Origin: Verrucomicrobiota bacterium
Lineage (GTDB): Bacteria; Verrucomicrobiota; Verrucomicrobiia; Limisphaerales; VHDF01
Assembly: GCA_016871495.1 (NCBI GenBank)
Contig: VHDF01000045.1
Span: 1-34,482 of the forward strand
Length of the DNA: 34,482 nucleotides
Direction: 5' to 3'
Shown: positions 1 through 34,482 of the stretch, piece after piece
Position numbering within the stretch: position 1 is the first letter of the stretch
How the letters are laid out: every line of letters begins with the position of its first letter
Program-made: the position numbers and the translations under genes
Notes under the pieces: generated by a model
The model's database searches: none
Seen by the model: only the letters and a program-made list of their open reading frames with translations
What the model was told of the DNA's origin: nothing

Positions 1-2064
1 ATCCGCAAAATCACCTCCTCCGATCCCGACGAAATAATGCCCCCCCCGACCCAGCCCAAGCGGTTGGAAGCCGCTTCGAGAGACTTGCTCGCGCGCTGGA
101 TCTCGGAAGGAGCGCCCTGGGGACAGCATTGGGCCTTCGCCTCCCCTCGCTCTTCACAAGTTCCCTCCGGCGAGCGCCACCCCGTCGATGCCTTCGTCCG
201 CTCGCGCCTCGCCCAACTCGGTTGGAAACCCTCCCCGCAAGCTCTTGCGCACACCTTGATCCGTCGCCTCAGCTTCGACCTCACGGGACTCCCGCCCGGG
301 CCGGCGGAAGTCGAGGATTTTGTCCAGGATTCATCGGAGGGCGCCTACAATCGACTCGTCGATCGCTTGCTCCAATCTCCCCACTTCGGTGAACGCTGGG
401 CCCGGCACTGGCTCGACCTGGCCCGTTATGCCGACAGCGACGGATACGAAAAGGACCAGCCCCGGCCGAACGCTTACTTCTTTCGTGACTGGGTCATCCG
501 CTCAATCAACCGCGACCAACCGTTCGACCAATTCACGGTCGAGCAACTCGCCGGGGATCTGTTGGACCACGCGACTGACGAACAAAAAATTGCCACCGGC
601 TTTCACCGCCAAACGCTGACCAATAAAGAAGGCGGAGTGGATCAAGAGGAATTCCGAAGCAAAGCGGTGGTGGACCGCACCCACACCACGGGCGCCGTCT
701 GGATGGGCCTCACCATGGGCTGCGCCGAATGCCACCACCACAAATACGATCCCATCAGCCAGAGCGAATTCTACCAGTTTTACAGCTTCTTCAATCACGC
801 CAGCGAAAAAGACCTTCCGCAGCCCACTCCAGCCGAAATCCACTCCCACCAGCTCGCCCTGCGGGAATGGCAGGTGAAAGGGGACCGCCTGGAAGCCCAA
901 CTCTCCTCCGCCAACACCTCGAATACGAAGCCCCCGGCCCATCTGCAGTCTGAATTGGAAAAATGGCGCAAAGCGAAACCGGCGTTCAAACCTGCCGCGG
1001 CCCCGGTCTTCGCGGCCGAACATCGCCCCACCCATGTCCATGTTCGCGGCGATTTCCTCCGCCGCGGCGAAGCCGTCAGCCCCGGGGTGCCCGCTTTCCT
1101 GCCCCCGCTGGCCACGCGAGGAGCGCTCCCCGATCGTCTCGATCTTGCTCGCTGGTTGGTCTCTCCCGCGCACCCGCTCACCGCCCGCGTCACCGTGAAT
1201 CAGATCTGGCGCCAGTTGTTCGGACGCGGGCTTGTCGCCACCGAAAATGATTTCGGACTTCGTGGAGATCCCCCTTCCCATCCCGAATTGCTGGATTGGC
1301 TCGCGCTCTACTTCCAGCATTCCGGCTGGTCCCGCAAAAAACTCATCCGCCTCCTGGTGACGAGCGAAACCTACCGCCAATCCAGCGCGTGGCGCGCGGA
1401 CCTCCAGGAGCAAGATCCGCTCAATCTGTCGCTGGCCCGCCAGGCTCGTTTCCGCCCCGAAGCCGAAGTGGTGAGAGACGCCGCGCTTCAACTCGGCGGC
1501 ACGCTGAATCCTCGAATCGGTGGACCCAGCTTCAAACCTTCCCTCCCTCCCGACCTGGCCGCCCTCAGTTACGCCAGTGGACTGAAATGGTCCGAATCCC
1601 CGGAGTCCGAACGGGCTCGCCGCAGCCTTTACATTCATTTTCAACGCACCGTGCCGCTCCCCATGCTCATGACCTTCGATGCGCCCGAGTCGAATGTCAC
1701 CTGCACGCGTCGCGAACGATCCAGCACCCCGCTGCAGGCCCTCACCTTGCTCAATAATGAATCTTTCGTGGCCTCGGCCCGCGCCTTCGGTCTGAGGTTG
1801 GGACGCGCCAGATCGGATCCTGAGGCTCGTCTGAAGCTCGGTTTCAAATGGGCCACCGGACGACTCCCGGATCCGTCCGAGTTTTCGGTCCTCCGCGAAT
1901 TCTGGAGCCGGCAAACCGATCTGTTCCGCCGCGATCTGCAGAGCGCGAGGCTTGCCGCCCCGCCGGACACTTCCAGCATGGACATCTCCACCGAGGAGCT
2001 CGCTTCGCTCACCGCCTTGGGGCGTCTCTTGCTCAATCTCGACGAAACCCTGATGCGCGAATGA
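1..2064 (+). CDS. PSCyt2/PSD1 (DUF1549-DUF1553) protein, 5' end outside window
   Basis: The frame is open from base 1 (IRKITSSDPDEIMPPP), so the ATG at 37 is internal and the gene begins upstream of the window. In this family the missing part usually carries a signal peptide and a PSCyt1 cytochrome domain, and the visible DPDEIMPPP segment is typical of its end. DUF1549 spans roughly residues 60-265 (numbered from base 1) and contains CAECHHHKYDP at 241-251, a haem-type CxxCH. DUF1553 begins near residue 370 (DRLDLARWLVSPAHPLTAR) and runs almost to the end, with the conserved STPLQALTLLNNESF. These proteins are abundant in Planctomycetes and Verrucomicrobia and are thought to act outside the cytoplasm, often near sulfatases or glycan-degrading enzymes; their chemistry is not established. 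The stop overlaps the next ATG by 4 bases, so the pair is translationally coupled. Confidence 0.93.
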   Translation: MRKITSSDPDEIMPPPTQPKRLEAASRDLLARWISEGAPWGQHWAFASPRSSQVPSGERHPVDAFVRSRLAQLGWKPSPQALAHTLIRRLSFDLTGLPPGPAEVEDFVQDSSEGAYNRLVDRLLQSPHFGERWARHWLDLARYADSDGYEKDQPRPNAYFFRDWVIRSINRDQPFDQFTVEQLAGDLLDHATDEQKIATGFHRQTLTNKEGGVDQEEFRSKAVVDRTHTTGAVWMGLTMGCAECHHHKYDPISQSEFYQFYSFFNHASEKDLPQPTPAEIHSHQLALREWQVKGDRLEAQLSSANTSNTKPPAHLQSELEKWRKAKPAFKPAAAPVFAAEHRPTHVHVRGDFLRRGEAVSPGVPAFLPPLATRGALPDRLDLARWLVSPAHPLTARVTVNQIWRQLFGRGLVATENDFGLRGDPPSHPELLDWLALYFQHSGWSRKKLIRLLVTSETYRQSSAWRADLQEQDPLNLSLARQARFRPEAEVVRDAALQLGGTLNPRIGGPSFKPSLPPDLAALSYASGLKWSESPESERARRSLYIHFQRTVPLPMLMTFDAPESNVTCTRRERSSTPLQALTLLNNESFVASARAFGLRLGRARSDPEARLKLGFKWATGRLPDPSEFSVLREFWSRQTDLFRRDLQSARLAAPPDTSSMDISTEELASLTALGRLLLNLDETLMRE

Positions 2065-3560
2065 ATCGCCCGGCCCTTCACCGCGAAGAACTCGACGAAG
2101 CGATCCGGCTCACCCGGCGCGACTTCCTCGCCACCTCCGCCAGCGGACTCGGCACCTTGTCCCTCGCCTCCCTCCTGGCCCGGGATGGACTGCTCCATCG
2201 CGTCGAAGCCGGGACCGGCCCGATGTCGGTTCGCTCACCTCACTTCGCACCGAAAGCGAAAGCCTGCATCTGCTTCTACATGGAGGGGGCTCCATCTCAA
2301 ATGGATCTTTTCGATCCGAAGCCCAAGCTCAAGGAACTCGACGGACAGAAACTTCCGGAATCTCTCACGCGCAATGTCCGCTTCGCCTTCATTCAGAAGG
2401 AAGCCGCCACCGTCATGGCCTCCCATCGCAAGTTCTCGAAGCACGGCCAATGCGGGATGGATTTCAGCGATCTTTTGCCCCACCTCGCCCGGCATGCCGA
2501 CGACCTCTGCATGATTCGGTCCATGCACACCGAGCAGTTCAATCATCACCCCGGACAAATCATGATGAACTGCGGGTCTCCGCTCATGGGCCGGCCGAGT
2601 CTCGGCTCATGGCTGACCTACGGACTGGGCAGTCCGAGCGACGACCTTCCGGGCTACGTGGTTTTGTCTGCCGGACGGGGCGCCAGCGCGGGGGCGCAGA
2701 ATTGGTCAAGTGGATTCCTGCCCTCCAACTACGCAGGTGTGTTGTTCCGTTCCCAGGGGGAACCCGTGACGGATCTTGCCAATCCTCCGGGATTCAACCG
2801 TGAAATGCAGCATCTCGGTCTCGACGCCCTGCGCGATCTCAACCGGCTGCGGCAAAAGAGTGTGGGTGATCCTGAATTATCGAGCCGCATCGCCAACTAC
2901 GAACTGGCTTTCCGCATGCAATCCGCGGCCCCCGAACTGGTGGACCTCGGGCGAGAACCGGAATCCATTCGGTCGCTCTACGGGCTTGATCGTCCCGATC
3001 CTCCGATCAAGGCCGATCGAGCCGGTGGACCGGGCCAGTACCGCAACTTCGCGCGGGCCTGTTTGCTTTCGAGGCGGCTCATTGAGCGCGGGGTGCGCTT
3101 TGTGAATGTGATTCACGCTTCCTGGGATCATCACAGCAATCTGGACGCGGAATTGACGTTTAATTCGGGCATGGCGGATCAGCCCATTGCGGCGTTGCTG
3201 GAGGATCTCAAGCAACGCGGGTTGTTCGATTCGACGCTCGTTTTGTGGCTGAGCGAATTTGGGCGCACGCCCTTGGGGGAGAACCGTGTGGGATACAAGA
3301 CCGTGACGGGACGCGATCATCATCCCTTTGCCTTCACGTTGTGGGCGGCGGGAGGAGGCATTCGGGGTGGCGCCATCCTTGGCGAGACCGACGACATCGG
3401 GTGGAACATCGTGCGGGACCCGGTGCATGTTCATGACTTGCACGCCAGCGTGTTGAAGCTTTTCGGATTCGATCACGAACGATTGACCTTCCGTTTTCAG
3501 GGCCGTGATTTCCGACTCACCGACGTGCAAGGGCGAGTGGTGCATGCGATGCTGGCCTGA
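2061..3560 (+). CDS. DUF1501 family protein with Tat signal
   Basis: This 499-residue protein starts at the ATG inside the ATGA overlap with the PSD1 gene. The frame is open further upstream, but this start places a twin-arginine motif (LTRRDFLATSASG, RR at 19-20) followed by a hydrophobic stretch near residues 28-36, as expected for Tat export. DUF1501 belongs to the alkaline-phosphatase/sulfatase-like superfamily. The visible blocks FYMEGAPSQMDLFDPKP, MHTEQFNHHPGQ, SWDHHSNLD and LSEFGRTP are the conserved metal- and phosphate-site-like blocks of that family. PSD1 and DUF1501 genes are nearly always neighbours in this phylum, so the two products probably work together outside the cytoplasm. 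No substrate can be assigned. Confidence 0.93.
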   Translation: MNRPALHREELDEAIRLTRRDFLATSASGLGTLSLASLLARDGLLHRVEAGTGPMSVRSPHFAPKAKACICFYMEGAPSQMDLFDPKPKLKELDGQKLPESLTRNVRFAFIQKEAATVMASHRKFSKHGQCGMDFSDLLPHLARHADDLCMIRSMHTEQFNHHPGQIMMNCGSPLMGRPSLGSWLTYGLGSPSDDLPGYVVLSAGRGASAGAQNWSSGFLPSNYAGVLFRSQGEPVTDLANPPGFNREMQHLGLDALRDLNRLRQKSVGDPELSSRIANYELAFRMQSAAPELVDLGREPESIRSLYGLDRPDPPIKADRAGGPGQYRNFARACLLSRRLIERGVRFVNVIHASWDHHSNLDAELTFNSGMADQPIAALLEDLKQRGLFDSTLVLWLSEFGRTPLGENRVGYKTVTGRDHHPFAFTLWAAGGGIRGGAILGETDDIGWNIVRDPVHVHDLHASVLKLFGFDHERLTFRFQGRDFRLTDVQGRVVHAMLA

Positions 3561-3620
3561 GGTCGGGCTGACCGCGAGGGATTGGACGAGTTGCCGGTCG
3601 GGACGCGATGGAGATACAGG

Positions 3621-3960
3621 GCGGTGCACCCGGAGTTTTTCGGTGACCGGGTTGTCTTGGTAACGCAGACAGCCCTGTCTGCTGTTTCGCAGGCTGCCCA
3701 GCCTGTGGGGCGACGAGGGGACTAGCGCGGATATTTCATACTGAGCTTGAATCCGCGACAGTACGCCGCGTGAAGGCACGCGGCCTACAATGGCGCCTGC
3801 CACCGTGTTTGTAGGCCCGGTGTCCTCACCGGGCGTCCCGTTGCATGAAATATGCGGGCTAGGCGCGTGGAGAGCATGGAAATGCCTCGTTCTTCACCCG
3901 CCGGACCGACGGACCGACAGGCCGACGGCGATACGGCAGGCTGGGCAGCCTGCGCCACAC
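3621..3960. repeat. Dispersed hairpin repeat, copy 1 (interrupted)
   Basis: Copy 1 of a repeat that recurs at 10204-10396. The shared core includes two perfect hairpins, CAGACAG-CC-CTGTCTG and CAGGCTG-CC-CAGCCTG, and further on GCGCGTGGAGAGCATGGAA and GGCAGGCTGGGCAGCCTGCG. Copy 1 is longer because a 133-bp element is inserted at 3726-3858. There is no gene between the DUF1501 stop and the tRNA; this repeat fills about half of that gap. Confidence 0.8.
3726..3858. mobile_element. MITE-like insertion, 133 bp, CTAG target duplication
   Basis: Copy 2 of the surrounding repeat (10204-10396) lacks this segment, which gives an empty-site comparison: ACTAGGCGCGTGG here corresponds to ACCAGGCGCGTGG there. 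The insert is flanked by direct CTAG at 3722-3725 and 3859-3862. Its ends form 14-bp terminal inverted repeats that match at 12 of 14 positions (left CGCGGATATTTCAT; right, reversed, CCCGCATATTTCAT). Inside are two hairpins, GCCGCGTG-AAGG-CACGCGGC and CCCGGTG-TCCT-CACCGGG. No coding capacity. A 4-bp CTAG/YTAR duplication is known for IS5-group elements, so a non-autonomous IS5-type element is one explanation. Confidence 0.72.
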
Positions 3961-4122
3961 GAGAGAGAACGGCTGATACGGTTTCCAAAGTCATTCATCC
4001 GCGGGCGAGGAGAGCCAGGAACAGCACCCCGCAGCCGGCGGTGAATAACTTTGCCGCGCCGAAAAGGGTTCTGATGAAAAAGTCTTGCCCCCGAGCTACG
4101 TTGCCTCCGGTCGCATCGCATC

Positions 4123-4149
4123 CGGGATGCACGGGATGCACGGGATGCA
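4123..4149. repeat. Three tandem copies of CGGGATGCA
   Basis: A 9-bp unit, CGGGATGCA, is repeated three times without mismatch about 60 bp before the tRNA gene. The same nonamer occurs at the right end of the 130-bp palindromic repeats near 9212 and 15209. This may be chance or may reflect repeat-end debris. Confidence 0.7.
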
Positions 4150-4170
4150 GAAAGGGTTGGGGACAAGGGC

Positions 4171-4199
4171 TTGACGTCGGGCCGGGACCGCTGTGAAGC
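4171..4199 (+). promoter_or_regulatory. Possible sigma-70 promoter of tRNA-Cys
   Basis: TTGACG at 4171-4176 is followed after 17 bp by TGAAGC at 4194-4199, which puts the start of transcription about 7 bp before the tRNA. The -35 matches at 5 of 6 positions but the -10 is poor, so this is tentative. Confidence 0.35.
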
Positions 4200-4212
4200 T
4201 TGGCGTGTGGTT

Positions 4213-4287
4213 GGCGGGGTAGCCAAGTGGTAAGGCACGGCTCTGCAAAAGCTGCATTCGTCGGTTCGATTCCGACCCTCGCCTCCA
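4213..4287 (+). tRNA. tRNA-Cys (anticodon GCA)
   Basis: All four arms fold. The acceptor stem is GGCGGGG with CCTCGCC (one G-U), the D arm is GCC...GGC, the anticodon stem is CGGCT/AGCTG with loop CTGCAAA giving anticodon GCA, and the T arm is GTCGG-TTCGATT-CCGAC. The discriminator base is U, the known identity element of tRNA-Cys, and the CCA end is encoded. The gene is transcribed rightward, toward the integron region. Confidence 0.96.
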
Positions 4288-4305
4288 ATCCTCACTTTAT
4301 CCCGT

Positions 4306-4321
4306 AAAACCAATGGTTTTT
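4306..4321 (+). terminator. Weak hairpin after tRNA-Cys
   Basis: AAAACC-AAT-GGTTTT followed by one more T begins 18 bp after the tRNA end. The stem is only 6 bp and AT-rich, so it is a weak terminator at best. A second imperfect hairpin (GCGTTTTC...GGAAACGC) follows at once. Confidence 0.3.
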
Positions 4322-4644
4322 AGCGTTTTCAGTCTTTCGGAAACGCCCTACTGCTAACGCTTACTGCTAACAGATTCGCCGATGTTCTCCTTTGTCCGCC
4401 GATGTTTCAACGTGTTGGAAACCAACAGAATGTCGATTGACGAAGGGGGAAGAGAGAATTCAGGGTTCGGTCCCTTCTCACCCGATCAATCCTTGATTAC
4501 CAACTACTTGCGCGACAATTCACGCTTCAGAAGCAGCAACTGCACGCACTTTCGCAAATAAATCCGCGCTTTTCAGTAACGCTTGGGGAAGTGCTCTGAT
4601 GTAAACTCCAGGCGAAGTCTTCCCGGTTCTCCTTCAGAACCTGA
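4322..4644. other. Gap without a recognisable gene
   Basis: No coding sequence, RNA gene or attC-like site could be recognised here. The only structure seen is a hairpin at its left edge and a short direct repeat, TACTGCTAACGCT/TACTGCTAACAGA, near 4350-4376. Confidence 0.5.
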
Positions 4645-4895
4645 TTACTTGGTTGCCGCACCTCGCTCCTTCGGTTTGGCCTTCAGGGTCTTCTTTTCAG
4701 GTATGGAAAGAATCGCTGTCTTTGCCCGTCCAATGCCCAACTCTTTGCACTTCTGTTTCGAAGCGATTCTGAATGCCAGGATCCATACTCGAAGTGGCGG
4801 TCTCCCGAAAGCACCCGGTGCCCGCGCAAGAACCGATTGAGTTCCTCCACCCCGACCGCATCACCGGCCGCCACCCTGAAGATCTGAATTTGCAT
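4645..4895 (-). pseudogene. Remnant of a DGR-associated HRDC-domain protein
   Basis: An ATG at 4895, 9 bases after a GGAG, opens a 70-codon frame (MQIQIFRVAAGDAVGVEELN...) ending at 4683. Its first ~40 residues resemble, from memory, the small HRDC proteins encoded just after variable FGE genes in DGR loci. After GDRHFEYGSWH the match is lost and the rest looks random. In a second minus-strand frame, 4645-4760 encodes a plausible basic tail (CKELGIGRAKTAILS...) that ends in TAA. The likely reading is an internal deletion joining the HRDC start to the end of another gene. No reverse transcriptase is left. The HRDC match needs a profile search; the broken state is clear from the frames. Confidence 0.5.
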
Positions 4896-4939
4896 AGTTT
4901 GCCCGCTCCGCTCTCGCCGCCTCCGGCGCTGCCTTGAGC

Positions 4940-5968
4940 TCACCGAACTGAACTGAGGGCGGGACGGAAGCCTAGGTCGTTGTCCCGGTCGGCCGAGCGC
5001 GCGTTCCTGGCGCCGGCGCGCCAACTGCCCCCGCGGCCCACGCGGTTGGAGCCCGAACTGGGACCTGTCGGGTCCGTTACGCTCCTGGTCGGGTAGTCGC
5101 CATACCAGTCCGAACACCACTCCCAGACATTGCCAATCATGTCGTGCAACCCCCATGCGTTCGGGGCCTTCTGCTTCACGGGTCGCGTCTGATTTCCAGA
5201 GTTGCCATCATACCACGCGATCGCGTTCAACTCCCCATGCCGCGCTCCCGTTGTCCCAGCCCGCGCCGCATACTCCCACTCCGCCTCCGTCGGCAACCGC
5301 CACTCCCACCCCTCCGGCAAGATCCTTTCAGCCCGTTGCTTCGTCGTCAGCTCCCGGCAGTACTCCACCGCTTCACTCCAACTCACCTGCTCCACGGGTC
5401 GATCGACACCTTTGAAATTCGACGGGTTGCCTCCCATCACGGCCTCCCACTGCCCTTGCGTACATTCCGTCTCCGCCAGGAAGAAACCACGGGTCAATAC
5501 CACCTCGTGCTCCTCCTCACTTGGATATCGATCTGCTTCGCTCGATGGGCTACCCATCGTAAATCGGCCACTAGGGACCCATCGCACCGCTAATCCTAAA
5601 ACTGACCGTTCGCCTGCTTCTGCCCGAAAGGCTCCCCCACTCCCCATCCGGGCTCTCACCGCCTCGGCCTTAGCTTTCGCCCATGTGGCCCAAAGCTGAA
5701 ATAAGAATCCGAGAACAATCAATCCCAGCGCAAGCCTCGACATGCAGAGGTATCTCGCTCGGGTCTTCCGAACGCGCTCATTGTGCTGGGCGACTGTGCG
5801 ACCGTCCGACAGCGGTGTGCCGTCCTCCAGACCTGGAGCGGCCCCCTCCTCGTGTGTGGGCTGCGGAAACCCATAGAAGAACACCTGTATCACGCCTACG
5901 ATGTTCAGAACTAGACCGATGGTGTTGAGCGTTTGTGTGGTCATATCGTGGAGAGTCCCCAAGCTCAT
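4940..5968 (-). CDS. Membrane-anchored FGE-sulfatase-like (SUMF1) protein, likely DGR variable protein
   Basis: 342 residues. The first ~105 form a membrane module: hydrophobic helices at about 15-34 and 76-95 flank a charged segment (EDGTPLSDGRTVAQHNERV). This module occurs elsewhere as a separate small protein, so here it appears fused. Residues ~125-342 are a formylglycine-generating-enzyme/C-type-lectin fold with its usual blocks: VPSGRFTMGS, VEQVSWSEAVEYC, WRLPTEAEWEYAARAG, GLHDMIGNVWEWCSDWYGDY and GRGGSW. The end (RAGARNARSADRDNDLGFRPALSSVR) is the format of DGR variable regions, in which Asn-rich templates are altered at adenines. Start could also be the ATG at 5944 (MTTQTLN). The gene lies on the cassette side of the integron, but no clear attC follows it. 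Real sulfatase-maturation activity is unlikely to be its role; ligand binding is more likely. Confidence 0.82.
   Translation of the reverse strand: MSLGTLHDMTTQTLNTIGLVLNIVGVIQVFFYGFPQPTHEEGAAPGLEDGTPLSDGRTVAQHNERVRKTRARYLCMSRLALGLIVLGFLFQLWATWAKAKAEAVRARMGSGGAFRAEAGERSVLGLAVRWVPSGRFTMGSPSSEADRYPSEEEHEVVLTRGFFLAETECTQGQWEAVMGGNPSNFKGVDRPVEQVSWSEAVEYCRELTTKQRAERILPEGWEWRLPTEAEWEYAARAGTTGARHGELNAIAWYDGNSGNQTRPVKQKAPNAWGLHDMIGNVWEWCSDWYGDYPTRSVTDPTGPSSGSNRVGRGGSWRAGARNARSADRDNDLGFRPALSSVR
4943..5040 (-). other. Candidate DGR variable region (VR)
   Basis: The 3' end of the FGE-like gene contains GRGGSW, then variable codons, then the fixed block LGFRPALSSV. Codons such as GAC CGG GAC AAC GAC are what A-to-G change of an AAC-rich template would give, and the last codon is CGG where related proteins, as I recall them, have CAG. 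No template repeat was seen in the window, so mutagenesis is inferred from the codon pattern alone. Confidence 0.4.
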
Positions 5969-6012
5969 CGCCTGGTGAGGCGTCTAGTGTGCTGCGACCA
6001 GAAGGGCAAGTG

Positions 6013-6207
6013 TCACCGAATGAGTGAAGCAAGCAAATTGCCTGTGCCAACCTCGTGACCGACAGAGTTGTAGGTCTTGTTGCTGCTGGGTCGGTATTCT
6101 CCAACTTTGTGTCCGACTGCGTTGTAGGCAATCTGAACTCCGTTTGATTCAGTTCGGATGGAGCCAATCTTGTGGCCGACATTATTCTTGAGGATTTGTT
6201 CTGACAT
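6013..6207 (-). CDS. Cassette 2: 64-residue triple-repeat protein
   Basis: A 64-residue protein made mostly of three related units: NNVGHKIG (8-15), YNAVGHKVG (28-36) and YNSVGHEVG (46-54), spaced 18-21 residues apart. The alternating pattern suggests short beta-hairpins. No signal peptide or membrane segment. The ATG lies 47 bases inside the point where cassette DNA would begin after attC at 6249-6341, typical spacing for a cassette gene. Cassettes commonly carry small uncharacterised proteins of this sort. No function can be given. A second attC would be expected after the stop, but only degenerate sequence (ACTAGAC near 5981) is visible. Confidence 0.6.
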   Translation of the reverse strand: MSEQILKNNVGHKIGSIRTESNGVQIAYNAVGHKVGEYRPSSNKTYNSVGHEVGTGNLLASLIR

Positions 6208-6248
6208 GCGGTTTTGATGTTGTTTGTTTTTGCTGCGTGCGTCGAGCG

Positions 6249-6341
6249 GCCTAACGACCCAAGCTCAGCGACCCGGCCCGCGGGACGCGTGGATTGCAAC
6301 CGGGACGCGATGGCCGGGTTCGCTGCAGCGCATGGTTAGGC
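6249..6341 (-). other. attC: Integron attC recombination site
   Basis: Read on the minus strand, the site starts with R'' GCCTAAC (6341-6335) and ends with R' GTTAGGC (6255-6249), 93 bp in all. The inner arms pair as GCTGCAGCGAACCCGGCC against GCTCAGCGACCCGGCC, leaving two unpaired bases on one side. That is the known attC signature: folded single-strand hairpin with extrahelical bases. Recombination would cut between G and TTAGGC. It separates cassette 1 (6255-6840) from cassette 2. Confidence 0.85.
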
Positions 6342-6342
6342 A

Positions 6343-6798
6343 TCATTTCAGATACCGGACAACGGCCACTTGCTTCTGTGCAAGAGTGTGAACTGTTGTG
6401 TGGGCGTTGCCTTGGTATGTCGTGTATGGGCCACGGGTAGTCGCGTAGCCGCTGCCGGACGTGTGAGCGCCTGCAATCTGGCTCGCAGAGGAAATGAAAA
6501 TGATGGCGTCTCCGCCTCACTTCTTCGCCTCTGCTACAATCGCGGACTCCGAGATTGAATTGTTCATGGAGCGCGCAAGCAGGTTGGCGTTGTTCTGAAT
6601 CATCTCCTGCTGGATGAATCCGATAATCTCGAACTTGCGGTCTGGCTCGCCGATGTCCCAGATGTCTATGCCTTTGACGTTGCGGACGCTGCCGCCTTTG
6701 CCTTCGACTACGCCCTGTCCGGGAAACTCAACGAAGCGAGTTGAGGTGCAGCCGACGAGTAGCGTGATGGCTAACGCGAGGAGTGCTTTGGTTTTCAT
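6343..6798 (-). pseudogene. Cassette 1: lipoprotein gene with in-frame TGA
   Basis: The gene starts at ATG 6798, 42 bases inside the cassette. It has a lipoprotein signal (MKTKALLALAITLLVGC, lipobox LVGC, Cys 17). The open frame stops at TGA 6517-6519 after 93 residues (ending ESAIVAEAKK). The same frame then resumes with GGDAIIFISSASQ and runs 57 more residues to a TGA at 6343-6345, two bases before R'' of attC. The second half clearly continues the first, since AKK-x-GGDAI is the natural continuation in this kind of small outer-membrane or periplasmic lipoprotein. The product would be about 151 residues if intact. Most likely a nonsense mutation (for example from CGA); read-through is possible but unsupported. 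Function unknown. Confidence 0.75.
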
Positions 6799-6834
6799 GG
6801 TCTTGTTGGGTTTGTGCTCGTGTGCGCTGATGAT

Positions 6835-6922
6835 GCCTAACAGTTATGTGAGCCGCTAAAAGGCGGTACTATTGGATATTGGAGGGGGGTCAGATGTTGG
6901 ATTCTTCTTGCCCATTGCATGA
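6835..6922 (-). promoter_or_regulatory. attI: attI-like junction and intI upstream region
   Basis: GTTAGGC (minus strand, 6841-6835) marks the attI x attC junction at the start of cassette 1. It matches R'' of that cassette's attC exactly. The 81 bases between this junction and the integrase ATG should hold the rest of attI and the divergent promoters, but no promoter could be chosen with confidence. Confidence 0.6.
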
Positions 6923-7507
6923 TTGATATACAAGCATTTACACATGCTTTTGCCATGGAAAAAGCAGAAAACAGACACCGCTCGTCCACGAGTCCCACCC
7001 AGTGGATCCCTTTTTCTTCCAAACCCCAAGCTCCGGCTGCGCGAACAACTGCGTGAAGTCATGCGATTCCATCACTACGCGATTCGCACCGAAGCGACCT
7101 ACTGGTTCTGGATTCGCCGGTTCATCTTCTTCCATAACAAGCGGCATCCCAAGGAGATGGGGCCCGCCGAGGTGCATTCGTTTCTCACTCATTTGGCCGC
7201 CCGCGAGAACGTCGCCGCTTCCACTCAGAACCAGGCTCTCAATGCGCTGGTCTTTCTCTACGGGCACGTCCTGCTGAAGCCATTGGGCTTGCTGGATGAA
7301 ATCCCCCGCCCCCAGCGTCCGGTCAAACTCCCCGTCGTCCTTACGGCGGAGGAGGTTAAGCGGGTGCTGGCCGTGGTCACGGAGAAACTCGCCCTGCCGC
7401 TGCGCCTGCTCTACGGCACCGGAATGCGGGTCATGGAAGGGGTGCGACTGCGCGTGAAGGATGTTGATTTCGGGGCGGGCCAGATCGTGGTCCGTGATGG
7501 CAAAGGC
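6923..7507 (+). pseudogene. intI: Integron integrase IntI, C-terminally truncated
   Basis: About 195 residues match the N-terminal core of IntI tyrosine recombinases: an N-terminal SAM-like DNA-binding domain (LREQLREVMRFHHYAIRTE, RRFIFFHNKRHP, NVAASTQNQALNALVFLY) and the start of the catalytic domain (LPVVLTAEEVKRVL, LLYGTGMRVMEG with catalytic Arg 169, LRLRVKDVDFGAGQIVVRDGKG). At GKG, where GKDRV would follow, homology ends. The frame continues to 7651 with unrelated sequence. The IntI-specific domain and the Lys, HxxR, His/Trp and Tyr catalytic residues are all lost, so the enzyme must be inactive. It is divergent from the cassettes, as in known integrons. IS91-linked integrases have similar N-termini, but the attC and junction sites favour IntI. 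Confidence 0.8.
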
Positions 7508-7508
7508 T

Positions 7509-7730
7509 TCCGTCGCCAACATCCGTTCCTGGAAACATTCGGGCTTCAGCGTGGACCAGAGCGTGCGCTTGGAGGCGGGCGACCGCGCGGGAATCCAGCG
7601 CCTCATCCAGTATTTCTTGCGCTGTCCCTTTTCGCAGGCGCGCATGATTGAGGTGACCGAGGCGGGCAAGGTGCTCTACAAGACCGGGGACAATCGGTTG
7701 GGGCGATTCCCCGAAGCCGCCAGCGACAAA
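7509..7730 (+). mobile_element. IS91-family transposase fragment
   Basis: In the frame beginning at 7461, residues from SVANIRSWKHSGFSVDQSV through GIQRLIQYFLRCPFSQARM, VTEAGKVLYKTG and GRFPEAASDK match the middle of IS91-type (Y2, HUH) transposases. Only about 74 residues survive; the catalytic regions on either side are missing. The left joint abuts the truncated integrase (7507/7509) and the right joint abuts the SUMF1 pseudogene (about 7720-7730), so this is deletion scar, not a functional element. Confidence 0.65.
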
Positions 7731-8130
7731 ACGCGTCGGCGTCGTGCCAACTGACCCCCGTGACGGCATCGCTCCCCGCTCCGCTGCCGGCCTGGCGGCC
7801 ATGCTCGGGCCGGAACTAACGGAACTGTGGAAGCGTCACCTCGGTTTCACCGAGCAGGAAGGCCCGCCGGATCGTGACCTCGCGCACCGGCTGTTCATCC
7901 CAATGGCCGTCTGAAGAGCCCATTTGAAAGTGCCCTGGCTCGATGCGGACGAACGTCATGCCCAGCGAGTTCGTGAAGTCGGACGCGTGTGATTCGAGCG
8001 CGGCCGTGGCCAACGCCAGGGCGCAGAGAGCGCCGACGGCAGAGGCGCCGGCACTCGGTCGGCGCTTCAGGGGCTCGACATGTCTGGCCCTGCGCATTCT
8101 GTTGCTGCGACATGTCTTGGTGGGACTCAA
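7720..8130 (-). pseudogene. SUMF1/FGE-sulfatase gene, truncated and with in-frame TAG
   Basis: The 5' part encodes a signal peptide (hydrophobic segment AVGALCALALATAALESHA) followed by the FGE start: NSLGMTFVRIEPGHFQMGS and FLLGETEVTLPQFR. A TAG at 7816-7818 stops the frame, but the same frame then reads FRPEHGRQAGSG and DAVTGVSWHDADAFCRW, clearly the next FGE block, before homology is lost at about 7720 where the IS91 fragment starts. So there are two lesions: a nonsense codon (probably CAG to TAG) and loss of the C-terminal two thirds. A start at 8097 (MRRARHVEP) fits the signal peptide better. Not a DGR target here. Confidence 0.78.
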
Positions 8131-8169
8131 TTCCGCGCTTCGTTGCCCACCGGAGCGATGATTCTCTGC

Positions 8170-9027
8170 TTAGCGCTTTTCGCTCGTGCGTTCCTGCACC
8201 CATCGAATGTCACGCGGATCGGCGGTAGCATTGAATCCCACCCGGTCCCAGTTGATGAAGCGCACCGGCACGGCCGTTCGCGGGGCCACCCAACGCTTGA
8301 TCTCCGAGTGGCCATCGGCGAAGGCGAATCCACACGCGCGATTGTGGTAACTGGCGGGCATGTCGACCCAGACAGGATTAACCATTTCCGTGTACATGGC
8401 GCCGTCGTTGATGGTGTCGGGGTGTTCGTCCACAAACACCCAGCCTTGAGAGGTCGAGAGCCGCTGGTAATCACCCAGCTTTTTGTAGACTTTCCCTCTC
8501 CAACTGTCGGCGCCCCACTCCTTCGCGCCCTTGGGCGAACCATCGCCCACGAAAAAGTTCATGGAATAACTGCGGACACGTTCGGTCCAGCCCAGCTTCC
8601 GCTGCGCGTCCGACACGAATTTGTCCGCCGGACATTTGTAGATGTTCTTTGTCACACCGACGTACTCCGCCAGTTTGGAGAATCTCGGCTCAAGGACATA
8701 GGCCACGTTGGTGTTGTCCTTGGCCGTGGTCCAGGTCAGGAACCCCGTGATCCAACTCCCTTCAACGCTGCCCGGGCCGCCCAGGTTCATGTTTTCGACC
8801 AAAGCATCGTTGTTGTCATGGGCATACATGACCCACCCGAGCGCCAGTTGTTTGGTGTTGCTCAGGCATGCAGTGCCCTGAGCCTTGGTCTTGGCCTTGG
8901 ACAACGCCGGCAATAACATTCCGGCCAGGATCGCAATGATGGCGATGACAACCAGGAGTTCGATAAGCGTAAACCCGGCGGGACGGGAGGAAGACGGCAC
9001 AGCGCGCGATGCAGCGGGTAGGGTCAT
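8170..9027 (-). CDS. Prepilin-type N-terminal methylation domain protein (pseudopilin-like)
   Basis: 285 residues. A type IV prepilin signal lies at the start, with Gly 18 before F19-TLIE (Glu at +5) and then the hydrophobic helix through about residue 40, ending LLPALSKAK. The mature domain has aromatic-rich segments and ends with a [11 protein letters not shown] block, the H-x-DG type motif of the DUF1559-like proteins that are expanded in Planctomycetes and Verrucomicrobia. It should be processed by PilD-type peptidase and held in the inner membrane or assembled into a pseudopilus; no specific role is known. The start is well fixed by the short leader and by the promoter at 9034-9062, whose -10 ends 6 bases before the ATG. 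Confidence 0.92.
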
Positions 9028-9033
9028 GCTCTT

Positions 9034-9062
9034 TTTCTATGGCGGCACGGGAGAATTGGCAA
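9034..9062 (-). promoter_or_regulatory. Promoter A, predicted leaderless transcript
   Basis: On the minus strand, TTGCCA (9062-9057), 17 bp, TAGAAA (9039-9034), then 6 bases and ATG. The expected transcription start falls on the ATG itself. The same layout stands before the genes starting at 10142 and 15023. Confidence 0.68.
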
Positions 9063-9091
9063 TGCATCGTTTCCGGCACGTGAGTCCCGCG

Positions 9092-9221
9092 GTGTATCCA
9101 GAGGTTGTCGGTAGGGCGGGCCTGTCCCAGCGCGCCGCCCACGGGATGCAAAACATCATGCTCCGGCGGCGCGCCGGGACGGACGCGCCCTACCTGCATC
9201 ACCGGCAACATCGGGATGCAC
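9092..9221. repeat. 130-bp palindromic dispersed repeat, copy A
   Basis: 125 of 130 bases match copy B (15088-15217). The ends are inverted (left GTGTATCC..., right ...CGGGATGCAC) and inner arms GTAGGGCGGGCC and GCGCGCCCTAC-like sequence can pair. It has no coding capacity and accounts for much of the gap between the two pseudopilin genes (9028-9344), in which no other gene is seen. Confidence 0.85.
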
Positions 9222-9344
9222 GGTCCTCCGAACCACGGACGCGTCTGCTGGGCTCTTGCGGGAATTCGGAAGCGGTGTGCGGGAGCCGTGGTGTTGGGGC
9301 GTGGGTGCGCCATGGCCGGAGACCCATCGCCTCGCCACCGTGCA

Positions 9345-10142
9345 CTACCACGCGAGTTTGACCGAGTTGGTGCGGCGGAACTCGCGGTGCCAGGCGAGGT
9401 CCCACAAGGTTTCGAGCTTGGTCGCCCGCGTCGAGCCGTCCACAAAGGCTGCGTTGACGGTGCGTCCGTGGCGCGGCATCACGAACCGGCCCATGTCCCA
9501 ATCCCAAGGCGGATTTGCCTGCTTATTCCAATCAGCGCGGGGCGGAGGTTTGCCACCGTTGCCGGCGGACTGAAGATCGAAGGGATTGCCGCCATACCAG
9601 GCGCAGTCGGCGAAAACCGGCGTGATGGAAGTTTCAAGGACGGCGGCCACTGCGGACCAATGCCACCGGGGCCGTTCCCGCCATCCATTGGCAAAACTCG
9701 GGGGGAGCGAGTTAATCCAGTGATTGATCCCATAACTGCCAAAGTCGCCTTTGCGAAAGTAGTAATGGCCGGTCCAATTCTCGAACGTGCTGCCATAATC
9801 GCCTTTGGCGGGCTTGGTCGCCGAAGGACAAAGGCGGAACTGAGCGATGTCGCTGTAAAGATCTTTGAGTTGAAGCATCCACGTGCCTTCTTTAGCCGGG
9901 CCGTAATCGGCCATGAACCGCTCCTGGTTGTCCGTGGTGTACATGCCGGTTATGAGCGACCACTGGCGCAAGTTGGAAACGCACTTGGTTGCCTGAGCCT
10001 TGCCTTTGGCTTTCGAGAGCGCGGGCAGGAGCATCCCGGCCAGAATGGCGATGATCGCGATAACCACCAAGAGCTCGATGAGCGTGAAGGCGCCCTCTCG
10101 TGAAGCAGTCCGCCGTGGGTCTGAAGCCAAGGGTGAGTTCAT
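9345..10142 (-). CDS. Prepilin-type N-terminal methylation domain protein (pseudopilin-like)
   Basis: 265 residues and the same architecture as the neighbour at 8170-9027: short basic leader, FTLIELLV with Glu at +5, hydrophobic helix, [13 protein letters not shown]. At the cleavage site the -1 residue is Ala (EGAFTLIE) rather than the usual Gly, which processing peptidases tolerate in some pseudopilins. The C-terminus has [17 protein letters not shown], a DUF1559-type H...DG motif. The two genes are paralogues in tandem but only moderately similar beyond the N-terminus. Each has its own promoter, so they are not a simple operon. Surface or secretion-linked role inferred from the family only. 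Confidence 0.92.
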
Positions 10143-10148
10143 TTTGGG

Positions 10149-10177
10149 GTTGTAAGCGCAAGCGGGACGATTGGCAA
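10149..10177 (-). promoter_or_regulatory. Promoter C, predicted leaderless transcript
   Basis: TTGCCA (10177-10172), 17 bp, TACAAC (10154-10149), 6 bases, ATG at 10142. The -35, spacer length and distance to ATG are identical to promoters A and B. The flanks also align with them (GAAACGA and CCCG blocks). Confidence 0.65.
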
Positions 10178-10203
10178 GGTCTCGTTTCTGGCGCGATCGA
10201 CCT

Positions 10204-10396
10204 GCGGTGCCTCCCGAAGTCGGTGACCGGGTTGTAGTAGTAACGCAGACAGCCCTGTCTGCTGTTTCGCAGGCTGCCCAGCCTGCGGGGCGACGAAGGG
10301 AACCAGGCGCGTGGAGAGCATGGAAGCGCCTCGTTCTTCACCCGCCGGGCCGACTGGCAGTCGGCGATACGGCAGGCTGGGCAGCCTGCGCCACAC
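10204..10396. repeat. Dispersed hairpin repeat, copy 2 (uninterrupted)
   Basis: About 190 bp, matching 3621-3960 once the 133-bp insert there is removed. It holds the CAGACAG-CC-CTGTCTG and CAGGCTG-CC-CAGCCTG hairpins. It fills most of the gap 10178-10478, where no gene is seen; it lies between a gene start (10142) and a gene end (10479). Confidence 0.8.
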
Positions 10397-10478
10397 TCTA
10401 GACAACTTCGGGATGCTCGGATCGACGCGTCCCGGTCCCGCCCGACCCGGTGCGCACGGTCCTCCGCAGCCACGATGA

Positions 10479-13400
10479 TTATCGGGACGGGGAGACCCTC
10501 CCCTGCTCCGCCAGGAATCGGATCAAATCGTGCAATTCATCGCGAGACAAACCCGCGGTGAGCCCTTCCGGCATCAGGCTGCCGACGTCTCTCATATGCT
10601 CCACGTCGGCTTTGGCGATGCGGTGAACTTGATTTGCGGAGGGGTCGCGCAGTTGCCATTCGTCCGGAGTTTCGCGGATTTTGTAGCCCGTGAATTCGTC
10701 GCCCGCTTTCGTTGTAATGGACGTGGCCATGTAACCCTCTCGGATCTGGCGGCTGGGCCAGAGGAGGGATTCGATCAAGAGCTCGGGACTCCGACCAGCG
10801 CCGACCAGAGTAAGATCGGGTCCCGCTTCCCCGCCCTGTCCATCGAGTTTGTGACAGGCGCTACAACTGGTAAGATTCGACAAGAAGATCGTTCGTCCCC
10901 GCCGCACATCCCCGTTCTTCATGGCTGCTTCCGCGAGCGATTTCACCAGAACAGGGTCGTACGTCGACGGTTGATGGTCAATCCCCATGGCCTGGTGCAG
11001 CACGTTCATCAGGGCAGCGTCGCCTCGCCCGCTGTTGTTCAAAGCTTGCCGGGTTCGACGGGCGGCATCCGCGGCAGGCGCCTTCGCTTGCCAGGCCTGC
11101 GTGAGCACCGTTGCGCCGTCCTTGCGGTTTAGAATCGGCGCGAGCAGTTGATTAACGTCCGCCTCTGCGGTCACGCCGCCGAGAACCTCAGTCACCGTGC
11201 GCGCGGCGGCGACCAAATCGACGGTGGCCAGGGCGGCAATGGCTGCTGTTCGCACGGGGAGCGGAGCGGCGGCGGACACAGCCAGGGGCTGAGCCCATCG
11301 GATAGTTTCCTGGCCCAAGAGTGCGGGTGTCGCACCGAGCGCGGCGACCAGAACCGTTGCGTCGTTGTCCCTTCGCGCCAGTTCAGCCCGGACGGCGTCC
11401 GCAGCTTCAGCGACGCCCCAAGCGCCGGCCAGCGCCAGGCCGTGGGCGCGCAAGGGGAGACCGGGTTCGGCGATGAGCCGGCGAACCGGCACGGTGAGAT
11501 CGCCGGTGGGCTTGCGATGGTGCACGGCCGCCGCGGTGAATAATTCCTGAAGAACGGCTGGGCTGTGCGGCGCGGCGTCGAGCGCGTAGCGCAAATCCGG
11601 GCCGGACCCCACGGCGGCCAGGAGCGCAAGGATGCGTTCCCGCAGCGCCGCATCGAGGCCGGGCCTCTCGGCGAGCTGCCGCAGCCATCCGGCGGTTTCT
11701 TTGGTTCGCTCGGATTCGAGGACGAATCGGAGATGCTCCGGCTTGTCGGCGAGCGAGAGCGTGCCTTGGGCCAGGGCGGGATACCAAAGCGGTCCGAGCG
11801 CATGGACGGCCTGGGCGAGCGCATAATCGATGAAACGATCGCGCGGCTGATCCAGCGCTTGCGTGGCGACCGCCACGGCTTCGGCGGACGGAATGTAACT
11901 GCAAGCCACAATCGCTTCCAAGCGGACTCGCGGATGCGGATCTTGGATCTGCCTCCGGAGCATCGCCAAAGGATCGGGCAAGCGCGTTCCCCAGTTTCCG
12001 ATCACTCGCGTCCCGTAGGCGCGCGCCCGAAAATCTTTCGCGTGCAAGAGTCGATCCAGCCAGAGTGGACGGAGGGTTTCGTGGCCTTCGCAGAGGCCGA
12101 TGGCCTGGACGAGAAGCTGTTCAAACTGAGGATCGTCGGGGGCCAGAGCGGCCACCCACGCATCGAGCGCGGCCATGACGGCCGGAGTCGGCTGGCCAAA
12201 CAGGATGGTCTTGGCGTTGTGCCGCGTCAAACGCTCGGGAGAGCGGAGCAATTCCAAGAGCTCGGCGGTCGTTCGGCCCTCGAAGCGAGGCGCCGTGACC
12301 ACCGGCCGGTCCTTCGCGTGGATCCGCCAAATGCGGCCGCGAGTCTTGTCGCGGGTGGGGTCACGATAGCTCGCCTGATAGTGGCCGATGACCGGATTGT
12401 ACCAATCGCACACGTATATCGCCCCGTCAGGACCGATCCGAACGTTGATCGGCCGAAACTCCCGGCGGGACGACGTCAGCAAATCGGGCAAAACCGCGCC
12501 GGTAAAGCCGGCGCCTTCGTCCTCAAGCCGATGCAGTTGCACGCTATTGCCCATGAAGCCGCCCCAGACCACGCAGCCCTGCCATTCCTCCGGCAAGTGC
12601 TTCGTGCCGATGATTTCGACGCCGGTATTGCGCCGGTCCGGAACGGCCATCGCCCAGTAACGCAAGGGTCGCAAGGTGGGAATGGCCCCGGCCGAAGTGT
12701 AAAAGCCTCCGCTGTAGGCGCCGGAATTATGGAAGGTCTGCCCCCAGTCGTCGTGGGTCACACCCTGACAATTCAATCCGGCGGTCGAAAGATTGAAGAA
12801 GCCGTCGAGCCGCCCGGTGCGCGGGCGGTAGCGCCAAACGCCGGCTTTCTCCAAACGCGCAATGCCCCGGGGTGTTTCCACGCGTGAGTAAACGTGGTGC
12901 CCCTGGGTAAACCACAATTCCCCGCCGGGCCCACGCTCCAGGCCGTTGATCATCTGATGCGTGTCGCCCGTCCCAAAACCCGAAAGCACCACCGTGCGAA
13001 CGTCCGCCTTGCCATCACCATCGGTGTCGCGCAGATGAACGAGCTCCGATCCCTCCGCCACATACACGCCCCCATCGCCAAACTCGAGGCCCATCGGGAC
13101 CAGCAGATGCTCGGCAAAGCGGGTGAACCGGTCAGCCCGTCCATCCCCATCCGTGTCCGCGCACACCAGCAGATAATCGCCCGGCTTGGCGCCCGGCTCG
13201 ATATGGGGATAGGTCGGTGTGCACAAAACCCAAAGGCGGCCGGCATCATCCCAGCGCATCTGCACTGGCTTGATCAACCCATCCGCTTCCGAGGCGAACA
13301 GGTTGACCGCGAACCCTTCCGCGACCGTGAACGATTGCCGTTGCGCTTCCGGTGAATGGTCCGTGGCCGAAGGCTCGGCGCTTCGGACGTCTGAGCGCTG

Positions 13401-15023
13401 GCTGGATACGGCCGGATTAGCCCTCACCGGAGCGAGCGAACGCCCCAAGCGAACAGCGTCGGCCAATTCATGAATCTGGGTTTCGGCCGCTGCCAGAATC
13501 GATTGGAACTCCTCCAACTCGATGCGCAAGGCCGGCCGGTCGCCACCCGGTTTCCCGAAGAGCTGCTCCGTGCGATCGCCATAGGCAAAGGACCAATTCA
13601 TCGGGCGCCAATGATCAAACCACAGGCGGTTCTTTTCCCGAATCGCCTCACTCAAGGCGGGCGACGCGATCAAGGCCGGAGTGGCCACCCCGAGCGAGGT
13701 GGCAATGACCGCCGCAAGGGTGACGTGAGCTTCCGGCGTGAGATGCATCCCATTGACGGTCAGTTTCTCCTTCAGGCCCGCCAACGGCGTGAACAAATCC
13801 ACGAAGACGAAACCCCGGCGATCCGCCAAGCGCCGGATCGCGTCGGTGTAGGCTCGCACCGTGTCATTCATCCCGGTGAGGTCCGGCATGTGGCTGGACG
13901 ACGGGGGCTCGAACGGGTGCGGCGAAAGCAAGACGACCCGACGCGTGCGTTTCTCGAACTGATCCAAGAGCGCTTCATAAGCAGCGATGAAATCGTTCAG
14001 CTTGGAAGGGCCATCCATGGATTCGATTTGCCCAAATTGGGCGATGATGACGGTGGCGCGAGCGGCCACGAGTTGTTCGTTCCAGGTGCCGAAATTCAAA
14101 TCCCGCCATTGCTCGTAAACGGTGTCCCCTTCCCAGGCCATGTTGCGAAACCTCGGCTGGACGCGGGCGAAGTGCGCGGCGAGCAATGTCTCCAGCGCGG
14201 GGGCGTGGCGCAGCCGGACGAGGTCCGTTTGCCCGGTGAAGACGACCACGTCGTTGGTGGCCAGATCGAATCGCCGTCCCGGGAACGGACCGGGTGGCGC
14301 GAGGGAGGCGTCCAGCGGACCCAGCCGGGTCGCGGCGGGGGTCGAGGGCAATTCGAGCAAGACGATGTCTTTATAGGCCACCGTGCCCTTCATCCCTCCG
14401 TGAATCTGCAGCGCGATCATGCCGCTGTTGGCGATGGAGCGGTCGGTCTCGGTGAATTCGATCGTCTGAACGCCGTTCAACCAAAGGAGAATGCGCTGAT
14501 CGATCGCGCTGATCCGATATTCATGCCAGCCATCGGGCCCGACGGCACGCAAGGCCCGTTCCAGAGCGCTCTTGGTTGGCGTGGCCAGCATCCGGTTGCG
14601 CCGGCTTTCGTCATAGAGATGGCCGTCAACCCCCGTGCCGATGTCGGCCTGATAGCCGATGACTTCGTGGTGGTTGGGAATGCGTTGACTGCGGAATTGC
14701 ACGCCCGCATTCAGCGCCGCGCTCCCTTCAATCTTGAACTTCAAGCGAAGCTCGAAATTGACGAACTCGCGCGTGGTGGCGAGGAACTCGTTGCGGGGCA
14801 CGGCGCGATCAGGCGAGCCGGCGGTGATCGTGCCCGCCTCGATGCGCCACGTGCCGTTCGTATCACCTTCCCAGCCCGTGAAGGTTCGTCCATCGAACAG
14901 GGCGACACCGGATTGAGCCCAACACGCCGCGGAGGGCGCGAGCACGAGAAGGATAACGCCTGCGACCATCGCGAGGGCGAGTTTGCCAAACCGGACAGGC
15001 TGGGATTCCGCGAGTTGGTGCAT
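10479..15023 (-). CDS. DUF1080-SGNH-NHL-HEAT-CxxCH fusion protein
   Basis: 1514 residues. Order of parts: signal peptide (about 15-37); DUF1080, a concanavalin-like/3-keto-disaccharide hydrolase fold (about 40-225, GVALFDGRTFTGWEGD); SGNH-hydrolase-like domain (about 245-455), in which the usual Asp of the DxxH block is Asn (NGMHL) and no GDS block is evident, so catalysis is doubtful; a PVC-type NHL beta-propeller (about 555-900) with DTDGDGRAD and DTDGDGKAD calcium-type loops; HEAT-like helical repeats (about 930-1370); and a terminal cytochrome c with CSACHK at 1387-1392. Such fusions are typical of Planctomycetes and Verrucomicrobia and are thought to act in the periplasm on complex glycans with electron transfer. 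The ATG is fixed by the signal peptide and the promoter. Confidence 0.9.
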   Translation of the reverse strand: MHQLAESQPVRFGKLALAMVAGVILLVLAPSAACWAQSGVALFDGRTFTGWEGDTNGTWRIEAGTITAGSPDRAVPRNEFLATTREFVNFELRLKFKIEGSAALNAGVQFRSQRIPNHHEVIGYQADIGTGVDGHLYDESRRNRMLATPTKSALERALRAVGPDGWHEYRISAIDQRILLWLNGVQTIEFTETDRSIANSGMIALQIHGGMKGTVAYKDIVLLELPSTPAATRLGPLDASLAPPGPFPGRRFDLATNDVVVFTGQTDLVRLRHAPALETLLAAHFARVQPRFRNMAWEGDTVYEQWRDLNFGTWNEQLVAARATVIIAQFGQIESMDGPSKLNDFIAAYEALLDQFEKRTRRVVLLSPHPFEPPSSSHMPDLTGMNDTVRAYTDAIRRLADRRGFVFVDLFTPLAGLKEKLTVNGMHLTPEAHVTLAAVIATSLGVATPALIASPALSEAIREKNRLWFDHWRPMNWSFAYGDRTEQLFGKPGGDRPALRIELEEFQSILAAAETQIHELADAVRLGRSLAPVRANPAVSSQRSDVRSAEPSATDHSPEAQRQSFTVAEGFAVNLFASEADGLIKPVQMRWDDAGRLWVLCTPTYPHIEPGAKPGDYLLVCADTDGDGRADRFTRFAEHLLVPMGLEFGDGGVYVAEGSELVHLRDTDGDGKADVRTVVLSGFGTGDTHQMINGLERGPGGELWFTQGHHVYSRVETPRGIARLEKAGVWRYRPRTGRLDGFFNLSTAGLNCQGVTHDDWGQTFHNSGAYSGGFYTSAGAIPTLRPLRYWAMAVPDRRNTGVEIIGTKHLPEEWQGCVVWGGFMGNSVQLHRLEDEGAGFTGAVLPDLLTSSRREFRPINVRIGPDGAIYVCDWYNPVIGHYQASYRDPTRDKTRGRIWRIHAKDRPVVTAPRFEGRTTAELLELLRSPERLTRHNAKTILFGQPTPAVMAALDAWVAALAPDDPQFEQLLVQAIGLCEGHETLRPLWLDRLLHAKDFRARAYGTRVIGNWGTRLPDPLAMLRRQIQDPHPRVRLEAIVACSYIPSAEAVAVATQALDQPRDRFIDYALAQAVHALGPLWYPALAQGTLSLADKPEHLRFVLESERTKETAGWLRQLAERPGLDAALRERILALLAAVGSGPDLRYALDAAPHSPAVLQELFTAAAVHHRKPTGDLTVPVRRLIAEPGLPLRAHGLALAGAWGVAEAADAVRAELARRDNDATVLVAALGATPALLGQETIRWAQPLAVSAAAPLPVRTAAIAALATVDLVAAARTVTEVLGGVTAEADVNQLLAPILNRKDGATVLTQAWQAKAPAADAARRTRQALNNSGRGDAALMNVLHQAMGIDHQPSTYDPVLVKSLAEAAMKNGDVRRGRTIFLSNLTSCSACHKLDGQGGEAGPDLTLVGAGRSPELLIESLLWPSRQIREGYMATSITTKAGDEFTGYKIRETPDEWQLRDPSANQVHRIAKADVEHMRDVGSLMPEGLTAGLSRDELHDLIRFLAEQGRVSPSR

Positions 15024-15029
15024 GCGGTT

Positions 15030-15058
15030 TTTCTAAGCCAGCACTGGAGGCTTGGCAA
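15030..15058 (-). promoter_or_regulatory. Promoter B, predicted leaderless transcript
   Basis: TTGCCA (15058-15053), 17 bp, TAGAAA (15035-15030), 6 bases, ATG at 15023. Both hexamers are identical to promoter A, and the whole 64-base leader aligns with that of the 9027 gene. Confidence 0.68.
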
Positions 15059-15087
15059 CGCCTCCTTTCGGCCGTCCGTGCCTCACC

Positions 15088-15217
15088 GTGTATCCCGATG
15101 TTGTTGGTAGGGCGGGCCTGTCCCAGCCCGCCGCCCACGGGATGCAAAACATCATGCTCTGGCGGCGCGCCGGGACGGACGCGCCCTACCTGCATCACCG
15201 GCAACATCGGGATGCAC
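15088..15217. repeat. 130-bp palindromic dispersed repeat, copy B
   Basis: Second copy of the repeat at 9092-9221, with 5 differences. Terminal inverted sequences are GTGTATCCCGATGTTG and CAACATCGGGATGCAC. It begins 64 bases upstream of the ATG at 15023, the same distance as copy A from its gene. The rest of the gap (15218-15405) holds nothing recognisable. Confidence 0.85.
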
Positions 15218-15405
15218 CGCCTGCCTCACGGCGCTTCCGCTCGCGCCAATCTGCCGCGACGATCTCCTCCCGCTCCGTGGCGGATCGTGAAGCTCGCTCG
15301 CAAGATGGAAGCCTCGCTCGAAGATCATGCTTTTCTGAGGTGAAGGACCGACATGACCTTGTGGCCTATTCTCGGTGAGGCTACCCGAATGCGGCTGGGT
15401 CGGGA

Positions 15406-15708
15406 TTAAAATTTGTCTTTCCGCAACACGCGTACGTCGGACTCGAAGGCCACCATGGCGTAACGCGGAAAAAAGTCCTGCCCGAGCTTCTGCAGGAGAT
15501 GGTCAGCGGTCTCGGGCCGAACAATGACTTCAATCTGGATGTTGGCGAACTCCGGGATGTCGCCCGGGCGTTGGCCGCGTGAGCCGTCCCCTTCGACAGG
15601 GAACAGGGTGTGGCCGTGCGCGCCGACTTCGTGGAGCAACTTGGTCACGGCGTCCTTTGCGTAGGCTTCGCAGACGATCGTGACGAGTTTCATCGGGTGC
15701 AGGTTCAT
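15406..15708 (-). CDS. sbtB: P-II-like regulator of SbtA (SbtB)
   Basis: 100 residues from ATG 15708, four bases after the sbtA stop; a start at 15693 (MKLVTIVCEA) is also possible. The long open frame further upstream is inside sbtA and is not coding in this frame. The fold is P-II/ferredoxin-like: beta strand MKLVTIVCEA, helix AKDAVTKLLHEVGA, then GHTLFPVEGDGSRGQRPGD as a T-loop-like stretch, and ANIQIEVIVRPETADHLL. In cyanobacteria SbtB binds adenyl nucleotides (including cAMP) and restrains SbtA according to carbon supply. The tight coupling with sbtA argues for the same partnership here. Cytoplasmic. Confidence 0.85.
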   Translation of the reverse strand: MNLHPMKLVTIVCEAYAKDAVTKLLHEVGAHGHTLFPVEGDGSRGQRPGDIPEFANIQIEVIVRPETADHLLQKLGQDFFPRYAMVAFESDVRVLRKDKF

Positions 15709-15712
15709 GGCT

Positions 15713-16735
15713 TCAAGAGTAGAGTCGGCGGGCGATTTCCAGGTAAAGTGGAATGCCCAAGGTGATGTTGAACGGGAACGTAATGGCGAGCGAAGACGTG
15801 AGGTAAAGCGTCGGGTTCGCGTCGGGCAAGGACATTCGGATGGCGGCCGGAGCGGCGATGTAGCTTGCACTCGCGGACAGAGCACCCAGCAAGGTCGCCC
15901 CGCCGAGTTCGAGACCGGTAACCTTGCCGAGGTAGACTCCGAGTGCGCCGTTGACCAGGGGCACGATGATTCCGAAGCCGAGAAGAAAAGGGCCGACTCT
16001 TTTCAAATCGCCGAGCCGCCGGCCGGCCACCAAGCCCATTTCCAAGAGGAACAAGGTCAACACTCCCTGAAACGGGGTGACGAAGAACGGTTCGACTTTC
16101 CGCATCCCGGCCTCCCCGCAGAGAGCCCCGACGACCAGCGCGCCCACCAGCAGAAAAATACTGCGGCCGAAGAGCGCCTCGTGCATGGCGGTCTTGAGAG
16201 ATGCCCCGGAGTCCGCGCCGGCTTGCTTGGTCGCGAGTTTTCCCAGCACCACGCCCACCAGGATGGCGGGCGACTCCATCACGGCGAGAAAAGCCGTGGC
16301 GTAACTCTCGAACGGCTGGTCAATGGCTGTGAGATAGTTCGTCGCGGCGTCGAACGGCTGGTCAATGGCTGTGAGATAGTTCGTCGCGGCGATGAAGGTC
16401 ACCGCACTCACGGAGCCGTAGTGGGCGGCGATGGCCGCGGCATCCACGGCGGAAAGCTTTCCCCCAAAACGCAACAGCGGATAGGTCCACAGCGGAATCA
16501 AGGCGCCGAGCCCCATCGTGGCCAGGGCGGGCAACCAGACCTTGGCGATGCCGGCCTCGGCGATGGCGACGCCACCCTTGAACCCGATGGCGACGAGGAG
16601 ATAAATCGTCAGGCCGATGTAGAGAGGTTCGGGAAATTTCAGGTCGCTCTTCGTGAGCGCGGCGATCAGGCCGAGCGCGAAGAACAATACGGCGGGGGAC
16701 AGCAGGTTGGCGCGGATCGCGTCGAGGATTTCCAT
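15713..16735 (-). CDS. sbtA: Sodium-dependent bicarbonate transporter SbtA
   Basis: 340 residues, hydrophobic throughout, with about ten membrane helices in two similar halves, as in the SbtA (DUF897) family. Visible family blocks are SPAVLFFALGLIAALTKSD, YLLVAIGFKGGVA, AHYGSVSAVTFIAA and VMESPAILVGVVLG. It takes up bicarbonate with sodium across the inner membrane. An exact 42-bp tandem duplication inserts 14 extra residues (AATNYLTAIDQPF twice) just after the SAVTF block, next to the substrate region of this family, so function could be altered. sbtB follows at once, making a two-gene unit. Upstream are a probable purE scrap and a symporter. Confidence 0.88.
   Translation of the reverse strand: MEILDAIRANLLSPAVLFFALGLIAALTKSDLKFPEPLYIGLTIYLLVAIGFKGGVAIAEAGIAKVWLPALATMGLGALIPLWTYPLLRFGGKLSAVDAAAIAAHYGSVSAVTFIAATNYLTAIDQPFDAATNYLTAIDQPFESYATAFLAVMESPAILVGVVLGKLATKQAGADSGASLKTAMHEALFGRSIFLLVGALVVGALCGEAGMRKVEPFFVTPFQGVLTLFLLEMGLVAGRRLGDLKRVGPFLLGFGIIVPLVNGALGVYLGKVTGLELGGATLLGALSASASYIAAPAAIRMSLPDANPTLYLTSSLAITFPFNITLGIPLYLEIARRLYS
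16308..16391. repeat. 42-bp perfect tandem duplication inside sbtA
   Basis: 16308-16349 and 16350-16391 are identical. The unit is a multiple of three, so the frame is kept and the protein gains 14 residues. Absence of any difference suggests a recent event, or an assembly artefact. Confidence 0.95.
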
Positions 16736-16737
16736 GG

Positions 16738-17016
16738 TCAGCGCGGCCCTGCAATTCCGGACACGGTTTGTCGCTTTTGGTTTTTCGAGCGCGATTCGGT
16801 GGCCAGGCGCGTCTGGAAGCGCACCCCCTGCTTCCGCAACGCATCGTCATGCGCGCCCAGGCTTCTCACCGCCAGCAGGCCGGTATCGTGGCCGCCGCCG
16901 CCGGCCATCGTCGCGACACGAATGGCCCCGGTGCCGCCGATGCCGAACTCCTTGCAGGACTCGGCGGCACGCGATGCGGGCTCCGCCATGGTTCCGGGAT
17001 TGTAGGTTTCGTTCAT
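16738..17016 (-). pseudogene. Probable PurE (AIR carboxylase) C-terminal fragment
   Basis: 92-codon frame ending two bases before the sbtA ATG. The second half (RVATMAGGGGHDTGLLAVRSLGAHDDALRK) resembles the end of PurE-type carboxylases, where an alanine/glycine segment precedes LLAVRILG. Nothing of the substrate-binding N-terminal SGSxSD region is present, so it can only be a scrap of about 60 residues or a coincidental match. The first ~30 residues are not recognised. Whether it is translated is unclear. Confidence 0.4.
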
Positions 17017-17049
17017 TCTATTTCGAGTCCTGCGCGAGGAGGGAAGGGT

Positions 17050-18699
17050 TCATCGATTTCCTTGCGGGGCTGTCCAGTCGCCCTCTTTCGCCGGGAAATA
17101 CTTTTCCAAGGTCGAGCGTCCCGGAGGTCTTGTCAGGAGGGATACCAAGATCATCACCAGCGCCGAGCCGATCACCATGGGCATCACCGGGAGATAGCCG
17201 TAGACCAGGACGTTGCCGGAGCTGCGCAGAAAGAGGTCGCCCAGGGGCGGGAGGATTTGCACGAGGGGTTGTCCGGGTTTCGGCGCGATGCCGGCCGACA
17301 TGTCGTAGAGATACCAGGAACCGGCCATGGTGGCCGCCACCCACAGCGCGGAGGCCAACGCCCCCCATTTGGTGCTGCGCTTCCAGAAGAGCGCTGCCAG
17401 CATGATGGGCGCGAGCGACGCAAACCCGGAGAAGGCAAAGCGGATGGCGAGTTCAAAAATGCCCGCCTTGTCTTCGAGGGCCAGCGTGATGAAGTAGGCG
17501 ACAACGGTGATGGCAACGACAAAGATGCGGCCCGTCCAGACCACGGTCGCGTCGCTGAAGCGTTTCGCGCCGGCGTAGTACGACACGATGTCCTTGGTGA
17601 ACATGGTGCCGAGCGCGAGAATCTGGGAATCGGTCGCCATCACGCAGGCCATGATGGCCGCGCCGAGGAAGCCCGCGACGATCGCCCCCGTATTCGCGGT
17701 GAGCAGGCGGAGAATGACATCATCCGACTCGCCGGGCTTGAGGCCGGGGAATTGATCGGCCGCGACGAGCCCGAGGAACACGCTGGGCAGCCAGATGGCC
17801 GCGATGCAGAGCGGATAGAAGATGACCGTCTTCTTGAACGCCGTCACCTTCTCGGAAGTCATGCACATGATGGCGATGTGCGGAAACATGATCGCCGAGA
17901 GCGGAATGAAGGTGTAGCTGAAGAATTCCTGCGGGGAGATCCGAGCGCGGGTGAGCAGGCCCTCGGTCTTGGGATTGGCCGCGAGCCGTTCGACGATGTG
18001 ATCGAAACCGCCTAGGTTCTTCGCGATGAGCACGAAGGCCAGCGTGCCGAAGGTCAGGAACATCACGGTTTGAAACGCGTTCACCCAGGCCGTGCCGCGC
18101 ATGCCGCCGAAGAAGACGTAGCTCATCACCACGAGCGCAACCACGGCGCTGCCCAACTCGTAGCTGATCCAGTGCTTCGGTTCCAGCCCGGCCTGCCCGC
18201 TCCGCATCACCTCGACCATGACAGGATTGCCTGCGGCATCCTTCACCGTGGTCAAAGTCTCCAGAGTATGGCCGCCGCCCATCATCCCGATGATGATGTA
18301 GGGCACGAGCATCAAGGCGGTGAGCGTGAAGATGACCGTGCCGATGAAGGAGCACTCCCACCGGTCGCGGAAGAACTGCACCTGGGTCATGTGGCCGAAG
18401 CGTTTGCCCAGAGCCCAGAGCCGCGTCCCGATGAAGAAGATGGTGAGCGGAATGACCAGCCCCGAGGCGGAGGCCATCAAACCGTAAACCCCGATGCCGC
18501 GTTGATAGGCCAGACCGGAGCTCCCGAGAATGGCGAAGGCCGTCATGTTCGTGCCGAAAAGCGAGAGCAGGAACACGTAGGGCCCGAGCGAGCGACTGGC
18601 GACGAAGTAATCCTCCCCGGTGGCCCTCCCCTTGCGGAAGGCGAAGATGCCGATGTAGAGGATGACGGCGAGGTAGGCGAAGACGACCAGTGCGGGTAT
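17050..18699 (-). CDS. Sodium:solute symporter (SSS family)
   Basis: About 550 residues with 12-13 membrane helices. Coding clearly starts upstream of the first usable start codon, GTG 18576: the preceding residues IPALVVFAYLAVILYIGIF and GRATGEDYFVASRSLGPY are the first helix and the GxxxEDYFLAxRSL block of this family. The frame is closed by TGA at about 18727-18729, and no ATG, GTG or TTG lies between it and 18576. ATA at 18699 or CTG at 18690 are the only alternatives. Core motifs such as GGMRGTAWVNAFQT, AAIMACVMATDSQILALG and FSGFASLAPIMLAALFW are intact. DUF3311 genes usually precede such symporters, as here. The substrate is unknown. Inner membrane. Confidence 0.85.
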   Translation of the reverse strand: MPALVVFAYLAVILYIGIFAFRKGRATGEDYFVASRSLGPYVFLLSLFGTNMTAFAILGSSGLAYQRGIGVYGLMASASGLVIPLTIFFIGTRLWALGKRFGHMTQVQFFRDRWECSFIGTVIFTLTALMLVPYIIIGMMGGGHTLETLTTVKDAAGNPVMVEVMRSGQAGLEPKHWISYELGSAVVALVVMSYVFFGGMRGTAWVNAFQTVMFLTFGTLAFVLIAKNLGGFDHIVERLAANPKTEGLLTRARISPQEFFSYTFIPLSAIMFPHIAIMCMTSEKVTAFKKTVIFYPLCIAAIWLPSVFLGLVAADQFPGLKPGESDDVILRLLTANTGAIVAGFLGAAIMACVMATDSQILALGTMFTKDIVSYYAGAKRFSDATVVWTGRIFVVAITVVAYFITLALEDKAGIFELAIRFAFSGFASLAPIMLAALFWKRSTKWGALASALWVAATMAGSWYLYDMSAGIAPKPGQPLVQILPPLGDLFLRSSGNVLVYGYLPVMPMVIGSALVMILVSLLTRPPGRSTLEKYFPAKEGDWTAPQGNR

Positions 18700-18941
18700 A
18701 GAGGTTTGCCCTCCGGTTGACCATCCTCACGATACGGTTCGGTTTTTTCCAGATGCGCGGGCCAGGCAAACTTCACGAGAACCCACATCCATGCGGCTGC
18801 GGCCAGCGAGTAGGCGGCGTGATAGGCTAGGCCGATGGGCACGAAGCCGAAGAGCAGCGGCTCAACCCGGTTCCAGTTCCAGAAATCCTGGTGGAGCACG
18901 TAGACCGCAATGGTCAGCAAGGCAAGGAGGGTGAATTTCAT
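18543..18941 (-). CDS. DUF3311 small membrane protein, stop codon lost
   Basis: ATG 18941 opens MKFTLLALLTIAVYVLHQDF, then PLLFGFVPIGLAYHAAYSL and a second helix (AAAWMWVLVKFAWPAHLEK): a two-helix DUF3311 protein, known as a partner encoded just before SSS symporters. The natural end would be near EDGQPEGKPL (about 18700, ~80 residues). Here no stop occurs and the frame runs 52 residues further, antisense to nothing but out of frame over the symporter start (rich in Ser and Pro, not protein-like). A 3-base loss of TGA from an original CTATGATACCC would explain both this and the missing symporter ATG. Confidence 0.65.
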   Translation of the reverse strand: MKFTLLALLTIAVYVLHQDFWNWNRVEPLLFGFVPIGLAYHAAYSLAAAAWMWVLVKFAWPAHLEKTEPYREDGQPEGKPLYPHWSSSPTSPSSSTSASSPSARGGPPGRITSSPVARSGPTCSCSRFSART

Positions 18942-19045
18942 CAGAAACGTCCCGCTAGTTGAAAAATCGCTGCCAGACTTCCGAGCCACCCAGGCAGAGC
19001 GCCGCGAAGAAGTCGAGGCAGAAGATGAATTGCGGGCAGCCAGCG

Positions 19046-19363
19046 ATGAACAACGCGCCGGCGCTCTTGCCGGCTGAGAACACAATGTTGCGCCGCGCGC
19101 TGGAGACCTGGTTTCGCGCGCACAACATCAAGCCGAACGTCGTGGCGGAGTTCGAGGATCTCGCGCTGATGAAAGTGATGGCGGCGGAGGGTCGCGGCTT
19201 TATCGCTGTGCCGACCGTGGCGCTGAAGGAAGCCGTGTCCCGCTATCAATTCCGCAGCCTCGGGCAGGCGACGAGTTGCCGCGTGAGCTTCCACGCCCTC
19301 ACCGCCGAACGCCGCATCGCGCATCCGGCCGTGTCGGTCATCACGCACCATCCGCTCACTTAG
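19046..19363 (+). pseudogene. LysR/NhaR-type regulator, C-terminal fragment
   Basis: About 100 residues match the end of a LysR-type effector-binding domain, closest in feel to NhaR: LPAENTMLRRALETWF, IKPNVVAEFEDLALMKVMA, AEGRGFIAVPTVA and LTAERRIAHPAVSVIT. The N-terminal helix-turn-helix and most of the effector domain are absent. Upstream codons back to 18959 are not protein-like. It cannot bind DNA and is a remnant. Confidence 0.7.
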
Positions 19364-19556
19364 CGCCATCGCCAAAACGTTTTCGCAACACTCCGGAGCG
19401 AAACGCGAGCATGACGATGGGGCTCGGGGTCACGATCTGGAAATTGAGCCACGGCGGTGTAATGGCGTCGAGGTTCGCGGCATTGATGAAGAAGGAGCAC
19501 AATTCCTCCGGCAGCAGCGGCGGCCACAGTTCGGATTGAAATTCATGGACGCGCAT
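19356..19556 (-). pseudogene. SRPBCC-family protein, N-terminal fragment
   Basis: 66 codons. MRVHEFQSELWPPLLPEELC followed by FFINAANLDAITPPWLNFQIV and TPSPIVM matches the first ~50 residues of SRPBCC ligand-binding proteins (normally about 150 residues). After PIVM the sequence becomes unrelated and stops, overlapping the end of the LysR fragment by 8 bases in the opposite direction. The two truncations meet, which suggests one deletion joined them. Confidence 0.65.
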
Positions 19557-19571
19557 CTTTCCACCATCGCT

Positions 19572-20168
19572 TCACTTCCCCGCCTCCGTCCGCAGCATGA
19601 CCTCGTTGCGGCGCAGAAATGCCGGCGTCCACGGCGGATCGAAATAGCCATACACCGGCGACGACAGCACGCCGAAGCGTTCCGCTTCCATCCACGCCTT
19701 TAACCGCGCCAGCGACTCCGCTTCCTGGTTCGCGTTGCGCGCGCCGCTGAAGCGCAACACCACGAACCGCCCCGCCGCCAGCTCGCTGACCCTCACCGCA
19801 CCATCCGACGGCCTGGGAACTTCGCCCGCTTTCATCTTGGCCGGCATCACGAAGGCCATCGTCGTGTTCGTTTCGCTGCCCGACATGAACACCGGCGTGG
19901 TCATGGCGATCTTCTGCTTGCCCTCGTTGCCGCCGGTGATGAACCGGAACAACCGCATGAAACTTCCGTCGCTCCCGTCCCGATTGCCAGCGCCCATCGG
20001 TGTCTCCACCACCGTGAGCGCCGGGTAATCGCGCACCTGAAACCTCCCATCCGACCGCACGACTGTGTAAGTCGCGGACTCGTAACCCGCGCGCGTGGCC
20101 TGGCAACCCGCGAGCGCCAGGCCAATCACCACCACGAGAATCAACAGCGCAATCCACATCTTTTTCAC
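19572..20168 (-). CDS. SOUL family heme-binding lipoprotein
   Basis: 198 residues. The N-terminus is a lipoprotein signal (hydrophobic ALLILVVVIGLALAGC, lipobox LAGC, Cys 22). The body is a SOUL/HBP domain: YTVVRSDGRFQVRDYPAL, SFMRLFRFITGGN, KIAMTTPVFMSG, MAFVMPAKM and FGVLSSPVYGYFDPPWTP. Length and motifs are complete. SOUL proteins bind haem or porphyrins; in bacteria their role is not settled. Predicted membrane-anchored in the periplasm. It is the only intact gene between 18959 and 20700. Confidence 0.9.
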   Translation of the reverse strand: MKKMWIALLILVVVIGLALAGCQATRAGYESATYTVVRSDGRFQVRDYPALTVVETPMGAGNRDGSDGSFMRLFRFITGGNEGKQKIAMTTPVFMSGSETNTTMAFVMPAKMKAGEVPRPSDGAVRVSELAAGRFVVLRFSGARNANQEAESLARLKAWMEAERFGVLSSPVYGYFDPPWTPAFLRRNEVMLRTEAGK

Positions 20169-20177
20169 CGCCAGAAA

Positions 20178-20477
20178 CTAGCAAAGCCACCTCGGCAAGG
20201 CGACTGAAGAACGTCCGGCCCGGCTTTCGAAGAAGGTGGCGGGGCGCCAGCGCCTCCCCATCCGCCTTGAGCGAGCGTGGAGAAGTGCGAAGTTTCGCCA
20301 GTTCGACCATGAAAGATGCTCATGGATGGTGCGGACATCCTTCTGGAACAACTCCGCTATCAGCACCTGCGTGGTCCACACGTTTTCTTCCGCGAACCGG
20401 CACAGGATGCGTGCAGGGCCGTGCTCCGTCTGGTGTAGGACCGGTTTGCCGCCGGGTGATTGGTTGGCCGATGTCAT
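20178..20477 (-). pseudogene. RhuM/Fic-associated family protein, N-terminal fragment
   Basis: The first ~55 residues (SPGGKPVLHQTEHGPARILC, RFAEENVWTTQVLIAELFQK, DVRTIHEHL) match the start of RhuM-like proteins, which normally exceed 300 residues. After IHEHL at about 20310 the frame loses similarity and runs on as Arg/Ser-rich nonsense to 20178. A deletion has removed the rest. RhuM-like genes are commonly found in mobile or defence-linked regions, which suits the debris around it. Confidence 0.65.
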
Positions 20478-20529
20478 GGTGAATCATTCTCTGCCATAGC
20501 CCCGCATGCGGGCTTGGATGTGCGTCTTC

Positions 20530-20567
20530 TCACCCTCTCCTCCATTCCGAGTGGAGGAGAGAGAGTG
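20530..20567. repeat. Hairpin, 10-bp stem
   Basis: CTCTCCTCCA, 7-base loop, TGGAGGAGAG, with shorter pairing outside. It lies 130 bases after the end of the long minus-strand operon. There is no T-run, so it may be a REP-like repeat rather than an intrinsic terminator. The gap 20478-20700 holds no gene. Confidence 0.45.
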
Positions 20568-20700
20568 AAAACGCCGCGCGGTGCGCATGGCTGCACCTCA
20601 AAGTCCGTCACGGGCGCCGTTGTTGGCGTGGATGTGCTCACCGCTCGCGCGGCCGCGTCCTGCTCCCTCTCTTCGCGAGGAACGAGCGCCCTGCAGAGGT

Positions 20701-21969
20701 TCATCGGCCTGAGGCCCGAGTCTGCGCTGGTGCGTTTACCGCCGATCTCCACCGATATGCGGCGAGTGCGTTCAGTTCACGGACAAAAAGTTCATCGCCC
20801 GCCACGGCGAGATGCGCCCACGTTTCCTCGCTGGTTAACTTGCGCTGGTCGAGTTGGTCGTACTTGTCCTTGTTCGCGCGAAGGAGGAACAACTGTCCGC
20901 GCTGATCAAGGGCGAGGATGAGATTGCCTTGCGCGACGAGACTCCAATATTTGCCGAAGGATTTGTCGCTGGTCCAAAGCTCACGGCCGGTTTCGACTTC
21001 GATGGCCATCACGCGCTGGCTTTTGAGATGATTGTAGGCCACGCCGTCCCTGATGACGGGAGTGCTCATGTAGCCCTGAGCTTTGTGCTCCCATGCCTCG
21101 CTGACCGTGAATTTGCCTTCGGCCCGCGCGACTTTGAATCCAATCGTCTTGCCGCCATAAGTGCTGGTGAAGAGCATGTCCTTGTGGACAACGGGCGTGA
21201 GGATGTTCATGCCGCGAAACGCTTCGACGGGTTGTTCCCAGAGCACCCTGCCATCGACCGGATCGATGCCCGCAAGCTTCTCCCGTGTCTGCACGACGAG
21301 TTGCCTCAGGCCTCCAAGTTCCGCAAACACCGGCGACGAGAAGACGCTGCCCCACATGCCACCCTGATCTTTGAGCGTGCGCCAGACCAGTTCGCCACTG
21401 CGCCGATTCAGCTTCACCAAGCTGGCGCCGGCCTGCACATACACCGCGTCGCCGTCCACCAGCGGTGAGCAGACGAATCCGAAGTCAGGCAACGGCGCCT
21501 CCAACTTCTTCACGAAGTCAAACCGCCAGCGTTCCTTGCCGGTCTCTACGTCGAGGCAGACCAGCACCTCCCTCATCCCCGCCACGAACAGGCTTTCGCC
21601 ATCGCAGGCGGGCGTGGCCCGAATCCAGTCGCCGTTGGACTTGGCAAAGAACGGCACAGTCATCGCACCCTCCCACGGCGCGCGCCAGAGTTGCTTCCCG
21701 GTCTTCCGGTCGTAAGCGGTGACAACCTCGAACTTCTTGTCCTTCGTCTCGGTGGTGAAGACCCGATCGCCCGAGACGATGGGACCGGAGTAACTCGGCC
21801 CCAGTTCCACGCGCCAGGCGAGCTGGAGGTGATTCGTGTCGAGCTTCTCCGGCCAAGCTGGTCCGTTGAACTGCCCGTCGCGATGAGGCCCGCGCCATTG
21901 GGGCCAGTTGGATTCAGCGGCGGCGGCAGTGGCAAGCGTAACCACGAGGAACAAAGAGAAGAGTTTCAT
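20701..21969 (-). CDS. PQQ-like beta-propeller protein (outer-membrane/periplasmic)
   Basis: 422 residues with a cleavable signal (MKLFSLFLVVTLATAAAAES). The mature part opens with NWPQWRGPHRDG, typical of this family in Verrucomicrobia and Planctomycetes, followed by repeated blades of the type YDRKTGKQLWRAPW, LDVETGKERWRFDF, LNRRSGELVWR, IDPVDGRVLWEQP and IEVETGRELWTS. These resemble PQQ dehydrogenase and BamB-like repeats, but there is no evident dehydrogenase active site, so a binding or scaffold role is likely. The ATG overlaps the preceding stop (ATGA), making it the last gene of the carotenoid operon as read here. Confidence 0.9.
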   Translation of the reverse strand: MKLFSLFLVVTLATAAAAESNWPQWRGPHRDGQFNGPAWPEKLDTNHLQLAWRVELGPSYSGPIVSGDRVFTTETKDKKFEVVTAYDRKTGKQLWRAPWEGAMTVPFFAKSNGDWIRATPACDGESLFVAGMREVLVCLDVETGKERWRFDFVKKLEAPLPDFGFVCSPLVDGDAVYVQAGASLVKLNRRSGELVWRTLKDQGGMWGSVFSSPVFAELGGLRQLVVQTREKLAGIDPVDGRVLWEQPVEAFRGMNILTPVVHKDMLFTSTYGGKTIGFKVARAEGKFTVSEAWEHKAQGYMSTPVIRDGVAYNHLKSQRVMAIEVETGRELWTSDKSFGKYWSLVAQGNLILALDQRGQLFLLRANKDKYDQLDQRKLTSEETWAHLAVAGDELFVRELNALAAYRWRSAVNAPAQTRASGR

Positions 21970-22529
21970 GGGGTGCGAAAGGCTGTAGACTTGGGGGTTG
22001 AATGAAATGGAACGGAGGCTGAATGGACCAGCGCCGCGTCGATTGCCACTGAAAGTTTTTTGATCGCAGCCTCGTCAGCCAGGCCCGCGACACGCATTTT
22101 GATTTGCCCATCCCTCCCGATCACGAGCACGTTGGCCACGTTCTTCTCGTAGCGAAACGCGGCACAATGGGCGCCCGACCAGTCCATCATCACGGGATAA
22201 GTGCGCGTCTCCTGAAACTTCCTGCGCACCTTTCCGCGCAACAACCCCGGGACACCGCCCACATCGGCCAGGCCGCGCAATTCGATTCGTCCGGCGTAAC
22301 GCGCCTTCAGCGCCGCCACCCAACCATCGATCTGCTCCGAACCTTTCTTGTCGGCGATGGTGAGGACGACAATGTTGGTGGAGGGAAAGTCAAGGCGTTG
22401 TGGGGCGTCGTATTGGTCGCGCAGTTCAAGCGAGACGGGAACATGAATCGGCCGTTTTGGTAACTCACCCGCGTTGCTCAGGCAACCGGCAACAAGTCCA
22501 ATGAGCCAAACGAAGAGCAAGGATTTCAT
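21966..22529 (-). CDS. Thioredoxin-fold lipoprotein without CxxC
   Basis: 187 residues from ATG 22529, which overlaps the glycosyltransferase stop by 4 bases; the open frame upstream of it is within that gene. The N-terminus is a lipoprotein signal (MKSLLFVWLIGLVAGC, Cys 16). The rest looks like a thioredoxin/AhpC-like fold: LELRDQYDAPQRLDF, then IVVLTIADKKGSEQIDGW where a CxxC would stand, and ANVLVIGRDGQIKMRVAG near the end. The redox motif is missing, so peroxidase or reductase activity is not expected. YtfJ-like proteins are the nearest comparison. Role in the operon unknown. Confidence 0.75.
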   Translation of the reverse strand: MKSLLFVWLIGLVAGCLSNAGELPKRPIHVPVSLELRDQYDAPQRLDFPSTNIVVLTIADKKGSEQIDGWVAALKARYAGRIELRGLADVGGVPGLLRGKVRRKFQETRTYPVMMDWSGAHCAAFRYEKNVANVLVIGRDGQIKMRVAGLADEAAIKKLSVAIDAALVHSASVPFHSTPKSTAFRTP

Positions 22530-23680
22530 GCGGCTTTCGCAAGGTTCCGATGCGCAATCCGTCCGTAACGGCGTCCCTTCCACTCGGCTGGGCGTCCGAG
22601 AAGATGACGCACCAGCGCATGCCACTGAATCGCCAGCAGCGCCAGAACACCGAGCGGATGCAACAGCGCACTGCCGAGCGATTGCCGAAATAACGCGACT
22701 GCGACAAGGCGCGGCAGGAAGGCCAGCGCCGTCGCCACGACAGCCAAGGTCAGACCCAAGGTCGAGAGCAGCGGAGCGAAGGCGCAGAGGATCAGCGGCA
22801 CTACCTGTCCACCGAGCAGCAGCGCCGTCATCGGCACGATGGTGCCGGGCGCGGCAAGGCCCTCGGTGGCATTCTTTCCCAATCCGCGCCAGGTATCAGC
22901 GTTGGTTTGATACATGCGGCATGTGGCGATGTCGGTAGCGTCGAAGAGGTCGGTGCGGAAGCCGGCCTGGCGAAAGACGCGCGGCAGCTTGATTCCGTCG
23001 TGAAGCGAATCGCGAAGTCTCGAATGTCCCCCGCACTTTTCATAGGCGTCTCGTCGCGCGATGAACAGCTGGCCGCATCCGGCGGACATGGAAGGCCAGC
23101 GCGTCCGCCGCATGGCATGCATCGGGAGGAAACCGAGCAGGACGAAGTGGATGAGAGGAAGCAGAAGTCGCTCGCTGAAGGTGCCGAGTTCCTGCCGCGG
23201 CACGCCACTGGCCAGGGCGATCCCGGAACGAGACATGAAGCCGCCCAACCTCGCCAGCGCATCGGGGGCCAGACGCACGTCGGCATCGATGAAGACAAGC
23301 AAGGGATGGCGCGCCAACCCGGCCAGCACATGGCAGGCGTGCTGTTTGCCGCACCAACCGGCGGGCAGTGGCGGGGCGGATTCAAGCCGCACCCGCGCGT
23401 CGCGCGCGGCGAACTCGGCGACAATGCTCGCCGTAGAATCGATCGAATGGTCATCGAGCACGATGACTTCACAATCCGCGTCGCGATGGGCCAGCACGGC
23501 CGTCAGTGTGGCGCGAATATTCTTCTCCTCGTTGCGCGCGGGAATCAGGACGGAAATGGGCTCGCTGCTGGCCGATTTCGGCTTTCTCAGCGAACGGTAA
23601 ACCAAAAGGTTCACGAGGAACAGTCCGCATGGAATGGCCGCGAGAATCAGTGCGACGAAGGCGAGGGTGTCGAAGTTCAT
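22526..23680 (-). CDS. crtQ: Family 2 glycosyltransferase, CrtQ-like
   Basis: 384 residues. An N-terminal membrane helix (about 5-27) precedes a GT-A domain with ISVLIPARNEEKNI, LDDHSIDSTA (Asp 76-77) and FIDADVRLAPDAL (the DxD-like metal site, D132/D134). Two or three hydrophobic segments near the C-terminus anchor it. In staphyloxanthin biosynthesis CrtQ transfers glucose to the carotenoid carboxyl group, and the neighbours here (aldehyde dehydrogenase before, acyltransferase adjacent) fit that step. Bacterial HpnI- and other GT2 enzymes look similar, so assignment rests on context. Both ends overlap neighbours by 4 bases, so it is co-transcribed. Confidence 0.75.
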   Translation of the reverse strand: MNFDTLAFVALILAAIPCGLFLVNLLVYRSLRKPKSASSEPISVLIPARNEEKNIRATLTAVLAHRDADCEVIVLDDHSIDSTASIVAEFAARDARVRLESAPPLPAGWCGKQHACHVLAGLARHPLLVFIDADVRLAPDALARLGGFMSRSGIALASGVPRQELGTFSERLLLPLIHFVLLGFLPMHAMRRTRWPSMSAGCGQLFIARRDAYEKCGGHSRLRDSLHDGIKLPRVFRQAGFRTDLFDATDIATCRMYQTNADTWRGLGKNATEGLAAPGTIVPMTALLLGGQVVPLILCAFAPLLSTLGLTLAVVATALAFLPRLVAVALFRQSLGSALLHPLGVLALLAIQWHALVRHLLGRPAEWKGRRYGRIAHRNLAKAA

Positions 23681-24576
23681 TTGGTTCCATGCTCCTTCTT
23701 GAAAAGTTCCCCCCGCAGCTTGGCCTTGATGGCACGCCCGAGATCGTAGAGGCCGCCCTGACCCGCGCCTCCGCGCAGGAGCGTCTTGAACCCGGATGGG
23801 TCGCGTCGCTGCGCCTCGAGCGACAAGGCATCCTGGACGGCCTCAAGCTTTTGCTCGAAGACTGCCGTCCACGAGTCAGGCGTGAACTGAGGGGCGTGTT
23901 CTCGACGCACCTCCACGGGTTCGCCAAAACGGACGAGGATTTCCGGCAGTCTTTCCTCCCAGAAGACGAACTCCATCGCCATCGGGACAAATTCCGCGCG
24001 CTCCACCCGGGCGGCCAGATGCCCGAGACCAGATTGAAACTTCACTGGCCGTTCACGCACGTCGGCAAAGCAGCTCTGTGGGGTGACGGCCAGCAAGTGT
24101 TCTGGCGACTGCAGGATGGCCTGGCTCGTCCGAAGGAACTGAACCGCACCGCGACGAGTGCCCTGCTCCACGCCGAAGAAGCCGAGCTTCGCGAACATCC
24201 CGTAGCGCGCGAGCATGGCGGCGTCGATGGGCGCGAAGAGTTGGCGTTCGGGGAAGAAGATGTCCTTCATCACCAGGCCCACCAGCGGATCCCACCATGA
24301 GGCGTGGTTCGTATAGACGACAAGCGGATGACCGGCGGCGTCAGGCGGCAATCCATGGATCGAAACCCGCAGCGAGTGAAAATGCCGGCGAATGTAGCGG
24401 CGGCAATACCAGATGAACCATCGGAGGAGAACCGGAGAAATCGGCGGCCGAGTCGAGGTTTGCGGCAGGCCCCTTCCGCGGTCCATCGCCTCGGAAGTGC
24501 CTCGCACTTCCAAAGCGCCAGCGGACTGGCGGAGTCCAAGACCCGGCGGCAGCGGGCTGGTTTTGGCGGCGTTCAC
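23677..24576 (-). CDS. PlsC-type acyltransferase, CrtO-like
   Basis: 299 residues from GTG 24576, 15 bases after the previous stop; an ATG at 24486 would give 269 residues and excludes a stretch encoded by a palindromic repeat, so the shorter form may be the true one. The acyltransferase box NHASWWDPL is intact (H91, D96 in the long form). FFGVEQGTRRGAVQFLR and TPQSCFADVRERPVKF resemble the later substrate-binding blocks, with Ser in TPQS where Gly is common. In the C30 carotenoid pathway a CrtO-type enzyme adds a fatty acyl chain to the sugar of the glycosyl carotenoid ester. Position beside the GT2 gene supports this, although a phospholipid acyltransferase cannot be excluded. Confidence 0.75.
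   Translation of the reverse strand: MNAAKTSPLPPGLGLRQSAGALEVRGTSEAMDRGRGLPQTSTRPPISPVLLRWFIWYCRRYIRRHFHSLRVSIHGLPPDAAGHPLVVYTNHASWWDPLVGLVMKDIFFPERQLFAPIDAAMLARYGMFAKLGFFGVEQGTRRGAVQFLRTSQAILQSPEHLLAVTPQSCFADVRERPVKFQSGLGHLAARVERAEFVPMAMEFVFWEERLPEILVRFGEPVEVRREHAPQFTPDSWTAVFEQKLEAVQDALSLEAQRRDPSGFKTLLRGGAGQGGLYDLGRAIKAKLRGELFKKEHGTK
24491..24535. repeat. Palindromic repeat at start of acyltransferase gene
   Basis: Two adjacent inverted repeats, GGAAGTGC-CTC-GCACTTCC and CGCCAG-CGGA-CTGGCG. They resemble REP-type units. If translation starts at GTG 24576, the unit encodes residues ~14-29 of the acyltransferase (QSAGALEVRGTSEA). Confidence 0.6.
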
Positions 24577-24591
24577 AGGTTCTTCAAGACT

Positions 24592-26172
24592 TCACACCCC
24601 GGCCAATTCATGGTGGGACGGCTGGGAGAGAGGCGTGTCGGCGCTCCGTCGCTCGGCCACGCCATCTTTGTCAAGGGTATCCGCGGCGATCCATCCGCTC
24701 ATCAGCACCATCGGCATGCCGGGTCCGGGATGCGCGGCGCCGCCTGCGAGATAGAGCCCCCGCAAGTCCGGTGAACGATTGCCCGGCTTGAAGGCCCCGA
24801 GGAACTTGCCGTGGCTTGCGAGGCCGTAGATGGCGCCGTCGAGAACGTGATAGCGATCGTGAATGTCCTGCGGAGTCAGCGTGCGTTCGAACACGATGCG
24901 CTCTTCGAGGTCCGGCATCTGGCCTGTGGTCTTGAGCTTCTCGAGGATCGTCTGGCGATAGGCCGGCAGCATTTTCTTCCAGTCGTGATGCGGCCGCAGA
25001 TACGGCGTGTGCACAAGCACGTAGAGCGCTTCACCGCCTGCCGGCGCGGTCGCAGGTTCGCTGCAGGTGGTCGCGGCGAGATAACACGTCGGGTCCGGAG
25101 CGGGCTCGCCCTTGTTGTAAATCCAGTCGAACTCCTCATGCGGATCGCGGCTGAAAACGAAATCGTGATGCGCAAGATGGTCGTAACGCTTCTTCAAGCC
25201 GAGGTAGAGGACCACGCCTGAACACGCGGCTTCATAGTTGCGACGCTTTTCGAACTTCCGGCCAACGTCACCGTTGATGAGTTCGCGGTGGGTGCGCACG
25301 GCGTCGCAGTTCGACACGATGGCCCGGAGCGGAATCTCTTCGCCGTGATTCGTGCGCACGCCGGTAACGCCGCCGGCCTGCGTCAGAATCTTCGTGATGT
25401 AGGTATTCGTGTGAATCTCGACGCCGAGTTCACGCGCGAGTTTCTCCAACGCGACCGGCACCGCGCGAGTGCCGCCCATCGGGTACCAAATGCCTTCGTC
25501 CGTCTGCATGTGGGCGATGCCGCAGAGGATGGCGGGCGAGCCGTAGGGCGAGGAGCCGACGTATTGCGTGAAGTGATCCATCATCTGGGCCACACGATCG
25601 TCGGGGGTAAAGGAACGAACGGAACCGGCCACGCTGCGGCCCATGCGCATCGAGAGCACGTCACTGAGCACGGACGGATCGAACGCGGTCTTGAAATCGA
25701 ACATGTCACGCAGGCCGCCAATGGGTTTGTAGAAGAAGAAACGCTGCGAAATGTCGTTGAGGCGCTCGCTCCACTTGAGGAAGTCGAGATAACTCTGGCC
25801 GGAGTTCGTGCCGGGAGCGAAGCGTTCGAGCTCACCCGTCATCTGCTCCGGGTTCTGCATCAGATTCAGCACCGACCCGTCCTGGAAGAAGCACCGCCAC
25901 TGCGGATCGAGCCGCACCATGTCGAGGTAATCCTCCATCTTGCGATCCGCCTCGGCGAAGATGCGGCGCAGCACAGAGGGAATCGTGACGATGGTCGGAC
26001 CCATGTCGAAGCGAAATCCGGCGCCTTCGAGTTGCGCCGCCTTGCCGCCGAGCCATTCGTTGCGTTCAAAGAGGACGACCTTGTAGCCGCGGGCCGCGAG
26101 CACGCAGGCCGAGGCGAGGCCGGCCAGTCCGGCGCCAATGACGCCAATGCGGTCTTGAGAGGAGTTTTTCAT
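24592..26172 (-). CDS. crtP: CrtP-like carotenoid oxygenase/desaturase (CrtI family)
   Basis: 526 residues. Rossmann FAD motif IGVIGAGLAGLASACVLA at the N-terminus, followed by WLGGKAAQLEGAGFRFDMGP, the typical start of carotenoid desaturase-type flavoproteins. The C-terminal FAD block is GGAAHPGPGMPMVLMSG. CrtP (CrtNb) enzymes oxidise terminal methyls of C30 carotenoids such as diaponeurosporene to aldehydes, and the next enzyme in the operon is an aldehyde dehydrogenase. Which of the two CrtI-family genes here desaturates and which oxidises is inferred from the C-terminal block; swap is possible. ATG 26172 overlaps the stop of the aldehyde dehydrogenase gene by 4 bases. Confidence 0.72.
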   Translation of the reverse strand: MKNSSQDRIGVIGAGLAGLASACVLAARGYKVVLFERNEWLGGKAAQLEGAGFRFDMGPTIVTIPSVLRRIFAEADRKMEDYLDMVRLDPQWRCFFQDGSVLNLMQNPEQMTGELERFAPGTNSGQSYLDFLKWSERLNDISQRFFFYKPIGGLRDMFDFKTAFDPSVLSDVLSMRMGRSVAGSVRSFTPDDRVAQMMDHFTQYVGSSPYGSPAILCGIAHMQTDEGIWYPMGGTRAVPVALEKLARELGVEIHTNTYITKILTQAGGVTGVRTNHGEEIPLRAIVSNCDAVRTHRELINGDVGRKFEKRRNYEAACSGVVLYLGLKKRYDHLAHHDFVFSRDPHEEFDWIYNKGEPAPDPTCYLAATTCSEPATAPAGGEALYVLVHTPYLRPHHDWKKMLPAYRQTILEKLKTTGQMPDLEERIVFERTLTPQDIHDRYHVLDGAIYGLASHGKFLGAFKPGNRSPDLRGLYLAGGAAHPGPGMPMVLMSGWIAADTLDKDGVAERRSADTPLSQPSHHELAGV

Positions 26173-27689
26173 AGATTCGATTGCTTGGATGTTTTGGTGC
26201 GGCGGGAAAGTGAACGGAAAAGCGCAACCAGGGCGCGGGCGCGTTGAAGGAGGCTGCGTCCGTGGGTCAAGCCGAGGTAAGCCTGGAACATCGCCCCGTC
26301 CTGGGGATTCGGCGGCTCGAACGCCGGACGAAACTGACCGCGGTTGACGGTGATCACTTTGGACGCGGTCAGCTCGAGCAAGCCCTCCGCGCCGCGCGTC
26401 ACCCCGAAGCCGCTGCGCTTGCGTCCGCCGAACGGGAGGTGGGCATCGGCGGTAGGAACGATGAGATCGTTGACGCTGACCACGCCTGCGTGAAGGCGCG
26501 CGGCGAGTTCGCGCGAGGCGGCGTGGTCACGGGAGAAAACGCTGGCACCGAGGGCGAACGGGGATTCATGGGCCCTCGTCACGGCTTCGTCGTCGCTGGC
26601 GACTGTGGACACAATCAGCACAGGCGCGAACAAATCTTCCCGCAGAAGTCGGCTGCCCGGGGTTGCGCCACCGAGCACCACCGGGGCGAGAACGCTGCCG
26701 TCATGGTGCAGACCGCCCGCAATGAAATGAACGCCGGCAGCCAGCGCTTCTTCAAGCACGGGTCGCACGCTCGCGGAAAGGAGAGGCTCGAGCCGGAGCG
26801 AAAGCTCGATGGGAAAGGCGCGGGCCAGCCGGCCTTCGAGTTCGGTGGCGATGGAGCGATGGACGAAGACGCGCTTGGGCGCCATGCAAGTCGCGCCGGC
26901 ATTAAGCGTGAGGCCGAAAACGAGGGCTTTCGTCACCAGATCGAGATCCGCGTCGGCGCGAACCACGACCGCATCCGAGCCGCTGAGTTCCATCGTCGCG
27001 GGAATGAGATGCGGAGCGAGTTGCTGGAGAATTGTTTCGCCAGTGGCGGCGCTGCCCGTGAAGAGCACCTTGTCGGGACGGGCCTCGATGGCCGCGCGGG
27101 CAGCGGCGGCGGATTCGGGCAGCAGCGAGACGAGCTGGGCGGGGAACCCGGCGCGAACGATGAGTTCGATCAACGCCAGGGCGGCTCCGCTCCCCCCCAC
27201 CCCGGGCTTGAGCAGGACGGCATTGCCGGCAACGAGGGACTGAATCAGCTGCACGCCCGGCAACAGGAGCGGATAATTACCAGGGCCAATGATGAGGACG
27301 ACGCCGAGGGGTTCGCGATGAATCTCACGCCGGACGCCGGCAAGCCAGAGAGGCAATTCGCGGCGGCCCAGGCTTCGTTTGGCCAGGATGGACGCCGCAT
27401 GGCGTTCGAGGAAACGACAGGCCTCGGCCAGGGGGAGCACTTCGGCGGTGAGTGACTCGAGCGCGGGCCGCTGGCGGGCGGAAGCGGAGGCTTCGGCGAG
27501 TGTAGAAGCGTGGTCGGCAATCAAGTGACGGAGTTCCCGAACGCGGTCAAGCCGTTCTGTGAGCGGCGTATCGGCCCATCGCGTTTGTGCGACGCGCGCC
27601 GCTGAGAGAGCAGCAGGAATGGACGCCATCTCCACCCGCGCGAGACTCACGGCGAGGCCGGCGGAAGCGTTGTGGGTCACCATGTTCAC
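26169..27689 (-). CDS. aldH: Aldehyde dehydrogenase, carotenoid aldehyde type
   Basis: 506 residues, complete ALDH fold. Catalytic Cys 268 (NAGATCMAPKRV), general base Glu 234 (MELSGSD), Asn 138 (IIGPGNYP) and the NAD-site Lys 161 (VLLKPG) are all visible, as is the C-terminal PFGGRKRSGFG. In staphyloxanthin and related pathways AldH/CrtNc oxidises 4,4'-diaponeurosporen-al to the acid, which is then glycosylated. Lying between the two CrtI-family genes with 4-base overlaps at both ends, it is very likely the enzyme for that step. Cytoplasmic, membrane-associated substrate. Confidence 0.88.
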   Translation of the reverse strand: MNMVTHNASAGLAVSLARVEMASIPAALSAARVAQTRWADTPLTERLDRVRELRHLIADHASTLAEASASARQRPALESLTAEVLPLAEACRFLERHAASILAKRSLGRRELPLWLAGVRREIHREPLGVVLIIGPGNYPLLLPGVQLIQSLVAGNAVLLKPGVGGSGAALALIELIVRAGFPAQLVSLLPESAAAARAAIEARPDKVLFTGSAATGETILQQLAPHLIPATMELSGSDAVVVRADADLDLVTKALVFGLTLNAGATCMAPKRVFVHRSIATELEGRLARAFPIELSLRLEPLLSASVRPVLEEALAAGVHFIAGGLHHDGSVLAPVVLGGATPGSRLLREDLFAPVLIVSTVASDDEAVTRAHESPFALGASVFSRDHAASRELAARLHAGVVSVNDLIVPTADAHLPFGGRKRSGFGVTRGAEGLLELTASKVITVNRGQFRPAFEPPNPQDGAMFQAYLGLTHGRSLLQRARALVALFRSLSRRTKTSKQSNL

Positions 27690-29281
27690 GAGGTGGGTCC
27701 GGAATGGAGTCCCAACCTGTTCCCCATTGCGGCGAAGATGCCGGTCTTCTCCTGAGAAACCGCCGGTCGCTCGTCGGGTCGGACGGAGGTGAGAGGCTCG
27801 GAGGGAAGGCCGAACTCCTCGAGCAGAAGGCGCGAGCTGATGCGGGCGCTCTCAAAGATGACCGGCAAACCGCTGCCGGGATGCGTGCCACCGCCGACGA
27901 GATACATGCCGTCGAGATCCTCAAATCGATTGTGCGGGCGCAGGTGCAGCATCTGGTCGAGCGAATGCGCGAGGTTGAAGGTCGCGCCGCGATAGATTTC
28001 GTAACGCGAATCCCAGTCCGCCGGCGTGATGACGCGCTCGTAGCGGACGCTCTTCTCGATGTCGCCGTAGCCGGCTTGCGCGATTTTATCGAACAGGAGT
28101 CTTCGGAAGCGTGAACGTTCCTTGGTCCAGTCGATGTTGGGATGCTGATGGGACACCGGGGAGAGAACGTAGAGCGCGCTATGGCCCTTGGGCGCGAGCG
28201 TGGGGTCCGTGACGCAGGCGTTTTGGACGTAGAAGCTCGGGTCCTCGCTGAGAACGTGTTTGTTCTCAATGTCGTCCAGATTCTTTTCGTAATCGCCGGC
28301 GATGTGGATCGTGTGATGCGGCAGATCGAAGGTGCCTTCGACGCCGAGGTACATCATGAAGGTCGAGCAGGAGTATTTTTTCCTGGCCAGCTTCTTGTTG
28401 GTCCACTTGCGGCGCAGGTGGTCGGGCACCATGCGCTCCATGGCGCGGGCGAAGTCGGCGTTGACGACCACGGCGTCCGCGCGATGGATACCCTCACGGG
28501 TGCGGACGCCCACGGCCCGGCGACCGGTGAAGAGGATTTCTTCGACCGGCTCGTTGAGACAAATCTCCACCCCGAGGCGTTGCGCGACACGGGCCATCGC
28601 GGCGGTGATGGCCGCGCACCCGCCGATCGGGTGGAACACGCCGTATTCGTATTCGAGAAAGCTGAGGATGCTGAACAGGCTCGGGCAGCGAAACGGCGAC
28701 ATGCCCAGGTATTTCGACTGGAAACAAAACGCGAGCCGCACACGCTCATCCTTGAAGAAACGCTTGAGATAGGTGTCCACCGACTGATGCGGACGCAGCA
28801 TCGGCAGCATTTTCAGCAGCCGCATCTGCACCAGGTCCTGCCAGCCGAGGAAGGGCGTTTCGAGGCACGGCTCCATGGCGGCGAGCTTGGTCCGGTTCTC
28901 GTTCAGGAAGCGCCGGAAGCCGGGCGCATCAGCGGGAGAGAGAGCAGCAATCTGTTTCTCCATGTTGGCGACGTTGGGCGTGCAATCGAGCCTCCCGCCG
29001 CGGCCAAATTGAATGCGATACTGCGGATCGAGCCGTTCCATCGGCACCTCGTCCCGCAGGCTGGTGCCGGCGGCGCGGAAGATTTCGTCGAGCACGCGCG
29101 GGTAGAGGAAGAACGTCGGGCCAAGGTCGAATTTGTAGCCATCGGCCTCGATGCTGGACGTGCGCCCACCGATGACCGGGAGGCGCTCGAGAACTTTGAC
29201 TTTCACGCCAGCGGAAGCGAGAAGGATGGCGGAGGCGAGTCCTCCGGGGCCGGCGCCGATGATCAGGGTTTCTTTCGTCAT
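27686..29281 (-). CDS. crtN: CrtN-like squalene/dehydrosqualene desaturase (CrtI family)
   Basis: 531 residues. N-terminal FAD motif LIIGAGPGGLASAILLASAG, then PVIGGRTSSIEADGYKFDLGP; C-terminal block YLVGGGTHPGSGLPVIFES, as in CrtN/CrtI desaturases. Together with the neighbouring genes this fits C30 carotenoid formation, in which CrtN removes hydrogens from squalene or dehydrosqualene to give the coloured polyene. No squalene or dehydrosqualene synthase (crtM, hpnCDE) is in the window, so substrate must be supplied by genes elsewhere. Start ATG overlaps the preceding ORF stop (ATGA at 29278-29281). Confidence 0.78.
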   Translation of the reverse strand: MTKETLIIGAGPGGLASAILLASAGVKVKVLERLPVIGGRTSSIEADGYKFDLGPTFFLYPRVLDEIFRAAGTSLRDEVPMERLDPQYRIQFGRGGRLDCTPNVANMEKQIAALSPADAPGFRRFLNENRTKLAAMEPCLETPFLGWQDLVQMRLLKMLPMLRPHQSVDTYLKRFFKDERVRLAFCFQSKYLGMSPFRCPSLFSILSFLEYEYGVFHPIGGCAAITAAMARVAQRLGVEICLNEPVEEILFTGRRAVGVRTREGIHRADAVVVNADFARAMERMVPDHLRRKWTNKKLARKKYSCSTFMMYLGVEGTFDLPHHTIHIAGDYEKNLDDIENKHVLSEDPSFYVQNACVTDPTLAPKGHSALYVLSPVSHQHPNIDWTKERSRFRRLLFDKIAQAGYGDIEKSVRYERVITPADWDSRYEIYRGATFNLAHSLDQMLHLRPHNRFEDLDGMYLVGGGTHPGSGLPVIFESARISSRLLLEEFGLPSEPLTSVRPDERPAVSQEKTGIFAAMGNRLGLHSGPTS

Positions 29282-29556
29282 GCGAAGGGGAGTTCGTTTT
29301 GGGTCAGTGTGGATGCTGGGACGCGTTTGGTCGGAATCAAACCGGTGAAAAGACCGCGAGCGGCGGCGCGGGCAGAGTCCCAGCGGCCGCGCAGGCTGGA
29401 CGGGGCTTGGCGAATGCTGCTGTCAACCGCAGCCAAGCCGTCGAAAGGAAGGGCGCGCCTGACACACGTGGGAGTGGGTGGGATGGGGGCCGCTGTCTTG
29501 GGCAGAGGCGTGGCGACGACAGGCGCGACAAAGTCGATGATGCAAGAAAGGTGCAT
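29278..29556 (-). CDS. 92-residue ORF of unknown function
   Basis: Sits exactly in the gap between the SDR stop (29559) and crtN, with a 4-base overlap to crtN, so position argues that it is a gene. The sequence (MHLSCIIDFVAPVVATPLPK..., Pro/Ala/Arg-rich, no membrane helix) is not recognised and could be a fortuitous frame in high-GC DNA. Confidence 0.35.
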   Translation of the reverse strand: MHLSCIIDFVAPVVATPLPKTAAPIPPTPTCVRRALPFDGLAAVDSSIRQAPSSLRGRWDSARAAARGLFTGLIPTKRVPASTLTQNELPFA

Positions 29557-29558
29557 GA

Positions 29559-30325
29559 TCAGGCGGCAGCCGCGAGGCGCGGTTGCACGGAGGAAAGACC
29601 GCCATCCACGGCGATGACTTGGCCGGTGAGCCAGCTCTGTTCGGGGTCGAGCAGCCAGGCGACGGCACTGGCGACTTCGTGCGGCTCGCCGATGCGACCG
29701 AGCGGATGGAGCGCGGCGCTGGCTTTGAGCGAAGCTTCGTTCCGCGTCAGTGACTCGGTGAGCGGAGTGCGCGTAAGGCCGGGGGCCACGCAGTTAACGC
29801 GAATGTTGTAGCGGGCGTAAGTGGCGGCGGCCGATTGAGCAAGGCCGACGACGCCAGCTTTCGCAGCGGCGATCGCTTCGTGATTGATCATCCCGCGCTG
29901 GGCGACGGCGGAAGACATCAAGACGATGCTCCCACCGCCCGAACGCATCATGCGGGTGGCGGCGGCGCGGACCACGTGGAACGCGGTGCTGAGATTGGCG
30001 CTGAGGGTCTGGGACCATTCTGCGCTCGTCGTCAGGTGAGCAGGCTTGAGGAGAATGGAGCCGCAGCAGTTCACAACGCCCTCGAGGCGCGGCCCAATTT
30101 GTTGCATGAGGCGGAGAAGACATTCTCGACGGCTTCCGCGTCGGTGGCGTCGGCGGCCTCGGTGTGGGCGGTGAGTTCTTCGCCCAGAGCGACGAGGCGT
30201 TCCCGACCTCGGGCGCTGAGAGACACCTGCCACCCCGAGGCGGCCAAACGACGTGCCAGGGAGGAGCCGACACCGCCGGTCGCGCCGAAGATCAACGCAG
30301 TGTGAGCTGTGCGTGACTCAGTCAT
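29559..30325 (-). pseudogene. SDR-family reductase, frameshifted
   Basis: Two frames together encode one short-chain dehydrogenase. From ATG 30325: MTESRTAHTALIFGATGGVG (NAD(P) motif GxxxGxG), SGWQVSLSARGRERL, up to AEAVENVF at about 30120. From there the other frame continues: LRLMQQIGPRLEGVVNCCGS, LMSSAVAQRGMINHEAI, AAAKAGVVGL, VNCVAPGLTRTPL, TGQVIAVDGGLSS. A one-base loss near 30110-30130 explains it; the first frame stops at 30071. The Tyr of the YxxxK pair is Ile (INHEAIAAAK), so classical SDR catalysis was questionable before the frameshift. Its place in the carotenoid operon suggests a lost or dispensable reductive step. A sequencing error would give the same picture. Confidence 0.72.
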
Positions 30326-30521
30326 GGCTGCCGCGAGGGGCGAAGCGCTGCGAGTGGCTGTTGCTCGATGAAGGCTTGTTGAACACGTCGTCGCGGGTCG
30401 CAGGCTGTTGATCCTTCTTCGACTGGGCCTTCACCTGTTTGGAAGCTTCGAGGAGGCCGAGGAGGACGATTCCGCTCATGACGAGCCCGAAACAGAAGAT
30501 GGGGAAAAGGTAGTTGAACAT
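30318..30521 (-). CDS. Small single-helix membrane protein
   Basis: 67 residues: MFNYLFPIFCFGLVMSGIVL, one membrane helix, then a charged tail (KQVKAQSKKDQQPATRDDV). The stop overlaps the SDR ATG by 8 bases and the next gene upstream ends two bases away, so it is part of the operon. Function unknown; family not recognised. Confidence 0.6.
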   Translation of the reverse strand: MFNYLFPIFCFGLVMSGIVLLGLLEASKQVKAQSKKDQQPATRDDVFNKPSSSNSHSQRFAPRGSHD

Positions 30522-30522
30522 A

Positions 30523-30720
30523 TTAGTTTCTCCGGTTGTTGGTGGCCGTGGCGTGCGTGAGCAATGTCAGGCGGACTCCGACCCAAAGGATGAGGATGCT
30601 CGGTACCCAGAGGCCGACATAGACGCCGTAGTCCTGATTGACCAGGAACCACAGGGCGACGCTGGCGACGAAGCTGGCGAACGAGGCGAAGAGAAAGTAG
30701 TAATCGATTTTTTGGAACAT
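30523..30720 (-). CDS. Small two-helix membrane protein
   Basis: 65 residues: KIDYYFLFASFASFVASVAL and VYVGLWVPSILILWVGVRL are membrane helices, separated by the loop WFLVNQDYGV. I have a sense that this short protein is conserved in PVC bacteria, but cannot name a family. It lies 37 bases after the sigma-factor gene and before the other small protein, so the two may form a pair. Confidence 0.6.
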   Translation of the reverse strand: MFQKIDYYFLFASFASFVASVALWFLVNQDYGVYVGLWVPSILILWVGVRLTLLTHATATNNRRN

Positions 30721-30757
30721 AGATCGGGGCAGTTGAGGGTGGGTTGGGTGAAACGGA

Positions 30758-31783
30758 TCAGGCAGCGGTCGAAAAGAAGTCGCGCTCCTCGAGGAGGCGT
30801 CGGAGCCGGCTCAGCGCAACGTTTTGCAACTGGCGGATGCGTTCGCGGGTCAGGCGCATGATGGCCCCAATCTCCTCGAGCGTCTTCTCCACTCCACCTT
30901 CCAGGCCGAAGCGGAGCCGGATGATGGCGGCCTCGCGGGGAGGGAGTTTCGGGAGGACTTCCTTCAGCAATTCATAGGAATCTTCCTGGTCCAGGTTGAA
31001 CCCGGGCAGGGCGGCGTTTTCGTCGGGGACGACATCGGCGAGACGGCTGGAATCGTCGTCGCCGAGCGGCGCATCAATCGATGCCGGGCGGGCGGAAACG
31101 AGACGCAGCTCACCGATGCGATCGCAGGTGAGGCCGAGCTCGGCGGCGAGTTCCGTATCGGTGGCATCGCGGCCCAGTTCCTCGCGCAAGCGCATCTCCG
31201 CGCGGCCGAGGTGATAATTCTGGTCCACAACATGGACGGGCAGGCGGATCGTCTTGCCCTGGCTGGCGAGCGCGCGGCGGATGCTCTGGCGAATCCACAG
31301 CACGGCGTAGGTCGTGAGCTTGGCGCCTTTGCACGGGTCGAAGCGATCGACGGCCAGCATGAGTCCGATGTTCCCCTCGTTGATAAGATCCAATAGAGGC
31401 ATGCCAAGGTGCTCGTATTCGCGGGCGATTTTGATGACGAAACGAAGGTTGGCCCGAATCAACCAGTCGCGCGCAGCGCCGTCGCCGCGGCGGATGCGGG
31501 CGGCGAGTTCAATTTCCTGCGCGGGCGTGAGCAGCGGGACTTCGCCCACAGCACTCATGTAGAGGGCCAGTGCGTCGGGACGCCCCCGGTAGTCTGAGGA
31601 CAACGCTTCGCTTGAACGAACGGAAAACGTCCCGTTCGGAACATCCTCTGAATTGGCCCGCGGGCTTGAATCAGCGGCGAAGGCATCAGTCATCGCCGGG
31701 ACTCGATTGGCGGAGGCTCCGGCGCGCCGACGCTGCTGGCGGCAGTTTGTTCGGGGCGATTTGGTTTCGAGTGTAGCGGTCAT
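30758..31783 (-). CDS. Sigma-70 family RNA polymerase sigma factor
   Basis: 341 residues, the layout of a group 2 (RpoS/SigB-like primary-related) factor: region 1.2 (DALALYMSAVGEVPLLTPAQE), region 2 (LIRANLRFVIKIAREYEHLG, NEGNIGLMLAVDRFDP, KLTTYAVLWIRQSIRRAL), region 3, and region 4 with the -35-recognising helix-turn-helix (KTLEEIGAIMRLTRERIRQL, NVALSRLRRLL). The first ~65 residues are variable and lack region 1.1; a start at 31693 (MTDAFA) is possible. It is the first gene of the carotenoid operon, with 37 bases to the next, so it probably directs this operon or a stress regulon that includes it. Light or oxidative-stress control is inferred from analogy. Confidence 0.9.
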   Translation of the reverse strand: MTATLETKSPRTNCRQQRRRAGASANRVPAMTDAFAADSSPRANSEDVPNGTFSVRSSEALSSDYRGRPDALALYMSAVGEVPLLTPAQEIELAARIRRGDGAARDWLIRANLRFVIKIAREYEHLGMPLLDLINEGNIGLMLAVDRFDPCKGAKLTTYAVLWIRQSIRRALASQGKTIRLPVHVVDQNYHLGRAEMRLREELGRDATDTELAAELGLTCDRIGELRLVSARPASIDAPLGDDDSSRLADVVPDENAALPGFNLDQEDSYELLKEVLPKLPPREAAIIRLRFGLEGGVEKTLEEIGAIMRLTRERIRQLQNVALSRLRRLLEERDFFSTAA

Positions 31784-31857
31784 GATGATATGAGTGAGAG
31801 GTTGCGTTTCGCTGGCTGGAGTGGAGAGCGCCGGGCTCTCCCACCAGCGTGGGGTTC

Positions 31858-32019
31858 TCAGTTGGGCAGCACCACGGTATCGATGACGTGAATGACGCCG
31901 TTGCCGGAAGCGACGGCCACAATGTCCTTCGCCTTTTCGTCGCGCTCAGCGCGAGCCACACCCAGGACAAAGGACGAGGGGATGATGGCAGTGAGGGTGA
32001 GGATGCGGGTGGTTTTCAT
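31858..32019 (-). pseudogene. Fasciclin-domain protein, internally deleted
   Basis: 53 residues. The signal peptide (MKTTRILTLTAIIPSSFVLG) and the final strand of a fasciclin domain (NGVIHVIDTVVLPN) are both present, but the ~100 residues that normally lie between are gone, and the frame is kept (AKDIVAVASGNGVIHV). FAS1 domains need that core to fold. The ATG choice at 32019 follows the signal peptide; upstream codons are not coding. Fasciclin proteins are exported adhesive or matrix-type proteins, sometimes found near carotenoid and sigma genes. Confidence 0.62.
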
Positions 32020-32382
32020 GGTTTTACGTTTGTTTGGCAGATCGTTGTGCGGTAAATCTGAATGGCCACCACGAAGCGAGTCGGCTTGGAGAACCGGCAT
32101 CCGATGCTCCGGCGTTGAGCCTCGCTTGCGTTGTCCCTTCGATGTTCACGTTTCGATTTCATGTTCATTTTGCTGCCAAGCAGTACTGAACTTGTCGAGA
32201 AGATGCCTAATTAGTTCTTTAGTGTCAATATTTTGTCTCATATTTTTTCGACACCCCTTTTAACCGGCTTGATTCGAGCAAGTTATGCAGCATTTTTTCC
32301 CCGATTTTTGCCCAGGAAAGCGAATCCTTGGCAAAGGCCATTTGCAAAACGTCGCTGCTTTGTCACATTTCTGTCTACTTTT
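32020..32382. promoter_or_regulatory. AT-rich divergent control region
   Basis: 363 bases without a gene, markedly richer in A/T than its surroundings (32150-32290), between the leftward fasciclin/sigma genes and the rightward MerR fragment. On the minus strand there is TTGACA (32228-32223) but no good -10 at 16-18 bp. A near-palindrome CTTGTCGAGAAG sits at 32191-32202. No operator can be named. Confidence 0.45.
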
Positions 32383-32544
32383 ATGACTGAAGCCCAATCA
32401 GCAATCAGAGTTGTTGCTCGACGAACGGGTTTGAGCGGCCGCGTCATGCCCGCCGACCACAACCTCCTGGTCAAAATCGGCGCCACACAGGTGAAAAATC
32501 TCGTGGACTTTTGCTCCAATCTCGACAAGTTGCGCGAACCTTAG
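32383..32544 (+). pseudogene. MerR-family regulator (LitR/CarH-like) N-terminal fragment
   Basis: The first ~20 residues, MTEAQSAIRVVARRTGLS, match the start of MerR winged-helix proteins, in particular LitR/CarH light- and B12-dependent regulators. The following residues (GRVMPADHNLLV...) lack the WEKRYG block, and the frame stops after 53 codons, so no functional DNA-binding domain remains. Such regulators often stand next to carotenoid genes, which is the reason to mention it. An unrelated short peptide is the alternative. Confidence 0.42.
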
Positions 32545-32558
32545 AAGAAACTGAAAAG

Positions 32559-32768
32559 ATGAAACCGCTCCTCTCCCCTAACATCGACAACAAGGGCCGC
32601 CTCATTCGCGGACTCGGCGCGCTGGCACTGTTCGTGGGCGCGGGCTTTAGTTTCGCCCTGTCCACCTGGCTCGGCATCGCCCTATTGGCCTCGGGCCTGT
32701 TCGTTGCCTTCGAAGCCTTGCGCGGCTGGTGCGCGCTGCGCGCGTGCGGCATCAAGACAAAGTTCTGA
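32559..32768 (+). CDS. DUF2892-like two-helix membrane protein
   Basis: 69 residues from ATG 32559 (MKPLLSPNIDNKGRLIRGLG), preceded by AGAAGAAACTGAAAAG, which carries a plausible GAAG/GAAA ribosome site. Two helices (ALALFVGAGFSFALS and LGIALLASGLFVAFEAL) and Cys residues in GWCALRACGIKTKF near the end follow the pattern of the YgaP-type membrane domain. Those Cys lie in the spot where related proteins attach a rhodanese or bind metal; no rhodanese is present here. It is convergent with the next gene. Confidence 0.72.
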   Translation: MKPLLSPNIDNKGRLIRGLGALALFVGAGFSFALSTWLGIALLASGLFVAFEALRGWCALRACGIKTKF

Positions 32769-32780
32769 CGAGAATCGATT

Positions 32781-32808
32781 CGGAGGTTCCTCCGTGGGGA
32801 GATCCCCT
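32781..32808. terminator. Hairpins between convergent genes
   Basis: CGGAG-GTTC-CTCCG and, right after it, GGGGA-GAT-CCCC lie in the 97-base gap between the DUF2892 stop and the stop of the leftward DUF6807 gene. There is no T-run, so function as a bidirectional terminator is only a possibility. Confidence 0.3.
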
Positions 32809-32865
32809 CGATGGATTGTCATCAGAGGACCGATTGAACCTGCCACGGCGCCATGGGGCGCCGAG

Positions 32866-34482
32866 CTAACGATTCGTCGAACGTTGGAAGCTTTCGAAGG
32901 CCGCGATTGGATCGAAGTCCGCTCCGGAATGAATCGCGGCGTCAAAGCGCAGACGAAGACTCTCCCCGCGCTTCACGATCACGGCGCTCTTGTCGCCCTG
33001 CTTCATCGCGGCGCGGCCGAAGGGGTTCGCGACAAACACGCCATAGTCGCGGTTGTGCCACCAACACGTGCGGAAGTTCCTCGGATCCGCCAATAGCGTG
33101 ACGCCGATGGGCTTGCCGTCCACCGTCCCGGAATAATCACACCAGTCCGCAGGCTGGCCCCAGGTGCTCTTCGCCGACTTCAGTCCGGCGCTGCTCGTGA
33201 TGACGCCGCCGTTCCTTTCGCTGATCGAGGTCGCAACGCGTGCGGCAAAGCCCATCTCCTCCTGATCACCGAAGGTGAAGTCGCCGTCTTCGGAACGGAA
33301 CGTCGCGTCCCAACCGAGCAGCCAGGCGTTGGTTTGAGCCGTGAGCGCGAATCGGTTGGTCAACGAGCAGATCGTCCGGCCATCGGGCGCACGCAGGCGG
33401 CATTCGGTGGTGAACGTCAGACGACCGCCACGGACCGTCGGCGGCTCGGCGAACCGCACGTGCTCCATCCGTCCCTTGTTGCGCCAGAAGTCCACACCAC
33501 CGATGTCGCCAAACGCGAGCCAGATGCCGGGATGCATCGTGTCGTGGTCCGTGGCATCCACGCCGGCGACGGGTGGGTGATTGCGCGTGACCTTCGTCCC
33601 GCCGGGCGCGTGGACATTCGAAAAATAGGGTCGAAGGATCTTCTCGTCGCGGAAGACGAACTCCGCCACAGGCTGGCCGGAATGGGCGATGACGAGGCGG
33701 TCAGGCTGTTCGGTGAAACGGAAGCCGTCGCCCTTCGGCCACGGAGCCGGCGTGGCAGCATTGGCAACGACGCGCCGGGCCTCGCCCGGCACGGTTGAGG
33801 CACCCGAAAAATCCGACCGGACAGCGCTCGGCGCCCCGGCTTTCTGCGCCAGCAGATACGCTGTGACGTCCGCCGCGTATTGCGGTGACAACACCGTATC
33901 GTAGGCCGGCATGGCCGAAGTGGCGGCGGTCTTGCGCGACTTGATCGCCGATTTCGGGATGACCTGACGCTGACCCGTGGCGAGGCCCAGAGTGAGATTA
34001 AGCCCGCTCTCCTCCAGCAGAATGCCGGAGAATTCCGCGTCCGCGGTCTCCACTGTTTGCAGGTTGAAGCCCTCGGTGATAACGGCGTTGGGATCGAGCA
34101 TCGACTGGACGATATGCTTCGCGGTCGCGCGATCCCCCAGCGCGGCGAGGTCGGGGCCGAAGTTGTTGCCGCGTTCGCCCACTCGATGACAGTTGAAACA
34201 GCCGACGCCACCCCGAGCGTGGAAGAGCCATTCGCCGCGCTCGCGATTGCCCTGCGAAAGGGCGACCAAGGTCGGATCGAGGGATGTCGCATCGGACGGC
34301 GGCGTCAGTGCGAGCGGTTCGAGGACGACGATGTAGTTGCCCTTGCCGCCGGATTTGCCGTCGTCGGTGTTGCCGCCGATTTCAACGCGCCCGGCCGGAA
34401 ATTCGCGCGTGTAGAGCTGGAAGGTCCAGTGATCGGCACGAATGGTCTGTGCGGTGCGCTGGAACCGTTCGCGCAACCACGC
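32866..34482 (-). CDS. Cytochrome c plus DUF6807 (PmoA-like) protein, 5' end outside window
   Basis: At least 538 residues; the frame is open through the last base (AWLRERFQRT...), so the start lies beyond the window. A cytochrome c domain comes first: GCFNCHRVGERGNNFGPDL (CxxCH) and EGFNLQTVETADAEFSGILLE, ending with MPAYDTVLSPQYAADVTAYL. From about residue 225 a DUF6807 domain follows, with RPYFSNVHAPGGTKVTRNHP, HPGIWLAFGDIGGVDFW, GWDATFRSEDGDFTFGDQEE and CWWHNRDYGVFVANPFG. DUF6807 is often labelled 'methane oxygenase PmoA' by databases, but nothing ties it to methane; in Verrucomicrobia it accompanies glycan-related cytochrome fusions. Probably periplasmic. Confidence 0.88.
   Translation of the reverse strand, partial: AWLRERFQRTAQTIRADHWTFQLYTREFPAGRVEIGGNTDDGKSGGKGNYIVVLEPLALTPPSDATSLDPTLVALSQGNRERGEWLFHARGGVGCFNCHRVGERGNNFGPDLAALGDRATAKHIVQSMLDPNAVITEGFNLQTVETADAEFSGILLEESGLNLTLGLATGQRQVIPKSAIKSRKTAATSAMPAYDTVLSPQYAADVTAYLLAQKAGAPSAVRSDFSGASTVPGEARRVVANAATPAPWPKGDGFRFTEQPDRLVIAHSGQPVAEFVFRDEKILRPYFSNVHAPGGTKVTRNHPPVAGVDATDHDTMHPGIWLAFGDIGGVDFWRNKGRMEHVRFAEPPTVRGGRLTFTTECRLRAPDGRTICSLTNRFALTAQTNAWLLGWDATFRSEDGDFTFGDQEEMGFAARVATSISERNGGVITSSAGLKSAKSTWGQPADWCDYSGTVDGKPIGVTLLADPRNFRTCWWHNRDYGVFVANPFGRAAMKQGDKSAVIVKRGESLRLRFDAAIHSGADFDPIAAFESFQRSTNR

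Follow-up and report, generated by a model that had tools for sequence, protein, structure and literature searches.

An in-frame TGA in the first integron cassette of a Verrucomicrobiota contig: probable recent inactivation of a small lipoprotein gene

The window analysed here, a stretch of 34,482 nucleotides at the start of contig VHDF01000045.1 of a Verrucomicrobiota bacterium, contains a predicted lipoprotein gene which is interrupted by a TGA and whose frame continues up to the attC site of an integron cassette. The question is whether this is a gene broken by a nonsense mutation, a gene read through its stop, an error in the consensus sequence or a short gene followed by a frame open by chance. 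The complete frame is on the minus strand, from 6798 down to 6343, and comprises 151 positions (93+1+57). The N-terminal part (6517..6798, minus strand) has 93 codons, begins with a signal peptide and the lipobox LVGC (MKTKALLALAITLLVGC), the lipobox being recognised by eye, and stops at TGA 6519-6517, which occupies codon 94. The continuation (6343..6516, minus strand) reads GGDAIIFISSASQIAG...VVRYLK over 57 codons and ends at a second TGA (6345-6343). The only cysteine of the protein is that of the lipobox. The in-frame TGA and its 57-residue continuation had been reported in the first-pass annotation, and both are borne out, with coordinates and strand correct for a minus-strand gene. No second lesion was seen in the 453 nt of the joined gene.

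That the frame is open says little. In this GC-rich DNA, when the bases of the tail were shuffled, the frame was also open in 2903 of 20000 cases, and fifteen window genes picked by eye have from 2 to 304 open codons past their own stop. Openness of the 57 codons was dropped as evidence because it is so frequent by chance, and it is homology that lifts the observation above chance. Codon usage ranks the tail frame best of the six, weakly (+0.01 bits per codon versus -0.20 to -0.71), with +0.26 for the head.

Relatives were searched with the joined 151-residue product, carrying an X at the position of the stop. In the order, one of the 96 other genomes gave a relative, a weak one (2/97 with a match, own genome included), and in the phylum seven genomes besides its own had a match (8/387, own included). 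In the phylum search, the stop-free locus L005 matches residues 11-150 of the query at E 1.1e-20, and the 57-residue tail alone matches L005 at E 7.3e-7 among the 493 ORFs of the fetched loci. Profile A1, an alignment of nine sequences, found many more relatives than the few of the single-sequence phylum search, with matches in 37 of the 320 order genomes and 50 of the 384 class genomes searched; both counts contain the own genome, and the two sets overlap. One of the seven phylum matches, L011 (joined product E 0.0078, tail alone E 0.0017), was judged by eye to be probably unrelated, having the look of a long membrane protein, and does not enter the counts of relatives given below. Plasmid and phage tblastn with the lipoprotein gave no match, searches of genome contigs and viral contigs with the single protein gave no relative, and no second copy of the gene was found in its own genome. 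Neither the joined product nor the alignment had a significant match in Pfam, NCBIfam or PDB.

The window copy resembles an unnamed family of lipoproteins in its own phylum (L005, L065, L006-L010 and others; the N-terminal part is itself homologous to L005-L010 and others), with which it shares the lipobox, a variable C-terminus and the motifs GIDIW..G.P.RP.KIIG and AKK.GADAII, and from which it differs in its in-frame TGA. The conserved stretch GIDIWD.GEPD.K.EIIG is followed by a predicted helix (..IVAEAKK), a predicted strand (GGDAIIFIS) and the variable C-terminus. Single-sequence structure prediction has a mean pLDDT of 44, so that the order of helix 84-93 and strand 98-102 is a weak hint, and the placing of the TGA between these two predicted elements deserves low trust. 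As a guess, the full-length product may be a lipoprotein anchored in the membrane, with a single small alpha/beta domain. In one family of the class (L006, L007, L012-L016 and genomes G731, G735 and G742) lipoprotein genes stand in neighbouring pairs, and there are up to nine matches per genome.

In a MAFFT alignment all of 22 distinct relatives continue past the site of the TGA, by 43-217 residues. The counter-evidence named by the first-pass annotation, homologues that stop at AEAKK, was looked for and found in none of these 22. For the site itself a larger set was used, consisting of 76 loci with 105 hit domains and 83 distinct segments, 82 of which cover the column; it was drawn from the family's loci among the matches that were kept, with L011, the loci of the own genome and one plasmid-free set of them set aside. 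All 82 carry a sense residue (M 23, R 13, K 12, H 9, Q 8, N 6, I 3, L 3, A 2, Y 2, V 1) and in none is it a cysteine; judged from these aligned residues, codon 94 is a variable position in the relatives. In the following column, 61 of the 83 segments have G. Among the rows of the phylum, order and class searches an in-frame TGA occurs only in the window copy, and four other rows carry different stops (TAA in G631, G744 and G784, TAG in G832).

With 53% identity over 146 residues, L065 (genome G631, same order) is the closest relative, and identity is similar on both sides of the site (45/87 before, 32/57 after). Codon comparison with L065 gives pN 0.291 and pS 0.884 for the head and pN 0.274 and pS 0.692 for the tail, with bootstrap pN/pS of 0.24-0.44 and 0.26-0.54, respectively; differences at the three codon positions number 27, 24 and 60 in the head and 19, 13 and 33 in the tail. 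Relaxed constraint after the lesion was not found in this comparison, as would also be the case for a young lesion. Since synonymous change is near saturation, constraint is demonstrated for most of the divergence and not for present-day translation of the tail; the tail being conserved like the head, the mutation is young relative to the divergence from L065. Since the relatives run through the site, none of those aligned stops at AEAKK and the tail is conserved as the head is, the true C-terminal part of the gene is encoded by the 57 codons. L065 (1507-2013) has a sense codon at the site of the window's TGA and its own TAA two codons past the lipobox cysteine (GCV*); it is a second stop-broken copy of the family, also from a draft genome, so that the two nearest copies are broken at different places.

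The gene lies in gene cassette 1 (6255..6840, minus strand), which extends from the recombination point of one GTTAGGC core to that of another (6841-6835 and 6255-6249), the former (6835..6841, minus strand) being the core on the attI side of the array. The attC of the cassette (6249..6341, minus strand) has R'' at 6341-6335 (GCCTAAC) and R' at 6255-6249, and on the opposite, plus strand it forms a hairpin, closed by R''/R', of -27.3 kcal/mol (z -2.99); at this similarity the site is a single copy in the genome. A terminal inverted repeat of 12 nt is found at 6335-6346 and 6830-6841. The first-pass annotation had noted that the frame ends beside R'' of attC, which holds, and had put the gap at two bases, which has to be amended to one. 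As in integron gene cassettes with an attC (59-be), a single ORF in array orientation ends at an attC with R''/R', the cassette is in first position, adjoining a GTTAGGC core and a divergent intI, and the recognised features of a cassette are present: a folding attC, GTTRRRY cores at both ends and an adjacent integron integrase gene. In contrast to such cassettes, the ORF is interrupted by one stop and the intI is truncated. A promoter scan of 6200-7300 found no sigma-70-like promoter. Downstream is a second cassette ORF of 64 codons (6013..6207, minus strand), with relatives on Caballeronia and Paraburkholderia plasmids (43-46% identity) and a repeated N.VGHKVG-like motif; the attC of this second cassette seems truncated, only an L'-like stretch being repeated (5958-5970 versus 6258-6270). 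Another frame of the first attC (6249-6341, minus strand) gives the peptide NHALQRTRPSRPGCN..., which probably occurs in related bacteria as a spurious protein end.

The integron integrase gene intI is represented by its N-terminal half (6944..7513, plus strand, from ATG 6944). Its TIGR02249 match (7043-7513) covers positions 3-159 of 315 and scores 205.5 bits against a cut-off of 265. It is joined, in another frame (6944-7709, plus strand), to a fragment of a Y2 (IS91-like) transposase gene (7524..7709, plus strand; PF04986, E 1.8e-5, positions 85-141 of 183). With its neighbouring integrase truncated the array would be unable to mobilise itself. An intact IntI is encoded elsewhere in the genome (C28:52576-53517, 455.3 bits); it shares 60% identity with the broken copy over 168 residues and could act in trans. 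This second, intact integrase gene is situated close to the end of its contig (L061, 6571-8433), and the 236-residue ORF that comes next is maybe its first cassette. Decay of integron loci is familiar, since nearly one third of intI genes are called pseudogenes in an excerpt of PMC2426708.

In this genome TGA is an ordinary stop: 11 of the 15 hand-picked window genes end in TGA and the RF2 gene (prfB) is present above its cut-off. Together with a tRNA-Trp found with anticodon CCA, this led to rejection of a reassigned genetic code in which TGA is a sense codon. The genome also contains SelB (255.8 bits, cut-off 242.25), a tRNA-Sec with a TCA anticodon (60.9 bits), an ORF adjoining selB that by eye is SelA-like, and the alpha subunit of a formate dehydrogenase (FdhA), whose gene has a single in-frame TGA at SRA*HSPTV. 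Elsewhere, then, this genome reads TGA as selenocysteine; the same reading of the cassette TGA is biochemically possible and was tested for that reason. A full-looking selenocysteine system with a Sec-type formate dehydrogenase is present at L027, L034 and L044.

The bSECIS constraints quoted from part of PMC13188914 include loops of 3-9 nt; our script allowed 3-14 nt, wider than that, and set no energy limit. Under this loose rule the cassette has a candidate element, a 7-bp hairpin 34 nt past the TGA with a 6-nt loop, GCCAGA, starting with G. The same rule picks out 328 of 600 TGAs sampled from the 965 that the window has in all frames of both strands, and 5 of the 11 at gene ends. A stricter loop rule that we set up retains FdhA and not the cassette, along with 123 of the 600 background and 2 of the 11 gene-end TGAs; the loop GCCAGA is without the G[G/U] pattern, the element of the genome's own FdhA folding with the loop GUCUGG. 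Near the TGA, one stretch of 50 nt (z -2.07) and one of 20 nt (z -4.26) have a low folding energy, the latter being a 7-bp stem that includes the TGA and is largely the GGDA coding stretch itself; the energy is not low in 42, 60 and 76 nt (z -0.38, -1.29 and -1.36). Rfam reports only a tRNA in the whole window, and with loose limits over 6250-6850 only chance-level matches.

The TGA may be a very recent mutation, a consensus error or a codon that is read through. The feature is probably a small gene for an exported lipoprotein that the integron took up as its first cassette and of which this copy was inactivated in the recent past, and the single nonsense codon in an otherwise intact gene suggested by the first-pass annotation is well supported by the sense residues of the relatives, the equal conservation of head and tail and the lack of a second lesion. 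Intact, the gene would encode about 151 residues with signal peptide and lipobox; termination at codon 94 would release a lipoprotein of 93 residues without the last 57, which would probably be unfolded or non-functional. As in other bacterial nonsense pseudogenes, longer relatives run through the site and there is one in-frame stop and no other lesion; unlike them, the tail is without detectable relaxation, so that the lesion is either very young or not real. We infer that the TGA is truly in the organism, that translation terminates there and that function is lost. What weighs against this explanation is that a functional gene with read-through would likewise show only one lesion in the joined sequence and a fully constrained tail, and that the genome is able to read TGA as selenocysteine. 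That the stop is an error of sequencing, assembly or strain mixture and the gene intact in the organism we consider unlikely, single-base errors being rare in a high-coverage consensus; the genome is, on the other side, an assembly of 201 contigs, apart from the stop the frame and its protein are flawless and constrained, and there is no second genomic copy by which the base could be confirmed. The independent TAA of L065 makes real loss in this family plausible, even though that genome is a draft too. A functional 93-residue protein with a frame past the TGA open by chance, which the shuffles would allow, is highly improbable: the tail matches L005, 32 of its 57 residues are identical in L065 and no aligned relative ends near AEAKK, so that on these alignments a chance origin of the tail frame is refuted.

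Read-through of the TGA, the other possibility raised by the first-pass annotation, found no positive support, given an ordinary stop codon, a failed test for Cys homologues and a SECIS test that adds nothing. Leaky reading by a near-cognate tRNA, yielding enough full-length protein to keep the tail selected, would account for a tail as constrained as the head, and the TGA is directly followed by GGCGG; in the cited portion of PMC11126739, E. coli reporters leak most at TGA among the stops, read-through of up to 14% being quoted there, and a G after the stop reduces termination efficiency. A young mutation explains the same constraint, however, and no relative in the phylum, order or class rows has the TGA, so that such leakiness is quite improbable. 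A 151-residue selenoprotein appears more improbable still, even in a genome with SelB, tRNA-Sec, a SelA-like ORF and an FdhA with an in-frame TGA and with a hairpin within the bSECIS rule. Like the gene of FdhA, the cassette gene has an in-frame TGA and its host possesses Sec machinery; in distinction to bacterial selenoproteins it has no second cysteine, a hairpin no better than background, no relative with an in-frame TGA in the phylum, order and class rows, and none with a cysteine at the site among the 82 that cover it. This absence of cysteine from the relatives speaks most clearly against selenocysteine. Cys homologues are demanded for selenoprotein candidates in the extract seen of PMC1088965, where single cases are kept as mere candidates since sequencing error can create a TGA, and are given as the rule for selenoproteins in passages of PMC1794560 and PMC12013277. 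Useful read-through by either route, by which one cassette gene would give lipoproteins of 93 and 151 residues in a Sec-decoding bacterium, has a very small probability in our view.

We know of no cassette-borne recoded gene, and what is found here is most likely ordinary loss by nonsense mutation and not a new way of reading a stop codon. The locus is a reminder that in genomes which decode selenocysteine the test for Cys homologues is needed before an in-frame TGA is called recoding, and it brings up a lipoprotein family which is widespread in the phylum and unnamed. If the stop is real, the gene would be a small, clean example of an integron cassette gene just inactivated, beside a truncated integrase.
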